DNA of 62,999 nucleotides. Origin: Ruminococcus sp. (GTDB taxonomy: Bacteria > Bacillota > Clostridia > Oscillospirales > Ruminococcaceae). Shown piece by piece: positions 1 to 62,999 of the stretch; positions within the stretch are counted from its first letter, which is position 1; each line of letters opens with the position of its first letter. The notes under the pieces are model-generated. The model was not told the DNA's origin, did no database searches, and worked only from the letters and a program-made list of their open reading frames with translations. Location: positions 1 to 62,999 of the forward strand of contig SVNP01000014.1 in the NCBI GenBank assembly GCA_015066805.1, given 5' to 3'. The position numbers and the translations under genes were made by a program.

Positions 1-135
1 TACTTCTTTGGAATTCCCAAGGGCAACAAACTCGAAGTTTATCTGCTGACCTCACCGGAAGATCTGTACGAATACCTTGCTGAGGAAAGTGAGGGGTTTT
101 GTTTGATTGCAAAAAAAGACACCCAGAACAACTGA
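1..135 (+). CDS. C-terminal end of an unknown protein (truncated by window edge)
   Basis: The first frame is open from base 1 and ends with TGA after 44 residues; the last residues are CLIAKKDTQNN. The start lies outside the window. No family is recognised. It reads into the accessory segment and precedes a strong terminator about 130 bases downstream, so it probably closes a transcription unit entering from the left. Confidence 0.5.
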   Translation, partial: YFFGIPKGNKLEVYLLTSPEDLYEYLAEESEGFCLIAKKDTQNN

Positions 136-261
136 GGTCGGGGGTTCAGAAGTCGTTACCATTGAGCAAAAAAATAAGCTCTCCAAGCAATGGAGTGCTT
201 GAAAAACCTCGTAGAATCGTGGCTTTCGGCGGTGATCAATTTCGTCACGTATTGACAATGA

Positions 262-300
262 AAAACCTCGGAAATACGTTGTTTCCGAGGTTTCTTTTTA
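262..300 (+). terminator. Intrinsic terminator
   Basis: Perfect 12-bp stem (AAACCTCGGAAA / TTTCCGAGGTTT) with a 7-base loop followed by CTTTTT. It closes the unit entering from the left edge. A related degenerate copy lies at 4421-4462. Bases 136-261 hold only short frames broken by stops (one reads KNLVESWLSAVINFVTY), which look like decayed coding sequence. Confidence 0.85.
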
Positions 301-333
301 TGTATAAAACCACTCCCCTCAAGTTGCAGATAA

Positions 334-766
334 AGAGTCACACAAAATGAAAATGTAACGATAACAGCATTGAAGAAAGTCGCAAAATGTGATATAATAG
401 AAGAAATACTATCAGAAAACGCAACCATCACAAAGTCAAAGGCAGTAAAGGTACATATTTCCGAGCGTGGAACGGATGGAAAAAGTGTGTATAGCGAAAT
501 GCTGGAAATCAAGCATACAGATTAAACTGTGCAATTTGATACATTACGACTAATTAGATTTAAAGATATGGAATCTCTTACGGAGGTTTTGCCATTGCAT
601 TGTAAAATATAAGGGGATTGACTACGAAATACTCGGCAGACAGTTACAATTGGCATTTCCTGATGTACCATTAACGGAAGTACAAAAAGAAGTACTGAAT
701 CAGTTTGTAAAAGACTGCAAGGATCAGTATGGTATTGATATTTTGATTACGGTTGTAACTAATTGA
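334..766 (+). pseudogene. Decayed open frame(s), in-frame stop plus frameshift
   Basis: From about 334 to 525 one frame reads as plausible protein (it contains KKVAKCDIIEEILSEN and ends KHTD-stop) but has no convincing start. The same frame continues after the stop (529-610, containing RFKDMESLTEVLPLHCKI). Near 605-612 sense shifts by one base to a frame that stays open to TGA 764-766 (YKGIDYEILGRQLQ ... LITVVTN). I read this as one or two degenerate genes rather than working ones. No family recognised. It directly precedes the gene at 789. Confidence 0.4.
370..398 (+). promoter_or_regulatory. Sigma-A-like promoter (possible)
   Basis: TTGAAG (370-375), 17-base spacer, TATAAT (393-398). Spacing and -10 are consensus. 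It lies inside the degenerate frame described at 334-766, so it may be chance, or it may drive the gene at 789 and the paralogue array behind it through a long untranslated leader. Confidence 0.4.
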
Positions 767-788
767 AACATCGAAGATGGGAGTAACT

Positions 789-1844
789 ATGAAACAGAAA
801 TTGCAGGATTGCTTTCAAAAAAGAATTCCGTTGTCATTGCTTCAAAAAAATGGGATGATCTATTTCCAACTACAGATCGCCGTTGCCTGTGAAGATGGGT
901 ATCGTGCAGGAACATACTGTGAATTCTTTAAAACAGAAGCATCTCAAGCCAAAAGTCAGATCGGGGATTTCACTTTAAAGTTGATCCATTACTTTCATCA
1001 GCTCAGTGATCTGTCGTTAGCAGAATTTCAACAGTTGACGCATCTGCATATTGATGAGTATAGCGACCAAATGATAAATAAACGAGTTGAATTCATGGGA
1101 GCAAAAAACGTTGAGGATCTGCGTCGCAATTACGACGGTTGCTATATCGAATACGAAACTTCCACACAAAAATACAATTTTGGTTTGTCTTTTGTATATC
1201 GAGAAGGCAGAAAATATTGGAATGATAGTTCGCCTTCTACCGGAGAAAAAGGTATCCTCACTTTTGATGTGCCGCTTGAATTTGATGATGGCATCACACC
1301 CGAACGACTGGGATGGATGGTGCTTGAGGCATTTGAACGAAGCAGGAAAATGGCAGCCCGGATGTCAGGTGACTTTTACCCCGCCAAAATAATTGAATTG
1401 TTGGATGGATCTGTTGTGGAAGTTTCAGCACCACAAGACCGACATTTTGCGGATTTTGAAGATGGCGGCGTTGGCGAGTTGTACCAAGTTTATTCGTATC
1501 TGGCCAAAGAGGGCGCAGATTCTTCAGCAGACTTTTATTTGAGTGTGGCACCGGAAATATACGATACTTTGACCTGTGCAAATATTCGCTCAGCGTGGGA
1601 AAATACATACGGACAAGCCGACTGCGTTGATGTTTGTGAAGTCAATTACGGCATTTATACCGTGAGAGCTGAAATAAAGAACAAGCAAGTGCATCGCATT
1701 GCTTATTTTACAGCGTTGAGTGACGGAATGCTCTTGGAATGCTGCATGAATTTACCTCAGCCAAACCGAAGAAAAAAGCTGGATGAAATCTTGCCTGCCA
1801 TTTTTGAGAAATTTGCCATAGGATGCAAGTTTGTAAAACCATGA
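789..1844 (+). CDS. Unknown 351-residue protein in putative immunity cluster
   Basis: Start chosen at ATG 789, five bases after GGGAG; an in-frame ATG at 777 overlaps that site. The protein is acidic and soluble-looking, without signal peptide or membrane segments. The N-terminal third (FFKTEASQAKSQIGDF, LTHLHIDEYSDQM) and the C-terminal part (MNLPQPNRRKKLDEILPAIFEK) look like separate alpha/beta units. No family is recognised. It precedes three small paralogues and a YwqG-family gene, a neighbourhood typical of immunity or antitoxin-like genes in polymorphic-toxin loci; that role is inferred only from context. Confidence 0.7.
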   Translation: MKQKLQDCFQKRIPLSLLQKNGMIYFQLQIAVACEDGYRAGTYCEFFKTEASQAKSQIGDFTLKLIHYFHQLSDLSLAEFQQLTHLHIDEYSDQMINKRVEFMGAKNVEDLRRNYDGCYIEYETSTQKYNFGLSFVYREGRKYWNDSSPSTGEKGILTFDVPLEFDDGITPERLGWMVLEAFERSRKMAARMSGDFYPAKIIELLDGSVVEVSAPQDRHFADFEDGGVGELYQVYSYLAKEGADSSADFYLSVAPEIYDTLTCANIRSAWENTYGQADCVDVCEVNYGIYTVRAEIKNKQVHRIAYFTALSDGMLLECCMNLPQPNRRKKLDEILPAIFEKFAIGCKFVKP

Positions 1845-2026
1845 TTACGTCCCTTGAAAAACGGGCTTTATAAACCATGAATGTAACGAAACAAAGCATC
1901 CTGCAGCTCGGCTAATGAAGCGTAAGAACGGCGATTGGTTTCTTCAATCAATCTGTACCAGTAATGCAAATCATTCATTTATGGTATCTGTTATGAAACG
2001 TTGCATGAGAAAGGGTGTCATGTTAT

Positions 2027-2395
2027 ATGGGAAAAAAGGACGATCTTACCTTGTTGATGGAAGCATTGAAGAAACGAGAAGAGATTCTGCAAAAGGGACA
2101 ATCTGTATCAAAATACAATCACTATTTTGATAGGATGATGCAGTACGCAAAACAACTCATAGAGGCAAATCGGCAGGACGAAATAGCACCTCTCTTAGAA
2201 TCCGACAGTATATCCATCCGTTTTGATGTTGCAGGGTTACTTTTTCGCTATTACCCCGATAAATGCACACGGATATTTGAAGAAATCAGTCAGATGTCGG
2301 TACAAACCGGCTTGCCGAAGTATCTTGGTAATGTGAGGCTAGATTCTAAATTAATCTTGGAAAGATTAGCCACAGATGAAGGTTTTCTAAGGTGA
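2027..2395 (+). CDS. Small helical-repeat-like protein, paralogue 1 of 3
   Basis: 122 residues from ATG 2027; a GTG at 2015 is in frame, but ATG 2027 aligns with the start of paralogue 3 and follows AGAAAGGG. The core is LLMEALKKREEILQKGQSVS, then KYNHYFDRM, a helical AKQLIEA segment and SISIRFDVAGLLFRYYPDKC. The pattern (short helices, R-x-D-V/I-A-x-x-L-F) recalls HEAT-like DUF2019-type small proteins, a weak match by eye. Bases 2039-2232 are nearly identical to 2955-3148. The C-terminus after about residue 95 is unlike its sisters. Function unknown; immunity-like by neighbourhood. Confidence 0.7.
   Translation: MGKKDDLTLLMEALKKREEILQKGQSVSKYNHYFDRMMQYAKQLIEANRQDEIAPLLESDSISIRFDVAGLLFRYYPDKCTRIFEEISQMSVQTGLPKYLGNVRLDSKLILERLATDEGFLR
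2039..2232 (+). repeat. Direct repeat, copy 1 (194 bp, paired with 2955-3148)
   Basis: Aligning by eye with an offset of 916 bases gives 6 mismatches in 194 positions and no gaps. The repeat covers most of the N-terminal coding part of paralogues 1 and 3, while flanks and C-termini differ. This points to recent duplication or gene conversion within the array. Confidence 0.9.
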
Positions 2396-2460
2396 AAAAC
2401 TGTTTGGTTGCAGATCAAATGAAATGGTTTGGATACCCAATTGATTGAAGGAGAACCATA

Positions 2461-2823
2461 ATGAATAATGTGGATTACGTTGTCAAAGTGCTGGAATGCT
2501 GTCGTAAACGAGAGGACAATTTGCGAAACGGTGAATCTGTCGGCAAATACAATTTGTATTTTGACCGCATGAGAAAATATGCCCGAAAACTGATTGATGA
2601 GAACGGTCAGGAAGCGTTATTGCCTTATTTAGAGAACGAAAGCATTTCTGTTCGAAGTGATATCGCCGGTTTGTTATTCCATTGTTACCCTGAACAGTGT
2701 ACACAAGTTTTGCAGGAAATTGCTGCTATGACACCGCAGAATGGACTGCCGAAGTGTTTTATCAGAGTTGTTGTTACGGCTAGGGACACACTGAAATACG
2801 GTGTGCATACGAATTTCCCATAA
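2461..2823 (+). CDS. Small helical-repeat-like protein, paralogue 2 of 3
   Basis: 120 residues; ATG follows GGAGA (AAGGAGAACCATA). It shares the family pattern: KxREDNLRNGESVGKYNLYFDRM, ARKLIDENGQ, ENESISVRSDIAGLLFHCYPEQC, then an MTPQNGLPKCF segment. DNA is diverged from copies 1 and 3, so it is an older paralogue. Its end (NFP-stop followed by AAACACCTATTA) matches bases after the stop of paralogue 3, showing the third gene lost the common C-terminal tail through an earlier stop. Function unknown; HEAT-like or DUF2019-like at low confidence. Confidence 0.75.
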   Translation: MNNVDYVVKVLECCRKREDNLRNGESVGKYNLYFDRMRKYARKLIDENGQEALLPYLENESISVRSDIAGLLFHCYPEQCTQVLQEIAAMTPQNGLPKCFIRVVVTARDTLKYGVHTNFP

Positions 2824-2942
2824 ACACCTATTATCATCTCGGTACTGTGTTATGACAAGCGGCCTGCATACGAGAATGAAAGATTCTTACTTTCTTTAAC
2901 CCGAAATAACATGATTTCTGTTTGTCGGAGGTTACATCAAAT

Positions 2943-3296
2943 ATGACTCTCAAAGACGATCTTACCTTGCTGATGGAAGCATTGAAGAAACGAGAAGAGA
3001 TTCTGCAAAAGGGACAATCTGTATCAAAATACAATCACTATTTTGATAGGATGATACAGTACGCAAAACAACTCATAGAGGCAAATCGGCAGGACGAAAT
3101 AGCTCCTTTCTTAGAATCCGACAGTATATCCATCCGTTACGATGTTGCGTGTATTTTGTTTCACCATTATCCGGATTTGTGTACACAGGTGCTGCGGGAA
3201 ATCGCTGACATGACGTTTGAAAACGGTATGCCGAAATACTTGGCTATAATTTCTACTGGCGCAAGATGTACTTTGGAATATGGGATTCCACTATAA
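2943..3296 (+). CDS. Small helical-repeat-like protein, paralogue 3 of 3
   Basis: 117 residues from ATG 2943, preceded by GGAGG at 2927-2931; a TTG at 2922 is in frame but lies ahead of the ribosome site. Residues 5-69 are almost identical to paralogue 1 because of the 194-bp DNA repeat. The C-terminal half (YPDLCTQVLREIADM, ENGMPKYL) follows paralogue 2 instead, so the gene looks like a mosaic of its neighbours. Bases 3297-3345 after the stop resemble the 3' end of paralogue 2. Function unknown. Confidence 0.75.
   Translation: MTLKDDLTLLMEALKKREEILQKGQSVSKYNHYFDRMIQYAKQLIEANRQDEIAPFLESDSISIRYDVACILFHHYPDLCTQVLREIADMTFENGMPKYLAIISTGARCTLEYGIPL
2955..3148 (+). repeat. Direct repeat, copy 2 (paired with 2039-2232)
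   Basis: Second copy of the 194-bp near-identical block: 6 substitutions, no gaps, offset 916. It holds the N-terminal two thirds of paralogue 3. Confidence 0.9.
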
Positions 3297-3364
3297 ATCA
3301 TAGGAATCCGCATAGATACGCATTTACCATAAACACCTATTACCCTTGAAACGGAGGCCTCAAA

Positions 3365-4198
3365 ATGAATCACGAATTGCAACAGCAATTATTGAAAATT
3401 GCCCGCAATGAGATCCGTATTTCTTACAGCGCAGAAGAAGCGATTGCTCTGTGCAGCAGTAAAATTGGCGGGAATCCTGCGGTACCTGTCGATTTTATCT
3501 GGCCTATGTACACGGATGAGGACGGCACATCCCGACCGCTTTCATTTATGGCGCAGATCAATCTGAAGGAAACTGCGAAATATGATAAGGAAGGTTTGCT
3601 GCCGAAAAAAGGCATTTTGAGCTTTTTCTATGATTTATACGCCATGCCATGGGGCTTTGATCCAAAGGATAAGGGTGCTGCCCGCATTTACTATTTCTCC
3701 GATGAAACAGAGCTGATTTCTATGGATGCACCCGAACAGCCGGAAGAGGAAACGGAAATTCCTGCACTTGCTGTTGCCTTTGAAGAGCATATCAGTTTAC
3801 CATACCCTGAAAATCTCTATGATGCTGATTTTGATTGGGATGAATATGAGGAGTGCTGTGAGGATTTGGGCTATGAATCGGATGAAATGGGCGATGTGAC
3901 AAAGCTGCTGGGGTTCCCCGATGTGATACAATCGCCCATGGAAACGGAGTGTGAAGCAGTTACCAGAGGATATCGTCAAGGCTGCCCCGAGGATGATGCA
4001 AGAATTCCCGATGCGGAAAAAGCAGATATCAAGGCCAAAGCATCCCAATGGATCTTACTTTTTCAGATGGGAACCATTCCCACAGATGAAGGCGAGATCA
4101 TGTTCGGTGATTGCGGACATCTGTATTTTTGGATCAAAAAAATCGATTTGCAACATTGCTGTTTTGATCGTGTGTGGTGCATCTTGCAGTGTGGTTGA
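3365..4198 (+). CDS. DUF1963 / YwqG family protein
   Basis: 277 residues; ATG follows ACGGAGGCCTCAAA. YwqG hallmarks are visible: SKIGGNPAVPVDFIWP near residue 40, PLSFMAQINLKE, a GILSFFYD segment near 85, a second-half QWILLFQMGT strand and the family C-terminal signature GHLYFWIKK ... FDRVWCILQC. Length fits the family. YwqG/DUF1963 proteins occur in poly-immunity loci and are proposed immunity proteins of polymorphic toxins (established for the family by comparative genomics); here that is inferred from family plus context. Cytosolic, no signal peptide. Last gene of the plus-strand array. Confidence 0.88.
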   Translation: MNHELQQQLLKIARNEIRISYSAEEAIALCSSKIGGNPAVPVDFIWPMYTDEDGTSRPLSFMAQINLKETAKYDKEGLLPKKGILSFFYDLYAMPWGFDPKDKGAARIYYFSDETELISMDAPEQPEEETEIPALAVAFEEHISLPYPENLYDADFDWDEYEECCEDLGYESDEMGDVTKLLGFPDVIQSPMETECEAVTRGYRQGCPEDDARIPDAEKADIKAKASQWILLFQMGTIPTDEGEIMFGDCGHLYFWIKKIDLQHCCFDRVWCILQCG

Positions 4199-4278
4199 CA
4201 AATCCATCCAACGATGCTGCAATAATTACGGAGAGGAACCCTCTCTCACATAGGCAATTTTCATATTGAGCCGCATGG

Positions 4279-4345
4279 CTCGTACATATCATACTTTTCG
4301 CTAGGGCACAGATTGCTGTGTCCGGTTTGGTGTGATGTGTACGAG
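4279..4345 (+). other. Two-stem hairpin element in intergenic DNA
   Basis: Outer arms CTCGTACATATCA (4279-4291) and TGATGTGTACGAG (4333-4345) pair with one mismatch; inside lies a second stem GGCACAG/CTGTGTCC near 4305-4323. CTATTTTTG follows, so it may be an elaborate terminator for the array, or a structured RNA or cassette end. The 379 bases 4199-4577 hold no gene, only this element and the two hairpins listed next. Confidence 0.5.
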
Positions 4346-4420
4346 TCTATTTTTGTTGCACAATCAAAGCCGGGTTGCTTTTTGCCTTTCTCAGCAAAAG
4401 ATAATGGAGGGATTTGTGCT

Positions 4421-4462
4421 CTCGGAAATACGCTGTTTCCGGGGGGGGGTCTTTTATGTATG
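4421..4462 (+). repeat. Degenerate copy of the terminator at 262-300
   Basis: CTCGGAAATACGCTGTTTCCG followed by a run of nine G and TCTTTTATGTATG closely matches the terminator and its flank at 266-305 (CTCGGAAATACGTTGTTTCCG ... TTTTTATGTAT). The two copies bracket the putative immunity array, as expected from duplication or recombination at its edges. Confidence 0.7.
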
Positions 4463-4508
4463 CAATGAAATGTCGCAGCTTCATATCCTGTCAGCAACTT
4501 GTAAAAGC

Positions 4509-4550
4509 AACCGTCCCGGAAGTGTGTTCTTCTGGGACGGTTTTCCTTTG
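4509..4550 (+). terminator. Bidirectional intrinsic terminator
   Basis: AACCGTCCC / GGGACGGTT stem extended by GAAG/CTTC, followed by TTTTCCTTT on the plus strand and preceded by an A-rich run. It sits between the plus-strand array and the convergent dockerin gene ending at 4578. Confidence 0.75.
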
Positions 4551-4577
4551 TAAATTGTTGTATTCATCCAGCGGGTT

Positions 4578-5678
4578 CTAAGACTCATTTATCAGTTGAT
4601 CGAAGGTGATGTCGGTATTGCCCATGATGATGTATTGATTATAATATTGTGCGATCAGGATCGCATCCAAAGTATCTATTAATGCATCGTTGTTGACATC
4701 GGCACGCACCAATTCCTCCGTAGTCAATCGAGTCTCTCCGGTTAGACTATAACAGTACTCCTGCAAGGCTGCCAAGGCATCCACAGTATCTACTGTGTCA
4801 TCTGCTACGATATCACCTAAATCATAATCATAAAGTCCGCGTATTGTTGCCGTGGTAGTATAATAATATTCGGCATTCGGTAGATACTGTCCTGCAATCC
4901 AAGCATATCGTACACCGGGATATGCAGAAAGCTCTTCACAAAGGGCAATGGCTTCCTCCAAGGTGATTTCTGCATTTTGGTCAGCAAAGCGCATATAATG
5001 CACCCACACATCCAAGCAGTCACCATTTCCTTTTTCACGAGAAACCAGTTCGTATTCGGTGACATTTTCCAGTGCTGTGGTATCAAATCCCCATGCCTCT
5101 GCCATGATATAAATATCGGTTTCTGCACCATAGAATCCGCCATAGGTATACTGCCAAGATGTCAATACACCGATGGGCGTACAAAGGCTTTGATCTTCCA
5201 GAGCCACAGCCAAATCAGAATCATGGGTACAAAGAATATAAATATTTTCCGTATGTAGTGCATAAATGGCCGGCAGTTCCATGGTTATGGTATAGTCATC
5301 ATCAGTGGGATTACTCTGATTCAGCACTGTCAGCATTTCTTCGTAGGAGCGAATCGGCACATCGTTATTGGTTGCTTTATCCGCAAGTGCCAGTGTAAAA
5401 TCTCCAATCGCTGCACCATCCAACAGAGAAACATCCTCACAATATACAGCGATGCCTTCCACTTCTTCCCATGTGTACTTTGTCACCATTTCGCCTTCCA
5501 CTTCGCCCTCCGGAGGATTAATGGCACTTATGCTGGGGTGGGCTTGGGTGTAATACAGATCTTCCATCAAGCAAACCAGGTCATTATCCGATTGGGAAGC
5601 AGCCGAGCCGACCATACTGCACTGTGCCGCCATTAGAATTGTAACAGAGGCAACCTGCATTCTTCTCATTTTTCCCAT
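4578..5678 (-). CDS. Secreted dockerin protein of unknown function
   Basis: 366 residues from ATG 5678, preceded by AAAGGTGGAG; a GTG at 5690 overlaps that site. Residues 1-30 form a signal peptide (basic KMRRMQ, hydrophobic stretch, Ala-rich cleavage region). Residues about 35-275 are acidic and match no catalytic family I recognise. A type I dockerin occupies about 285-355: repeat 1 D-I-V-A-D-D-T-V-D-T-V-D and repeat 2 D-V-N-N-D-A-L-I-D-T-L-D give Asp at positions 1, 5, 9 and 12 of each Ca2+ loop (repeat 1 has Val for Asn at position 3). Likely bound to a cohesin scaffold at the cell surface; whether structural, regulatory or enzymatic cannot be read. Confidence 0.8.
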   Translation of the reverse strand: MGKMRRMQVASVTILMAAQCSMVGSAASQSDNDLVCLMEDLYYTQAHPSISAINPPEGEVEGEMVTKYTWEEVEGIAVYCEDVSLLDGAAIGDFTLALADKATNNDVPIRSYEEMLTVLNQSNPTDDDYTITMELPAIYALHTENIYILCTHDSDLAVALEDQSLCTPIGVLTSWQYTYGGFYGAETDIYIMAEAWGFDTTALENVTEYELVSREKGNGDCLDVWVHYMRFADQNAEITLEEAIALCEELSAYPGVRYAWIAGQYLPNAEYYYTTTATIRGLYDYDLGDIVADDTVDTVDALAALQEYCYSLTGETRLTTEELVRADVNNDALIDTLDAILIAQYYNQYIIMGNTDITFDQLINES

Positions 5679-5823
5679 AGAAAACTCCACCTTTGATTTG
5701 TTTATAGTTTAGTGTGGGTGGGCTTTCGCCCTCGTACAAATGGTTTACCAAAGGTTGTGCACATTTCTTAGCACATTGGTTTTACCCCCCCTTGAAGCAC
5801 GGATACATTTACCTTTCGATTTC

Positions 5824-5852
5824 ATTGTATCATGTGTAATTATAAGTGTCAA
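5824..5852 (-). promoter_or_regulatory. Sigma-A promoter of the dockerin gene
   Basis: Minus-strand TTGACA (5852-5847), 17-base spacer, TACAAT (5829-5824). It leaves a leader of about 140 bases before ATG 5678. Confidence 0.75.
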
Positions 5853-5867
5853 GTATTTATGTGATAT

Positions 5868-5902
5868 TTGGCACGAACGACGCAACTTTGGCACGAACGA
5901 CG
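5868..5902 (+). repeat. Short tandem repeat TTGGCACGAACGACG x2
   Basis: The 15-base unit occurs at 5868-5882 and 5888-5902, period 20, upstream of the dockerin promoter. The 406 bases 5679-6084 hold no gene: only that promoter, this repeat, a hairpin at 6005-6033 (AATAGAGGGAT / ATCCCTCTATT) and the terminator at 6048. The pair could bind a dimeric regulator or be slippage. Confidence 0.5.
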
Positions 5903-6047
5903 ACGAGAAGCCCTTGCAGTCGTTCTGAATGCATATGAAATGGTGGGCGAGGCAAGGTTCAAAACAATCTTTTGGATACTCACGTTTTTCATCATTTCTC
6001 TCGTAATAGAGGGATTCTTTTCATCCCTCTATTGCAATTGCAAAGCA

Positions 6048-6086
6048 AACGCTCCCGGAGCAAAGTCTTCCGGGAGCGTTATTTTT
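6048..6086 (-). terminator. Terminator of the ABC-2 exporter operon
   Basis: Perfect 12-bp stem AACGCTCCCGGA / TCCGGGAGCGTT, loop of 9, flanked by T-rich sequence on both strands. It directly abuts the TAA of the last permease gene. Confidence 0.85.
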
Positions 6087-6888
6087 ATGATCCTGTTCCG
6101 CTGTATCGGGTTGCGCCATACATCCAGAACTTGTAGCTGCAGAAGAAAAACACCAGTGCAATCACGGGAGAAAGCCATGAAAGCAGCGGTACCTCTTGCG
6201 GGCGGAGAATCACAATACTGGGATAGTACGCAATAAATGCAATAGGCATTACAAATGTAAAGAGAAAACGAAACACAGGGCTGAAAATGGTTACGGGATA
6301 TTTTGCATAATCCTTAAAGCGTGTTACCAGATCCAGCACATAAAAAGAATTCTGGATCCAGAAGCAGGTAGCCGCTGCGGCATTCTGCAACGCGATCATG
6401 ATCAGGGAAGCGGAAAAAAGAAAGATCATCAGCTTCAGCAGCATCAGGGGAGTAAAGCCCAGCCCCAGTTTGCTCCAGGCATAGGCAATGGTGCCGATGC
6501 CAAAAGCAAACTGTCCCAAGCCTTTGATGTCAAATACTTCGGATTGATAGTAGAAAAACAGATTGATGGGGCGGAAGCAATACTTGATAAAATCGCCGGA
6601 ATACACATAGGAACGCAGACTCCAGTTATTATCAAAGAAGCATTGCACCGGTGTCAGGGATACCAGAGAGAATCCGTACAAAAAGAGCATTTCGTAATAA
6701 TTCCAGCCTGCTACCGAAGGAAAATTGCGGAACAGGATCCAGAAGCTGATAAAGCCTGCAATGTTGGTGCAGATCATACCGATGGTGGAGATGATAAAAT
6801 CCGCACGGTAGCTCATTTTGCTTTTCAGATCCTGTGCCAGAATTTTGGCGTAGATCCGCAGGTAGAAGCCGGGGGTTTTTCTTTTCAT
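6085..6888 (-). CDS. ABC-2 family transporter permease (subunit 2)
   Basis: 267 residues with about six hydrophobic membrane segments (for example IGMICTNIAGFISFWILF near 35-52 and a C-terminal PVIALVFFFCSYKFWM). Pattern and length fit ABC-2 type permeases of the PF06182/COG3694 class, which pair with a second permease and an ATPase. Overall topology supports an exporter in the cytoplasmic membrane; the substrate is unknown. Four bases after the first permease gene, so translationally close; a terminator follows immediately. Confidence 0.85.
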   Translation of the reverse strand: MKRKTPGFYLRIYAKILAQDLKSKMSYRADFIISTIGMICTNIAGFISFWILFRNFPSVAGWNYYEMLFLYGFSLVSLTPVQCFFDNNWSLRSYVYSGDFIKYCFRPINLFFYYQSEVFDIKGLGQFAFGIGTIAYAWSKLGLGFTPLMLLKLMIFLFSASLIMIALQNAAAATCFWIQNSFYVLDLVTRFKDYAKYPVTIFSPVFRFLFTFVMPIAFIAYYPSIVILRPQEVPLLSWLSPVIALVFFFCSYKFWMYGATRYSGTGS

Positions 6889-6892
6889 ATCA

Positions 6893-7696
6893 TCAACCTC
6901 CGTTCACGGTGATCTGCCGCAGAGAAACCCGCCAGAACAGATTACTGATGGCTGCCATGGCAATGCACCAGAATAACTGGATGCCTAACGTTGTCAGCAA
7001 GGTCTGCGGTTGAGGGTCACTCTCCAGCAGGACAGAAAGGGGTGCGTTATAAATGGAGCAGAAGGGCAGATAGCCTGCAATGGTTTTCAGCGGCTCCGGG
7101 AAAAACGCAACGGGGATGGTAGCACCCGAAAGCAGCATGACCACGACCTGCTTCATAATGTTGATGCCCCAGATGGATTCGGTATACAGACAAATGGTGC
7201 CCACCAGAAAATCTATGCTGTAATTGATGGATACTGCCATCATAACGGATATAACAAAAAACAGCAGGTTCAGACCAAGATGGATGGCACCGTGGGTAAC
7301 AACCGCAACCACAATAAATGTGGGCAGAAAGGTAAAGAAAAACTGCGTGACAAAAGTACCCGAGTATGACCAGAACATAAATCGGCGGTAGGGCATGGGC
7401 TTCAGCAGATCCAGTACGATTTTACCGGATTGAATACCCCTGCCCATTTCCCATACGATGTACATTTCCATAAACTGGAACAATGCAGTTGCCAGTACCA
7501 GATAGATCAACGTATCGGAAAAGGTCATGCCGTTGACCACATCGGTACCTGCGGAAGCGTAAATGGCCTTCCACAAAAAGTATACAATGATCAGATACAG
7601 CAGATTACCCGCAACGATCACCAAAGTACCCAGCCGGAATTGCAGAGATTCGATGATACCGGCACGAGTCAGGGTCAGAAACTTTTTGAGCTTCAT
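6893..7696 (-). CDS. ABC-2 family transporter permease (subunit 1)
   Basis: 267 residues, six predicted membrane spans beginning with LGTLVIVAGNLLYLIIVYFL, and a central cytosolic WEMGRGIQSGKIVLDLLKP stretch typical of COG4587-type permeases (I/V-x-x-G-x-I/L-x-x-x-L-x-x-P). Its ATG overlaps the stop of the ATPase gene by four bases. With the second permease it should form the heterodimeric channel. Substrate unknown; relatives are annotated as drug or metabolite exporters, which cannot be decided here. Confidence 0.87.
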   Translation of the reverse strand: MKLKKFLTLTRAGIIESLQFRLGTLVIVAGNLLYLIIVYFLWKAIYASAGTDVVNGMTFSDTLIYLVLATALFQFMEMYIVWEMGRGIQSGKIVLDLLKPMPYRRFMFWSYSGTFVTQFFFTFLPTFIVVAVVTHGAIHLGLNLLFFVISVMMAVSINYSIDFLVGTICLYTESIWGINIMKQVVVMLLSGATIPVAFFPEPLKTIAGYLPFCSIYNAPLSVLLESDPQPQTLLTTLGIQLFWCIAMAAISNLFWRVSLRQITVNGG

Positions 7697-8694
7697 TGCA
7701 CGCCCTCCTCGTATATTTTTTTGATGACCTCCTCGGTAGAGATCTCTTCCAACTGCATATCCCGTATAGTATAGGCTTGCTGCAGCTTTGCAAGCACCTC
7801 CATTACGGTGGCTTTTTCTTCATCCACCAGAACAGAGATCCAGTGGTCATCTGCGGCAACGGAAGCCCACGGCAAAGCATGACGGATCTCTTCTGCGATT
7901 TGTGCCATATCGCCATCGGTGCGGATTTTTAAGGTGCGGTAGGAACCAAAGAAGCCTTTGAGATGTTCGATATCGTTATCATACAGCATTTTACCTTTGT
8001 CAATGATGACAATTCTCTGACAGAGAGCATCCACATCGCCCATATCATGGGTGGTCAGAATGACCGTGGTATTCTTTTTCTTGTTCAGTGCCTGAATCAG
8101 GGTGCGGATCTTTGCCTTCATGGAAACATCCAGACCAATGGTAGGCTCATCCAGAAAAACAATTTTGGGGTTATGCAGAAAAGCCGCAAGAATATCGCTG
8201 AGGGTGCGCTGTCCCAAGGACATCTGCCGTACCGGCTTATGCAGCAGTGCATCCATATCTACCAAAGAGCGATACAGTGCAAGCATTTCTTCATAATCTG
8301 CATCGCTGACCTCGTAGATCTCTTTCAGCAGCTTAAAGGATTCCACCAGCGGCAATGCCCACCAAAGCTGCGAACGCTGCCCGAATACCACGCCGATCTC
8401 TCCTGCGTTCCGGGTGCGGTTGCGGTAGGGGATGCTGCCGTTTACCAGTATTTCTCCGGAAGTCGGCTCCAGAATACCGGTCATCATCTTAATAGTGGTG
8501 GATTTTCCTGCACCATTTGGCCCCAAGTAGCCTACGATCTCGCCTTGTTCAATGTTCATGCTGATATTATCCACCGCACGGACTGTGGTATAATTGCCCG
8601 AAAACAGATCCTTGATGCTGCCCATCAGCCCTTCCCGACGATTCAGTACCTTAAATTCCTTAGTGATGTTTTTGATCTCAATGATATTTGCCAT
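7693..8694 (-). CDS. ABC transporter ATP-binding protein
   Basis: 333 residues. Walker A GPNGAGKST near residue 60, Q-loop within IGVVFGQRSQLWWALP near 108, signature MSLGQRTLSDILAA (LSGGQ variant) near 158, Walker B KIVFLDEPTIGLD near 180 and H-loop TTHDMGD near 215, then a C-terminal domain of about 90 residues. The long form and FGQRSQLWW motif match COG4586 ATPases that pair with two ABC-2 permeases. First gene of the operon; promoter with operator-like sites upstream (8741-8804). Confidence 0.93.
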   Translation of the reverse strand: MANIIEIKNITKEFKVLNRREGLMGSIKDLFSGNYTTVRAVDNISMNIEQGEIVGYLGPNGAGKSTTIKMMTGILEPTSGEILVNGSIPYRNRTRNAGEIGVVFGQRSQLWWALPLVESFKLLKEIYEVSDADYEEMLALYRSLVDMDALLHKPVRQMSLGQRTLSDILAAFLHNPKIVFLDEPTIGLDVSMKAKIRTLIQALNKKKNTTVILTTHDMGDVDALCQRIVIIDKGKMLYDNDIEHLKGFFGSYRTLKIRTDGDMAQIAEEIRHALPWASVAADDHWISVLVDEEKATVMEVLAKLQQAYTIRDMQLEEISTEEVIKKIYEEGVQ

Positions 8695-8740
8695 GATTTC
8701 TCCCTTTCCTTACAAATACGGGCAAATGAAATTTCTGATT

Positions 8741-8804
8741 GTCTTATAACAGGACAACAAAGCGACAATTTTAGTCTATCATAATAATCGTCCTGTGTCA
8801 AGAC
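8741..8804 (-). promoter_or_regulatory. Promoter with two operator-like sites for the ABC exporter
   Basis: Minus-strand TTGACA (8801-8796), 17-base spacer, TAGACT (8778-8773). Two related 15-base quasi-palindromes occur: GTCTTATAACAGGAC (8741-8755) and GTCCTGTGTCAAGAC (8790-8804). As inverted copies they agree at 12 of 15 positions, and each is itself near-symmetric (GTC-Y-T ... A-R-GAC). One covers the -35, the other the early transcribed region, as expected for a repressor binding cooperatively. The regulator is not identified. Confidence 0.65.
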
Positions 8805-8860
8805 AAAACAGCCTTGATCTCGGCAGTCATTTGGGGGAATTTTGGTGGGAGTGTAGGAAG

Positions 8861-9109
8861 ATGGCAAGAATTATCGACGGCGAGAAAATGAATCTGGTAG
8901 GCAAGCAGGTCAGAAGATTTCGTGTAGAACAGCAAATGAGCTGGCAGCAGCTTTCGGCAAAGCTGGAAACCCTTGCGGTTTATATCTGCCGCGGCTCCGT
9001 TTCCGGAATAGAAGACCAGACCCGAACCGTCTCCGACATTGAGCTGTGGGGGCTGGCAAAGATCCCAGAAAAGCCGATACAGAGCTTTTTTGATGATGTT
9101 GACTGTTGA
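8861..9109 (+). CDS. Small XRE-like helix-turn-helix protein
   Basis: 82 residues from ATG 8861 after GGTGGGAG/AGGAAG; an upstream GTG at 8795 lies within the exporter operator and is unlikely. GKQVRRFRVEQQMSWQQLSA resembles helices 1-2 of an XRE/Cro HTH and SGIEDQTRTVSDIELWGLAK the recognition and following helices, although the middle (LETLAVYICRGS) is unusual. Divergent from the exporter, so it may regulate it or act alone; DNA targets unknown. The T-box promoter begins just after its stop. Confidence 0.7.
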   Translation: MARIIDGEKMNLVGKQVRRFRVEQQMSWQQLSAKLETLAVYICRGSVSGIEDQTRTVSDIELWGLAKIPEKPIQSFFDDVDC

Positions 9110-9138
9110 GAAAAAACGCAAAAAATTTTGAAAACCTC

Positions 9139-9167
9139 TTGACATCCGAAAATGAAAGTGCTATAAT
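9139..9167 (+). promoter_or_regulatory. Sigma-A promoter of the branched-chain amino acid operon
   Basis: Perfect consensus TTGACA (9139-9144), 17-base spacer, TATAAT (9162-9167), about 30 bases after the HTH gene and directly before the T-box leader. Confidence 0.92.
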
Positions 9168-9174
9168 ACAGAAA

Positions 9175-9482
9175 ATTGAATATGAATAAAGGCGTTGATG
9201 AAGACGGATTCTATGAGTCGTTTTCCCAGAGAGTCGGGGGTGGTGCGATCCCGATAAAATGCAGTAGAAGATCCCATCCCTTCTGAGCCGGAAGCCCCAA
9301 AGGTTCCAACACCCAGTAGGCGTTTCCCGTTTGTGCTACGTTAGTGCATAGAAGTTATTGGACTTCGAAGAGGTGGCGGACACATCCCGGGATGTGACGC
9401 AATTTGAGTGGTACCGCGAGTGCTGATGATTCACACCCGTCTCAAAGCAAACATGGGCTTTGAGGCGGGTTTTGTTTTTTTC
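9175..9482 (+). ncRNA. T-box leader (probably isoleucine-specific)
   Basis: Leader of about 300 bases. The conserved T-box core TTGAGTGGTACCGCGAG lies at 9404-9420, followed by a terminator (ACCCGTCTCAAAGC ... GGCTTTGAGGCGGGT then a T-run, 9435-9482). Stem I runs from about 9190 to 9285, including CAGAGAGTCGG near 9224. By the usual position near the 3' side of Stem I, the specifier is probably ATC (Ile) at 9271-9273. Uncharged tRNA-Ile would stabilise the antiterminator and permit ilvA-leu-ilv expression. Specifier assignment is by eye; the T-box itself is secure. Confidence 0.9.
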
Positions 9483-9541
9483 GCCTGAAGCCGTCAGTAT
9501 ATCGGCAAGGAAAAACCTGAATGGAGAAAGGCGGAAAGAAA

Positions 9542-10732
9542 ATGTTGACTCTTGACAAGGTATTTGAAGCGCAGACCGTACTGAAAGGCATCATCCGGGA
9601 AACCAATGCAGTGCGTTCCTACGGCATCGCTCCCGACTGTGAGCTGTACCTGAAGCCGGAAAATCTACAGATCACCGGTTCCTTTAAGGTAAGAGGCTCT
9701 GCCTATAAGATCGCCATGCTTTCTGAGGAGGAAAAAGCCAGAGGTGTGATTGCCTGTTCGGCGGGCAACCACGCCCAGGGTGTTGCACTGGCAGCCGCCA
9801 AAAACGGCATCCGTTCTCTGATTTGTCTGCCGGATTCCGCACCCATTTCCAAGGTGGAGGCAACAAAAGGCTTTGGCGCAGAGGTTTGTCTTGTGGAAGG
9901 CTGCTATGATGACGCTTACGCCAAGGCACTGGAGCTGAAGGAGCAGGAGGGCTACACCTTTGTGCATCCCTTTGATGACGAAAATGTCATTGCGGGGCAG
10001 GGTACCATTGCTTTGGAGATTCTGAACGAGCTGGATAATATTGATGCCATTGTGGTGCCTGTGGGCGGCGGCGGATTGATTTCCGGTATTGCCTATACCG
10101 TAAAGCAGATCCGACCTGCGGTGAAGGTATACGGCGTGCAGGTCAGCGGCGCACCGAGTATGTATAATTCCGTGCAGCATGGTGCCGTGGAATGTCTGCC
10201 TTCGGTCTCTACCATTGCCGATGGCATTGCCGTAAAGCAGCCCGGTGAAAATACTTACGCTCTGGTGAGCGAGTATGTGGATGAGCTGGCTTTGGTGACA
10301 GACGATGAAGTGGCAAGTGCGATCCTTGCGCTGATCGAAAAGCAGAAAATGATCGCAGAAGGTGCAGGTGCCGCAGCCGTTGCGGCAGTTATGTTCCGCA
10401 AATTTGATCTGGCAGGCAAGCGAGTGGTTGCAGTGGTATCGGGCGGCAATATTGATGTTACCAGCCTTTCCCGTGTCATTGACCGCGGCCTGCGGAATTC
10501 CGGTCGTTCCACCAGTCTGCTCATTGAGCTCATCGACAAGCCCGGCCAGTTAAAGGAGATCTCCCGCATCATTGCGGATTGCGGCGGCAACGTAACCGGT
10601 GTGCATTATGAGAAAGGCCATACCGAAAGCGTCAACGGCTGCTTTTTGCGGATCGAAATGGAAACCAGAGATTACGAACACGTTCACCAGATCACACAAA
10701 CCCTGCAAAATGAAGGGTTCAAGCTGTTGTGA
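9542..10732 (+). CDS. ilvA: Threonine ammonia-lyase (threonine dehydratase)
   Basis: Converts threonine to 2-oxobutanoate, the committed isoleucine step; PLP enzyme. 396 residues from ATG 9542 (GGCGGAAAG upstream; ATG 9521 lacks spacing to a site). PLP-lysine motif GSFKVRGSAYK at residues 46-56 (K49), S/A-G-N-H-A-Q-G near 76 and phosphate loop VGGGGLISG near 174. A single C-terminal ACT domain (from about residue 325, LLIELIDKPGQLKEISR) makes it the medium form, probably allosteric. First gene behind the T-box. Confidence 0.96.
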   Translation: MLTLDKVFEAQTVLKGIIRETNAVRSYGIAPDCELYLKPENLQITGSFKVRGSAYKIAMLSEEEKARGVIACSAGNHAQGVALAAAKNGIRSLICLPDSAPISKVEATKGFGAEVCLVEGCYDDAYAKALELKEQEGYTFVHPFDDENVIAGQGTIALEILNELDNIDAIVVPVGGGGLISGIAYTVKQIRPAVKVYGVQVSGAPSMYNSVQHGAVECLPSVSTIADGIAVKQPGENTYALVSEYVDELALVTDDEVASAILALIEKQKMIAEGAGAAAVAAVMFRKFDLAGKRVVAVVSGGNIDVTSLSRVIDRGLRNSGRSTSLLIELIDKPGQLKEISRIIADCGGNVTGVHYEKGHTESVNGCFLRIEMETRDYEHVHQITQTLQNEGFKLL

Positions 10733-10766
10733 TCGCCGATATCAGTGATCAGAGGAGGAAACAAAA

Positions 10767-12026
10767 ATGGGTATGACCATGACACAAAAGATCCTTGCAG
10801 CCCATGCAGGATTGGAAAAAGCAGAGGCAGGGCAGTTGATTTCCGCAAAGCTGGATATTGTGCTGGGAAATGATATCACCACCCCTGTGGCAGTCAATGA
10901 ATTTCAGAAAGCAGGTTTTGATTCGGTTTTTGATAAAGACAGAGTCGCCATTGTGCTGGATCACTTTGTACCTAACAAGGATATCAAGGCCGCAGAGCAA
11001 TCCAAAACCTGCCGCAGCTTTGCCTGTTCCCATTGCATCAGTCATTTTTATGATGTAGGCAAAATGGGCATCGAGCACGCATTGCTGCCGGAGCAGGGCG
11101 TGGTGACCGCAGGCGATTGCATCATCGGTGCAGACAGCCACACCTGTACCTATGGTGCCTTGGGTGCATTTTCCACCGGTGTCGGCTCCACAGATATGGC
11201 CGCAGGTATGGCAACAGGTGTGGCATGGTTCAAGGTGCCTTCTGCCATTCGCTTTGATTTGCAGGGCAAGCTGCCTGCCAATTGCAGCGGCAAGGATGTG
11301 ATTCTTACCATTATCGGCATGATCGGTGTGGATGGTGCCCTTTATAAAAGTATGGAGTTTACCGGTGAAGGCGCACACGGACTTTCCATGGATGACCGCC
11401 TTTGCATTTGCAATATGGCTATTGAAGCCGGTGCCAAAAACGGTATCTTCCCTGTGGATGATGTGACCTTGGCATATCTGGAGGGCAGATGCGAGCGCAA
11501 GCCTGTGGTGTATGCTGCCGATGCGGATGCGGAATATGAAAAGGTCATTACCATAGATCTTTCTCAGATCGTACCGACGGTTGCTTGCCCCCATCTGCCG
11601 GAAAACACCCACCCTGCCGCAGAGCTGCATCATATTTCCGTAGATCAGGTGGTGATCGGTTCCTGTACCAACGGCCGTATGGAGGATATGGAAGCAGCCT
11701 ACAACATTCTTAAGGGAAAAAAGGTTGCAGAGGGTGTTCGCTGCATCATCATTCCCGGCACCATGCAGATTTTGAGAGAATGCGTGGAGCGTGGCTGGTA
11801 TACCGCCTTCATTGATGCCAGTGCGGTAGTTTCCACCCCTACCTGCGGCCCCTGCCTGGGCGGATATATGGGTATTCTGGCAGCAGGGGAACGCTGCATT
11901 GCCACCACCAACCGTAATTTTGTGGGTCGTATGGGTCATGTGGAAAGTGAAGTGTATCTGGCATCACCCCACACTGCCGCAGCCAGTGCGCTGACAGGCT
12001 TTATCACCGAATATAAGGAGGCATGA
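10767..12026 (+). CDS. leuC: 3-isopropylmalate dehydratase, large subunit
   Basis: 419 residues, the shorter two-subunit LeuC/HacA form. Isomerises 2- to 3-isopropylmalate with LeuD in leucine synthesis. [4Fe-4S] ligands: Cys in [13 protein letters not shown] near 297 and the pair in [11 protein letters not shown] near 357-360; [18 protein letters not shown] near 120 is the aconitase signature. Ribosome site GAGGAGG before ATG. Follows ilvA by 34 bases. No leuA (isopropylmalate synthase) lies in the window. Confidence 0.96.
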
Positions 12027-12030
12027 GAGG

Positions 12031-12528
12031 ATGGAAACCCAAGGAAAAGTTTTCAAATACCCGGACAATGTGGATACCGATGTGATCATCCCCGCACGAT
12101 ACCTGAATACACCGGATGCCAAGGAGCTGGCACAGCACTGCATGGAGGATATTGATACCGAATTTGTCAAGCAGGTTGCTGCCGGCGACGTGATGGTGGC
12201 AGGCTGGAATTTTGGCTGCGGTTCCTCCCGTGAGCATGCCCCTCTGGTCATCAAAACCTGCGGTACGGGCTGCGTCATCGCCAAAAGCTTTGCGCGGATC
12301 TTCTACCGCAATGCCATCAATATCGGTCTGCCCATTCTGGAGTGCGAACAGGCTGCCGAGGAGATCTCTGCAAAGGATGAGGTGAAGGTGGATTTCGATA
12401 CCGGCACCATCACCAACCTGACTACGGGCAAAACCTATCAGGCACAGCCTTTTCCGCCCTTTATCCGGAATATCATCCGCTGCGGTGGTTTACTTCGCTC
12501 TTTGAAAGAAGGTGCAAACCATGGTTAA
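12031..12528 (+). CDS. leuD: 3-isopropylmalate dehydratase, small subunit
   Basis: 165 residues, swivel domain of the aconitase fold. Signature [15 protein letters not shown] near 10-24 and [14 protein letters not shown] near 56-69, the substrate-binding loop. Starts four bases after the leuC stop and overlaps leuB by eight bases, so the two subunits and leuB are translationally coupled. Confidence 0.96.
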
Positions 12529-13597
12529 GAATATTGCAGTCATCCGCGGCGACGGCATCGGACCGGAGATCGTGGAGCAGGCTTTGCGTGTGCTGGATCG
12601 TGTTGCAGAGCTGTACGGTCATACATTCCGCTACACAGATGTGGCCATGGGCGGCTGCGCCATTGATGCCTATGGAGATCCGCTGCCGGAAGCAGAACTG
12701 AAAAAATGTGTGGAATCCGACAGTGTGCTGCTGGGTGCCGTGGGCGGTGAAAAATGGAACGATGTACCGGGCCATATGCGCCCTGAAAAGGGACTGCTGC
12801 GGCTCCGGGCGGGTATGGGCGTGTATTCCAACAACCGTCCCGCAAAAATCTGGCCGCAGTTGGCAGAGGCTTCTCCGCTGAAGCCTTCCATTGTGGCACA
12901 GGGCATTGATTTTATCATTGTCAGAGAGCTGATCGGCGGTATTTATTTCGGTGAGCATAAAACGGTGGGCGATACCGCCACCGATGTGCTGCAATATTCC
13001 GAAAGCGAGATCGAGCGTATTGGCCGTATTGGTTTTGAAACCGCAAGAAAACGCAGCAGACGGCTTTGCTCCGTGGAAAAAAGCAATGTGCTGGACAGCA
13101 GCCGCCTTTGGAAAAAGGTGATGTGCCGTCTGGCGGAAGAATACCCCGATGTTGCGCTTTCTCATATGCTGGTGGATAATTGTGCCATGCAGATCGTGAA
13201 AAATCCCGCACAGTTTGACGTGATCGTTACCGAGAATATGTTCGGCGATATCCTTTCCGACGAAGCCTCCATGATCACGGGCTCTATCGGTATGATCCCT
13301 TCCTCCAGCCTTGGTGCATCCACCTGCGGTCTGTATGAGCCCATTCACGGCTCTGCCCCCGATATTGCAGGCAAGGATCTTGCCAACCCCATCGGCACCA
13401 TTCTTTCCGCTGCCATGATGCTGCGGTACAGCTTTGATCTGCCTGCCGAGGCAGATGCCATTGAGCGTGCGGTTTCCGATTATCTGGATGAAGGCTGCCG
13501 TACTGCCGATATTATGAGCGAAGGTATGCAGCAGATAGGCTGCAAGGAATGCGGCGACCATATTCTCAGACATCTCAGAAGGGAGTGTTGTACATGA
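12521..13597 (+). CDS. leuB: 3-isopropylmalate dehydrogenase
   Basis: 358 residues from ATG 12521 (AAGAAGGTG upstream; GTG 12512 overlaps the site). NAD-dependent oxidative decarboxylation to 2-oxoisocaproate. [14 protein letters not shown] at the N-terminus, substrate Arg residues in [11 protein letters not shown] near 86, catalytic Lys/Asp region VDNCAMQI near 218 and the metal-binding [12 protein letters not shown] near 240, then [14 protein letters not shown]. Length is standard. Stop overlaps ilvB start in an ATGA arrangement. Confidence 0.96.
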
Positions 13598-15267
13598 TGC
13601 TTTCCGGCGCAGATATCCTGGTGCGTACTTTGATCGACCAGGGCTGCGATACTGTATTCGGCTATCCGGGCGGTCAGATCCTGAATGTGTATGACAGCCT
13701 GTATACCTATCAGAATGAAATCACCCATGTGCTGAGTGCCCATGAACAGGGTGCGGCACACGCTGCCGATGGCTATGCAAGAACCACAGGCAAGGTTGGC
13801 GTGGTGATCTCCACCTCCGGCCCCGGTGCCACCAATCTGGTAACGGGCATTGCCACCGCTTATCTGGATTCCATTCCGCTGGTTGCCATCTGCGGCAATG
13901 TGCCTACCACACAGATCGGCACCGACAGCTTCCAGGAGATCGACATTACAGGTATCACCCTGCCCATTACCAAGCATAATTTCTTTGTGGGTGCGGTGGA
14001 AGATCTTGCAGATACCATTCGGGAGGCCTTTGTGCTTGCCAAATCCGGCAGACCGGGCCCTGTACTGATCGATGTGCCAAAGGATGTGCAGATCGCCCGC
14101 TGCGAATACGAACCACAGCCTCCCGTCCAAAAGGAAGCACCCAAGGCTGCCAAGGAGCTCCGCATTGCGGAGGCGGCACAATACATCAATGAGGCAAAGC
14201 GGCCCTATATTTACTTCGGAGGCGGCGTGATTACCGCAGAAGCCCAGGAGGAAATGCTGCAGCTTGCCGAGAAAATCGACGCACCTATGGGATGCTCTTT
14301 AATGGGACTTTCGGCGATCCCCACGGATCACCCTCGTTTTCTGGGTATGCAGGGTATGCACGGACATTATGCATCATCCATGGCCATGCACCATGCAGAT
14401 CTGATCATCTCGCTGGGTGTGCGGTTCAATGACCGTGTTACGGGCAACCGTCAGAAATTTGCCACAGGTGCCCGTATCATTCATATTGATGTGGACGGTT
14501 CGGAGCTGAATAAAACCGTCAGTGCGGTGTGCGGTCTGCGGGGCGATGTGAAGCCTACGCTGCAGAAGCTGCTGCCGCTGGTGCACGAAGGCACCAAGCC
14601 GGAGTGGAGTATGACCGTTGCGGAGTTCCGTGAGAAGGAAGCGGAGCAGCTTGACCGACGTGAGGGTCTGACACCGCTGCGTGCGCTCAATACATTGAAC
14701 GGATACCTGGGTGAAAACACCGCTGTTGCCACCGATGTGGGCCAGCATCAGATGTGGTCGGCGCAGACCCTGCGCTTTTGTACACCCAGAAGATTTGTTT
14801 CCAGCGGCGGTCTGGGCACCATGGGTTTTGGTCTGGGTGCAGCCATCGGAGCTGCCTTTGGTACGGGTGAGCGCAGTGTGTTGATCACCGGTGACGGCAG
14901 CTTTGGTATGTGCCTTAATGAACTTGCCACGGCTGTCAGTTATCGGGTGCCCGTGGTGATTCTTATTATGAACAATGGCGTGCTGGGTATGGTGCGTCAG
15001 TGGCAGACCTTGTTCTACAACAAACACTATTCCAATACGGTGTTAAACCGCAAAACGGATTTTTCCGCTTTGGCCTGTGCCTTTGGCGCAGCAGGTCAGG
15101 CAGTTTCCACCGTTGCGGAGCTGGAACAGGCATTGCAGACCGCTTTTGCCGCCGAGGGTCCTTATGTCATTGATTGCCGTATTGATAAGGATGAGTTTGT
15201 ATTGCCCATGCTTCCACCCGGCGGCAGTATGGATGATATCATCACAAAGCTGGAGGTGACCCCATGA
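13594..15267 (+). CDS. ilvB: Acetolactate synthase, large (catalytic) subunit
   Basis: 557 residues from ATG 13594 (AGGGAG eight bases upstream, overlapping the leuB stop). ThDP enzyme forming acetolactate and acetohydroxybutyrate for Val/Leu/Ile. Catalytic Glu in [18 protein letters not shown] (near 47), FAD-domain core in the middle, and ThDP motif [16 protein letters not shown] starting near 433 and ending at NN near 461. Pairs with the regulatory subunit encoded next. Confidence 0.96.
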
Positions 15268-15770
15268 ACCGGTATACCGTTGCGGTGCTGGTGCGTAACC
15301 AGTTCGGCGTGCTGAACCGTGTGACCAGTATGTTCCGCCGCCGTCAGTTCAACATCAGTGCCCTTACCGTAAGCGAAACCGAAACCAGTGAGCTTTCCCG
15401 TATTACCGTTGTGTTCAGCGGTGATCGGGTGGCAAAGGATCAGTTGATCAATCAGTTGTATAAGCTGCCGGATGTCTGCTCCATCAAGGAGTTTAATGAG
15501 GATAATTCTGTAAGCTGTGAGCTGCTGCTGGTGAAAATGAAAAACGAGCCCGAGACCCGGGATGATATCCGTAGTGCTGCCGAAGCCTTCGGTGCCGTGA
15601 CTGTGGATTACTCCAAGGATTACATTACCTTCCGTCTTGCGGATACTTCCCGCAAAATTGATGACTTTATCAATCTGCTGCGGGAATATACCCTGCTGGA
15701 GATCTGCCGTACCGGCAGCGTTTCTCTGGAAAAAGGCAGTACCACCATTCGTCAGATCATCAATTTATAA
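15264..15770 (+). CDS. ilvN: Acetolactate synthase, small (regulatory) subunit
   Basis: 168 residues, the long form (as IlvH), with an N-terminal ACT domain (VAVLVRNQFGVLNRVTSMF, residues 5-23, and RRRQFNISALTVS) that normally binds valine, plus a C-terminal domain (KIDDFINLLREYTLLEICR) activating the large subunit. ATGA overlap with ilvB indicates coupled, stoichiometric synthesis. Confidence 0.95.
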   Translation: MNRYTVAVLVRNQFGVLNRVTSMFRRRQFNISALTVSETETSELSRITVVFSGDRVAKDQLINQLYKLPDVCSIKEFNEDNSVSCELLLVKMKNEPETRDDIRSAAEAFGAVTVDYSKDYITFRLADTSRKIDDFINLLREYTLLEICRTGSVSLEKGSTTIRQIINL

Positions 15771-15784
15771 TCAGAAAGAGGTAG

Positions 15785-16807
<1,023 letters not shown>

Positions 16808-16820
16808 CGGAGGCGTTTTT

Positions 16821-18476
16821 ATGGGGAAAGAAAATATTGTGGAGGGCGTACAGAACGCCCCTCACCGCAGCCTGTTTCATGCACTGGGGTTGACGGAGGA
16901 AGAACAATCCCGTCCGCTGATCGGCATTGTCAGCTCCTACAATGAGATCGTTCCCGGCCATATGAATCTGGATAAGATCGTGGAAGCGGTCAAGCTGGGC
17001 GTGGCAATGGCAGGCGGTACCCCCATTGTGTTCCCTGCCATTGCAGTATGCGATGGCATCGCCATGGGGCATACGGGTATGAAGTATTCTCTGGTGACCC
17101 GTGATCTCATTGCCGATTCGACGGAAGCAATGGCTTTGGCACATGGCTTTGACGGTCTTGTTATGGTGCCCAATTGCGATAAGAACGTTCCCGGCTTGCT
17201 GATGGCTGCTGCCAGAGTGAATATTCCTACTGTATTTGTCAGCGGCGGTCCCATGCTGGCAGGCAGAGTCAACGGAGAAAAAACCAGTCTTTCTGCCATG
17301 TTTGAGGCTGTAGGAGCCTATAATGCAGGCAGGATCGACGAGGAGAAGCTGAGGGAATACGAGTGTAAAACCTGTCCCACCTGCGGCTCCTGTTCCGGTA
17401 TGTATACGGCAAATTCCATGAACTGCCTGACGGAAGCACTGGGTATGGGTCTGCAAGGCAATGGTACGATTCCTGCGGTGTATTCTGCCCGTATTGAGCT
17501 TGCCAAGCGGGCAGGCATGCAGGTTATGGAGCTGGTTCGCCGAAACATTCGACCCTTAGATATCATGACGGAAAAAGCGCTGCTGAACGCTCTGACGGTA
17601 GATATGGCTCTGGGCTGTTCCACCAACAGTATGCTGCATCTGCCGGCCATTGCCCATGAGTGCGGTGTGGATCTGAATCTGGATGTAGCAAATGCCATCA
17701 GTGCAAAAACGCCTAATCTGTGTCATCTGGCACCTGCCGGCAGAACCTATATGGAAGATCTGGATGCGGCAGGCGGTGTGTATGCGGTGATGCATGAGCT
17801 GCAGAAGAAGCATCTGCTGCATACCGAGTGCCTGACCGTAACGGGCAAAACCATGGGTGAAAACATTGCAGGCTGTGTGAACAAAAACCCTGAGATCATC
17901 CGACCCATTGATGACCCTTACAGCGAAACAGGCGGTATTGCCGTGCTGCGAGGGAATCTTGCGCCGGAAGGCAGTGTGGTCAAACGCTCTGCGGTACTGC
18001 CCGAAATGCTGGTACATGAAGGCCCTGCAAGAGTATTCGATTGTGAGGAGGATGCACAAGCAGCCATCTGTGCAGGCAAGATTGTGGCAGGTGACGTGGT
18101 GGTCATCCGATATGAAGGTCCCAAGGGCGGCCCCGGTATGCGTGAGATGCTGAATCCTACCTCTGCCATTATGGGTATGGGTCTCGGCAACAGCGTTGCC
18201 TTGATCACCGACGGACGATTCAGCGGTGCCACAAGAGGCGCCTGCATTGGTCATGTGACCCCCGAGGCTGCTTCCGGCGGTGTGATCGGTGTGGTGGAGG
18301 AGGGCGACATCATTCGCATCAATATCCCCGAAAACACCATTACGCTGCAGGTAGAGGATACGGTTCTGGCAGAGCGTATGCGGCATTTTGTACCTAAGAA
18401 AAAAGAACTTTCAGGCTATCTCAGGCGGTATGCGTCAATGGTTTCCGGCGGTGCATACGGTGCGGTGCTGAACTGA
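16821..18476 (+). CDS. ilvD: Dihydroxy-acid dehydratase
   Basis: 551 residues from ATG 16821 (ACGGAGG upstream; a longer frame runs back into ilvC without a ribosome site). Dehydrates dihydroxy-acids to the 2-oxo acids of Val and Ile. Fe-S ligands: Cys in [11 protein letters not shown] (near 118) and in [17 protein letters not shown] (near 184-190); C-terminal [15 protein letters not shown]-type signature near 463. Ends one base before the following ATPase gene. Confidence 0.96.
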
Positions 18477-18477
18477 T

Positions 18478-19659
18478 ATGAACGAGCTGAAACAAAAACT
18501 GGATACCCTTTGCATCTTCCGTGAACTGCTGCGGGATGCTGTGCTGGATGGGCTGTACCGCTATCTGGAATCACCGGAGCCGGCGGCATATGCAAGATTT
18601 GCAGCCGCTTTGTATGAAGCAAACGGCGGTGATCTGGCGGCACATATTCAGACCCTTTGCCAAAACAGCAGCAATGTGTATGTAAAGACCATCGGTCGGG
18701 GAGAGCAGGTGCCGCCCTATATGCAGGCGGCTTTGACGGCGGAGCTGCAGGTATTGCAGCAGGTTGCTGCGCTGGATCGGGAAGCACTTTGTACGCTGAT
18801 GGCATACAAGGGGTTTCTGCCGGATTTTACTTCCTCCCCCGTGGAGCTGCAGCAGTGGTATCTGCACCGTACCGAGCATATCGGCAGATACGGCTACGGC
18901 ATTTATGCACAGAACCCTATGTTTTATGTGGATGAACAGGGCAGGATCGTGCCTGTGGGGCATCCCGATCCCGTTTCTCTTGACAGCTTGGTGGATTATG
19001 AACGGGAAAGACAGATCATTCTGGAAAACACAAGGGCTTTGCTTGCCGGCAGACCGGCTGCCAATATTCTGCTGACCGGCGATGCGGGCACGGGAAAATC
19101 TTCCTCGGTGAAAGCGGTGGTCAATAAGCTTTGGCAGGAGGGTCTTCGTCTGATCCAGATACGCAAGGATCAGCTAAGCGTTATCCCTCGTATTCTGGAT
19201 GTGCTTTCGGAGAATCCCCTGAAATTTGTGCTGTTTATTGACGATCTATCCTTTTTGCAGGATGATGACAGCTTCAACCATCTGAAAGGTGTGCTGGAAG
19301 GCTCTGCTACTGCCAGATCCGGCAATGTGGTGATCTATGCCACTGCCAACCGCAGGCATATCATTCGGGAGCGTTTTTCCGATCGGGAGGGCGATGAGGT
19401 GCATCGCAATGATACTCTGCAGGAGCAGCTTTCGCTGTCGGAACGCTTTGGGATCCACATTACCTTTTCCAAGCCCGACAAGGCCACATATCTCCGTATT
19501 GTGCGGCAGCTTGCAGGGGAGGCAGGCGTTACCCTGCCCGATGATCGGCTGGAACAGCTTGCAGAGCGGTTTGCTCTGGAACGAGGGGGCAGATCTGCAC
19601 GGCTGGCACGGCAACTGGTGGACAGACTACGATCCGAAGGGGAAAACCATGTATTTTGA
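18478..19659 (+). CDS. AAA+ ATPase, DUF815-like
   Basis: 393 residues. Walker A LLTGDAGTGKSSSVKAVVN near 198-216, Walker B KFVLFIDDLSF near 250, sensor-1-like VVIYATANRRHII near 285, and a C-terminal lid ending in RGGRSARLARQLVDRL. The layout (helical N-terminal 180 residues, then AAA core with IDDLSF and ATANRRH) matches the uncharacterised DUF815 family. Begins one base after ilvD with no clear ribosome site of its own, so expression is tied to the BCAA operon. Function unknown; an ATP-driven remodelling role is the generic expectation for AAA+ proteins. Confidence 0.85.
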   Translation: MNELKQKLDTLCIFRELLRDAVLDGLYRYLESPEPAAYARFAAALYEANGGDLAAHIQTLCQNSSNVYVKTIGRGEQVPPYMQAALTAELQVLQQVAALDREALCTLMAYKGFLPDFTSSPVELQQWYLHRTEHIGRYGYGIYAQNPMFYVDEQGRIVPVGHPDPVSLDSLVDYERERQIILENTRALLAGRPAANILLTGDAGTGKSSSVKAVVNKLWQEGLRLIQIRKDQLSVIPRILDVLSENPLKFVLFIDDLSFLQDDDSFNHLKGVLEGSATARSGNVVIYATANRRHIIRERFSDREGDEVHRNDTLQEQLSLSERFGIHITFSKPDKATYLRIVRQLAGEAGVTLPDDRLEQLAERFALERGGRSARLARQLVDRLRSEGENHVF

Positions 19660-20092
19660 TGACCTGAAAATCGGTATGCGGACAGAGCCTGCGCCTGCTG
19701 TTATACATAAGGATAAAATGCTTGCGTTTGCAAGAGATTACGATAATATTCCGCTGCATACGGATGAAGCCTATGCTGCCCGTACTCATTTCGGGCAGTT
19801 GATCGCTCCCGGCGTGATGTCTTTTATGGCGGTATGGGCAAAATATCTGGAGGCAGATTTCTTCGGGGAGGAGCTGCTTGCGGGCAAATCCACCAAAATA
19901 GAATGGATGAAGCCCGTGTTTGCGGAGGATGTTTTGTCTGCCGTGGCGGAGATCACCGCACTGACCAAGCGCAGCCCTCGCAACGGCATTGTGGAGGTAT
20001 CCATCTGCGCCAGAAATCAAAAGGGTGAAGTTGTACTGACCAATGTGACCGAAGCCATTGTCAAGTGCCGCCCCTTACAGGAGAATCTGTAA
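19649..20092 (+). CDS. MaoC-like (hotdog) dehydratase
   Basis: 147 residues from ATG 19649, overlapping the ATPase gene by 11 bases with AAGGGG upstream. Hotdog fold with the R-specific hydratase/MaoC pattern: FARDYDNIPLHTDEAYA near 30-46 (catalytic Asp and His), then THFGQLIAPGVMSFM. FFGEELLAGKSTKIEWMKPVF is typical of the second half. Substrate, presumably a 2-enoyl-CoA, is unknown. Last gene of the operon before a terminator; a BCAA-linked or fatty acyl role is conjecture. Confidence 0.85.
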   Translation: MYFDDLKIGMRTEPAPAVIHKDKMLAFARDYDNIPLHTDEAYAARTHFGQLIAPGVMSFMAVWAKYLEADFFGEELLAGKSTKIEWMKPVFAEDVLSAVAEITALTKRSPRNGIVEVSICARNQKGEVVLTNVTEAIVKCRPLQENL

Positions 20093-20094
20093 AA

Positions 20095-20137
20095 AACAAG
20101 GACTGTTGCCTGCATCACGCAAGCAGCAGTCCTTGTT
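20095..20137. terminator. Bidirectional terminator between BCAA and aromatic operons
   Basis: AACAAGGACTG / CAGTCCTTGTT stem with an additional TTGC/GCAA pairing, flanked by A and T runs. It lies between the converging stop codons at 20092 and 20141 and serves both operons. Confidence 0.85.
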
Positions 20138-20140
20138 TGA

Positions 20141-20578
20141 TTATCGGTTGTTGATGTATGCGATCATAGCGTGCATGGCTTCAATGTACCCCTGAAAACC
20201 TTTGCCGCAGATGGTTTGTATACAGCCCTTGCGGATATAAGATACATGACGGAAATCCTCACGGGTATCGGGGTCGGTGAGATGCACCTCAATGGTGGGG
20301 ATCTGTACCGCTTTGACAGCATCCAGCAGGGCAACGCTGGTGTGGGTATAGGCGGCCGGATTGATGATGATGCCGTCTGCCTTGCCGTAGGCTTCCTGAA
20401 TCAGATCCACCAGAGTGCCTTCATGGTTGGATTGCTTGCATTCGATGGTGATGCCGCATTTTTCTGCTTCTGCTTCCAGCAGATTGACCAGATCCGCATA
20501 GGTTTGTGTACCGTAATGCTCCGGCTCACGCAAGCCCAGCAGATTCAGATTCGGTCCATTGAGAACAAGTATATGCAT
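20141..20578 (-). CDS. aroQ: 3-dehydroquinate dehydratase, type II
   Basis: 145 residues from ATG 20578, preceded by GGAGGAATACA; the frame upstream of this is antisense-free overlap with aroEK, not aroQ. Type II signature ILVLNGPNLNLLGLREPEHYG at the N-terminus with catalytic Tyr in EHYG, IINPAAYTHTSVALLDA near 73 and HLTDPDTREDFRHVSYI near 99 (catalytic His and Arg). Dehydrates dehydroquinate to dehydroshikimate. Start lies 52 bases inside the end of aroEK; last gene of the aromatic operon. Confidence 0.95.
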   Translation of the reverse strand: MHILVLNGPNLNLLGLREPEHYGTQTYADLVNLLEAEAEKCGITIECKQSNHEGTLVDLIQEAYGKADGIIINPAAYTHTSVALLDAVKAVQIPTIEVHLTDPDTREDFRHVSYIRKGCIQTICGKGFQGYIEAMHAMIAYINNR

Positions 20579-21806
20579 TGTATTCCTCCATAATGGCGGC
20601 TGCCGTTTCTTCGGGAGTGCCGCTGTTTTCCACGCTGTATTGTGCCAGAGCTTTGTAAAGGGGGGTACGGATTCTTGCCAGCTCCTCCAGACGGTTTTGC
20701 TGAGAAAGCGGTCTGCCATCGGTGGGCAGCAGTGCAAGGTCCCGCTGCAGCCGGTAGATTCTGCCGTTGCTGTGCAGCGGTGCATGGTTTGCCTGATCCA
20801 GTACCACACCGCCGCCTGTCATCAGAATGATACCGCGCTTCTGCGACCATTCCAACACCGCCTGATGCTCCAGTGCACGGAAGGCAGGCTCGCCTTCTGC
20901 CGCAAAAATCTCGGGGATGGTTTTTCCTGCCATGCGTTCAATTTCCCCATCCAGATCCACGGCGGTTTTGCCTGTTATTTTTGCCAGTGCGGCACCTACG
21001 GTGGATTTTCCGCAGCCGGGCATACCGATCAGTACGATAGATTCGTTCTGCTGCTGCAGATCCCGACCGACACGGGCAATTTCACTGTCAGAGATGGTGG
21101 TGTGGAAGAACAGCTCCTCTGCCTGCTTTGCCTGGGCTACCAGCATAGGCAGACCGCCGCTGTATGGGATCCCCAAAGCCTCTGCCTGCAGCAGCAGAGC
21201 GGTACGGCAGGGATTATAGATCAGATCTACCACGCCCCTGCACTGAGGGAACATGGTCAGATCCACCAACGACTGCCCTGCATTTGGGTACATCCCCACA
21301 GGGGTCGCATTGATGATCAGTGTGCTGTCCGTAAACCGGGGCAGATCATCATAGGTGTATTCACCCTTCAGGTCCCCCACAATGATGCGCTGTGCGCCAT
21401 CCAGCTTAGCAAGTGCCTGTACTGTCTGGGAGGCTCCGCCATTGCCCAGAATCAGCACCTTTGCACCTGCAAAAGAGAGCCCTGCATTACGCATGAGATA
21501 GCGGAAGCCGTAGGCATCGGTGTTATAGCCGGTCCAGCTTCCGTCGGCTTCCCGCACCATGGTGTTTACACTGCCAATGGCTTCTGCCAGAGGATCCAGC
21601 CGTTTGCAGAAGGGCATTACGGTGATCTTATAGGGAATGGTCACATTCAGTCCCTTCAGATGGGGCTGTGCCAGAAAATCCGGCAACGCCTCCGGCTCCA
21701 TGGGGTAGCACAGATAATCGGGGTTGCCAAAGGCGGCGTGAATCGCAGGGGAATCACTATGCCCCAGCTTTCTTCCAATGAGTCCGTAGGGGGTCATTTC
21801 GCACAT
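20526..21806 (-). CDS. aroE-aroK: Fused shikimate dehydrogenase - shikimate kinase
   Basis: 426 residues in one frame. Residues 1-245: shikimate dehydrogenase (GLIGRKLGHSDSPAIHAAFG, GLNVTIPYK with catalytic Lys, GYNTDAYGF, nucleotide loop LILGNGGASQTV near 118, INATPVGMYP). Residues 250-410: shikimate kinase (P-loop LIGMPGCGKSTVG near 258, DLDGEIERMAGKTIPEIF, TGGGVVLD, lid DGRPLS). It catalyses two consecutive shikimate-pathway steps. No internal ribosome site is evident at the junction, so the fusion is likely real. AroQ starts inside its 3' end. Confidence 0.95.
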   Translation of the reverse strand: MCEMTPYGLIGRKLGHSDSPAIHAAFGNPDYLCYPMEPEALPDFLAQPHLKGLNVTIPYKITVMPFCKRLDPLAEAIGSVNTMVREADGSWTGYNTDAYGFRYLMRNAGLSFAGAKVLILGNGGASQTVQALAKLDGAQRIIVGDLKGEYTYDDLPRFTDSTLIINATPVGMYPNAGQSLVDLTMFPQCRGVVDLIYNPCRTALLLQAEALGIPYSGGLPMLVAQAKQAEELFFHTTISDSEIARVGRDLQQQNESIVLIGMPGCGKSTVGAALAKITGKTAVDLDGEIERMAGKTIPEIFAAEGEPAFRALEHQAVLEWSQKRGIILMTGGGVVLDQANHAPLHSNGRIYRLQRDLALLPTDGRPLSQQNRLEELARIRTPLYKALAQYSVENSGTPEETAAAIMEEYNAYTCSQWTESESAGLA

Positions 21807-21821
21807 AAGAGGTTGCTCCTT

Positions 21822-22967
21822 TCAGCCGGCACACTCGGTATAATTGCCAAGGAAGGTAAAGGTCTCGCTGCTGCGCTGCAGATCATCCAGCAATGCCATA
21901 ACACCCTCCTGGTGGAGAGAGCCTTCCAGATCCATAAAGAAACGGTAGGTAAAGTTACTGCCGGAAATAGGCGCGCTTTCCAGCTTGCACATATTCACGC
22001 CTGTGGCAGAGATCTTTGCGATCATCTCATATAGCGCACCGGGTCGGTTGGCGCAGCTCAGCATCAGGCTGATGCGGTTTGCGCCTGCAAACAAAACAGG
22101 CTCCTTGGAGATGCAAAGGAAACGGGTCTCGTTGTTATCGTGATTCTGGATGGTATCACACAGCACCCGCAGGCCGTACAGCTTGGCACAAACCTCCGAG
22201 GCGATGGCTGCCACACCGGGATCCTTGGATTCGGAAGCACGCTTGGCAGCGTGGGCGGTGCTGGTGCAGGGAACAATATCCACCTTGCCAAGTGAGGAGA
22301 GAAATTCGCTGCACTGGTTGAGTGCCTGCTCGTGAGAATACACGGTATGGATATCGGACAATGCCACACCGGGTCTTGCCAGCAGCATCTGCCGCACAGA
22401 AAGCCGTATGCTTCGTGCGATGTATGCCTTTTCCTGCCGCAGCAGCTCATAAACGGCACGCACCGAACCGCTGTTGCTGTTTTCAATGGGCACAACACCG
22501 TATTGACAAAGTCCTGCTTTAATGGCACGGAATACAGCGGCAAAGCCATCCACATGCATCAGGTCGCCGCGAGGAAACAGATGCTCTGCGGCGGATTGTG
22601 CATGGCTGCCTTCAATGCCGGAGCAGGCAATTCTGCCGGAGGCGGGAAACAGCTTTTGCTCCTCATTGCACATTTTCTGCAAGATATCAGTCAGCTCGGA
22701 GCTGTGCTTCATACTGGCAGATTGCTGCGCCTTGGAAAGCTCCATCAGTGTCTTGAACAACTGATGTGCGGCTTTTTCCTGCTTGGGGCCTGCTGCCTGA
22801 TGTACCTTTTCCAGGATCAGTCGTTCTCTGCTGGGATCATACACAGGGGTGTGCTCATGCTTTTTTGCTTCGCTGACCTGTTCCACCAGCTCCATACGCT
22901 TCAAAAACAGTGCCAGCAATTGATCGTCCACACTGTCAATTTCCTTGCGGATATCCTTCAGTTCCAT
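21822..22967 (-). CDS. pheA: Bifunctional chorismate mutase - prephenate dehydratase
   Basis: 381 residues. Residues 1-85 are an AroQ-type chorismate mutase (IRKEIDSVDDQLLALFLKRM). The prephenate dehydratase domain (about 105-285) shows VPIENSNSGSVRAVYELL and the catalytic NETRFLCIS. A C-terminal ACT domain (about 295-375) has RPGALYEMI, the Phe-binding GAL region; the usual ESRP is ESAP here, which may alter feedback sensitivity. Directs chorismate to phenylpyruvate. Fits a Phe/Tyr-controlled operon. Confidence 0.95.
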   Translation of the reverse strand: MELKDIRKEIDSVDDQLLALFLKRMELVEQVSEAKKHEHTPVYDPSRERLILEKVHQAAGPKQEKAAHQLFKTLMELSKAQQSASMKHSSELTDILQKMCNEEQKLFPASGRIACSGIEGSHAQSAAEHLFPRGDLMHVDGFAAVFRAIKAGLCQYGVVPIENSNSGSVRAVYELLRQEKAYIARSIRLSVRQMLLARPGVALSDIHTVYSHEQALNQCSEFLSSLGKVDIVPCTSTAHAAKRASESKDPGVAAIASEVCAKLYGLRVLCDTIQNHDNNETRFLCISKEPVLFAGANRISLMLSCANRPGALYEMIAKISATGVNMCKLESAPISGSNFTYRFFMDLEGSLHQEGVMALLDDLQRSSETFTFLGNYTECAG

Positions 22968-22988
22968 TGTTTTTTCCTTTCTTGATGT

Positions 22989-24068
22989 TCATTGCTCTGC
23001 CAGAAGATCCAAAATCACCAATGCGGTAACAGCCTCCAGCACAGGCACTGCCCGATGGGCAATGCAGGGATCGTGGCGGCCTTGGATCACCAGTGTTTCT
23101 TCGGTATGCCCGGAAAGGGAAACGGTCTTCTGGGGCTGCCCGATGGAAGGCGTGGGCTTGACTGCCACACAGAACCGCAGGGGCATACCGTTGGTAATGC
23201 CGCCCTGAATACCGCCGCTGTGGTTGGTTTCCGTTGCGATCTTTCCGTTTTCATCTATGCAGAAGGGGTCATTGCACTGAGAACCCCGCATGGCAGCACA
23301 GCCAAAGCCGCTGCCGAATTCAATGCCCTTAATGGCAGGAATGCCAAATACCGCACCTGCGATACGGTTTTCCATGCCTTCAAACATGGGGTCACCCAAG
23401 CCTGCGGGCAGGCCGATGACCATACATTCTACGGTTCCGCCCACGGAATCCTTTTCCTTGGCGGCAGCCATGATCTCCGCCTGCATGGCTTCTCCGCAGC
23501 GGTCATCGCAGACGGGGAAGGCTTTTTGACCCGGAGCCAGCAGCGTATCGGCATCCGGCAGCATGGGGTAGGGCTGATCCTTTGCATTACCCACACTGAG
23601 CAGATGGGCACCGATGAAAATGCCCTTCTGTGCCAGGATCTGCAAAGCAATGCCGCCTGCCACACAAAGGGGGGCAGTCAATCGGCCGGAAAAATGGCCG
23701 CCGCCCCGCATATCTGCCTGTCCCTGCCATTTCAGGAAAGCGGTATAATCCGCATGAGAGGGGCGGGGCAGATCGGAAAGTGCTTTATAATCGCCGGAAC
23801 GGGTGTCTGTATTGCAAATGGTGGCACACAGAGGGAAGCCGGTGGTATGTCCCTCAAATAAGCCCGAAAGGATTGTGGGGCGGTCGCTTTCCTTGCGTGG
23901 CGTGGAAAAAGGGCTGCCGCCGGGCTTTCTTCTTGCCATAAAGCTGTACAGTGCATCCTCGGAGATCTCCATGCCTGCGGGCAGGCCATCCACCACTACG
24001 CCGATGCCGCCGCCGTGGGATTCTCCGAATACGGAAACCCGTACACGTTCACCGAATACCGATGCCAT
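22989..24068 (-). CDS. aroC: Chorismate synthase
   Basis: 359 residues from ATG 24068, preceded by AGGAGGAATAAC and one base after the aroA stop; the longer frame runs into aroA. Signature GESHGGGIGVVVDGLPAG near 14-31, PGGSPFSTPRKESD (FMN/substrate loop), GGGHFSGRLTA and C-terminal SIGQPQKTVS. Reduced-FMN enzyme making chorismate from EPSP. Confidence 0.96.
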   Translation of the reverse strand: MASVFGERVRVSVFGESHGGGIGVVVDGLPAGMEISEDALYSFMARRKPGGSPFSTPRKESDRPTILSGLFEGHTTGFPLCATICNTDTRSGDYKALSDLPRPSHADYTAFLKWQGQADMRGGGHFSGRLTAPLCVAGGIALQILAQKGIFIGAHLLSVGNAKDQPYPMLPDADTLLAPGQKAFPVCDDRCGEAMQAEIMAAAKEKDSVGGTVECMVIGLPAGLGDPMFEGMENRIAGAVFGIPAIKGIEFGSGFGCAAMRGSQCNDPFCIDENGKIATETNHSGGIQGGITNGMPLRFCVAVKPTPSIGQPQKTVSLSGHTEETLVIQGRHDPCIAHRAVPVLEAVTALVILDLLAEQ

Positions 24069-24069
24069 G

Positions 24070-25362
24070 TTATTCCTCCTCTGCTGTGCGGCAGATACCG
24101 CCCAGCTTCTGATAATCCTCAAAAAATGCAGGGTATGATTTATTGACTGCCTCGGTACCCAGTACCGTTACAGGATGTGTGCAGCCCAAAGCCGCAATGG
24201 CAGCAGACATGACCATCCGATGATCATTGCAGCCGTTTACGGTGCCGCCTTGCAGGGCACCGCCACGAATCAGCAAAGCATCCTCCAGCTCTGTCACATC
24301 ACCGCCCAGATTTTTCAGCAGCTTTGTGGTTTCTGCCAGACGGTCACATTCCTTCAGGCGCAGTCTTGCAGCGTGATGCAGATGGGTTTCTCCCTTAGCG
24401 TAGGCTGCCAGAACCGACAGGATCGGCAGCAGATCGGGTATCTCCCGCATATCTGCGGAAAAAGCCCGCAGCACGCCGTCCTTGGGGGCAGAAACCGTGA
24501 CACAATCGGCGGATTGTTCCACCACTGCACCTGCCTGCCGCAGGATCTCACAAATGGCCTTATCCCCTTGAGTAGAATCCGCATACACACCATGCACGGT
24601 CACGGGGGCGAAAATAGCTCCCGCAACTAAGAAAAACGCGGCATTGGACCAGTCACCGTCCACATAAAGACTGTCGGGGACGCACAGCTTTTGGTTGCCC
24701 TCGATATAGTAAGCAGGCAGACCGTTTTCGGTTTCCTGCCGGATTTTGGCACCGAATGCCCGCAGCACATTGCAGGTCAGATCCACATAGGCAGCAGATT
24801 CCAGCGGTTTTGTCAGATGAATCACGCTGTCCTCCGTGCCATGAGGCAAGGCCATCAGCAATCCGCTGAGATATTGTGAAGTCACATTGCCTGCCAGCTC
24901 AAATGTGCCGCCCTTCAGCTTGCCTGTGGCAGTAAAGGGCAGAGTCGGCGCATCAAAGGCCACGCCGTGCTGCTCCATCACACAGGTCAGGGCATCAATG
25001 GGACGCTCGGGCAATCTGCCGCTGCCCGTAAAGCTTGCTTTTTCTGCAAAGGTCATGGCAACGGGCAGCAAAAACCGAAAAGTAGAGCCGCTTTCATTGC
25101 AATCCAGCAGCGGTTTTTTCCACTGCCGATGCGGCTGTATGGGAGAAATAAGCACGCCCTGTTCCGTTTCGGTAAAGACCGCGCCCAAAGCCTTCAGGCA
25201 TTGCATGGTAGCCAGAATGTCGGCGCAATGGGGCTTTTGCAGCGGCAAAAACGATTCTTTGTCCGAGCAGGCGGCGCAAATCAGCTTGCGGTGCCCATCG
25301 GATTTGGATGGAATGGCGGAAACCGCACCTTGCAGCACGGCAGGAGTCAGCGTCAGATTCAT
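24070..25362 (-). CDS. aroA: EPSP synthase (3-phosphoshikimate 1-carboxyvinyltransferase)
   Basis: 430 residues. N-terminal SKSDGHRKLICAA substrate Lys/Ser, NESGSTFRFLLPVA near 95 (class differs from LDGxGxMRP), GRLPERPIDALT near 118, DGDWSNAAFFLVAGA near 225, and C-terminal HRMVMSAAIAALG. Substitutions near the PEP site (NESGSTFRF) resemble divergent Clostridia enzymes. ATG overlaps the aroB stop (ATGA) with GGAAGGAG upstream. Confidence 0.95.
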   Translation of the reverse strand: MNLTLTPAVLQGAVSAIPSKSDGHRKLICAACSDKESFLPLQKPHCADILATMQCLKALGAVFTETEQGVLISPIQPHRQWKKPLLDCNESGSTFRFLLPVAMTFAEKASFTGSGRLPERPIDALTCVMEQHGVAFDAPTLPFTATGKLKGGTFELAGNVTSQYLSGLLMALPHGTEDSVIHLTKPLESAAYVDLTCNVLRAFGAKIRQETENGLPAYYIEGNQKLCVPDSLYVDGDWSNAAFFLVAGAIFAPVTVHGVYADSTQGDKAICEILRQAGAVVEQSADCVTVSAPKDGVLRAFSADMREIPDLLPILSVLAAYAKGETHLHHAARLRLKECDRLAETTKLLKNLGGDVTELEDALLIRGGALQGGTVNGCNDHRMVMSAAIAALGCTHPVTVLGTEAVNKSYPAFFEDYQKLGGICRTAEEE

Positions 25363-26432
25363 GCGGAAGCTCCTTCCTGTACACCATCCAGGATCAGCGC
25401 ACCCATATCATCTGATGAGAGCTTTTCCATACGGCAAGACCCAATGCGTTCCGGTAGGATCACCGTAATAGAGGAGCCTGCGGCTTTTTTATCCACTTTG
25501 GTGAGTGTATCCAGTGTTTGAAGATCAAAGGCGGTTTCCACAGGCAATGCATTGCGCTGCAGCGTATGCAAGATCCGCTGTGCATCCTTGTGGGAAAGCA
25601 TACCCCGCTTGGCGGCTGCTCTTGCCACATATGCCATACCAATGGCCACTGCATGACCGTGAGAGATACCGAAATCCGAGGCACGCTCTACGGCATGACC
25701 GATGGTATGTCCCAGATTCAGCAGCTTACGCACCGAATGCTCTGTGGGGTCTTCCGCCACAATTTTTGCCTTATACGCCACACAACGGGCAATGATCTCC
25801 TCATAAGAAGTGGAAGGATCGCCGGATTCATAAATGGCAAACAGCTCACTATCCCCCAGAATACCTGTTTTGATGGCTTCCGCCGCACCGTCTGCAATGC
25901 AGTGTTGGTTCAGTGTGGCAAGACATTGGGGGTCACACAGCACCATTTGGGGCTGATGAAACAGCCCTGCCAGATTTTTGCCTGCATCCAGATTCACAGC
26001 CGTTTTTCCGCCCACGGATGCATCCACTGCCGCAAGCAGGGTAGTGGGCATCTGTACAAAGGAGATACCACGCAGATAACAGCCTGCCGCAAAGCCTGTC
26101 AGGTCACCGATGACACCGCCGCCCAATGCCAGAGCACAATCGGTGCGGGTAAATTTTGTCGCAGCCATGGTCTCCACCACCGTTGCAAGGGTAGTAAAGG
26201 ATTTGGAGCCTTCTCCCGGTGCCACCACAATGGGCAGCACGGAAAACCCTGCCTGCTCCAAGGATGCAGTCACATCCGCCAGATAGAGGGGGGCTACATT
26301 TTCATCGGTGATGACCGCCATTTTACAGGGGGCAATGCGTTCTGCAATCACAGCGCCGCAGCGATGCCGCAAGCCCTGCTCCATCATAACCGGATAGGCG
26401 TGGTCGGTCAGTGCAACTGTTACCGTTGTCAT
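25359..26432 (-). CDS. aroB: 3-dehydroquinate synthase
   Basis: 357 residues. NAD+-binding GGGVIGDLTGFAAGCYLRGI near 103, VDASVGGKTAVNLDAGKNL near 137, catalytic Lys/Glu region GAAEAIKTGILGD near 185, and Zn-binding His residues in LNLGHTIGHAVE near 240 and SHGHAVAIGM. Converts DAHP to dehydroquinate. ATG preceded by AAAGGAG. Confidence 0.96.
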   Translation of the reverse strand: MTTVTVALTDHAYPVMMEQGLRHRCGAVIAERIAPCKMAVITDENVAPLYLADVTASLEQAGFSVLPIVVAPGEGSKSFTTLATVVETMAATKFTRTDCALALGGGVIGDLTGFAAGCYLRGISFVQMPTTLLAAVDASVGGKTAVNLDAGKNLAGLFHQPQMVLCDPQCLATLNQHCIADGAAEAIKTGILGDSELFAIYESGDPSTSYEEIIARCVAYKAKIVAEDPTEHSVRKLLNLGHTIGHAVERASDFGISHGHAVAIGMAYVARAAAKRGMLSHKDAQRILHTLQRNALPVETAFDLQTLDTLTKVDKKAAGSSITVILPERIGSCRMEKLSSDDMGALILDGVQEGASA

Positions 26433-26459
26433 TTTGTTCTCCTTTGGGTTTGGTAGATT

Positions 26460-27296
26460 TTAGTTTCCGCCTGCGTTTGCCTTGCAGATACGGCCTTCCT
26501 TCAGGCATTCCCGCAGGGTATCCGCATCATTGGCCTGCAAAGCCGAACGGTATTCACTCAGCTTTTCGATCAGCACTGTCAGCTCATCGCAAAGAAAATC
26601 TCTGTTCTGCAGCATCAGCTCTGTCCACATATCCTCATCCAGACGTGCCACACGGGTCATATCCTTAAAGCTGCCTGCGGAAAAACCACGGCGTTTTGCT
26701 GCCGTAGGGGATTTGACATAGGCACCCGATACGATATGGGCAAGCTGAGAGGTATACGCAATGATCTCATCATGCTCCTGCGGGGTGGAAAAGGTCAGGT
26801 TGGCAAAGCCAATATCCGTAAAGTAATTTTTCAGCAGCTCCAGCGTTTTCATATCAATGGAGCTGTCGGGTGTAAGGATCATGGAAGCACCGTCATACAG
26901 CGTTTCGGATGCATTGACAAAGCCGCCGCATTCCTTGCCTGCCATAGGATGACCGCCCACATACATAAATCCGTTTTCCTTGGCAATGGCACCCATGGCT
27001 TCGCAGACTTCCCGCTTGGTGCCGCACATATCCACTACCACAGCACTTTTTGCAATGTGCGCTGCGTTGTTTTTCAGCCAGCCGATGGCAGCACCGGGAC
27101 GCAGTGCAATGAGGATGAGGTCGCTTTGGGGGAGCAATGCTTCATCGTACTGGCAGTCAATGGCTCCGGTGAGCCGTGCAAACAGCTTGACTTCCTCATC
27201 CAGATCACAGCCCATGACGGTATGGGCGGTACGAGCCTTGGTTGCCTTGGCAAGAGAGCCGCCGATGAGTCCCAGACCTACGATTGTGATATTCAT
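26460..27296 (-). CDS. tyrA: Prephenate dehydrogenase
   Basis: 278 residues; stand-alone dehydrogenase without a fused mutase or ACT domain. Rossmann motif VGLGLIGGSLAKATK at 6-20, GGHPMAGKECGGF near 112 (catalytic His), HDEIIAYTSQLAH near 175 and C-terminal helices (DRDFLCDELTVLIEKL-like). NAD(P)-dependent conversion of prephenate to 4-hydroxyphenylpyruvate for tyrosine. Second gene of the operon, preceded by GAAAGGAAG. Confidence 0.94.
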   Translation of the reverse strand: MNITIVGLGLIGGSLAKATKARTAHTVMGCDLDEEVKLFARLTGAIDCQYDEALLPQSDLILIALRPGAAIGWLKNNAAHIAKSAVVVDMCGTKREVCEAMGAIAKENGFMYVGGHPMAGKECGGFVNASETLYDGASMILTPDSSIDMKTLELLKNYFTDIGFANLTFSTPQEHDEIIAYTSQLAHIVSGAYVKSPTAAKRRGFSAGSFKDMTRVARLDEDMWTELMLQNRDFLCDELTVLIEKLSEYRSALQANDADTLRECLKEGRICKANAGGN

Positions 27297-27317
27297 AATG
27301 TGTTGCTTCCTTTCCTG

Positions 27318-28328
27318 TCAGGCGTTTTCCGAAAGGTAATTGTGCAGACCGTGGAGCTTCTTTGCCACCTCTGCAAAGGTTTCGGGACGGATAGACTGGG
27401 GGCCGTCACAGGCAGCATGCTCGGGATCGTTATGCACTTCGATGATCAGACCATCGCAGCCTGCTGCCACTGCTGCCACGGAAAGCTGCGGCACCAGCCA
27501 TGCTTTGCCTGCTGCGTGACTGGGATCAATGATTACAGGCAGATGGGTCAGCTTACGCAGTACGGGTACTGCACCCAGATCCAGCATATTACGGGTGTAG
27601 CTTTCAAAGGTACGCACACCACGCTCACAGAGGATTACGTTATGATTGCCGCCTGCCATGACATATTCGGCACTCATGAGCCATTCTTCGTAGGTGGCGG
27701 AAAGTCCGCGCTTGATCATAACGGGCTTTTCCTGTCTGCCAAGCTGTTTCAGCAGGTCGAAGTTCTGCATATTTCTGGCACCCACCTGAATCACATCCAC
27801 ATCCTTGAACAAGGGAAGCTGGGCGGTATCCATGATCTCAGTAACAATGGGCAGACCGGTTTCCTGTCTTGCGATCTTCAGCAGCTCCAGACCCTCTGCA
27901 CCCATACCCTGGAAGGAATAGGGAGAAGTACGGGGCTTAAAGGCACCGCCCCGCAGAAGTGTGGCACCGCTTGCCTTTACACTTTTGGCAATGGCAACGA
28001 TCTGTTCTTCGCTTTCCACGGAACAGGGACCTGCCATCAGGGTAAGAGTACCGCCGCCGATCTGGGTATCGCCAACGGTGACAACGGTATTTTCGGGGTG
28101 GAATTTGCGGTTTGCGTTCTTGTAGGGCTCCTGCACACGCTTTACGTCTTCCACAATATCCAGTGCGGAGATCAGGTCGGCATCAATAGCGGCGGTATCA
28201 CCCACCAGACCAAGAATGGTATGCAGCTCACCGGTGCTGGTATGTACTTCGATATGCTTTTCTTTCAGCCAGTCGATCAGGGTAGAAAGCTGCTGTGCAT
28301 CGGGATTCTGCTTCAATACTACGATCAT
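27318..28328 (-). CDS. aroF: DAHP synthase, type I-beta (AroF/AroG of Bacillus class)
   Basis: 336 residues from ATG 28328 with AAAGGAAG upstream; the longer frame crosses the attenuator hairpin. N-terminal ferredoxin-like regulatory domain (residues 1-70: [33 protein letters not shown]) precedes the TIM barrel with MAGPCSVES near 92, [17 protein letters not shown] near 121, [14 protein letters not shown] and DPSHAAGK. Commits PEP and erythrose-4-phosphate to aromatics. First structural gene of the operon, directly behind the attenuator terminator. Confidence 0.96.
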
Positions 28329-28353
28329 GATAAAAAACTTCCTTTCTGAAATC

Positions 28354-28390
28354 AAAAAACGCCCACAGCCGTTTGGACTGTGAGCGTTTT
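28354..28390 (-). terminator. Attenuator terminator before aroF
   Basis: Minus-strand AAAACGCTCACAG, 9-base loop, CTGTGGGCG then TTTTTT. Upstream, CAGCCG (28419-28414) can pair with CGGCTG in the 3' arm and would form a competing structure. Position between leader peptide stop and aroF ribosome site is that expected of a ribosome-mediated attenuator. Confidence 0.85.
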
Positions 28391-28436
28391 GCGTCAATGG
28401 GGTGTCATGGTGACGGCTGGCAGAAATGCCTGCCGA

Positions 28437-28559
28437 TCAGATACCGGATGCCGCAATGGTTTTCGCAGTCAAACGACAACAGACCTTATCCATAAAATAA
28501 TAGATAAAGCCATAAAATCGATATTCGGTTGCGTAAAACAAAGCGGTAATACGGTTCAT
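28437..28559 (-). CDS. Phe/Tyr-rich leader peptide of the aromatic operon
   Basis: 40 codons, ATG 28559 to TGA 28437, with GAGAGGAG ten bases upstream. Residues 8-22 read FYATEYRFYGFIYYF, nine aromatic residues (4 Phe, 5 Tyr) in fifteen. The rest (MDKVCCRLTAKTIAASGI) is unremarkable. It lies between a consensus promoter and an intrinsic terminator ahead of aroF. Ribosome stalling on Phe or Tyr codons should expose the antiterminator and raise expression. A hairpin (CGCACAGC / GCTGTGCG, 28575-28604) precedes its ribosome site. Inference from layout; the sequence itself is clear. Confidence 0.85.
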   Translation of the reverse strand: MNRITALFYATEYRFYGFIYYFMDKVCCRLTAKTIAASGI

Positions 28560-28642
28560 GATGATAACTCCTCTCGCACAGCGATCTGCGCATGATGCTG
28601 TGCGGCGCTGCAAAAGATAGGGATAAGATACCTTATGTATCC

Positions 28643-28671
28643 ATTATATCACGAATTTGCCATTGTTTCAA
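28643..28671 (-). promoter_or_regulatory. Sigma-A promoter of the aromatic operon
   Basis: TTGAAA (28671-28666), 17-base spacer, TATAAT (28648-28643) on the minus strand. Transcription should start near 28636, giving a leader of about 310 bases before aroF that contains the leader peptide and attenuator. Confidence 0.9.
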
Positions 28672-28810
28672 GTGGCAGCTATACCGAGATTTATTTTCTT
28701 TTCCCACCTTGTTTTGTGCGCTTTGACGGTTTAAAGCTTTTTATCGGTAAAGAGATGAAGCGCATCCGGAGCGGCAGACGATCTGTTTGCCGAATATTGC
28801 ATGAAACAAA

Positions 28811-29620
28811 TCAGTTGCTTGTCGGATTTTCGGCCTGTCTGCAAAGGATGTATTCCTCTTGTGTCACAGAATGTACTTTCCAGTTGGGCGCTTCATAAAC
28901 ATTATGCCGCCAGACCTGATCGTCAGTATCAAATGCAAATGTATACCGGGAATACTCTTGTCTGATCGCTTCCTCTAGGGATGCATTCCATTGCCTGTAT
29001 GTTGTGAGATGTGTTTCTGCTGTTTCACAAACCGCTTCCGGCACAAAGTATACCGATATCGTTGTGTTGATGCCGGTGGTTTCTTCCATATCCAGCAGTA
29101 TTTCACGCAGTGTATCAAATTCTGCCGCATAATCTGTCGGAGCATATTGATCGGTGTTTACAAACACATCGTGGTATGCCCACGGTTCTTCTGCTTTGGC
29201 TGCATAGTCGGTAATGGTAACGGAAGCATAATCCGGAAATTCGGGACTTTTACCCATACATCCTGTATAAACGTAGCATTCTCCGAAGGTGCTTTTCAGT
29301 TTTGCTTCCATCATACCCGATAGTTCTGCGGCTATGATGCCCTGTGCGTAATCATCGGTAAACTGCTTTGCGTCAAGATCCTGCACACTGATTTCAAATT
29401 GCACTTCGGGATGCGCTGTTGGGGAACAGATCGCATGATATTCCGTTTGGGTTGTGTCCGCGCCAAGCGGTGTGGTCCATGTGTGACCAATTGCAAAGTC
29501 TTCATGATACTTTTCTTCCAGCAGCTTCTCCATTTTGTTGGATGGGTCACCGCAGCCGGAACCAAACATCATCAGAAGCCCTCCGCAGAAGAATAGAGGA
29601 AATGTTTTGCTTTGCATCAT
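28811..29620 (-). CDS. Predicted lipoprotein of unknown function
   Basis: 269 residues. Hydrophobic N-terminus with a lipobox-like MMFGSGC-G-D, Cys at residue 23, so lipidated and anchored outside the membrane; Asp follows Cys by one. The mature part is acidic, rich in Tyr/Asp/Thr (ISVQDLDAKQFTDDYAQGI, VTITDYAAKAEEPWAYHD) and looks like a single alpha/beta domain. No family recognised. ATG preceded by AAAGGAGC. Possibly cotranscribed with the upstream gene, 67 bases away. Confidence 0.8.
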   Translation of the reverse strand: MMQSKTFPLFFCGGLLMMFGSGCGDPSNKMEKLLEEKYHEDFAIGHTWTTPLGADTTQTEYHAICSPTAHPEVQFEISVQDLDAKQFTDDYAQGIIAAELSGMMEAKLKSTFGECYVYTGCMGKSPEFPDYASVTITDYAAKAEEPWAYHDVFVNTDQYAPTDYAAEFDTLREILLDMEETTGINTTISVYFVPEAVCETAETHLTTYRQWNASLEEAIRQEYSRYTFAFDTDDQVWRHNVYEAPNWKVHSVTQEEYILCRQAENPTSN

Positions 29621-29687
29621 TCAAAGCTCCTTTCGCTTGAGAATCATATTGACGGATAGCATCGGCAAGGGGATGAAATACCGGAGC

Positions 29688-30236
29688 TTAAGCAGTCTCC
29701 GCATCAAACACCCGTCGCATTTTTTCATTGGCAGAAGAACTGACCCCAATGCCGATCCAACCAAAGGCATCCGGATCGTCGTCCCATTCCAGTTGAATCC
29801 ATATGATACAGGGCTTTTTTGTCATGGGGCGATACAGCGTTACGGTGTAGGGGATTGCTTCCTGCTCTGTCAACGCATCATAGCCATGCAGCCGTCTATC
29901 AAACAGCAGATGCTCTGTGTTGCACTCCGCACATATTGCCTTTATCACAGTGATATCTGCAAAAAAGGGGCGCTCCGGTAGTACGATCTCCTGCCGGAAC
30001 AGACCAAACCGTCGCCGATAGATATGTACTGTGCCATCCGCATCGGATTTGCCGCAAATCGTACCGTGTCTTAACAGCTTGCTGCATTCCGCTTCATAGG
30101 CATCCAGCACAGCCTGTTCTTCGGGCGAATACCCATTCCGATAAAGGAGAAACGATCCACAGCCGCAGGGACATTGCAGCCGCAGGCGATCGTTTTCCGG
30201 CACGGCGATCTGTCGCAAATGAGTGGGAACTTTCAT
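29688..30236 (-). CDS. Unknown protein with Cys-rich, zinc-ribbon-like motif
   Basis: 182 residues. Near residue 22 CPCGCG and near 111 CAECN could form a four-Cys metal site. The middle holds YRRRFGLFRQEIVLPERPFF and the end an acidic QLEWDDDPDAFGWIGIGV. No signal peptide or membrane segment. Family not recognised. Three bases downstream of radA, so almost surely in its transcript; no functional link is evident. Confidence 0.75.
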   Translation of the reverse strand: MKVPTHLRQIAVPENDRLRLQCPCGCGSFLLYRNGYSPEEQAVLDAYEAECSKLLRHGTICGKSDADGTVHIYRRRFGLFRQEIVLPERPFFADITVIKAICAECNTEHLLFDRRLHGYDALTEQEAIPYTVTLYRPMTKKPCIIWIQLEWDDDPDAFGWIGIGVSSSANEKMRRVFDAETA

Positions 30237-30239
30237 GGC

Positions 30240-31625
30240 TTACCCCTTATTTGCCTCACGCTGCAGTACAGCAAAGGCCTCTTTCAGATTAGAAACGCCC
30301 TCCAGACGAATATGATACCGTTGGGTTTGCAGGGTGCGTAACGTCTGCTTTGGCAGAATACACAGAGTAAAGCCCAGCCGCTGCGCCTCCTGAATGCGCT
30401 GTGTGGCATTGGATACAGCACGGATCTCGCCGCCCAGACCCACCTCACCGAATGCCATGACCGTTTCCCCGATGGGCTTGTCCATCAGCGAGGAATACAA
30501 GGCCAGTGCAACTGCCAGATCACCGGCAGGCTCATCCAGACGGAAGCCGCCTACGATATTCAGGTACACATCCAGCGCACCAAAGAACAATCCCATCCGT
30601 TTTTCCAGTACCGCCAGCAGAATGTACACACGGTTGTAATCAAAGCCCGTAGCGGTACGGCGGGGGGTAGAAAGTGTGCTTTTTGATACCAACGCCTGAA
30701 TTTCCGCAAGAATGGGGCGGCTGCCTTCCATCATACAGCACACACAGGTGCCGGAAACACCCAACGGTCTGCCCTCCAGCAGCATGGCAGAGGGGTTTTC
30801 CACCTCTTTTAAGCCGCAATCGGACATTTCAAATACGCCGATCTCGTTGGTAGAACCGAAACGGTTCTTCACTGCACGCAGAATGCGGCAGCTCTGGTAG
30901 CGGTCGCCTTCAAAGATCAGCACCGCATCCACAATATGCTCCATGACCTTGGGACCTGCAATGGAGCCTTCTTTGGTCACATGACCCACCAGAAAAATGG
31001 GGATCTCCTTTGCTTTTGCGGTGTGCATCAGCAGATTGGTGCATTCTCTGACCTGCGGTACGGAGCCTGCGCCGGAATTCATGCCGTTAATGTGCAAAGT
31101 CTGCACCGAATCCACAATCACCACGTCGGGTTCGGTTTCCGCAATGGTATCACAGATGGCCTCGGCATCGGTAATGGTCAGCAGATACAGGCTTTCCGTA
31201 TCCACCCCAAGGCGTTGGGCACGCAGCTTGATCTGTCGGGCGGACTCTTCACCGGAAACATACAGTACCGAGTGAGATTCCCCCAAAAACTGGCAGATCT
31301 GGAGCAGCAGCGTACTTTTTCCGATGCCCGGTTCACCGCCCAGCAGCACCAGAGAGCCTTTGACCAGACCGCCGCCCAGTACACGGTTCAGCTCACCAAT
31401 GCCCGTATCGTAGCGGATATCTTCATTGGTGCCGATCTCTGCCAGCTCACGGATCTGGGCTGTGGCATTGACAGTGGCTTTGGAGCCGCTGCTGCCTGTG
31501 GGTACAGCGGCAGGCAGTTGTTCTTCAATGGAATTCCACGCACCGCAGGCGGTACATCTGCCGTTCCACTTGGGATATTCGGCACCGCAGGCGGTACATT
31601 CGTAGCGGATCTTTGCTTTTGCCAT
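30240..31625 (-). CDS. radA: DNA repair protein RadA (Sms)
   Basis: 461 residues from ATG 31625 (AGGAG upstream). Four-Cys zinc finger CTACGAEYPKWNGRCTACG at 10-28, RecA-like ATPase with Walker A LLGGEPGIGKST near 88, KNRFGSTNEIGVF (RadA-specific) near 255, and a C-terminal Lon-protease-like domain (DLAVALALYSSLMDKPI) near 375. Branch-migration helicase in recombination. Head of a unit with two downstream unknown genes. Confidence 0.96.
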   Translation of the reverse strand: MAKAKIRYECTACGAEYPKWNGRCTACGAWNSIEEQLPAAVPTGSSGSKATVNATAQIRELAEIGTNEDIRYDTGIGELNRVLGGGLVKGSLVLLGGEPGIGKSTLLLQICQFLGESHSVLYVSGEESARQIKLRAQRLGVDTESLYLLTITDAEAICDTIAETEPDVVIVDSVQTLHINGMNSGAGSVPQVRECTNLLMHTAKAKEIPIFLVGHVTKEGSIAGPKVMEHIVDAVLIFEGDRYQSCRILRAVKNRFGSTNEIGVFEMSDCGLKEVENPSAMLLEGRPLGVSGTCVCCMMEGSRPILAEIQALVSKSTLSTPRRTATGFDYNRVYILLAVLEKRMGLFFGALDVYLNIVGGFRLDEPAGDLAVALALYSSLMDKPIGETVMAFGEVGLGGEIRAVSNATQRIQEAQRLGFTLCILPKQTLRTLQTQRYHIRLEGVSNLKEAFAVLQREANKG

Positions 31626-31644
31626 AGTGCTTCTCCTGTTCATC

Positions 31645-31676
31645 AAAAAAAGCCGGCATCATTGCGGATACCGGCT
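31645..31676 (-). terminator. Terminator after the small membrane protein gene
   Basis: AGCCGG / CCGGCT arms with inner AT pairs and, on the minus strand, a run of seven T. Separates the 49-residue gene from radA. Confidence 0.75.
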
Positions 31677-31685
31677 GTCTGGTCG

Positions 31686-31835
31686 TTATAAAAAGGGCAT
31701 AAGAATCACGCCCAGCAGCATGACTGCGACGAGAATGATCACAGCGATCCGCAGACCGCGTTTTTTGGGATCGACCTTTTGTTGCTGTACGGGCTTTGCG
31801 TTTGCCTCTGCACGGCGTTGGGCACGGTTTTTCAT
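31686..31835 (-). CDS. 49-residue single-span membrane protein
   Basis: ATG 31835 with CGAAAGGAG upstream. A basic N-terminal half (NRAQRRAEANAK, DPKKRGLR) is followed by one membrane helix (IAVIILVAVMLLGVILMPFL) at the C-terminus, predicted N-in. Own ribosome site and flanking terminators support a real gene. Function unknown. Confidence 0.7.
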   Translation of the reverse strand: MKNRAQRRAEANAKPVQQQKVDPKKRGLRIAVIILVAVMLLGVILMPFL

Positions 31836-31868
31836 GATCGCTGTACTCCTTTCGGTTTCGGGTAGGAA

Positions 31869-31897
31869 AAATGCCCCTTTTTTCCGAAGGGGCATTT
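31869..31897 (-). terminator. Terminator behind tRNA-Leu
   Basis: AAATGCCCCTT / AAGGGGCATTT perfect 11-bp stem, minus-strand T-run follows. It sits nine bases beyond the tRNA CCA end and just upstream of the small membrane gene. Confidence 0.8.
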
Positions 31898-31905
31898 ACC
31901 GTTTT

Positions 31906-31992
31906 TGGTGCCGATGGCGGGACTTGAACCCGCACGGTATCGCTACCAACGGATTTTGAGTCCGTCACGTCTGCCAATTCCATCACATCGGC
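31906..31992 (-). tRNA. tRNA-Leu (anticodon CAA)
   Basis: 87 nt including encoded CCA. Acceptor GCCGATG/CATCGGC with discriminator A, anticodon stem ACGGA/TCCGT with loop CTCAAAA giving anticodon CAA (reads UUG), a long variable arm as in class II tRNAs, and T-loop GGGTTCAAGTCCC. Promoter just upstream. Confidence 0.96.
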
Positions 31993-32001
31993 TCGCAGAA
32001 T

Positions 32002-32030
32002 ATTATACCACAACAGCCATGAAAAGTCAA
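32002..32030 (-). promoter_or_regulatory. Promoter of tRNA-Leu
   Basis: TTGACT (32030-32025), 17 bases, TATAAT (32007-32002) on the minus strand; start would fall a few bases before the mature tRNA 5' end. Confidence 0.88.
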
Positions 32031-32142
32031 TATGTTTTGCGGAAGTTTTGCAGTGAACAAAAAAAAAGCCGACCCCACTTTCGTCAATATGCACAAAAAG
32101 AATGCCCGTTTTTCGGGAAAACGATGAAATTTCAAATATCGC

Positions 32143-32171
32143 TTGCAACATAGGAAAATGCGTGTTATAAT
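32143..32171 (+). promoter_or_regulatory. Promoter of the EF-G-like gene
   Basis: TTGCAA (32143-32148), 17-base spacer, TATAAT (32166-32171). Leader of about 110 bases to ATG 32288. The 295 bases 31993-32287 contain only this and the divergent tRNA promoter. Confidence 0.85.
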
Positions 32172-32287
32172 ATTTTCTATATTGGGTGCGTTGGAGCAGC
32201 TTGAGTCGTGCTACTACAAATCCTGCACTGCTTTTCCGAAATTTGATCAACGGTATAGGCTGCATAGCGCACTTTTGGGAGGATCTC

Positions 32288-34381
32288 ATGAAACAATTGG
32301 AAACCGGCAAAATCAAAAACGTCACACTCGCCGGCCATAGCGGCTGCGGTAAAACTGCTCTCGCAGAGGCACTGCTGTTTCAGGCCGGAGTGACCGACCG
32401 TCTGGGTAAATCCGCTGAGGGCAACACCGTATGCGACTACGACCCCGAGGAGATCAAGCGCAAATTCTCAATCAACCTTTCTCTTGCCAATTTTGAGGTT
32501 GGCGAGAACAAGATCAACCTGATCGACACCCCCGGTCTGTTTGACTTTGCAGCCGGCATGAACGAGGGTCTGTATGCAGGCGATACCGTCATGATCTGTG
32601 TATCTGCAAAATCCGGTGTGCACGTTGGCACCAAGAAGGCATACGAGGCTGCCATCAAGCGCGGCAAGCACGTTATGTTCGTAATGACCAAGATCGACGA
32701 CCCCAATCAGGATTTCTACAAGTCTCTGGAAATGCTGAAGGAGAACTTCGGTACGGCTGTGTGCCCTGTTGTGGTGCCGCAGATCGTGGACGGCAAGGCA
32801 GTTTCTCTGGTGCATCTGGGCAGACTGAAGTCCTATACATACGCAGGCAAGGGCGCACCTGCCATCGGTGAGATCACCACCGATACCATGCTCTCCGCCA
32901 AGGAGGACATTTCTGCTGAGGCTCTTATCGAGACTCTGAGCGAGGCTGTTGCCGAGTCCGAAGACGCTCTCATGGAGAAGTTCTTTGCAGGCGAGCCCTT
33001 TACCCAGGAGGAGATCAGCCACGGTATCCACGCAAGTATGCGTACCGGTAAGGCTTACCCTGTCTTTACCGTATCCAGCACCAATCTGATGGGTATTGAT
33101 CTGCTGCTGGAGTTCACTAAGTACCTGCCCGCAGCCAATGCCATGGGTGAGATCAAGGCCGCCGACAAGGACGGCAAGGATGTTGCTGTTTCCATGGACG
33201 AAAAGGCTCCCGTTTCTGCCTTTGTATTCAAGACCATCGCTGACCCCTTTGTGGGCAAGATGAGCTTCATCAAGGTTATGTCCGGTACCCTTTCTGCCGA
33301 CAAGGAACTGATCAATGCTACCACCGGTGCTTCCGAGCGTATCGGTAAGCTGTATACCATGGTAGGTAAAAAGCAGACTGAAGTAACCAAGGCCATTGCC
33401 GGTGATATCGTTGTGGCAACCAAGATCGCTGCCAATACCGGTGATACCATCTGTGCACAGGAGCGTGTCATCGCTTATCCCGAGATTGGCTACCCCAAGC
33501 CCTGCTATAAGATGGCTGTAAAGGCCAAGGCACAGGGCGATGAGGCAAAGATCTCCAACGGTATCCAGCGTCTGCTGGAGGAGGACAAGAGCCTGTCCTA
33601 CGGTCTGGATTCTATGACTAAGGAAATGATACTGGGCGGTCTGGGCGACCAGCATCTGGATATTGCCATGGCAAAGCTGAAGAGCAAGTTCGGCGCTGAG
33701 GTGTTGCTGGAGGTGCCCCGTGTGGCTTATCGTGAAACCATCCGCAAGAAGGTTTCTCAGCGTGGTAAGCATAAGAAGCAGTCCGGCGGTCACGGCCAGT
33801 TTGGTGATGTTGTCATCGAGTTTGAGCCCTGCGACAGCGATTCTCTGGTATTTGAGGAGCGTGTGTTCGGCGGTGCTGTGCCCAAGAACTTCTTCCCTGC
33901 AGTGGAAAAGGGTCTGCAGGATTGCGTCAAGAAGGGCGTGCTGGCAGGCTGCCCCGTAGTCGGCCTGAAGGCTACTCTGGTGGATGGTTCCTACCACCCT
34001 GTTGATTCTTCCGAAATGGCCTTTAAGACTGCTGCTTCTCTGGCCTATAAGGAGGGCCTGAAGCAGGCTGGCCCCGTGCTGCTGGAGCCTATCGGCTCTC
34101 TGGAGGTTTCGATTCCCGATGCCAAGACCGGCGATGTGATGGGTGACCTGAACAAGCGTCGCGGCAGAGTGCTGGGTATGGAACCCGCCGGCAAGGGCAT
34201 GACCGTGATCTCTGCGGAAGTTCCCATGCGTGAAATGCACGATTTCGCTATGTATCTGCGCCAGGTGGCAAGAGGCATGGGTGAATTCACCTTCTCCTTC
34301 CTGCGCTATGAGCAGCTCCCCGGCAATCTGGTGGATGACGTGGTGGCAAGCCTGAAGTCCGCTGCCGATGACGAGGATTGA
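32288..34381 (+). CDS. Elongation factor G-like GTPase with altered G3 and G4 motifs
   Basis: 697 residues from ATG 32288 (GGGAGGATCTC upstream). Full EF-G layout: G domain, domain II, and III-V (VPRVAYRETIRKK, GGHGQFGDVVIEFEP, AEVPMREMHDFAMYLR). G1 is GHSGCGKT at 17-24. G3 is DTPGLFDF where EF-G has DTPGHVDF, so the catalytic His is Leu. G4 is MTKID, Thr for Asn of NKxD. It belongs to the EF-G-like paralogues of Firmicutes rather than housekeeping fusA. Possibly a ribosome-associated factor with slow or conditional GTP hydrolysis; that is inference. Not a classic TetM by motif reading. Confidence 0.9.
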   Translation: MKQLETGKIKNVTLAGHSGCGKTALAEALLFQAGVTDRLGKSAEGNTVCDYDPEEIKRKFSINLSLANFEVGENKINLIDTPGLFDFAAGMNEGLYAGDTVMICVSAKSGVHVGTKKAYEAAIKRGKHVMFVMTKIDDPNQDFYKSLEMLKENFGTAVCPVVVPQIVDGKAVSLVHLGRLKSYTYAGKGAPAIGEITTDTMLSAKEDISAEALIETLSEAVAESEDALMEKFFAGEPFTQEEISHGIHASMRTGKAYPVFTVSSTNLMGIDLLLEFTKYLPAANAMGEIKAADKDGKDVAVSMDEKAPVSAFVFKTIADPFVGKMSFIKVMSGTLSADKELINATTGASERIGKLYTMVGKKQTEVTKAIAGDIVVATKIAANTGDTICAQERVIAYPEIGYPKPCYKMAVKAKAQGDEAKISNGIQRLLEEDKSLSYGLDSMTKEMILGGLGDQHLDIAMAKLKSKFGAEVLLEVPRVAYRETIRKKVSQRGKHKKQSGGHGQFGDVVIEFEPCDSDSLVFEERVFGGAVPKNFFPAVEKGLQDCVKKGVLAGCPVVGLKATLVDGSYHPVDSSEMAFKTAASLAYKEGLKQAGPVLLEPIGSLEVSIPDAKTGDVMGDLNKRRGRVLGMEPAGKGMTVISAEVPMREMHDFAMYLRQVARGMGEFTFSFLRYEQLPGNLVDDVVASLKSAADDED

Positions 34382-34402
34382 TTCCCTGTAAAACCGATAT
34401 GG

Positions 34403-34438
34403 AAAGCCGCCGCAGCTTCAGACTGCGGCGGCTTTTTT
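34403..34438 (+). terminator. Terminator of the EF-G-like gene
   Basis: AAAGCCGCCGCAG / CTGCGGCGGCTTT perfect GC-rich stem followed by a T-run. Confidence 0.92.
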
Positions 34439-34464
34439 GTGAGGGATGGGGAAAACGGGACAAA

Positions 34465-34496
34465 AAAATCCACCGGAATGTATTCCGGTGGATTTT
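34465..34496 (-). terminator. Terminator of the GH5 cellulase gene
   Basis: AAAATCCACCGGAAT / ATTCCGGTGGATTTT, 15-bp perfect stem with a two-base loop; minus-strand T-run follows. Just after the cellulase stop at 34509. Confidence 0.88.
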
Positions 34497-34508
34497 GTGG
34501 TTTACAGA

Positions 34509-36407
34509 TCAAAGACCTGCCAGGATCTTCAGGATTGCGATGGAATCGTTGCCGGTTACGCCGGATACGCCATCGGCCTCTGCATTGAGCATACCCTGCT
34601 CGGTGATCTCAATGGTCTGATCCTCGGCCAGGAAGCGGTTCAGCAGAATAACGTCACCGATCTTCACGTTGCCGTCGCAGTTTACATCACCTACCTGAAC
34701 AGTGGTAGGAGGAACGGTCTCGGAGGAGATAGTAGTGGTGGTGGTAGTGGTAGTAGTAGTGGTAGTGGTAGTGGTGGAGGTGGTAGTCACAACAGTGCCG
34801 GTGCCGTTCAGAATGACAGGCTCGGCAAACAGTACGGTAACGGACTCAATGGTAGGATCGGAAGCATTATTGGTCCAGTAGCAGGAGAGCTTGATGAAGT
34901 CGTAGCAGAGCTTCCAGTCGTCGCCTTCCTTCAGGTATGCACCGTCGTTCATGCCTTCGGCATCAAACAGAATGGTAGCAGACTCCAGAGTAGAGCCGTA
35001 GGAGATCTGGGGTGCCCACATCCAGGTGTAATCGGAACCTTCATCTACTTCGGTGAAATAGCCGTTGCAAGCCAGAGAGATACCGAAGCAGGAATCTGCG
35101 CCGGTGGTGGTTGCGCTGCCCTTGATCAGCACGCCGGTGATCTTAGCGATGTCACGGTAGGGCTTAATGTCGATGGTCCAGGTGGGGTTGCCGTTCTCGT
35201 CAACCTCAACGGTGATGTCGTCGCCGGAGATCTCATCGGAGGTTACAGTCTCGGTGGAGATGCCGGTCATGTTCTTGAACATGGTTTCAATATCAGAATT
35301 GAACCACTTCAGATTGTTGCGATCGAAGAACTGCATATCGCCGCAGTTACCGGAATCCCACAGCACGGGGCAAACGCCGTCATAACCAATGCAGGTGGAG
35401 AACAGAGTTTCCAGCCACAGTTCGGTGTCTTCAGTATCCTTTCCGGCATTGGTCAGAACGCCACACTCACCGATGATTACGGGTACGCCTTTGGAAGCAA
35501 ATTTCTGATACAGGCTGTTGATGCCGTTCTTCAGTGCGGTGATATCGCTGTCGGTGCCCCATGTTGCGCTGTAACCCCAAGAAGAATTCTGGGGAGCCAC
35601 ACAGAAGGTGGGCGGCTCATAATAGTGAACTTCCACAGCCAGCATATTGGCGCTGTCGGTCGGCATAGTGAAGCCGCTTTCCAGTGCAGCGGCACAGTTG
35701 GTGTTGTTGGAAGGAATAATCAGCAGACGGTTTGCATTGTTGCCGCCAGTTGCGCGGACAGCGTCTACGAACGCCTGACCCATCTGGGTGTTAATGCTGT
35801 GATCCCAGTTAATCTCGTTCCAGCCTGCAAAGGAAAGCTCCTGGCCGTAATCGGCAAAGTGGTTTGCGATCTGGGTCCACAGAGAGGTGAACTTTGCCTT
35901 CTGGGAGGTGCCCTGCCAGAGCCATGCACCGTCTACATCGGCTTTCGTAGCGTTGACGGTAGCAGCATCGCCGCTGTCGTTCGTGGAGGCGCCATCGTGG
36001 TGAACATTGATGATAACCTTCATGCCTGCATCAAAGCAGTAGTTAGCCACTTCCTCGATACGGTTGAGGTAATCCACATCCACATTGCCGTTGCTGTCCA
36101 TGTTCTCAACCCAGGTCACAGGGATACGAACGGTGTCAAAGCCGGTAGCGGCAATGGCGTTGATCATGGCGCTGGTGGTTTTGGAGTTGCCCCAGCCCAC
36201 CTCGGTGTCTACATAAGGATCATTGCTGACCCAGCCGGCACAAGCGCCGGAATCGAAGGTATTGCCCAGGTTCCAGCCCATGCCCATCTCATCAACGAGA
36301 GCTACGGCATTGGAAGCGGCGGTTGCCTGCGGAATTTCAAAGGTGCATACGCCGGAGGCGAGTGCAACTGTCAGAAAACCGGAGAGCAGCTTGCTATACA
36401 GTTTCAT
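34509..36407 (-). CDS. Secreted GH5 endoglucanase with accessory module and dockerin
   Basis: 632 residues from ATG 36407 (AGGGGAC upstream). Signal peptide 1-30. GH5 domain about 35-360: GWNLGNTFDS, GFDTVRIPVTW, NVHHDG, acid/base Glu in FAGWNEINWD near 198, nucleophile Glu in PVIIGECGV near 311, VCPVLWDSGN. A beta-rich module (about 375-545, DIKPYRDIAKITGVLIKG, FGISLACNGYF) is likely a carbohydrate-binding module. A poly-Thr linker (about 555-575) leads to a type I dockerin (about 585-632, VGDVNCDGNVKIGDVILLNRFL). Cellulosomal beta-1,4-glucanase; the module class is uncertain. Confidence 0.93.
   Translation of the reverse strand: MKLYSKLLSGFLTVALASGVCTFEIPQATAASNAVALVDEMGMGWNLGNTFDSGACAGWVSNDPYVDTEVGWGNSKTTSAMINAIAATGFDTVRIPVTWVENMDSNGNVDVDYLNRIEEVANYCFDAGMKVIINVHHDGASTNDSGDAATVNATKADVDGAWLWQGTSQKAKFTSLWTQIANHFADYGQELSFAGWNEINWDHSINTQMGQAFVDAVRATGGNNANRLLIIPSNNTNCAAALESGFTMPTDSANMLAVEVHYYEPPTFCVAPQNSSWGYSATWGTDSDITALKNGINSLYQKFASKGVPVIIGECGVLTNAGKDTEDTELWLETLFSTCIGYDGVCPVLWDSGNCGDMQFFDRNNLKWFNSDIETMFKNMTGISTETVTSDEISGDDITVEVDENGNPTWTIDIKPYRDIAKITGVLIKGSATTTGADSCFGISLACNGYFTEVDEGSDYTWMWAPQISYGSTLESATILFDAEGMNDGAYLKEGDDWKLCYDFIKLSCYWTNNASDPTIESVTVLFAEPVILNGTGTVVTTTSTTTTTTTTTTTTTTTISSETVPPTTVQVGDVNCDGNVKIGDVILLNRFLAEDQTIEITEQGMLNAEADGVSGVTGNDSIAILKILAGL
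34727..34795 (-). repeat. Low-complexity Thr-codon tract (linker)
   Basis: Imperfect ACC/ACT/ACA codon repeats encode a run of about 20 Thr between accessory module and dockerin of the GH5 enzyme; on the plus strand it appears as GGT/AGT triplets. Such tracts are prone to slippage and give length variation. Confidence 0.9.
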
Positions 36408-36443
36408 GAATATCAGTCCCCTTTTCATAAGTATGGTACTATC

Positions 36444-36472
36444 AATTTACCACAATATTCTCCAATTGTCAA
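36444..36472 (-). promoter_or_regulatory. Promoter of the GH5 cellulase gene
   Basis: TTGACA (36472-36467), 17 bases, TAAATT (36449-36444) on the minus strand; about 35 bases to the ATG. Confidence 0.75.
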
Positions 36473-36664
36473 TCGGAGTAACCGCCAAATTTTCCCCTTG
36501 TTTTTTGTGCAACATTCACATAAAATCGCAAAATTCGCCCAGAAATAAGCGGATGTGCATAAGCAATATTGTCATATAAAATCAGAAACGGTTCTATGAA
36601 ATTTTGTGCTCCCTTTTGCGTAGAATATGAAAAATCCGTGAATATGCGATTTATTTTTAGAATG

Positions 36665-36697
36665 AAAAAAACGCAGCCGTACAGACTGCGTTTTTGC
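36665..36697 (-). terminator. Terminator of the VanY-type peptidase gene
   Basis: AAAACGCAG / CTGCGTTTT stem with short loop and minus-strand T-run, downstream of the stop at 36724. The 316 bases 36408-36723 otherwise hold only the GH5 promoter and an AT-rich stretch. Confidence 0.8.
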
Positions 36698-36723
36698 AAA
36701 AACGATATAAATCACAGAAAAGA

Positions 36724-37989
36724 TTACTCTGCGTATTGTGAGGTGATGCCCAGGTATTCTTCCAGCGTCAGGCCGCTGTCATAGACTTTTTTGGCGTTTT
36801 CCTCGCCAAGGTAGCGGATATGCCAGGGCTCATACTTATAACCGGTGATATCGGATTTGCCTTGGGGGTAGCGGATAATGAAGCCGTATTTCCAGCAGTT
36901 TGCCGCAAGCCAGGCGGCCTCGGGGGTGCTGCCGAAGCTGTCGCCCGCATAGTTGATATCAAAGGCAAGGCCGGTCTGGTGCTCCGAGTGGCCGGGGCGT
37001 GCAGAGAAGGTATCGGCCTTTTCCTGTCCGCTTGCAACAACGTGACGGTTGTAGGTGGCCTCCTGGGTGGCGTAGGAACGATAACCGGATACGATGCTCA
37101 GGCTCATCATTTCGGCGGAGGCTGCCACCTGCATCCGATCAAATGCAGCCTTTGCCTCGGGGTTGACACCGGGGTCGTAATCTGCGGGCAGCGCATAAGT
37201 TTTATTGACGATGAGAATACCCTGCACGTATGTCACGCCGTTGATGACCTCCACGTTTGCAGCAGGGGCAGAGGGGGTTTCATCCAGAACGGTAACGGTA
37301 ACCTCCGCGTACACAGAAGGATTATTGACGGAGGTGACCCGCACAATACATACACCGGGTCCCACTGCGGTAATATCGCCCAACCAGTTTACCGTTGCAA
37401 CCGATTCATCGGAGGAAGTCCATTGCTCGGATTTATCGGTGGCATCTGCGGGGGACATGGTAACAATGGGCATTTTGTTCTCACCCACCTTCAGGCTCAC
37501 GGCGTAGAAGGTCAGTTCAATGCCTGTGACCGAACCAGGCCCAAGGCTGACGGTGGTTGTGGTAGTTGTGGTTTCGGAGCTTGTTGTAGTGGTCGTGGTT
37601 GCATCGGAAGAAGTTGTGGTAGCAGAGGTACCGGTTCCACCCACGATCTGAATATAGAACGTTTCCCGATCTCCTGCGGCACCTTCTGCAATGACGACTA
37701 CATCACCGGGAGCCAGTGCAGTCATGAGATGAGTTTCATCCACAGAGAGCAAGGCATCATCGGAAACAGCGCAGGTAAAATCACCTGCGAAGGTTGTAAC
37801 CAGTGTGCGGGATTGCCCTACCTCCATGGTAATATTGTAGTAGTGATTTTTATTATTTCCGCCACCATTGGCAATGAGGTACACACCCATCACCAAACCG
37901 GCCATGCACATCAGCACCAACAGCAGCATAGCGGCAGATGAACCGCTGCGCTTCCCTGTGGCGGCCTTCTTTTTTGTATTCTTTGCCAT
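36724..37989 (-). CDS. D-alanyl-D-alanine carboxypeptidase, VanY family, with Ig-like domain
   Basis: 421 residues from ATG 37989 (AAAGGATG upstream). A basic N-terminus and membrane anchor (AMLLLVLMCMAGLVMGVYLI, near 25-44) place the rest outside. Then a small beta domain, a Thr/Ser linker near 128-150, a BIG2-like Ig domain (about 155-245: LKVGENKMPIVTMSPADAT, SDESVATVNWLGDITAVGPG), and a VanY zinc peptidase (about 265-415) with SGYRSYATQEATYN, RPGHSEHQTGLAFDI and EPWHIRYLG supplying His/Asp ligands. Trims pentapeptide stems of peptidoglycan. Own promoter and terminator. Confidence 0.93.
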   Translation of the reverse strand: MAKNTKKKAATGKRSGSSAAMLLLVLMCMAGLVMGVYLIANGGGNNKNHYYNITMEVGQSRTLVTTFAGDFTCAVSDDALLSVDETHLMTALAPGDVVVIAEGAAGDRETFYIQIVGGTGTSATTTSSDATTTTTTSSETTTTTTTVSLGPGSVTGIELTFYAVSLKVGENKMPIVTMSPADATDKSEQWTSSDESVATVNWLGDITAVGPGVCIVRVTSVNNPSVYAEVTVTVLDETPSAPAANVEVINGVTYVQGILIVNKTYALPADYDPGVNPEAKAAFDRMQVAASAEMMSLSIVSGYRSYATQEATYNRHVVASGQEKADTFSARPGHSEHQTGLAFDINYAGDSFGSTPEAAWLAANCWKYGFIIRYPQGKSDITGYKYEPWHIRYLGEENAKKVYDSGLTLEEYLGITSQYAE

Positions 37990-38042
37990 AACGGGCATCC
38001 TTTCTTTCAATCGAGCGTGAATGGTTTTCAATCGTACCTTCT

Positions 38043-38071
38043 ATTATAGCACATCTTTTCGGATTTGTCAC
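38043..38071 (-). promoter_or_regulatory. Promoter of the VanY-type gene
   Basis: GTGACA (38071-38066), 17 bases, TATAAT (38048-38043) on the minus strand. Confidence 0.75.
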
Positions 38072-38114
38072 CCTGTTTTGCAAAAAATTACAGATTACTT
38101 TCCGTCTTGCCTGC

Positions 38115-38573
38115 TTACAGCTTTTCCGCCAGCCAATACAGCAGCCCGTAAATGACACTTGCCGTGGTGCCGTAGAGGATCACGGGGCCTGCAATGGTAA
38201 AGATCTTGGTACCTACACCCAGAATAAAGCCTTCGGTTTTGGCTTCTACCGCCGCAGAGGATACTGCGTTGGCAAATCCGGTAATGGGCACCAGTGTACC
38301 TGCACCGCCGTGCTTTGCGATTTTTTCATACAGACCCAGACCGGTCAGCAATGCGGAAAGAAATACCAGCACCACAGAGGTCCAGGTGCCTGCTTCTTCC
38401 TTGGGAATATGATAGGCCATAAGAAATTGAGTAATGCCTTCACCAATCAGACAAATGGTGCCGCCGATGATAAAAGCCTTGGGCAGATTGCAATACCACT
38501 TGGTTTTGCGGGATGCTGCCTGCACCAGCTTGCTGTATTCCTTGGGAGAAGGCTGACGGGGATGAATGGGCAT
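38115..38573 (-). CDS. spoVAC: Stage V sporulation protein AC
   Basis: 152 residues from ATG 38573 (AAGGAG upstream). SpoVAC family: N-terminal YSKLVQAASRKTKWYCNLPK, then about four membrane helices (AFIIGGTICLIGEGITQFL, TSVVLVFLSALLTGLGLYEKI, conserved GGAGTLVPITGFANAVSSAA, GTKIFTIAGPVILYGTTA). In spore formers it is a mechanosensitive inner-membrane channel for Ca-dipicolinate. spoVAD and spoVAE/EB normally follow; here the neighbours are LRAT-fold and VanY genes, so the remainder must be elsewhere or absent. Confidence 0.92.
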   Translation of the reverse strand: MPIHPRQPSPKEYSKLVQAASRKTKWYCNLPKAFIIGGTICLIGEGITQFLMAYHIPKEEAGTWTSVVLVFLSALLTGLGLYEKIAKHGGAGTLVPITGFANAVSSAAVEAKTEGFILGVGTKIFTIAGPVILYGTTASVIYGLLYWLAEKL

Positions 38574-38631
38574 GATCGAACACTCCTTATGAGAATTTAT
38601 TGCCAGTATGCCCGTTTTCGGCAGAAATATG

Positions 38632-38669
38632 AAAAATCGCACCCGAAATTTCATCGGGTGCGTTTTTTT
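38632..38669 (-). terminator. Terminator between LRAT-like gene and spoVAC
   Basis: CGCACCCGA / TCGGGTGCG stem with A/T runs on both sides (GTTTTTTT on plus, GATTTTT on minus), directly at the LRAT-like stop. Only about 60 bases remain for the spoVAC promoter. Confidence 0.8.
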
Positions 38670-39478
38670 CACCAGCGGAAGGGTCTGCGGAAGCGGTAGC
38701 CGTTGGAATTGGTCAGCAGCCGGAACATTTCATTGACCTGCATGGATTCATGCACACCTGTTTTGCACCAGATGACAAAATGCTCGCAGTTGTTGGTTAC
38801 CAGATTGTAGCGGCTTTCGCCCAGACGGGTACGGGCACGGGCAACGGTTTGCTCGGGCGTATACAGGTGGTACCCATAGCTGCGCTGCAAAACATCTGCC
38901 AGATGTGCAGCGGCGTTGGTGCGGTCGGTACCATCGGGGTTGGCGGTAAAAGCGGCAGGCTCATTGCCGATACGGATGGGGGCGGCGTATGGGTGAGGAA
39001 AATCCAGAATAAAGTAATCGCCATCATCCTTGAGAAAATACCGCAAAGAGGTGCAATGGATGGTAGCAGGGGAGAGTGGACTGCTGGCAGGTGCGGCATA
39101 ATGCACCACGCAGGTATCGCTGACATAGATGCCGTAATGCTCATAGGTGCCGTTACGGCGCACCACACCGATGATATCGCCATAAGAGGCACATACGGGT
39201 GTCTCGGAATGGGGTGCGGCCAACTGCTGCAAAGCGGCTTCCATTTCGGGCAGGGTGCCGTAATTTTTCACAGTTCCAAAACCGTCGATGATGCGGCACT
39301 GCTCGGTTACCACATGGCGCTGCAGGGTATATTCCCCATGATAGTCCAGCTCTTCCCAGCAGTAGTCCTTATCCAGCACGGAGAATTCTCCGTTTGCGGC
39401 AGCTCTGCGTTGAGAAAAATCGTCCAATCTGTCTGCGATCTGTCCCATTCTTCTGCTCACATGATCCCAGAATGGCAT
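38669..39478 (-). CDS. LRAT-domain (NlpC/P60-fold) protein
   Basis: 269 residues; AAAGGAGC before ATG. Residues about 95-130 carry the LRAT start GDIIGVVRRNGTYEHYGIYV with catalytic His, and near 230 NLVTNNCEHFVIWCKTG with catalytic Cys, the circularly permuted papain-like order. Residues between are longer than usual, and the first 90 residues (helix plus LQRHVVTEQCRIIDGFG) are unassigned. Bacterial LRAT proteins act as acyltransferases or hydrolases; substrate unknown. No signal peptide, so cytosolic. Confidence 0.87.
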   Translation of the reverse strand: MPFWDHVSRRMGQIADRLDDFSQRRAAANGEFSVLDKDYCWEELDYHGEYTLQRHVVTEQCRIIDGFGTVKNYGTLPEMEAALQQLAAPHSETPVCASYGDIIGVVRRNGTYEHYGIYVSDTCVVHYAAPASSPLSPATIHCTSLRYFLKDDGDYFILDFPHPYAAPIRIGNEPAAFTANPDGTDRTNAAAHLADVLQRSYGYHLYTPEQTVARARTRLGESRYNLVTNNCEHFVIWCKTGVHESMQVNEMFRLLTNSNGYRFRRPFRW

Positions 39479-39501
39479 AGCGAAGCTCCTTTCCTATACA
39501 A

Positions 39502-39536
39502 AAAGCGGCACGGAGGGGAAAACTCCATGCCGCTTT
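39502..39536 (-). terminator. Terminator of the cellobiose phosphorylase gene
   Basis: AAAGCGGCACGGAG / CTCCATGCCGCTTT stem (one mismatch), followed on the minus strand by CTTTTTG. Confidence 0.85.
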
Positions 39537-39548
39537 GCAATTGTAAAA

Positions 39549-42008
39549 TCAGCCGAGAACGACCTCAACGGTATGGGTCTTGCCGTCAGCAAATACGGGC
39601 AGCACATTGCCCTCGATGGCATTGCCGTCCACAGTAACGGACTGAACGCCCTTGCAGACGTGGTTGGGGTTCTTCACGGTAATGGCATACTCTGCACCAC
39701 GGAACACACGGGTCAGCTCAAAGCCATCCCAAGCGGAAGGAATGCAGGGGTCAACCTTCAGGCCGTCCCAGTCGGGGATCATGCCCAGGATGTACTGAGA
39801 AACAGCCACAAAGTTCCAGGCGGCGGTACCGGTGAGCCAGCTATTCTTAGCCTCGCCGTGGCGGCGTGCATCCTTACCGGCGATCATCTGAGCGTACACA
39901 TAGGGCTCGGTGCGGTGGAGATCAGCATACTTAGCCTCACGGTATGCGGGAGCGATCTTGCTGTAATACTCAAATGCCTTTTCGCCTCTGCCCACAGCAG
40001 CCTCGGCGCAGATGATCCAGGCGTTGTTGTGGCAGAAGATACCTGCGTTCTCCTTGTAGCCGCCGGGGTAGGTGGAGATCTCACCGTACTCGATGTAGTA
40101 CTTGGTGAATGCGGGGTTATTCAGCACCAGACCATGCTCGGAGTTCAGGTACTTATCAACGGAATCCAGAGCCATAATATCCTTACCGGACTCCTTACCC
40201 ACGCCGGACATGACGCAGAAGCCCTGAGGCTCGATGAAGATCTTGCCTTCCTCGCACTCATTGGAGCCGACCTTCTTGCCGAAGTCATCGTATGCACGAA
40301 CGAACCACTCGCCGTCCCAGCCTGCGGTCTCAATGGCCTGCTTCATCTTGTCGATGGCAGCCTGGGCCTCATCGGCAGCAGCGTTGTCGCCGCGGCGGCG
40401 GCAGATGGCAACGTACTCGGGACCTGCAAAGGTGAACAGACCTGCTACGAATACGGACTCAGCCACACGGCTGTACTTGTCCTCGCCGTACTTGGGGGAG
40501 GTGGAAGTCTGGAAGGACTCGCCGGGGGTATCGGAGAAGCAGGAGAGGTTCAGGCAGTCGTTCCAGTCGGCGCGCATTGCCAGGGGCAGGCCGTGGGGGC
40601 CTACATTATCGGCAACATGCCAGAAGCTCTGCTTCAGGTGGTGCATCATGGGCTGTGCCTTTGCGGGATCGTTGTCGTAGGGCACCATTTCGTCCAGAAT
40701 GGAATCATCGCCGGTTTCCTTGATGTAAGCGGCGGTGGAAAGGATCATCCACAGCGGATCGTCGGAGAAGTCGCCGCCGATCTCGTCGTTGCCCTTCTTG
40801 GTCAGGGGCTGGTACTGGTGGTAGCAGCCGCCGTCCTCAAACTGGGTAGAAGCCAGATCGATGATACGCTCTCTTGCACGATCAGGGATCTGGTGTACAA
40901 AGCCCAGCAGATCCTGGTTGGAATCACGGAAGCCCATACCACGACCGATGCCACTCTCGAAGTAGGAAGCGGAACGGGACATATTGAAGGTGACCATGCA
41001 CTGATACTGGTTCCAGATGTTGACCATACGATCCAGCTTATCCTCGGGGGACTTGACCTGGTACTTGCCCAGCAGGTCGTTCCACATGGTCTTCAGGGCA
41101 GCCAGAGCAGCCTCTACCTTCTCGGTGGTGTTGTACTGTTCCATCATGGCGTATGCACGGGACTTGTTCATGGAGCCGTCAGCGTTGAACTTCTCGGCAA
41201 CGGGGTTCTCCACATAGCCCAGCATGAAGATCAGCTCCTTGGTCTCGCCTGCGGCCAGCTCCACGTTGATGCAGTGGGAAGCGATGGGAGACCAGCCGTC
41301 AGCCACGGAGTTGGAGGGCTGACCTGCCATAACGGTCTGGGGATTCTCAAAGCCGTTGTACAGACCCATGAAGGACTCACGGTCGGTATCAAAGCCGTCG
41401 ATGGGAGCGTTTACGGTATAGAATGCGAAGTGATCACGGCGCTCCTTGTACTCGGTCTTATGGAACAGGGTAGAGCCTTCGATCTCCACCTCACCGGTAT
41501 TGAAGTTTCTCTGGAAGTTGGTGGAGTCATCCTGTGCATTCCACAGGCACCACTCCAGGAAGGAGAACAGCTTGAAGCTCTTGGGGGCAGTACCCTTGTT
41601 GGTCAGGCGTACACGCTGGATCTCACCGTTGAAATCCTGGGGTACGAAGAAGGTGACCTCAGCCTGCAGATCGTTCTTCTGACCGGAAATGATGGTATAG
41701 CCCATACCATGGCGGCACTCGTAAGCGTCCAGCTCGGTCTTTACGGGAGACCAGCCGGGGTTCCAGACGGTACCGTTATCGTAAACATAGAAGTAGCGGC
41801 CGCCCATATCCACAGGGACATTGTTGTAGCGGTAGCGGGTGATACGGCGGAGACGGGCATCCTTATAGAAGTGATAGCCGCCTGCGGTATTGGAAATCAG
41901 AGAGAAGAATGCCTGTGTGCCCAGGTAGTTGATCCAAGGGTAGGGCGTTTGGGGAGATTGAATGACGTACTCCTTGCTTGCGTCATCAAAATAGCCGAAT
42001 TTCTTCAT
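39549..42008 (-). CDS. Cellobiose phosphorylase (GH94)
   Basis: 819 residues, AAAGGAG before ATG. N-terminal beta-sandwich ([19 protein letters not shown] near 68; [21 protein letters not shown]) and a six-hairpin barrel with [19 protein letters not shown] near 362 and catalytic Asp in [12 protein letters not shown] near 483, then the phosphate-binding C-terminal part. Length and motifs match ruminococcal cellobiose phosphorylases. Splits cytosolic cellobiose with phosphate into glucose-1-phosphate and glucose, saving ATP. Nearby ROK kinase can phosphorylate the glucose. Own promoter and terminator. Confidence 0.95.
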
Positions 42009-42101
42009 GGGGTTTCTCCTTTTTGAACAGTGAATTTTCGCCGGGGGAACGCGCAGAGGGTGTTCCGCGAATGAACGACCGCAGTACGCGAATATACATC
42101 A

Positions 42102-42130
42102 ATTATATCACAGCTTTATGAACAATGCAA
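42102..42130 (-). promoter_or_regulatory. Promoter of the cellobiose phosphorylase gene
   Basis: TTGCAT (42130-42125), 17 bases, TATAAT (42107-42102) on the minus strand. A GGAAC/GTTCC hairpin near 42045-42066 lies in the leader. Confidence 0.85.
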
Positions 42131-42234
42131 GTCTCTTTTTTACCGAATTTTAGGCATGGATATGTAGCATTTTACACAAAAAGTATATGGATTTTTCCCG
42201 CAAGAGCCAAAAAGACGGAGAAAACAGGGGGTGG

Positions 42235-43689
42235 ATGGTGTTGAAAACGGCGATCTATGTGCGGCAATCGGCTGACCGTGCGGACAGTGTCAGTCTGGAG
42301 ACACAGGAGGCACTGTGCCGCAGGGAGCTGGTGCCGGGAGAAGCAGCAGAGGTGTATGCAGACCGGGGTTATTCGGGCAAAAATACCAAACGGCCGGGGC
42401 TGGCTGCCATGATGGAAGGGATCCGCCGCGGGGAGATCGGGCGGGTGCTGGTATACAAGCTGGACCGCATCAGCCGCAACCTTGCGGATTTTACCGATCT
42501 GCTGCGGGTATTTGGGACATATGGGGTGCAGTTTCACTCCCATACCGAGCGGTTTGAAACAGCCACACCCATGGGGCAGGCCATGCAAAGTCTGCTGATG
42601 GTGTTTGCTCAACTGGAACGGGAAACCATCTGCGGTCGTGTGCGGGATGCTGCTTTTACAAGGGCAAAGCTGGGCTTTGATACAGGCGGACCTCCGCCCA
42701 TAGGGTTTGCCAAGGCACCCTTTCAGTTGATGGGCAGGCATACGCAATATCTGGTGCCGGATGAAAACGCGGGGCGGATCATGGCGTTGTTTCGGTCTTA
42801 TGGGGAAGAAAACCGATCTCTCAGCGAAATTGCCGCCTGCTGGAACGCCCAAGGCTTTGTAACGGCAAGGGGCAGCGCTTGGAGCCGTGCCGCCCTGTGC
42901 AGGATCCTGCGGAACCCGGTATATGCCTGTGCAGACAGTGCAGTATACACGCATCTGGCGGAGCTGGGGGCAACGCTGTGTCTGCCGGAACCACTGCTGA
43001 CGGAGCATGGGGTATATCTGTACCGTGACCGCAGGCTGCAAAGCAAGAAGCTGACAGATCTGCACGGAACATACGCCATTACTGCGCCTCATAAGGGTTT
43101 GGTGGAAGGCGCACTCTGGCTGCAGTGCCAGCAGCGGATGACGGGGCGGCGGGGGATCCGTACTCTGGGCTGCGGAGAGCGAACATGGCTCAGCGGCAGT
43201 ATTTTTTGCAAACGCTGCGGCAGTGCCATGACTGCTGTGCAGGGGAGAAGTGACCTGTATCTGGTGTGCGGCGGCAGAAAAAGAGGTATCTGCGGCGGTG
43301 CGGGAGCCACATGGCGCACCGGGGAAGCAGAATTGCTCATTGGGGCAGTACTGGCAGAGGAATCGGCGGCGGCTGTCCAAGGGGAAGCGGTATCTTCCGC
43401 CAAGGATACGGCAGCATTGCAGGAGCTGGAACGTCTGCGGCTGCGCCGTGCCCGCCTGATGCAGGCTTTGACCGAAAGCGACGATACAGCGGTTTCCGTA
43501 TTGACAGAAGCCATTGCCGCTGTGGATGGCAGGATCACTGCTTTGGGGCAGCCTGCGCCTGTGCGGATGCATTCTTCTGCCGTACCACCGTGGGAGAGCT
43601 TGGATGCGGCACAAAAAAAGACCATCGCACAGCGTTTTTTATGCTGTGCGATGGTGGATGGTGATACCATAGAATTATATTTGCGGTAG
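42235..43689 (+). CDS. Large serine recombinase (resolvase family)
   Basis: 485 residues from ATG 42235 (AGGGGGTGG directly upstream; GTG 42238, TTG 42241 and ATG 42187 are alternatives). N-terminal catalytic domain: AIYVRQSADRADSVSLETQ with catalytic Ser, ADRGYSGKNTKRPGL, VLVYKLDRISRNLADF, PMGQAMQSLLMVFAQLERE. Recombinase domain about 150-260 and zinc ribbon (FCKRCG ... CGGRKRGICGG) near 325-350. No att sites, excision genes or phage genes are visible, so it is a lone resident or remnant. Convergent with the ROK gene, whose stop is three bases away. Confidence 0.92.
   Translation: MVLKTAIYVRQSADRADSVSLETQEALCRRELVPGEAAEVYADRGYSGKNTKRPGLAAMMEGIRRGEIGRVLVYKLDRISRNLADFTDLLRVFGTYGVQFHSHTERFETATPMGQAMQSLLMVFAQLERETICGRVRDAAFTRAKLGFDTGGPPPIGFAKAPFQLMGRHTQYLVPDENAGRIMALFRSYGEENRSLSEIAACWNAQGFVTARGSAWSRAALCRILRNPVYACADSAVYTHLAELGATLCLPEPLLTEHGVYLYRDRRLQSKKLTDLHGTYAITAPHKGLVEGALWLQCQQRMTGRRGIRTLGCGERTWLSGSIFCKRCGSAMTAVQGRSDLYLVCGGRKRGICGGAGATWRTGEAELLIGAVLAEESAAAVQGEAVSSAKDTAALQELERLRLRRARLMQALTESDDTAVSVLTEAIAAVDGRITALGQPAPVRMHSSAVPPWESLDAAQKKTIAQRFLCCAMVDGDTIELYLR
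43612..43655 (-). terminator. Terminator of the ROK/manA unit, inside the recombinase CDS
   Basis: Minus strand: ACCATCGCACAGC, 9-base loop, GCTGTGCGATGGT (perfect 13-bp stem) then CTTTTTTT. On the plus strand the same bases encode KTIAQRFLCCAMV of the recombinase. No other terminator candidate follows the ROK stop. Confidence 0.8.
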
Positions 43690-43692
43690 AAA

Positions 43693-44646
43693 TTACTTGG
43701 CTCTGCCCAAAAATGCCGCACCGATGATACCGGCATCGTTGCCCAGCTTGGCAATGACGATCTCGGTGTTCTTTTCGGAGTTGCGGGTGTAGACTTCCTT
43801 TGCCACCAGCTCCTTAACGGGCAGCAGCAGAGCATCACCCTCATTGCAAACACCGCCGCCGATGCACAGAACATCGGGCTGGAAGATGTTGATGGTGTTG
43901 GTAATACCGGCAGCCAGTGCCTTGATATAGAAATCCACCACAGATTTTGCAGCAGCATCGCCGGCTCTCATGGCATCAAAGGCAGTGCGTGCGGTGACCT
44001 TGCCTTTTTCCTCAGCCATTTTGTGCATAATGGATTCGGGATGCTCGGCCATGGCTTCCTTGGTCATACGAACCAGACCGGTCGCAGAGGAATACACCTC
44101 AAAGCAGCCTTTTCTGCCGCAGGTGCAGGGGGGGCCGTCCATCTGCAGTACGGTGTGGCCGATCTCGGCACCTGCAAAGTTGGAGCCTGCATAGATCTTG
44201 CCATCCACAACGATACCGCCGCCTACGCCGGTGCCCAGTGTAATGCAGACAGCGTTGACTGCGCCCTTTGCGGCACCTGCCACATACTCACCGTATGCGG
44301 CTGCGTTTGCATCGTTTTCAATGAAGGCAGGGCAGCCGGTCTTTTCAGAGATCCACTTGACCATAGGCACATTCACAAAGCCCAGATTGTTGGAATACTC
44401 GATGATACCGGTTGCGGAATTTGCAATACCGGGGGTGCCGATACCGATCCACTCCACCTGCTCGGGGGTCAGACCTGCGTTCTGGATGGCCTGCAATGCA
44501 CATTCTGCCATATCCGCTGCGATCTCTTCGGAGGGACGGGGGCAGTTGGTCTTCATGGAAGCCTTGTTCAGAATATTGTAGTTCTCATCTACGACACCTG
44601 CAACAATGTTGGTGCCGCCGAGATCAATGCCGACATAATACTTCAT
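43693..44646 (-). CDS. ROK-family glucokinase
   Basis: 317 residues, AAAAGGAG before ATG. ATP-binding YYVGIDLGGTNIVAGVV at 3-19, ENDANAAAYGEYVAGAAKG near 108 with catalytic Asp, GTGVGGGIVVDGKIY near 137, and ROK/zinc motif CTCGRKGCFEVYSS near 174. Phosphorylates glucose, fitting glucose released by the adjacent cellobiose phosphorylase. Starts 33 bases after manA. Confidence 0.92.
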   Translation of the reverse strand: MKYYVGIDLGGTNIVAGVVDENYNILNKASMKTNCPRPSEEIAADMAECALQAIQNAGLTPEQVEWIGIGTPGIANSATGIIEYSNNLGFVNVPMVKWISEKTGCPAFIENDANAAAYGEYVAGAAKGAVNAVCITLGTGVGGGIVVDGKIYAGSNFAGAEIGHTVLQMDGPPCTCGRKGCFEVYSSATGLVRMTKEAMAEHPESIMHKMAEEKGKVTARTAFDAMRAGDAAAKSVVDFYIKALAAGITNTINIFQPDVLCIGGGVCNEGDALLLPVKELVAKEVYTRNSEKNTEIVIAKLGNDAGIIGAAFLGRAK

Positions 44647-44679
44647 AATGGGTAACTCCTTTTCATAGATGGTTTGGGA

Positions 44680-45660
44680 TTATCTGGGCATGGTACGGGT
44701 GCTGAGGATGGTGCAATCCTTGCTGCGGATGGAGTAGCTGCCGAAGTTTGCGGGCAAAAAGACGGATTCGCCTTTGGAAAGTGCCATTACAACGCCTTCA
44801 TCGTAGACCAGTACGGCTTCGCCTTCGGTCACCAGCAGGTGGGTGTAGGATTCACCCTCGGCAGGGGGGAATTTTGCATCGCCGTTGATATGCAGCTCCC
44901 AGGTGGTAAAGTAGCTGCAGTTGGCGATCATGGCAGAGGTATAGCCCTCATATGCCATGGGGGGGCGCTTCAGTCTGGGGGGAGCAGCCCATGTTTTGGT
45001 CACATCCACAGCCTTGTCGATGTGCAGCTCACGGGGCTTGCCGTCTGCGCCCACACGCTCGTAATCGTACACACGGTAGGTCAGGTTGGAATTCTGCTGG
45101 ATCTCTGCAATGAGAATACCTGCGCCGATGGCGTGCAGTGTGCCTGCTTCAATGAAGAATACATCGCCCTTATGCACAGGCACCAGACGGACATAATCCA
45201 GCAAGGTGCCATCCTGAATATGGGCACGGAACTCCTCTTTGGAAAGCTCACGGTTGAAGCCGTAGGCCAGTGCGGCACCTTCATCGCAATCCACGATATA
45301 CCAGCACTCGGTCTTACCGTTCTGACCGTTTTCGTTTTCACGGGCGTAGTGGTCATCGGGGTGTACCTGCACACTGAGATCCTGGCAGGCATCAATGAGC
45401 TTGATCAGCACGGGGAAACCGGAAAAATTGGCTGCACCTCTGCCCACCAAGGTCTTCCAGTCATGCTCCAGATAAGCAGTCAGCGTGGCGCCTTTATCGG
45501 GGCCGTTCATAATGATAGATTCTCCGGCGGGGTGACAGGAAAGCTCCCAGCTTTCGGCAATGCGTTCCATTTCTCCGCAGGGACGCTTGAATTCGTCCCG
45601 CAGGCGTGTACCGCCCCAGATATAATCCTGAAATGCAGGCTTGAGCTTTAACGGTTCCAT
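44680..45660 (-). CDS. manA: Mannose-6-phosphate isomerase, class I
   Basis: 326 residues, short bacterial form, CTAGGAGGG before ATG. Cupin: zinc ligands in VQVHPDDHYARENE near 97 (Gln, His), and Glu/His in GDVFFIEAGTLHAIGAG near 167. Substrate Arg in TYRVYDYERVG near 202. Interconverts mannose-6-P and fructose-6-P. Upstream of and probably cotranscribed with the ROK kinase. Confidence 0.94.
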   Translation of the reverse strand: MEPLKLKPAFQDYIWGGTRLRDEFKRPCGEMERIAESWELSCHPAGESIIMNGPDKGATLTAYLEHDWKTLVGRGAANFSGFPVLIKLIDACQDLSVQVHPDDHYARENENGQNGKTECWYIVDCDEGAALAYGFNRELSKEEFRAHIQDGTLLDYVRLVPVHKGDVFFIEAGTLHAIGAGILIAEIQQNSNLTYRVYDYERVGADGKPRELHIDKAVDVTKTWAAPPRLKRPPMAYEGYTSAMIANCSYFTTWELHINGDAKFPPAEGESYTHLLVTEGEAVLVYDEGVVMALSKGESVFLPANFGSYSIRSKDCTILSTRTMPR

Positions 45661-45698
45661 AGTATTCCCTCCTAGATAAATTATGACAGTTTTTTTGC

Positions 45699-47561
45699 TC
45701 AGTCATCGGGCAGCTCTGCGATCAGAGCGTGCAGCTCGGCGGCAGTTTCCGCAGAAACACCTGCGGTTTTTGCCAGATCCGCTGCACTTGCCGCCTTAAG
45801 CTGGGCGCGGGTTTTGTAGGTCAGCAGCAGCTTGCGGGCTTTTTTTTCGCCGATGCCCTTGACCTTGGTCAGGGTCAGGGCATAGCTGCTTTGCTTGTGT
45901 CGGGTTTTCATATACTGCACCGAATAGCGGTGGACTTCATCCTGAATACGGGTCAGCAGGGAAAACGCCCCTTGTTTATCCCGCAGAGAAAGCTCGCCGC
46001 CATTGGTGGCAATGGCTCTGGTGCGATGCTTGTCATCCTTCACCATACCGAACAGCGGCACGGAGATCTTCATTTCCTCCAGAATGGGCGCAATGGCAGA
46101 TACATGCCCCTTGCCGCCATCCAGCAGGATAAGATCGGGCAGCACGGCGAAGCTGTTTTTCTCCGTATCGGGAGGTGTTTCGGCGTGCAAGGCTTGTTTG
46201 TATTCATTCAGCCGTCGTCGGATGATCTCCTGCATGGCGGCGTAGTCGTTCTGGGTTTGCAGCTCCTTGACGGAAAAGCGGCGGTATGCGGATTTCAGCG
46301 GTCTTCCGTTTTCAAACACCACCATACCCGCAACCATGGCTGCGGAGGAAAGGTTAGAGATATCATAAGCCTCAATGCGGACAGGCGGTTTTGCAAGCCC
46401 CAGTACCCTACCCAGCTCTTCCAGCTCCAGCAGCTCTCTGCCGGTGCGTCCGGATTGGATGGAGAGTTTTTCGCTTGCATTTTGCTTGGCACGCAGCAGC
46501 AGGCGGTGGCGGATGCCCTTCTGGGGTACTGCCAGCGTCACGGCGTGTCCTGCCTGTGCCCGCAGCAGGTCGGTGATCAGCTCTGCTTCCTCGGGCAGTG
46601 CTTCTACCAGGATGGTACGGGGCAGGTCTTTGTTGCTTCTGCCGCTGTAATACTGTGGGATGAATTCATCTATGGGCCGGTCAGTTAGCACATTGCCGGT
46701 CAGGAAGAACGATGCCTGATCGCATAATCTGCCGCCACGGTACATCAGCACGGAGATCACCGAGGTTTTGGGGGCGTGGGCAATGGCGATCACATCCGTA
46801 TCTTCGGGGATGGCATCTATAATATCCTGAGATTCTCCCGCACGGCGGATGGCGTTGATACGGTCACGGAGCCGTGCCGCTTCTTCAAAATCCAGCCGTT
46901 CCGATGCGGCAAGCATACGCTGTTCCAGGGCGGAAACGGTGTGGTCACCGCCGTTTTTGATGAATCGTACCGCATCGGCAAGGGTTTCGGCGTAGGCTGC
47001 GGCAGAGGTTTTTCCTCTGCACACGCCCATACATTGCCCGATGTGGTAATTCAGGCAGGGGCGCTGCTTGCCAAAGGCGGAAGGAAATTGCTTGCCGCAG
47101 GTGGGGAGCTGAAACAGGCGGTTGACCTCATGGGCGGTTTGCTTTGCCACAAAGCCGCTCATATAGGGACCCAGATATTCTCCCGGCTCGGTGGTATTCA
47201 CCTCGGCGGTAATGCGGGAAAAGGGCGGCGGAGAAATACGGATATAGTGGTAGCCCTTATCATCCTTCAGCAGAATGTTATAGGGTGGTTTATGCTGCTT
47301 GATCAGCGAGCATTCCAGCACCAGCGCTTCGTATTCGGAGCCGGTAACGATAAAATCATAATCATGCACCTGAGAAACCATGGCGGCGGTTTTGGGGGTG
47401 TGGTCGGGGTGATCCCGAAAATAGCTGGTGACACGGTTCCGCAGGTTTTTTGCCTTGCCGATATACAGGATCTTTTCCTGCTTGTTTTTCATGATATATA
47501 CGCCGGGCTCTGTGGTGAGTGCGGCGGTTTTCTGTTGAAGAAAGGGCAGGCGGGGGTTCAT
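45699..47561 (-). CDS. uvrC: Excinuclease ABC subunit C
   Basis: 620 residues. GIY-YIG nuclease at the N-terminus (TEPGVYIMKNKQEKILYIGK, near 18), UVR motif (LDFEEAARLRDRINAIRR, near 215), central RNase-H-like nuclease (FAVLPDLILLDGGKGHV near 465) and C-terminal HhH (VKGIGEKKARKLLLTYK near 575). Makes both incisions in nucleotide excision repair with UvrA/B. ATG overlaps the preceding stop (ATGA). Confidence 0.97.
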   Translation of the reverse strand: MNPRLPFLQQKTAALTTEPGVYIMKNKQEKILYIGKAKNLRNRVTSYFRDHPDHTPKTAAMVSQVHDYDFIVTGSEYEALVLECSLIKQHKPPYNILLKDDKGYHYIRISPPPFSRITAEVNTTEPGEYLGPYMSGFVAKQTAHEVNRLFQLPTCGKQFPSAFGKQRPCLNYHIGQCMGVCRGKTSAAAYAETLADAVRFIKNGGDHTVSALEQRMLAASERLDFEEAARLRDRINAIRRAGESQDIIDAIPEDTDVIAIAHAPKTSVISVLMYRGGRLCDQASFFLTGNVLTDRPIDEFIPQYYSGRSNKDLPRTILVEALPEEAELITDLLRAQAGHAVTLAVPQKGIRHRLLLRAKQNASEKLSIQSGRTGRELLELEELGRVLGLAKPPVRIEAYDISNLSSAAMVAGMVVFENGRPLKSAYRRFSVKELQTQNDYAAMQEIIRRRLNEYKQALHAETPPDTEKNSFAVLPDLILLDGGKGHVSAIAPILEEMKISVPLFGMVKDDKHRTRAIATNGGELSLRDKQGAFSLLTRIQDEVHRYSVQYMKTRHKQSSYALTLTKVKGIGEKKARKLLLTYKTRAQLKAASAADLAKTAGVSAETAAELHALIAELPDD

Positions 47562-48508
47562 ACATCCTGCTCCTCGTCGTAGTCGTAGTCGTCCTCATCC
47601 TCATCCACGCCGAATTCGTATTCAAACTCGGCATCATCGGTGAGGGTTTCCACGGGGTTGGCACGCGGTGTCAGCTTATCAGCCACAAGCAGAGCCTTTT
47701 TCCGCAGCTTTTCGGAAACGGTTTCTCTGACCGGCTCCTTCAGCACAGGGGAATCGGAAAACATGGTAGAAGAAAAATCCGTGACCTTTGCCTTATCGCC
47801 GTAGCAGTCAATATCCACATCCTCGTTGCGGATGAGGTGGATCATGGCGGTAAAGAAGAAAATATAGGCAAAGGCATTCAGCAGAATGCTGGCATACACA
47901 CGGTATCCAGCCAGACCCAGAAACATACCTGCCAGAATGAGGACGCTGTGGATGATGACCACAGTCTGGAGCTTTTTGCTTTCGGGGGCAAGCATCAGCA
48001 AGGAAAGTGCTACGCCGCCGGAGAAGATCACATGGCACAGGGTCAGTGCCAGAGATAATCCGTTATAGGGGATAAAGGGCAAAAAGTCAAATTCCAGCAG
48101 CATCAGTATGACTTCCACGATGATATAGCATATGAGCAGAATCTTCATGGGCAGTCGCTGCCGCACCAGACGATCCAGCCAGACCACGCTGAGGGTGAAC
48201 AATGCAAAGGCAGTGGCTTCAATACCATATGCAATGATCTCAAAGGGGATCACAAAATTGCCGTATTTTGCCAGAGAATAGTAATAGATCAGGCAGATTA
48301 CAATGAATACCACAAACAAAATGTTGGCAGTTCGCCCGATACGCATGCAATCCATCAGTGTGTATTCCCGCTTGGGCTCTTCCTTGTGCAGAGGTTCCTG
48401 ACGGCGCACGGGCTGCGCTTTGGCAGCCGGAGCTCCTTTGGCTTTCCGCTTGGGAGAATGCTTTTGCGGGGGTGTGGGGGTATGGGGCGGCGGATAGTAT
48501 TTTGCCAT
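47558..48508 (-). CDS. Membrane protein of unknown function
   Basis: 316 residues from ATG 48508 (AAAGGAGGTG upstream; GTG 48517 overlaps that site). A basic, Pro-rich cytosolic N-terminus (PPPHTPTPPQKHSPKRKAKG), then about seven membrane spans between residues 60 and 245 (NILFVVFIVICLIYYYSL, IAYGIEATAFALFTLSVVW, LSLLMLAPESKK loop), and an acidic cytosolic tail ending in an Asp/Glu-rich stretch. Family not recognised. Overlaps uvrC by four bases. Confidence 0.8.
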   Translation of the reverse strand: MAKYYPPPHTPTPPQKHSPKRKAKGAPAAKAQPVRRQEPLHKEEPKREYTLMDCMRIGRTANILFVVFIVICLIYYYSLAKYGNFVIPFEIIAYGIEATAFALFTLSVVWLDRLVRQRLPMKILLICYIIVEVILMLLEFDFLPFIPYNGLSLALTLCHVIFSGGVALSLLMLAPESKKLQTVVIIHSVLILAGMFLGLAGYRVYASILLNAFAYIFFFTAMIHLIRNEDVDIDCYGDKAKVTDFSSTMFSDSPVLKEPVRETVSEKLRKKALLVADKLTPRANPVETLTDDAEFEYEFGVDEDEDDYDYDEEQDV

Positions 48509-48550
48509 CCGTGGCACCTCCTTTCATGAGGGGAAAGAGCGAGGGGAAGC

Positions 48551-49831
48551 TCAGCCCTTTGCCTCCAGAGCACGCTTACCGATATCGGTGCGCCAGTGGG
48601 CAGCTTCAAAGGAGATCTCCCTGACAGCGGCATAGGCCTTTGCCAGAGCATCCTCCAGCGTATCTGCACCTGCGGTTACGCCCAGCACACGGCCGCCGTT
48701 GGTGTAGAACACATCATCCTCCAGCAGCGTACCTGCGTGATAAACCGCAGCCTTTTTATGCTGACCGTTTGTTTCCAGACCTGCAATGGCCTTATGCTTC
48801 TGATAAGCCTCCGGGTAGCCGCCACTTGCCATAATGACGCAAGCGCAGGCACCCTGCTTCCACTGCATGGGCAGCTCTGCCAGAGTCTGTGCTTCCACAG
48901 CCTCCATAATATCCATCAGGTCGGTTTCCAGCATGGGCAGTACCACCTGGGTTTCGGGGTCACCGAAGCGGCAGTTGTATTCAATGACCTTAACGCCCTT
49001 GGGGGTGGCCATCAGACCGAAATACAGGCAGCCGCGGAAGCTTCTGCCCTCTGCATTCATGGCATTGACAGTGGGCAGGAAGATATTCTGCATACATTCC
49101 TCGGCAATGGCATCGGTATAGTAGGGGTTGGGAGAAACAGTGCCCATACCGCCGGTGTTTTTGCCGTTATCGCCATCTAAAGCACGCTTGTGATCCATGG
49201 AAGAGATCATGGGAGCAACGGTTTTGCCATCGGTAAAGGCCAGCACGGAGATCTCGGGGCCGGTGAGGAATTCCTCCACCACCAGACGGGAGCCGCTTTC
49301 GCCGAAGATCTTATCCTCCATCATAGAGCGCACCGCTGCCACTGCTTCGTCCTCATTCTGTGCAATGATGACACCCTTGCCCAGGGCCAGACCATCCGCC
49401 TTGATGACGGTGGGGTAGCTGTTCTGTTCTTTCAGGTAGGCAATGGCGGAATCGGCATCGGTAAACACCTCGTAGCCAGCGGTGGGAATACCGTACTGCT
49501 TCATCAGGTTTTTGGAGAACACCTTGCTGCCTTCAATAATGGCGGCCGCCTTGGAGGGGCCGAACACCTTGAAGCCGTTTTCACGGAGCAGATCAGCCAT
49601 GCCCAGCACCAGCGGATCATCGGGAGCCACAAAAACCCAGTCCACAGCCAGCTCCTTTGCCAGAGCCAGCATACCGTCGAGATCGGTAGCTGCAACGGGG
49701 TAGCAATCAGCATATTTGGCAATGCCGCCGTTGCCGGGGGCGCAATACAGCTTGGAAATACGAGGGCTTTCTGCCAGCTTCATGATAATGGCGTGCTCAC
49801 GGCCGCCGCCGCCTACTACAAGAACTTTCAT
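48551..49831 (-). CDS. purD: Phosphoribosylamine-glycine ligase
   Basis: 426 residues from ATG 49831 (GAAAGGATG upstream; the frame continues back without coding character). Rossmann start KVLVVGGGGREHAIIMKLAE, ATP-grasp core YPTVIKADGLALGKGVIIAQ near 135, VEEFLTGPEISVLAFTDGK near 189, GGMGTVSPNPYY and DPETQVVLPML near 295. Second step of purine synthesis. Last purine gene in the cluster, behind a membrane protein gene and a leader with hairpins. Confidence 0.96.
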   Translation of the reverse strand: MKVLVVGGGGREHAIIMKLAESPRISKLYCAPGNGGIAKYADCYPVAATDLDGMLALAKELAVDWVFVAPDDPLVLGMADLLRENGFKVFGPSKAAAIIEGSKVFSKNLMKQYGIPTAGYEVFTDADSAIAYLKEQNSYPTVIKADGLALGKGVIIAQNEDEAVAAVRSMMEDKIFGESGSRLVVEEFLTGPEISVLAFTDGKTVAPMISSMDHKRALDGDNGKNTGGMGTVSPNPYYTDAIAEECMQNIFLPTVNAMNAEGRSFRGCLYFGLMATPKGVKVIEYNCRFGDPETQVVLPMLETDLMDIMEAVEAQTLAELPMQWKQGACACVIMASGGYPEAYQKHKAIAGLETNGQHKKAAVYHAGTLLEDDVFYTNGGRVLGVTAGADTLEDALAKAYAAVREISFEAAHWRTDIGKRALEAKG

Positions 49832-49879
49832 ATGGTTACATCCTTTCGGTGTTGTATTTATGGAGAGGAACGCTGTTCC

Positions 49880-49935
49880 TTTGGAATCGCACTGCAAATC
49901 AATGTGATTCCAAAGAAACGGCGAAAAACGCCGTT
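49880..49935 (-). other. Hairpin pair between membrane gene and purD
   Basis: On the minus strand AAACGGCG/CGCCGTTT with T loop (about 49917-49936) overlaps the upstream stop and may terminate weakly; it is followed by TTTGGAATC / GATTCCAAA (49880-49914) and a small GGAAC/GTTCC stem (49867-49879). Together they form a structured leader in front of purD. Confidence 0.5.
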
Positions 49936-50432
49936 TATCCATTGGTTTCATGGGGAAGCTGTGCTGTGGCATAGGTGGTAATGGCCACGGAGCATCCCAG
50001 CAGAACACCGGCAATATCGGCCAAGGGCCGGAAAAATCCAAGGAAGCTGCGAATGGAGCCTACCGTTACCACGGCTGCTGCACCATCCCGGGCAGCGGTC
50101 AGGGTGCTGATGTACGAGCCGATGAGTCCGCCCACCAGATACAGCACAAAAAACACGCCGTACAGAATGGCATTCATCATTGCGGTGGCGCGTTGGATTT
50201 TTTCGGCACATAGCTGATACAGTGCAAGCCCCAGCATAGGCAGAGAAAGTGCGTGTACAAACAGCAGCAGTCCGACTGTGATTTTGGAAAGAGGTGTGTA
50301 TTCCTCTGTGCGGTTGAACATGGCACAGGGCACGGCAGGGTTCAGGGTCGCCAGAACACATACCACTACATACACAAGCAAAATAACGGCCGACAGGCGT
50401 GCAAGCAGCACCGCAGATCTCGGATTATTCAT
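49935..50432 (-). CDS. Four-span membrane protein of unknown function
   Basis: 165 residues, AAGGAAGG before ATG. Four hydrophobic helices: LSAVILLVYVVVCVLATL, ITVGLLLFVHALSLPMLGLA, MMNAILYGVFFVLYLVGGLIG and FFRPLADIAGVLLGCSVAIT. The loop between the first two contains ATLNPAVPCAMFNRTEEYT. Inserted between purine genes; a role in purine uptake or export is only a guess from position. Family not recognised. Confidence 0.78.
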   Translation of the reverse strand: MNNPRSAVLLARLSAVILLVYVVVCVLATLNPAVPCAMFNRTEEYTPLSKITVGLLLFVHALSLPMLGLALYQLCAEKIQRATAMMNAILYGVFFVLYLVGGLIGSYISTLTAARDGAAAVVTVGSIRSFLGFFRPLADIAGVLLGCSVAITTYATAQLPHETNG

Positions 50433-50468
50433 AAAAAAGCTGTCCTTCCTTGCAGATATTTCAGTGCT

Positions 50469-50495
50469 GCCTGAGGGGAAACACTCCCCTCAGGC
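50469..50495 (-). other. GC-rich hairpin behind the AICAR transformylase gene
   Basis: GCCTGAGGGGA / TCCCCTCAGGC, 11-bp perfect stem, five-base loop, no T-run on the minus strand. Probably reduces read-through or protects the mRNA 3' end between purine operon and membrane gene. Confidence 0.6.
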
Positions 50496-50509
50496 GCACA
50501 GGTTACATA

Positions 50510-51694
50510 TCAGTGGTGGAACAATCTCAGGCCGCAGAATGCCATGGCAATGCCGTACTTGTTGCACTGCTCAATGACGATATCATCACGGATAGAGCCG
50601 CCGGGCTCAACAATGTATGCTACGCCGCTCTTGTAGGCACGGTCGATGTTGTCGGGGAAGGGGAAGAAAGCATCGGAGCCCAGACAAACACCGGTGTTCT
50701 GTGCGATCCATGCCTGCTTTTCCTCCTTGGTGAATACAGGGGGCTTTTCGGTGAACAGACGCTCCCACTCGCCATCTGCCAGTACATCCATATAATCCTC
50801 ACCGATGTACAGATCAATGGCATTGTCACGGTCGGGACGCTTCACATCCTCACGGAAGGGCAGACCCAACACCTGAGGTGCCTGACGCAGCCACCAGTTA
50901 TCAGCCTTGGTGCCTGCCAGACGGGTGCAGTGGATTCTGGACTGCTGACCTGCACCGATACCGATTGCCTGACCATCCTTGACATAGCACACGGAGTTGG
51001 ACTGGGTGTACTTCAGGGTGATGAGGGAAATGATGAGATCCCGCTTTTTGTCGGCGGGGATATCCTTGTTCTCGGTGACCATGTTGCTGAGCATGGTCTG
51101 CTCGTTGATGTCCAGATCATTTCTGCCCTGCTCAAAGGTGATGCCGAACACATCCTTGTGCTCCACAGGGGCAGGCTGATAGTTGGGGTCGATCTGCACG
51201 ATGTTGTAGTTGCCCTTGCGTTTGGTCTTCAGGATCTCCAGAGCCTCGGGAGTGTAGCCGGGTGCGATCACACCATCGGAAACCTCACGGGCGATGAGTC
51301 TTGCGGTGCATTCGTCGCATTCATCGGAAAGGGAGATCCAGTCACCAAAGCTGGACATTCTGTCTGCACCTCTTGCTCTTGCATAAGCGCAGGCAAGGGG
51401 GGAAAGCTCACCCAGATCATCCACAAAATAGATCTTCTTCAGGGTATCGGAAAGGGGCAGACCAATGGCTGCACCTGCGGGGGAAACATGCTTGAAGGAG
51501 GTAGCGGCGCACAGTCCGGTGGCAGTCTTCAGCTCGCGCACAAGCTGCCAGCCGTTAAAGGCATCCAGCAGATTGATGTAGCCGGGGTTGCCGGAAAGCA
51601 CGGTAATGGGCAGGTCGCTGCCATCCTGCATATAGATGCGTGCGGGCTTCTGATTGGGGTTGCAGCCGTATTTCAACAAACGCTCGTTTGCCAT
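50510..51694 (-). CDS. AICAR transformylase, stand-alone (C-terminal PurH type)
   Basis: 394 residues. Corresponds to the formyltransferase half of PurH: LKYGCNPNQKPARIYM at 7-22 (substrate loop), ATSFKHVSPAGAAIGLP near 64 with the Lys-His pair, TLKYTQSNSVCYVKDGQAIGIGAGQQSRIHC near 227 as separate LKYTQSNSV and IGAGQQSR motifs, and DAFFPFPDNIDRAYKSGV near 342. No IMP cyclohydrolase (MGS-fold) half is present; that reaction is encoded next by a PurO-type gene. Transfers a formyl group from 10-formyl-THF to AICAR. Confidence 0.93.
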   Translation of the reverse strand: MANERLLKYGCNPNQKPARIYMQDGSDLPITVLSGNPGYINLLDAFNGWQLVRELKTATGLCAATSFKHVSPAGAAIGLPLSDTLKKIYFVDDLGELSPLACAYARARGADRMSSFGDWISLSDECDECTARLIAREVSDGVIAPGYTPEALEILKTKRKGNYNIVQIDPNYQPAPVEHKDVFGITFEQGRNDLDINEQTMLSNMVTENKDIPADKKRDLIISLITLKYTQSNSVCYVKDGQAIGIGAGQQSRIHCTRLAGTKADNWWLRQAPQVLGLPFREDVKRPDRDNAIDLYIGEDYMDVLADGEWERLFTEKPPVFTKEEKQAWIAQNTGVCLGSDAFFPFPDNIDRAYKSGVAYIVEPGGSIRDDIVIEQCNKYGIAMAFCGLRLFHH

Positions 51695-51731
51695 GATAAC
51701 GCTCCGTTTCTCGCCTTGCGGCGTGGTGATT

Positions 51732-52460
51732 TTATTCGTTGGCAGGCTTGCCGTAGCGGTTTACGACCTTGCTGACAGCATTGCCGTTGGTCACATCAAT
51801 GTAACGCACAAACAGAGAGATCTTGTTGTCTGCGTTCAGGTTTGTCCACAGCAGGGAGGTAAAGCCGTCGATATCATCGGGGATGGAAACCAGCTTAGGC
51901 TCGCCGCAGAAGCTGGGCAGCGGATTGCCGTCACCCACATAGGTGTGGATGAAGTGACCCTGACCTGCAATGGGGTTCTGGTAGGAGTAGGTGAACCGCT
52001 GGCAGGAGGAGGGGTCGCCGTCTGCGCTCTTCAGGATGGACAGCGCATAGTTAAAGCTGTTGTTCTCCAAACGGATGATGCCGGAAATACGAGGGGTGTA
52101 GTTGGGGGCATCCGGCTCAAACTCACGGGCACGGAGGCTCTGCTCAAAGGTGAACTGGTGATCCAGACCCTCGTAGATGGTATCGGTCTGGTCGCCGTTG
52201 GTAACGATGGTCTTGTTGCCCAGCACACGCACGGGGGAGTAGATGATCAGGGAAGGATCGGTGCACTTGCTGGGGTCATAGGCTTCGGTACGCAAACCTG
52301 CGCCATCGGGAACAAAAATACGGTTGCGGGAGTTTTCGCTTCTGCCCATGATGAAATAGGCAGCCACGGCATACTTGCCGTTTGCGGAGCGACCGAGGAT
52401 AATGCCTCTGCCGGGGTAGCTGTTGCCCTGCAGCTCCTGAGCCAAAGAAATCATAGCCAT
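51732..52460 (-). CDS. IMP cyclohydrolase, PurO type
   Basis: 242 residues, AGGAGG before ATG. Ntn-hydrolase-like IMP cyclohydrolase family (PF07826): GNSYPGRGIILGRSANGKY near 12-30, AAYFIMGRSENSRNRIF near 34, CTDPSLIIYSPVRV near 70, YTPRISGII near 128. It closes FAICAR to IMP, the final purine step, replacing the N-terminal domain of PurH. Archaeal PurO is the founding member; bacterial homologues occur in Clostridia. Directly upstream of the transformylase gene, so the pair forms a split PurH. Confidence 0.9.
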   Translation of the reverse strand: MAMISLAQELQGNSYPGRGIILGRSANGKYAVAAYFIMGRSENSRNRIFVPDGAGLRTEAYDPSKCTDPSLIIYSPVRVLGNKTIVTNGDQTDTIYEGLDHQFTFEQSLRAREFEPDAPNYTPRISGIIRLENNSFNYALSILKSADGDPSSCQRFTYSYQNPIAGQGHFIHTYVGDGNPLPSFCGEPKLVSIPDDIDGFTSLLWTNLNADNKISLFVRYIDVTNGNAVSKVVNRYGKPANE

Positions 52461-52509
52461 AATATTTGAACCTCCTGATGCGGCCGGTTCGTCAGCCGCT
52501 GTATTCTGA

Positions 52510-53205
52510 TTAAGAAATGATCGTCTTGCCGTCCTTCACCTTGATTCGGCCTTCGCAGAACAGGCGCACGGCTTCGGGCAGAATTTTCCATTCTGCTTCT
52601 TCCATCACACGCTTCTGCAGGATTTCGGGGGTATCGTCAGCCTTTACCTCCACAGCCTTCTGCAGAATAATGGGGCCGCCGTCACAGACCTCTGTGACAA
52701 AATGCACGGTAGCACCGGTCACCTTCACGCCCTTTTCCAGTGCAGCCTCGTGAACGTGCAGTCCGTAGTATCCCTTGCCGCAGAAGCTGGGGATCAGTGC
52801 GGGATGCACGTTGATGATCTTGTTCTGGTAGGCACGGCACACACAGCGGTCAAGGATGGTCATAAAGCCGGCCTGCACCACCAGATCGGCGTACTCCTGA
52901 TAGAGTGCTTCGATGAGGGCGTTGCTGTAACTTTCCACATCGGGGAAGGATTTGCGCTGAATGACCCGGGTAGGGATACCGTGATCCTTGGCACGCTTGA
53001 GAGCATAGGCATCGGGGCGGGAGCTGATGACGCATTTGATCACGCCGCCGCCCAGCTCACCACGCTCCTGTGCATCAATGAGAGCCTGCAAATTGGTGCC
53101 GCCGCCGGAGACCAGCACAACGATATTTTTGGCGGAGAGGTCGATCCCTTCCAAAGGGTCAACCCAACCGTTTTCGGAAAAATCCGTGCTGCGGACATCT
53201 GCCAT
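52510..53205 (-). CDS. purN: Phosphoribosylglycinamide formyltransferase with N-terminal extension
   Basis: 231 residues; GAAAGGAAG supports ATG 53205. Core begins near residue 27 (NIVVLVSGGGTNLQALIDA), with catalytic NVHPALIPSF...G near 133 and GATVHFVTEVCDGGPII near 165 (Asn, His, Asp). The first 26 residues (SENGWVDPLEGIDLSAK) are an extra acidic segment absent from usual PurN. Formylates GAR using 10-formyl-THF. Follows purM by 20 bases. Confidence 0.94.
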   Translation of the reverse strand: MADVRSTDFSENGWVDPLEGIDLSAKNIVVLVSGGGTNLQALIDAQERGELGGGVIKCVISSRPDAYALKRAKDHGIPTRVIQRKSFPDVESYSNALIEALYQEYADLVVQAGFMTILDRCVCRAYQNKIINVHPALIPSFCGKGYYGLHVHEAALEKGVKVTGATVHFVTEVCDGGPIILQKAVEVKADDTPEILQKRVMEEAEWKILPEAVRLFCEGRIKVKDGKTIIS

Positions 53206-53225
53206 ACGCGCACTTCCTTTCGTTT

Positions 53226-54272
53226 TTATTCGATGATCACGCCGTCGTTGCCGTCTGCCAGCTCGCCCAGAATATAGGCGGTCTCGCCTGCGGCCTTCAG
53301 GGCAGCCACGGCACGGTCTGCGTACTCGGGAGCCACGCTGACGATCATGCCGACGCCCATGTTGAAGGTGTTGAACATATCACGCTCGGGGATATTGCCG
53401 GTGCGTGCAATGAGATCGAAGATAGGCAGCACCTGCACGGCACTGCGAGGGATTCTTGCGGTGATGCCGGAGGGCAGGCTGCGGGGGATATTCTCGTAGA
53501 AGCCGCCGCCTGTAATGTGGGAGATGGCCTTGACGGGCACCTGCTCCAGCAGAGAGAGAACGGGCTTTACATAGATCTTGGTGGGAGTCAGCAGGGTCTC
53601 ACCCAAAGTGCCGCCCAGATCGGCAAACTCACGGCAAAGGGTCTTTTCGCTGATGTCAAAGACCTTTCTGACCAGAGAGAAGCCGTTGGAATGCACACCG
53701 CTGGAGGCGATGGCGATGAGAACGTCGCCGGCCTTCTGGGTATCGGGCTGCAGGATCTTTTTCTTATCCACAATACCCACAGCAAAGCCTGCCAGATCGT
53801 ACTCATCCTCGGGGTAGAAGCCGGGCATTTCGGCGGTTTCACCGCCTACCAGTGCTGCGCCGGACTGCACACAGCCCTCTGCGATACCGGAAACGATATC
53901 TGCAATGCGCTCAGGCACGTTCTTGCCGCAGGCGATATAATCCAGGAAGCACTGGGGCTTTGCGCCGCAGCAGATGATGTCGTTGACACACATTGCCACG
54001 CAGTCAATACCCACGGTGTTGTGACGATCCATCAGGAAAGCCAGCTTCAGCTTGGTGCCCACACCATCGGTACCGGAGACCAGTACAGGCTCCTCCATAC
54101 CCTTTACATCCAGGGCAAACAGGCCGCCAAAGCCGCCGATGCCATCCAGCACGCCCTTGGTGGCGGTGCGTGCCACATGCTGCTTCATCAGCTCCACAGC
54201 ACGGTAACCGGCAGTTACGTCAACGCCTGCCTTCTTGTAGCTTTCGGAATAGCTGTTTTTTCCGTGTTCCAT
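53226..54272 (-). CDS. purM: Phosphoribosylformylglycinamidine cyclo-ligase (AIR synthetase)
   Basis: 348 residues, GAAAGGATG before [23 protein letters not shown] at 9-28, [15 protein letters not shown] near 65 (ATP loop), [19 protein letters not shown] near 84 and [15 protein letters not shown] near 190, [12 protein letters not shown] near 260. ATP-dependent ring closure giving AIR. Standard length. Confidence 0.96.
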
Positions 54273-54337
54273 TCCGTAACATCCTTTCGTATGAACTATT
54301 TTGTTGGTGGCCTATGACCTATGCCCTGAAGCTGCGG

Positions 54338-55789
54338 TCAGTCCTCACGGCCTGTCCAGCAGTAGGTGCAGAGCATATCGGGGTCGATGCCCACAGCCTT
54401 CTTTACATCTGCCAGCAGATGATATTTCAGGGAGGTGAAATTCAGCCGTTTGGCGATCTCATTCACCATGGCCTGATACCGTTCGCTGCCATCGGTGCAA
54501 TACTCTTGCAAATAGCGGTCATCGCCGTCAAAATCACGGATGACCTGTCTTGCGATCAGATCCATCTCGGATTTGGAGCGGGAGAAATTCAGATATTTGC
54601 ACCCAAACATACTGGGCGGGCTTGCGGAACGGACATGAACCTCTTTGGCACCGTGGTTATACAAGAAATCGACGGTTTCCCGCATCTGGGTGCCGCGGAC
54701 GATGGAGTCATCCAGAAACAGCAGCCGTTTGTCACGGATCAGATCTTCCACGGGGATCAGCTTCATCTTGGCGATGAGGTTGCGCAGAGACTGATGAGCA
54801 GGCATAAAGCTGCGGGGCCATGTGGGTGTATACTTAATGAAGGGTCTTGCAAAGCAGATGCCGCTTTCATTGGCATAGCCGATGGCGTGGCCGTTGCCCG
54901 ATTCGGGGATACCTGCCACATAATCCACGTCGATGCCCTTATCCCGCTTAGCCAGCAATGCGCCGCAGCGGTTACGCATGACCTCTACATTCACGCCCTC
55001 ATAGCAGGAGGTGGTGTAGCCGTAATAGATCCACAAAAAGGCGCAGATCTTCATTTTGTTGTTGGGTGCCATGACCGTCTCGCAGGAATCGGGTGTCATA
55101 AACACGATCTCACCGGGACCAAGATCACGGAGATAGTGGTAGCCCATATTCAGGTAGGAGAAGGACTCAAAGCAGGCACAGTAGGCCTCGGGCAGACCCG
55201 CATAGGGGTTTGCCTCCCGCTTACCCAGGATGATAGGCGTTCTGCCCATGAGATCGCGGGCGGCATAGATGCCCTCTGCGGTCATCAGCAGCAGGGTCAG
55301 GGAGCCGTCGATCTTGGACTGGGCGTAGCGGATGCCTTCGGGGATGGTATCGCACTGGTTGATCAGTGCGGCTACCAGCTCGGTATTATTGATGACGCTG
55401 CCGCTGGATTCGGTAAAGTGGCTTGCGCCGCTTTTGAAGACCTCATCCACCAGCTCATCCACGTTGTTGATCCTGCCGACGATGGTCAGGGCATAGCTGC
55501 CCAGATGAGAACGGATCATCAAAGGCTGCGGTTCCGTATCACTGATGCAGCCGATGCCCATGCAGGGGCCGGTTTTCTCAAATTCCTTGTAGTAGTCGGC
55601 AAAATCGCTTTCAAATTTGGTGCGGAAGGGAGCGTTTTCGATATTGTGAATAGCACGCAGAAAGCCCTTGACCGGGTGGTAAAGGGAAAGTCCGCCGCGC
55701 CGCGCTCCCAGATGCGTATGGTAGTCCGTTCCGAAGAACAGATCCTCTACGCAGTTTTTGCGGGAAGCAACACCGAAAAGACCGCCCAT
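54338..55789 (-). CDS. PurF-like amidophosphoribosyltransferase lacking the N-terminal Cys
   Basis: 483 residues; GGGAGAGG supports ATG 55789. The N-terminus is MGGLFGV where PurF has (M)CGIxGV, so the glutaminase nucleophile is Gly (codon GGC; TGC to GGC is one change). HLGARRGGLS replaces the usual HRGQDSAG, and IVGRINNVDEL the NGNL loop. The phosphoribosyltransferase half is intact: RLLFLDDSIVRGTQMRET near 353 (PRPP loop), VHVRSASPP, CTYCWTGRED at the end. It may be ammonia-dependent, use another glutaminase, or be a second PurF paralogue. Sits at the usual purF place, one base after purC. Confidence 0.88.
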   Translation of the reverse strand: MGGLFGVASRKNCVEDLFFGTDYHTHLGARRGGLSLYHPVKGFLRAIHNIENAPFRTKFESDFADYYKEFEKTGPCMGIGCISDTEPQPLMIRSHLGSYALTIVGRINNVDELVDEVFKSGASHFTESSGSVINNTELVAALINQCDTIPEGIRYAQSKIDGSLTLLLMTAEGIYAARDLMGRTPIILGKREANPYAGLPEAYCACFESFSYLNMGYHYLRDLGPGEIVFMTPDSCETVMAPNNKMKICAFLWIYYGYTTSCYEGVNVEVMRNRCGALLAKRDKGIDVDYVAGIPESGNGHAIGYANESGICFARPFIKYTPTWPRSFMPAHQSLRNLIAKMKLIPVEDLIRDKRLLFLDDSIVRGTQMRETVDFLYNHGAKEVHVRSASPPSMFGCKYLNFSRSKSEMDLIARQVIRDFDGDDRYLQEYCTDGSERYQAMVNEIAKRLNFTSLKYHLLADVKKAVGIDPDMLCTYCWTGRED

Positions 55790-55790
55790 A

Positions 55791-56510
55791 TTATGCCTCT
55801 CCCATCAGACGCTTCATGATCTCCTGGTAGGCCTCTTCCACGCCGCCCATATCTCTGCGGAAGCGGTCCTTGTCCAGCTTTTCGTGGGTAGTGGAATCCC
55901 AGAAGCGGCAGGTATCGGGGGAGATCTCATCTGCCAGAATGATCTGGTCGTGGAAACGGCCGAACTCGATCTTGAAGTCGATGAGGTCGATGTTCATTTT
56001 CTTGAAGAAGCTGACCATGAAATCATTGATCATGAAAGCGTACTTGGTGATGGTCTCGATCTCTTCCTTGGTGGCCAGACCCAGACCCAGTGCGTAATAA
56101 TCATTGATGAAGGGATCGCCCAGATCGTCGTTCTTGTAGCTGAACTCCAGGGTGGGCTGCTTCAGGGGAGTGCCCTCGGGGATACCCAGCTTTTTGGAAA
56201 AGCTGCCTGCTGCCACGTTGCGGACGATGACCTCCAGAGGAACGATGGAAACCTTCTTGACGATGGTCTCACGGTCGCTGATCTCCTCTACCAGATGGGT
56301 GGGCACGCCCGCCTGCTCCAGCAGCTTGAACATGAAGTTGGTCATGCGGTTGTTGATGACACCCTTGCCGGAGATGGTGCCCTTCTTCTCGCCGTTGAAA
56401 GCGGTTGCGTCATCCTTGTAATCCACGATGACCAGGTCGGGGTCGTTGGTGGCAAAAACGCGCTTTGCCTTGCCCTCATACAGTTGTTCTGCCTTAACAA
56501 TGTTTTCCAT
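55791..56510 (-). CDS. purC: SAICAR synthetase
   Basis: 239 residues from ATG 56510 (TGGAGG upstream). [19 protein letters not shown] at 7-25 (ATP site), [36 protein letters not shown] near 92 (signature), [19 protein letters not shown] near 170 and SPDTCRFWD. Joins CAIR and aspartate. Second gene after purE. Confidence 0.96.
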
Positions 56511-56582
56511 GCTAGAAACCTCCACAAAATGATATATAGATGGGTTACGAAAACGATAAGTAAGCTGTATCCGCCGTGATTT

Positions 56583-57080
56583 TTACAGGGCGGCGAGCTG
56601 TTCCTGCAGCGCGGCATCCTTTTTCATTACGCCGTCGATCATAGCCTGCTTTCTTGCCTTCAGCTTTTCGGCAAGGCTTTCATCGGAAACAGCAAGGATC
56701 TGCACTGCCAGCAGTGCGGCATTTGCGGCACCGTTGATGCCTACGGTCGCTACGGGCACGCCGGGGGGCATCATAACCGTGGCAAGCAAGGCATCCATGC
56801 CCTCCAGCGCAGCGGATTTCATGGGAATGCCGATCACGGGCAGGGTAGTGTGGCCTGCAATAACGCCTGCCAGATGGGCTGCCATGCCTGCTGCACAGAT
56901 GATGACACCGAAGCCGTTTTCAGCGGCATTGGCGGCAAATTCCGCAGCGGCAGCGGGGGTGCGGTGGGCGCTCATGACATGTGCCTCTACGGGAACACCA
57001 AACTGCTTCAGCTCGGTGACGGCAGCTTTGACAACGGGGAAATCGCTGTCGCTGCCCATAATGACTGCTACTTTTTTCAT
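56583..57080 (-). CDS. purE: N5-carboxyaminoimidazole ribonucleotide mutase (class I PurE)
   Basis: 165 residues, GAAAGGA before ATG. KVAVIMGSDSDFPVVKAAV at 3-21, catalytic His in VMSAHRTPAAAAEFA near 40, GMAAHLAGVIAGHTTLPVIGIP near 80. Class I PurE normally works with PurK, which is not in the window. First gene of the purine run, 30 bases behind the WG-repeat gene. Confidence 0.95.
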   Translation of the reverse strand: MKKVAVIMGSDSDFPVVKAAVTELKQFGVPVEAHVMSAHRTPAAAAEFAANAAENGFGVIICAAGMAAHLAGVIAGHTTLPVIGIPMKSAALEGMDALLATVMMPPGVPVATVGINGAANAALLAVQILAVSDESLAEKLKARKQAMIDGVMKKDAALQEQLAAL

Positions 57081-57110
57081 GGGTAACGAATCCTTTCTTG
57101 GGGATTTATG

Positions 57111-58133
57111 TCAGGGCTGAGCGGCTGTATGATTCCGCAGCTTTGCGGAAGCAGCCAGCTCGGCCTGAATATCGGAAAATGCGGTGTAGACAAAATCGCC
57201 GTTGCCGTTGCGTGCCACCGTCAGCACCATGGCTGTGGTAATGATGCGGGAGGCATCGTTGCCTGCATCGGCGGGAGCGTATCGGACCTGTATCTGCATA
57301 CGGTAGGCGGGCAGGCCATCGCCGGAAAGAGGGGTCACCCTGCTGACAGCGGCAGATTGCAGACGGTAGCCGATGTAACGGGAGCCTACCAGCAGAGAGG
57401 AGGGATTCTCGCTGCCGATGAGTGCAGAATCCAAGGGGGTATCCGGCGTCACAAACAGGTAGCTGAGAAATCCTGCGGCGGCATCGCCCAGTGCAGTGGC
57501 GGTATGCGCCGTGTGCAGGCGTGCAAGGGCATTGGTGTCCAGCTCCATGGTCAGCTTACGCAGACCCACGGAATGTTCGGAGTAATGGCTTTGGAACTGC
57601 AGGCCCTGCTCTGTATGCAAAGCGGTGTAGCGGTTGCTTCCCTCAGTCAGATGCAGCAGACCGTTCTCTTCTGAGCAGCTATCCCACGGGGTCATGGAGC
57701 AAAGCAGGCCTTCTGTGCTGTACAGATGATATTGGGGCTGTGCATCGTCCTCCGGAGCCAATTCTGCGACCCACAGGTCTTGTTCTTCCATCAGCGTAAA
57801 ACCGGAATACACATAGGGTACCAAAGCATCGCCTTTGTTGTCAATGATGCCGTATCTGCGTCTGGTGCCGGTGCCTTCCTTGGCAATGAGCATGGTATCG
57901 TTCATCACCTTCAGATCAGACCAGCGGGGTTCCGTAACGGTTCTGCCGCTGTTGGTGCGGATGCCCCAGAGACCGTTCTGCACATACAGTGTAACAGAGC
58001 TGCCGCTGCCGGCATTATCGGTGAGGATATGGTCGGTCTCCTTGCCTTCCATGGCAAGAGAAGCAATTGCTGCCGTTAAGATGAGAATGGCGGTCAGCAG
58101 TGCAAGAATCAGCAGCTTCATACGGCGATCCAC
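57111..58133 (-). CDS. Membrane-anchored WG-repeat protein
   Basis: 340 residues from GTG 58133; ATG 58121 and GTG 58145 are alternatives (AAAGGATG lies at 58153-58146). N-terminal anchor MKLLILALLTAILILTAAIA, then extracellular. Two WG repeats near 50-110 (VQNGLWGIRTNSGRTVTEP, RYGIIDNKGDALVPYVYSG). The C-terminal half (about 175-330) has a conserved-looking beta region (RYIGYRLQSAAVSRVTPL). WG repeats suggest protein or ligand binding at the cell surface. Function unknown. Confidence 0.78.
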   Translation of the reverse strand: MDRRMKLLILALLTAILILTAAIASLAMEGKETDHILTDNAGSGSSVTLYVQNGLWGIRTNSGRTVTEPRWSDLKVMNDTMLIAKEGTGTRRRYGIIDNKGDALVPYVYSGFTLMEEQDLWVAELAPEDDAQPQYHLYSTEGLLCSMTPWDSCSEENGLLHLTEGSNRYTALHTEQGLQFQSHYSEHSVGLRKLTMELDTNALARLHTAHTATALGDAAAGFLSYLFVTPDTPLDSALIGSENPSSLLVGSRYIGYRLQSAAVSRVTPLSGDGLPAYRMQIQVRYAPADAGNDASRIITTAMVLTVARNGNGDFVYTAFSDIQAELAASAKLRNHTAAQP

Positions 58134-58172
58134 AGGCGGTGACACATCCTTTCTCAGTATAAAAAGCGAATT

Positions 58173-58661
58173 TCATTCCCTTTTGCCTACCAGTCTGCGC
58201 ACATGGGGCGAACGCATGGCGGCGGCCATAACAGGCAGCCCCAGCAGGGTAACGGCAATCAGCTCGCCGGCTGCAACGCCCAGAAAGGTGGCTGCATAGG
58301 GCATTCCGTAGAAAAAATGCAGCTCTGCACCTACGATCAGGCCGTTGGCGACTGCGGGGATCAGAGAGGCGATCACAGGCTTTCCGATACAGTACATCAA
58401 AACGGCCGCTATTACGGTTGCCAGAGTGCCGAAGAGAATATCCGCAGGCATACCGCTGAACAGATTGGCGATGAAGCAGCCCAGCGAAAGTGCCACGCAC
58501 CATCGTTTGCGGTATACACAGAGCAGCATCAGCATTTCTGCAATGCGTACCTGCATGGCACCGTAGGAAAAGGGGGCCAGCACAACGGTCAGGGCAGCGT
58601 AAACGGCTGCCACAAGGGCGATCTGGGTGATGATGACGGGGGAAAGCTTGTGCTTGGACAT
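58173..58661 (-). CDS. queT: QueT-type transporter (queuosine precursor, ECF S-component)
   Basis: 162 residues from ATG 58661 (AAGGAGG upstream). Five to six membrane helices. The QueT signature FSYGAMQVRIAEMLMLL near 28-44 is present, then LGCFIANLFSGMPADILFGTLAT and GLIVGAELHF. QueT family members import queuosine precursors through the ECF transporter; the energising module is not in the window. No preQ1 riboswitch of known type is evident upstream; a hairpin (AAGCGCTG / CAGCGTT, 58684-58716) precedes the ribosome site. Confidence 0.85.
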   Translation of the reverse strand: MSKHKLSPVIITQIALVAAVYAALTVVLAPFSYGAMQVRIAEMLMLLCVYRKRWCVALSLGCFIANLFSGMPADILFGTLATVIAAVLMYCIGKPVIASLIPAVANGLIVGAELHFFYGMPYAATFLGVAAGELIAVTLLGLPVMAAAMRSPHVRRLVGKRE

Positions 58662-58742
58662 AGCGAGTAAACCTCCTTGTTTTTTAACGCTGGTTATCAA
58701 GAAAAACAGCGCTTATTAATGGCTGCGGCAGAGAGAAGCAGC

Positions 58743-59729
58743 TTACTTGGCTTCGTCCTCGGCGGGGGCGGGGGGCATATTTTCTTCGGTTTCCCGCACC
58801 AGATAGATGGGACGGTTTTTCACCTCAAGATAGGTTTTGGAAAGATAAATGCCCAGAATACCCATACAGAACAACTGCAGACCACCCATAAAGAAGATGG
58901 AGCACAGCAGCGTGGGGAAGCCCGAGACTTCTTCGCCGAATACCAGTGTTTTGATGATGGTGGCGATGATGATGATCACCGCTGCCACACAGCTCAGCAG
59001 ACCCAGCACCACGGATACGGAGAGAGGCGCAGTAGAAAAACCGATGATGCCTTCGATGGAGTAGCGGAACAAACCCCAGAAGCTCCATGCAGTGGTGCCT
59101 GCGGCACGCTCCACGTTTTCATATTCCAGATATTTGACACGGAAGCCAACCCAGGAGAAAATACCCTTGGAAAAACGGTTGTATTCGCTCATGGAAAGAA
59201 CGGCATCCACCATCTGGCGGGTCATAAAGCGGAAATCCTGTGCGCCGTCCACAATCTCTGTCTGGGAGATCTTGTTCATGATGCGGTAGAACAATCTGGC
59301 AAACCAGGAACGGATCTTGGATTCACCCTTGCGGCTGACACGTCTTGTGGTAGCGCAGTCGTATTCGCCGCTTGCCACAGCCTCGTACATGGTGGGCAAA
59401 AATGCAGGCGGGTGCTGCAGATCGGCATCCATGACCACGCAGTAATCGCCCTTGGCGTTCTGCAGGCCGGCGTAAATGCCCGCTTCCTTACCGAAATTGC
59501 GGGAGAAGGAAATGAAGCGTACCCGTTCATCCTTGCGGGCAAGGGCACGCAGATACCGCAGGGTATGATCCTTGGAGCCGTCATCAATAAACAGATATTC
59601 AAAGCGAAGCTCAGGGTGTTTTTCCTGCATCTGTGCCGAGATCTTTGTGATCTCCGCATAAAACAGGGGCAGCACTTCTTCTTCGTTATAACACGGTACA
59701 ATGACCGAGATCAGGCTTGTCTGTTCCAA
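58743..59729 (-). CDS. Family 2 glycosyltransferase (polyprenyl-P-hexose synthase type)
   Basis: 328 residues from TTG 59729, six bases after GGAGGT; the open frame upstream has no ribosome site. GT-A domain: LISVIVPCYNEEEVLPLFY at 6-24, FLFIDDGSKDHT near 50, SRNFGKEAGIYAGL near 82, and DADLQHPP (DxD) near 104, RRVSRKGESKIRSW. Two C-terminal membrane helices (SVSVVLGLLSCVAAVIIIIAT, LLCSIFFMGGLQLFCMGILG). Resembles GtrB/DPM1-like enzymes that load hexose on undecaprenyl phosphate. Acceptor pathway unknown. Confidence 0.9.
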   Translation of the reverse strand: MEQTSLISVIVPCYNEEEVLPLFYAEITKISAQMQEKHPELRFEYLFIDDGSKDHTLRYLRALARKDERVRFISFSRNFGKEAGIYAGLQNAKGDYCVVMDADLQHPPAFLPTMYEAVASGEYDCATTRRVSRKGESKIRSWFARLFYRIMNKISQTEIVDGAQDFRFMTRQMVDAVLSMSEYNRFSKGIFSWVGFRVKYLEYENVERAAGTTAWSFWGLFRYSIEGIIGFSTAPLSVSVVLGLLSCVAAVIIIIATIIKTLVFGEEVSGFPTLLCSIFFMGGLQLFCMGILGIYLSKTYLEVKNRPIYLVRETEENMPPAPAEDEAK

Positions 59730-59796
59730 AAGGGACCTCCGTTCTGTGGCGGCGTTGGGTTTCACAGCCGCATGATCGCATAAACATACACAATAT

Positions 59797-59825
59797 ATGA
59801 TACCATAACCGCCGAAAAAAAGCAA
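59797..59825 (-). promoter_or_regulatory. Promoter of the glycosyltransferase gene
   Basis: TTGCTT (59825-59820), 17 bases, TATCAT (59802-59797) on the minus strand. Confidence 0.7.
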
Positions 59826-59915
59826 GTGCTATTAACGATTTTATTTGATTTCGGGGCTGATTTTCTGTTTTTGCCATTTTACGGCACCCTTGCGGATATT
59901 TTTTTGCCCACCCAT

Positions 59916-59950
59916 GAAAAAACACCGCAGAAGAAAAGTCTCCTGCGGTG
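59916..59950 (-). terminator. Terminator of the GH2 gene
   Basis: CACCGCAG / CTGCGGTG with a 12-base loop, minus-strand TTTTTT follows. Just after the GH2 stop at 59966. Confidence 0.85.
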
Positions 59951-59965
59951 CGGCGGATCGTTTTT

Positions 59966-62755
59966 TCAGCAAAGGATCTCTGCCAGCATACGGGCATCCA
60001 GCTCAGCTTCGGGAGCAAAGGCAGGAGATGCTGCGTAATCGGTCAGGGCCTGTGCCAGAGCCGACATGGCGGCATCATCGGGGCATTCCTCTGTGCGGAT
60101 GGTGGAAACCAGCAGTCTGCCGCCGCCCACACGGGCTTCAAAAATCAGACCCAGGCGATGATTGCGCTCAAAATTGTCGATCATCTGCACAATGGGACGG
60201 AAGCCCTCGGGAGCTGCATCCAGAATCGCGCAATCGGCATGAGAAACGGGAGTATACCACTGAGGTGTCGTGTATTCCTCACTGTACAAAACCTTGGCAA
60301 TGGGGTGTTCTGCCTGAATGCACAGACCCATGGTGCCTACGGGTACTTCCTTGTTCATGGACTCGGAAATGCTGCGGAACATGGGATAGCACCAGAAATC
60401 CGTACAATAAAAACCGGGAATGCTTTGGGCAACGGTCGCAGGCAGCATCAGTACGGCGTTTCCTTTTTGCAGCAAGGGGAGCGCATCTGCCATGGTATGC
60501 ACCACCGATACGGCATCCTGCGGGATAACGGGCTTTGCAGGAGATAGTATGGTAATGTCATAGCGGTTGGTGATACCCGTTTCTGTAAGAGTGAGTGTCA
60601 GTACGGCCTTGCCGGTCATATCGGGCGAGAGGGTAAAGCCAACGTTACCCAGATCGCAATAGCCTGTTGCTGCCGCAGAAATTTCCGCCTTTGCTTCTGC
60701 AAGCAGACGCTCGGTGCAGGTCAGGGTCATATGCAGAGTCTGCTTTTGGATATTGGGACGGTAATTCCGCAGGCCAAGACCGACGGAAACCTCTGTGCCG
60801 GCTGTCCATACAAAGGAATCAAACCTTGCCAGCGGAACGCAGTCACCGCAGAACCCACGCCATGCTTCCGGTTGAATAAAGCCCTTGTTTTCCATCAGAG
60901 CATTGAGCATACCCACCAGTGCCGTACCTTGTCCGGGGAAATCCTGTAAATCCAGCAGTTGGAAGCCTGCTACATGGGGGGAACGCATGGCGGCTTCGAT
61001 CTCCATTTTGTAGCAATCACGGGAGAGCTTGCCCGAGCAGCGGAAGAAATCCTCTGCCTGTGCAAGCATACCGGCGGTTTCCAGCCGCTTGCGGAAGATC
61101 TCAAAGTTGCGTGCCTGCAAAACGCCTGTGTATTTTTCGATCTCGGAGAAATCGGGGTATACGGCATACTGTCCCACTTCGTGCGTGACCACGGGAACAT
61201 CGGGGCAGAAGCCTTCGGTTTTGGCGGCACGGACTTTTTTCACGCCTGTACCGTACTGGATCTCGATTTCCGCTTCTTCCCCACCGCTCTCGGTGCTTTC
61301 CGCATACTGCGGTGTCAGCAGGGCTTCGTAATCCCATGCGGTGGAGGGTGCTGCGGTCTGGATCAGACCGATGGGGGCATCACAGGTGGCATAGGAACCG
61401 CGGATCAGCTTGCCCCAGCCCAGGCGCACGCCTGTCCAGAAGTCCTCGTTGGGTACTTGCAGGGGCATATGCTGGAAGTTGTTGCTGCCCTGTGTGTACA
61501 GGGGGCGGCTGTCATTTGCCTTTAGGCGTGCAATGATCTCGGTGAGCCGTTCGGGACTGCCCCAAAGCTCGTTGCCCAGGGAAAACATACAGAACGAAGG
61601 ATGATTGCCGTAGGCATCGGCAATGCGTAAGCCTTCACAGATGAGATATTCCTGTTCCTCCTGCCGGAAATCCTTGTCATCGGGGGCGTGTACCGTCCCC
61701 CAGAAGGGCAGCTCGGGCTCCATGTAAATACCCATCAGATCCGCAGCGGCAAAGCAGGCTTCGGGGGGGCAGCAGGTGTGGAACCGATAGTGATTGATAC
61801 CCCATGCCTTGGCAATGGCAAAGATCCGCAGCCAGCTTTCCACATCGGTGGGGGCAGCACCCTCAATGGGGAACACCAGACCGTCATGCTTGCCGCGCAG
61901 CATCACTTCGCTGCCGTTGATCTCAAAATGATCGCCGTTGGCGGTAAAATTCCGCATACCAAAGGTAACTTCCGCCGTATCATCGGATTCGGGCAGGGTC
62001 AGCATCAGGCGGATGCACACGGGGTTGTATTCGCTCCACAAGGGGGCATCGGGCATTGGCAGCGCAAGGGTGAATTTTCCCTGTACATCGGCACGCAATG
62101 TATGATGGGAAAGCACCTGCAGCGGTCGGATGATGCCGTTTTTGTCAAAGGATTCTGCTGTGACGATACATTCTGTTTGCAGAGCACCGTGAAGAATGCC
62201 TGTCAGCGCAACGGTTTTTTCTGTGGCATCGGGATATGTCCGCAGGGTATCTGTACGCAGGGCAGCGGATGCGGTCAGTGTGATATCGCCTGTGACACCG
62301 ATCCAGTTGGTCTGGGTATCGGGGGAGGTCATATGTCCGCCCCGTGTGGGATAGTCGGTGTTCTTCACACACAGTACAAGCTCCATGGTTTCATGGGCAA
62401 AGGGTGTCAGATCATAGCAGTGGGGGGCGCAAAGACTGTCACAGCAGCCTGCCTTGCAGCCGTTGACCCAGAGAGCCGTCATGCGGGTGCGGTTTAAGGT
62501 CAGGGTCAGATGGCAGCCAAGCATCTCCTTTGGCAATGCAACAGTCTTTCGCAGCCAGATCTGACCCTCAAAGGGGTAAACCTCGGTGAGATAGCCTGTT
62601 TCGCAGGCAGTATTGGGCGTGCCGATCTTTTGCTGTGCCGTAGTGCCGGGCAGCAGCATGACATCGGGATATGCAGGGGGCGGTGCGGTGCGTTGGCAGG
62701 GGGCAGGATCGCACAGCAGCTCCCATTTCCCGTTCAGGTGGAGTATGGATCGCAT
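59966..62755 (-). CDS. Glycoside hydrolase family 2 enzyme
   Basis: 929 residues, AAAGGAAAAG before ATG. Jelly-roll N-terminus (LHLNGKWELLCDP; GQIWLRKTVALPKEML), an Ig-like domain, then the TIM barrel with RGKHDGLVFP near 290, HYRFHTCCPP near 325, acid/base Glu in SLGNELWGSPERL near 398 and probable nucleophile Glu in VVTHEVGQYAVYP near 515. A C-terminal extension of about 300 residues follows. No signal peptide, so cytosolic. Substrate (beta-galactoside, -mannoside or -glucuronide) cannot be read from the motifs. Own promoter and terminator. Confidence 0.87.
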   Translation of the reverse strand: MRSILHLNGKWELLCDPAPCQRTAPPPAYPDVMLLPGTTAQQKIGTPNTACETGYLTEVYPFEGQIWLRKTVALPKEMLGCHLTLTLNRTRMTALWVNGCKAGCCDSLCAPHCYDLTPFAHETMELVLCVKNTDYPTRGGHMTSPDTQTNWIGVTGDITLTASAALRTDTLRTYPDATEKTVALTGILHGALQTECIVTAESFDKNGIIRPLQVLSHHTLRADVQGKFTLALPMPDAPLWSEYNPVCIRLMLTLPESDDTAEVTFGMRNFTANGDHFEINGSEVMLRGKHDGLVFPIEGAAPTDVESWLRIFAIAKAWGINHYRFHTCCPPEACFAAADLMGIYMEPELPFWGTVHAPDDKDFRQEEQEYLICEGLRIADAYGNHPSFCMFSLGNELWGSPERLTEIIARLKANDSRPLYTQGSNNFQHMPLQVPNEDFWTGVRLGWGKLIRGSYATCDAPIGLIQTAAPSTAWDYEALLTPQYAESTESGGEEAEIEIQYGTGVKKVRAAKTEGFCPDVPVVTHEVGQYAVYPDFSEIEKYTGVLQARNFEIFRKRLETAGMLAQAEDFFRCSGKLSRDCYKMEIEAAMRSPHVAGFQLLDLQDFPGQGTALVGMLNALMENKGFIQPEAWRGFCGDCVPLARFDSFVWTAGTEVSVGLGLRNYRPNIQKQTLHMTLTCTERLLAEAKAEISAAATGYCDLGNVGFTLSPDMTGKAVLTLTLTETGITNRYDITILSPAKPVIPQDAVSVVHTMADALPLLQKGNAVLMLPATVAQSIPGFYCTDFWCYPMFRSISESMNKEVPVGTMGLCIQAEHPIAKVLYSEEYTTPQWYTPVSHADCAILDAAPEGFRPIVQMIDNFERNHRLGLIFEARVGGGRLLVSTIRTEECPDDAAMSALAQALTDYAASPAFAPEAELDARMLAEILC

Positions 62756-62805
62756 ATTTTTCTTTTCCTTTCCATAGGGGATGGTAACCTTTTTCGTAGG
62801 GTTTC

Positions 62806-62834
62806 ATTATAGCATGACACAGACAAAAAAGCAA
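62806..62834 (-). promoter_or_regulatory. Promoter of the GH2 gene
   Basis: TTGCTT (62834-62829), 17 bases, TATAAT (62811-62806) on the minus strand; about 45 bases to the ATG. Confidence 0.82.
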
Positions 62835-62874
62835 GGCATGACAGGTCAAAAGCCATAAAAACCGCCCGAACACA

Positions 62875-62999
62875 TGAACTGACACCCAAAAGTTAGACAA
62901 AGAATAATAGAAAACATTGTGCAAAGCGATTAAGCGGCAGGCTTGGTCGCTTTGCTGCATTATGCAGCAGTTGAGAGACGGTATTCAACAGGCGACATT
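62875..62999 (-). mobile_element. IS3-family insertion sequence, right-cut end
   Basis: TGAACTGACACCCAAAAGTT (62875-62894) followed by AGACAA is a typical IS3/IS150-type terminal repeat. Inside it lie a hairpin (GCAAAGCG / CGCTTTGC, about 62921-62955) and the transposase 3' end. The rest lies beyond the window. The element abuts the upstream region of the GH2 gene, about 40 bases from its -35. Confidence 0.85.
62960..62998 (-). CDS. IS3-family transposase OrfB, last 12 codons (partial)
   Basis: On the minus strand the final codons read MSPVEYRLSTAA then TAA (62962-62960), the characteristic C-terminus of IS3-family OrfB (MSPVEYR motif). The start lies outside the window. Confidence 0.85.
   Translation of the reverse strand: MSPVEYRLSTAA

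Follow-up and report, generated by a model that had tools for sequence, protein, structure and literature searches.

Textbooks treat the attenuation of amino-acid operons by leader peptides chiefly as a device of Proteobacteria, and present Gram-positive bacteria as users of T-boxes and TRAP. In the pheA, pheST and trp leaders of Proteobacteria, a peptide rich in codons for the end product goes together with RNA segments that act as protector, antiterminator and terminator. The T-box leaders of the aromatic genes of Firmicutes also sense tRNA charging and control terminator read-through, without any ribosome or leader peptide. The leader discussed here, from a Ruminococcus sp., is composed like those of Proteobacteria, but it departs from them in several respects: it matches no Rfam family at cut-off, it brings Phe and Tyr codons together, it precedes aroF and an eight-gene operon for the synthesis of shikimate, phenylalanine and tyrosine, and its host belongs to the class Clostridia.

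The closest published motif that we found is uORFC-13-1, a predicted upstream ORF with one or more Phe codons and a terminator, located exclusively upstream of aroF and made of 24 sequences, from Acholeplasma and environmental samples only, with at least one Phe residue (Brewer et al., 2021; PMC8632094). Compared by description, it shares with the present locus a possible promoter, a ribosome site and a base-paired substructure, whereas the portion of that article which describes it makes no explicit mention of Tyr or of an antiterminator. Leader-peptide transcription attenuators responding to histidine have been predicted in a few Firmicutes, namely six members of the B. cereus group, five Eubacteriales and six Erysipelotrichales (PMC9413887); this is the same kind of attenuation, Eubacteriales included, for a different amino acid. 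No His-rich leader stood out near hisG at 30 loci read on both strands (at most 4 His in 10 residues, a count made without shuffle control). In the Gram-positive B. subtilis, the tlrB leader likewise combines transcription attenuation with translation of a leader peptide, but it responds to the antibiotic tylosin, not to amino-acid supply (PMC12288461). In open-access text, none of the matches listed describes a Phe/Tyr leader before aroF in Clostridia, an absence that carries little weight.

We analysed a window of 62,999 nucleotides, that is, the whole stretch of DNA presented above. On its minus strand the initial annotation had read, in this order, a consensus promoter, a leader peptide with its own ribosome site and nine Phe/Tyr in fifteen residues, an intrinsic terminator and aroF, the first of eight aromatic genes that include an AroE-AroK fusion. 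Every one of these parts lies where it was said to be (Table 1), and aroF, with its ATG at 28328, is followed by seven more shikimate/Phe/Tyr genes; Pfam supports the assignment of all eight, the fusion included. The pathway that they encode leads to tyrosine and phenylalanine via prephenate. The codons of the leader thus match the two end products of the operon, as its gene content is read from Pfam, and the eight genes presumably make up a single transcript.

Table 1. Positions of the leader elements and of the genes of the aromatic operon in the window
Feature	Position	Strand	Basis
Sigma-70-type promoter TTGAAA-17-TATAAT, extended -10 TG	28643..28671	-	11/12 consensus matches
Ribosome-binding site of the leader ORF, AGGAG	28568..28572	-	read from sequence
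Leader peptide ORF, 40 aa, MNRITALFYATEYRFYGFIYYFMDKVCCRLTAKTIAASGI, then stop	28437..28559	-	read from sequence; aromatic density kept in relatives
Control codons, nine Phe/Tyr in fifteen (FYATEYRFYGFIYYF)	28494..28538	-	read from sequence
Segment 1 (candidate protector strand, limits approximate)	28518..28538	-	MFE fold and stall model
P1 hairpin GGCTTTATCTAT/ATGGATAAGGTC, within the aromatic codons	28482..28511	-	paired, covarying
Segment 2 CGTTTGACTGCG, 5' strand of the antiterminator, in the leader ORF past the last aromatic codon	28464..28475	-	pairing and covariation tests
Segment 3, inner 5' arm of the terminator and loop; partner is segment 2 (antiterminator) or segment 4	28371..28386	-	pairing and covariation tests
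Intrinsic terminator, 15 bp (28390-28356), loop CAAAC, with U tract	28354..28390	-	covarying stem
Segment 4, 3' arm of the terminator	28370-28356	-	part of terminator
aroF, DAHP synthase, first gene of the operon	27318..28328	-	Pfam DAHP_synth_1 3.8e-76
tyrA, prephenate dehydrogenase	26460..27296	-	Pfam PDH_N, PDH_C
aroB, 3-dehydroquinate synthase	25359..26432	-	Pfam DHQ_synthase
aroA, EPSP synthase	24070..25362	-	Pfam EPSP_synthase
aroC, chorismate synthase	22989..24068 (scanned as 22989-24071; start inferred)	-	Pfam Chorismate_synt
pheA, chorismate mutase-prephenate dehydratase	21822..22967	-	Pfam CM_2, PDT
aroE-aroK fusion, shikimate dehydrogenase and shikimate kinase	20526..21806	-	Pfam Shikimate_dh_N 9-82, SKI 263-408
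aroQ, type II dehydroquinase	20141..20575	-	Pfam DHquinase_II

In the window itself, the number of Phe/Tyr in 12 residues is matched by only 1 of 1000 dinucleotide shuffles of the 450 nt upstream, the 288-nt leader folds 5.1 standard deviations better than its own shuffles (z = -5.1; 0/200 as low), and the energy of the terminator is -21.7 kcal/mol. The promoter scan returned four sites where 3.0 were expected, a number not above chance, and TTGAAA-17-TATAAT was the best of the four. The 5' UTR holds a second hairpin, GCACAGC/GCTGTGC, at about 28604-28575 on the minus strand, just ahead of the ribosome site of the leader; by eye, a similar hairpin is found there in the nearest congener (L002).

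How far such leaders extend was assessed by counting, upstream of aroF, any ORF with at least 6 Phe/Tyr in 12 residues that ends within 280 nt of the gene. At the level of the order, 78 of 100 genomes, that of the window included, had a DAHP synthase, and 90 upstream loci were taken from 76 of these genomes, G038 and G092 being left out. About half of the loci have a Phe/Tyr-rich ORF (45/90, or 44/88), against 2.6% of 1800 shuffles, and 19 of the 90 reach at least 8 Phe/Tyr in 12, as no shuffle does; the fraction is lowered because the loci include paralogues of DAHP synthase. Class-wide, 128 genomes were searched, 94 of which had a match, and 89 of some 144 places, mostly the better-scoring ones, were retained, 88 with enough upstream sequence. 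A Phe/Tyr-rich ORF precedes 47 of these 88 DAHP-synthase genes, in 26 of 36 families, and is absent at the other 41, with the proviso that these counts can include chance ORFs (L195, from family f44, one of the 26, is by eye part of a T-box). Among the matches listed, 80 named records were taken, 77 with enough upstream sequence, and 51 of the 77 genes have the ORF. The shuffle null for the class and named-record sets together stands at 15/825. The named bearers comprise Clostridium magnum (L244), C. ganghwense (L277), Angelakisella massiliensis (L240), Bittarella massiliensis (L238) and, less surely, Faecalibacterium prausnitzii (L274), and most of the remaining bearers are metagenome-assembled genomes.

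Phenylalanine and tyrosine are both present in nearly all these leaders (43/44 in the order, 45/47 in the class, 50/51 in the named records), and tryptophan is rare in their richest 18-mers (4/785, 11/838 and 6/900 residues, respectively). This composition agrees with the earlier suggestion that Phe and Tyr, but not Trp, would be the end products sensed. A terminator follows the leader at 40/44 loci in the order, 35/47 in the class and 38/51 among the records, against 3/220, 1/235 and 1/255 in shuffles; where such an ORF is missing, a terminator is found in the last 160 nt at 9/44, 17/41 and 7/26 loci. Of the 49 order-level leaders examined, 48 have a Shine–Dalgarno-like word ahead of an in-frame start, as compared with 574 of 2450 local shuffles. 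Within the genus the peptide core AEYRFYGFIYY is well conserved, and the length, ends and sequence of the leader differ widely among the order-level loci. In short, the frame, its aromatic density and the terminator, whose conservation the initial annotation had proposed to check in relatives, recur together with a ribosome site upstream of aroF in the genus and in the order, and the frame and terminator do so in the class-wide sample as well; the proposal thus survives this check. The dual-sensing leader had been singled out as worth reporting; the leader of the window is not a local oddity, since such leaders are widespread in Clostridia.

For the pairing tests we used 49 leader loci picked by hand from the 90 of the order, some of which (e.g. 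L003, L015, L032, L068) have fewer than 6 F/Y in 12. L071 and L089 were left out of this set, the terminators of L015, L030, L059 and L060 were placed by hand, and alignment A2 (30 cores, with P1 misplaced in several rows) was left out of the counts. Four segments and an extra hairpin, P1, can be recognised: segment 1 with segment 2 is the protector, segment 2 with segment 3 the antiterminator, and segment 3 with segment 4 the terminator. Segment 1 lies before and at the start of the aromatic run, where much of the genus has the codons Ala-Ala/Thr-Glu-Tyr; P1, with consensus RGCTTTRYC/GRYAAGGYY, encloses aromatic codons; segment 2, of the GGTTTGGCTG type (codons Gly-Leu-Ala-Glu), comes after the last aromatic codon. 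The conserved tail of the peptide, DKVCFGLAE, is explained in this way, because its codons form P1 and segment 2. At five loci (L015, L028, L032, L319 and L320) the stop codon falls directly after P1, before segment 2, instead of some 20–30 nt past it; a ribosome at that stop would still cover segment 2.

The alignments argue for strong covariation of P1 and the terminator. P1 alone has 98.7% of its cells paired and double changes in 3 of 8 pairs; P1 and terminator together, in 28 sequences, have 98.0% of cells paired and double changes in 10 of 20 pairs, values reached by 0 of 500 shuffles for paired cells and for double changes, and by 2 of 500 for pair types. An earlier alignment of 21 sequences gave 95.1% paired and double changes in 12 of 22 pairs. 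The antiterminator covaries more weakly, across the set taken as a whole. P1 and antiterminator are paired in 91.3% of cells, with a covariation score of 0.224 against 0.157 in shuffles (0/500), and 13 of the 20 double-changed cells belong to P1, leaving 7 in the antiterminator helix. The two helices of the antiterminator are paired at 65.5% and 90.0%, and its pairs with double changes are not more numerous than in shuffles (5 against 4.3; 203/500). Its registers shift between species, and there are clear compensations, one of which has CGTTTGGCTG with CAGTCAAACG as against GGTTTGGCTG with CAGTCAAACC. The protector pairing of segments 1 and 2, in a fixed register over 28 sequences, has 77.8% of cells paired and double changes in 1 of 8 pairs; it is a plausible candidate.

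An alignment-free test points in the same direction. The energy of the duplex between each leader and the arm and loop of its own terminator, summed over the 49 loci, is -743 kcal/mol, against -637 kcal/mol (sd 16.8) when partners are permuted, and 0 of 20000 permutations are as low, a difference to which the base composition shared within a genome may contribute. Compared with shuffles of the same leader, the antiterminator has a mean z of -0.97 (Stouffer -6.8), with individual significance in only 10 of the 49 loci; the window has a z of -0.5, and its own pairing is no better than that obtained with 31 of 48 other terminators and with 19 of 48 other leaders. The earlier proposal that terminator/antiterminator pairing be examined for conservation thus finds a terminator that covaries and an antiterminator that does so over the set, though weakly locus by locus. 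Compared with sequences recoded synonymously for the same peptide, the leader ORFs also fold better (Stouffer z -10.4; 23/49 at p ≤ 0.05), and RNA structure therefore seems to have been selected beyond the peptide.

We can understand the element, with high confidence, as a ribosome-mediated transcription attenuator of the trp/phe type, which would sense charged tRNA-Phe and tRNA-Tyr and control the whole aroF-tyrA-aroB-aroA-aroC-pheA-aroEK-aroQ transcript. The initial annotation had proposed a Phe/Tyr attenuator, and the conserved frame, its aromatic density, the terminator and the covarying antiterminator, which that annotation had not placed, all features of sequence, speak for it. RNA polymerase would make the leader with a ribosome trailing on the 40-codon ORF. 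When Phe-tRNA or Tyr-tRNA runs short, this ribosome would stall on the nine aromatic codons, covering segment 1 and part of P1 and leaving segment 2 free to pair with segment 3, so that the terminator would be blocked and aroF and the genes behind it transcribed. When both charged tRNAs are plentiful, it would run over segment 2, segment 3 would pair with segment 4, and transcription would stop. It would stop as well if there were no translation, as segment 1 would then cover segment 2. Such a scheme takes it that the leader ORF is translated and that transcription and translation are coupled here, both of which we infer, as we do the direction and size of the response.

The dependence of the antiterminator on the position of the ribosome was modelled with a ribosome that covers the RNA to 12 nt past the A-site codon, the free RNA being folded up to the first six bases of the terminator 3' arm; the model is thermodynamic, with shuffled leaders as control. 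With the ribosome at any Phe/Tyr codon of the window, segment 3 is paired upstream at 84%, and with the ribosome at codons 28–32 at 0–2%; from the last codons through the stop the antiterminator stays at 13–34%, and it is at 21% with the ribosome at the start codon. Over the 49 order-level loci, the core of segment 3 is paired upstream at 0.745 with the ribosome at F/Y, against 0.346 for shuffled leaders; the value is above that of the shuffled leaders in 48 of the 49 and above all 8 shuffles in 36. Pairing at Phe/Tyr codons exceeds that at the last three codons in 49/49 (0.70 vs 0.17), a difference that is partly due to construction, because a ribosome near the end leaves less free RNA. In 25 of 49 loci, the last codon at which pairing keeps half its maximum or more lies 0–4 codons past the last Phe/Tyr, against 12.5% of shuffles. 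An effect of the protector at the start codon is modelled in the window and at 5 of 9 further loci inspected (L002, L020, L028, L036, L040), with little or none at L003, L014, L029 and L041. In this model, then, the position of the ribosome appears to set the choice of pairing as an attenuator of the trp type needs. The finished terminator outweighs the antiterminator at equilibrium, and the switch must therefore be kinetic: the real one would need a ribosome close behind the polymerase.

T-boxes, the other means of sensing tRNA, were found in all 41 genomes searched, over the cut-off in at least 34. Of the 19 congeners that have trpE, at least 9 carry one directly before this gene (G009, G010, G014, G015, G016, G018, G019, G021, G023), and one stands directly upstream of the DAHP-synthase gene aroF at 3 of 16 scanned loci that lack a Phe/Tyr leader (L072, L076, L079). 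As a T-box is found before aroF where the leader is missing, the two tRNA-sensing systems seem to replace each other. No match to trpE was found in the genome of the window (G000, 79.6% complete) nor in five congeners (G006, G011, G012, G013 and G017, 75–88% complete), which means either Trp auxotrophy or missing sequence in these six genomes. The window has a T-box of its own at 9186-9447 on the plus strand (79.3 bits, under the Rfam cut-off of 93), directly before branched-chain ORFs that read by eye as ilvA, leuC, leuB, ilvB, ilvC and ilvD, and we may predict that this operon is under T-box control. The genus seems, as far as sequence can tell, to use T-boxes for tryptophan, and for the branched-chain genes in the window, and a leader peptide for phenylalanine and tyrosine.

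Three other ways of accounting for the locus have to be weighed against ribosome-mediated attenuation. The small ORF might be incidental to a switch that works without translation, whether a riboswitch, a protein-bound RNA or an unusual T-box. The strong terminator and the covarying hairpin speak for such a device, as do the T-boxes before aroF at three of the 16 scanned leaderless loci. Yet the Rfam scan of the leader of the window and of 20 diverse loci with such ORFs returned no family at cut-off; between 28250 and 28750 the matches, which include Thr_leader and the trpB motif, have E values of 0.7 or more (about 1), no T-box is seen at E ≤ 10, and a T-box or other known RNA family at the site was accordingly rejected. 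As, moreover, Phe/Tyr-rich ORFs occur far above chance, with a ribosome site in all but one of the 49 leaders, we consider a translation-independent switch very unlikely.

In the two further explanations it is the peptide that matters. It might act as an arrest peptide of the TnaC or erm kind, binding free Phe/Tyr or another ligand from within the ribosome tunnel, after which the same antiterminator would form. The good conservation of the AEYRFYGFIYY core within the genus is what one would look for in that case; across the order and the class, however, it is the aromatic density that is kept and the sequence that varies, and those codons that are conserved beyond the aromatic run lie in P1 and in segments 1 and 2, where RNA pairing can explain them. 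We therefore hold this nascent-chain switch to be improbable. The ORF might otherwise code for a working small aromatic peptide, of the membrane or signalling sort, with a terminator that merely ends its own transcript. Conservation of the frame and of the ribosome site fits this idea, against which stand the wide variation of length, ends and sequence, the leaders that finish just before segment 2 (the five loci named above) and the complementarity of leaders to their own terminators, which in sum beats that of permuted partners; it can hardly be credited.

Model R1 of the leader element, which reaches 36 of 100 genomes, is biased towards the genus and misses divergent leaders seen by the ORF search, finds the element in 27 of 30 genomes of the genus, in a single copy each except in G016, where there are three, two of these on short contigs. 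In ten genomes (G001, G002, G010, G017, G018, G020, G021, G023, G024, G028; loci L310-L319) one contig carries, in order, the element, its own terminator, a convergent antisense transporter gene and then aroF, and in two more, G005 and G011 (L320/L321), the arrangement is deduced across a contig break, for a total of 12 of the 30. The intervening gene, of about 1.4 kb, belongs to the sodium:neurotransmitter symporter family, an assignment made by Pfam in the one case scanned (SNF 3.5e-57) and by likeness in the rest. Loss of the leader in these twelve congeners, which had been considered, was rejected, as the model places it beyond the transporter gene, about 1.6–1.9 kb upstream of aroF (distances from the ten same-contig genomes).

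The leader promoter is present in 10/10 of these loci with 9–11 of 12 matches and the TG, and in each of the ten, that of the attenuator alone among the plus-sense terminators before aroF is stronger than -14 kcal/mol. Four of these loci also contain weaker candidates, five in all (-9.9 to -13.3): one (-9.9, L312) lies within the antisense gene, and the remaining four precede the terminator of the attenuator. For the transporter, a promoter with 10/12 matches is seen in 11/11 loci, whereas the best aroF-sense match in the gap of 128-377 nt has 7–9/12. The antiterminator pairing is still seen there, with changed partners. In the aroF tree the genome of the window and the deepest congeners have the direct arrangement, and the antisense one is patchy, does not form one clade and requires at least 3 changes; one insertion followed by losses and repeated insertion are therefore both possible.

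With an antisense gene between attenuator and aroF in 12 genomes, the control of aroF must be complicated there. Read-through may cross the antisense gene and so reach aroF; otherwise aroF would have a promoter that went unrecognised, and the attenuator would now govern an antisense RNA. An attenuator-controlled excludon is one possibility: a ribosome stalled for want of Phe/Tyr would send the polymerase through the antisense strand of the transporter and on into the aro operon, so that a single event would switch on synthesis and turn down the transporter. A relative may be found in the ubiG operon of C. acetobutylicum, where an S-box-controlled RNA is produced antisense to a metabolic gene by attenuator read-through (PMC7154746); the control element described there is a riboswitch, whereas the congeners would use a leader-peptide attenuator, and the antisense RNA that they produce by read-through would serve at the same time as leader of the aro operon. 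That Phe/Tyr attenuation is a common default across the class Clostridia, and that part of the genus has an attenuator-driven excludon with an antisense transporter (in 12 genomes, two by deduction), is a wider proposal that we make tentatively, holding it to be possible and somewhat less than probable.

Phe/Tyr-rich leaders before aroF in 26 of the 36 Clostridia families sampled would make attenuation a common control of aromatic synthesis in anaerobes. Phe/Tyr attenuation as a default across Clostridia, if true, would require a working coupling of transcription and translation in these Gram-positive bacteria, and the leader is a natural reporter of whether their ribosomes follow RNA polymerase closely enough for such a switch. 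The form with an antisense transporter, if true, would be a compact trade of uptake against synthesis.
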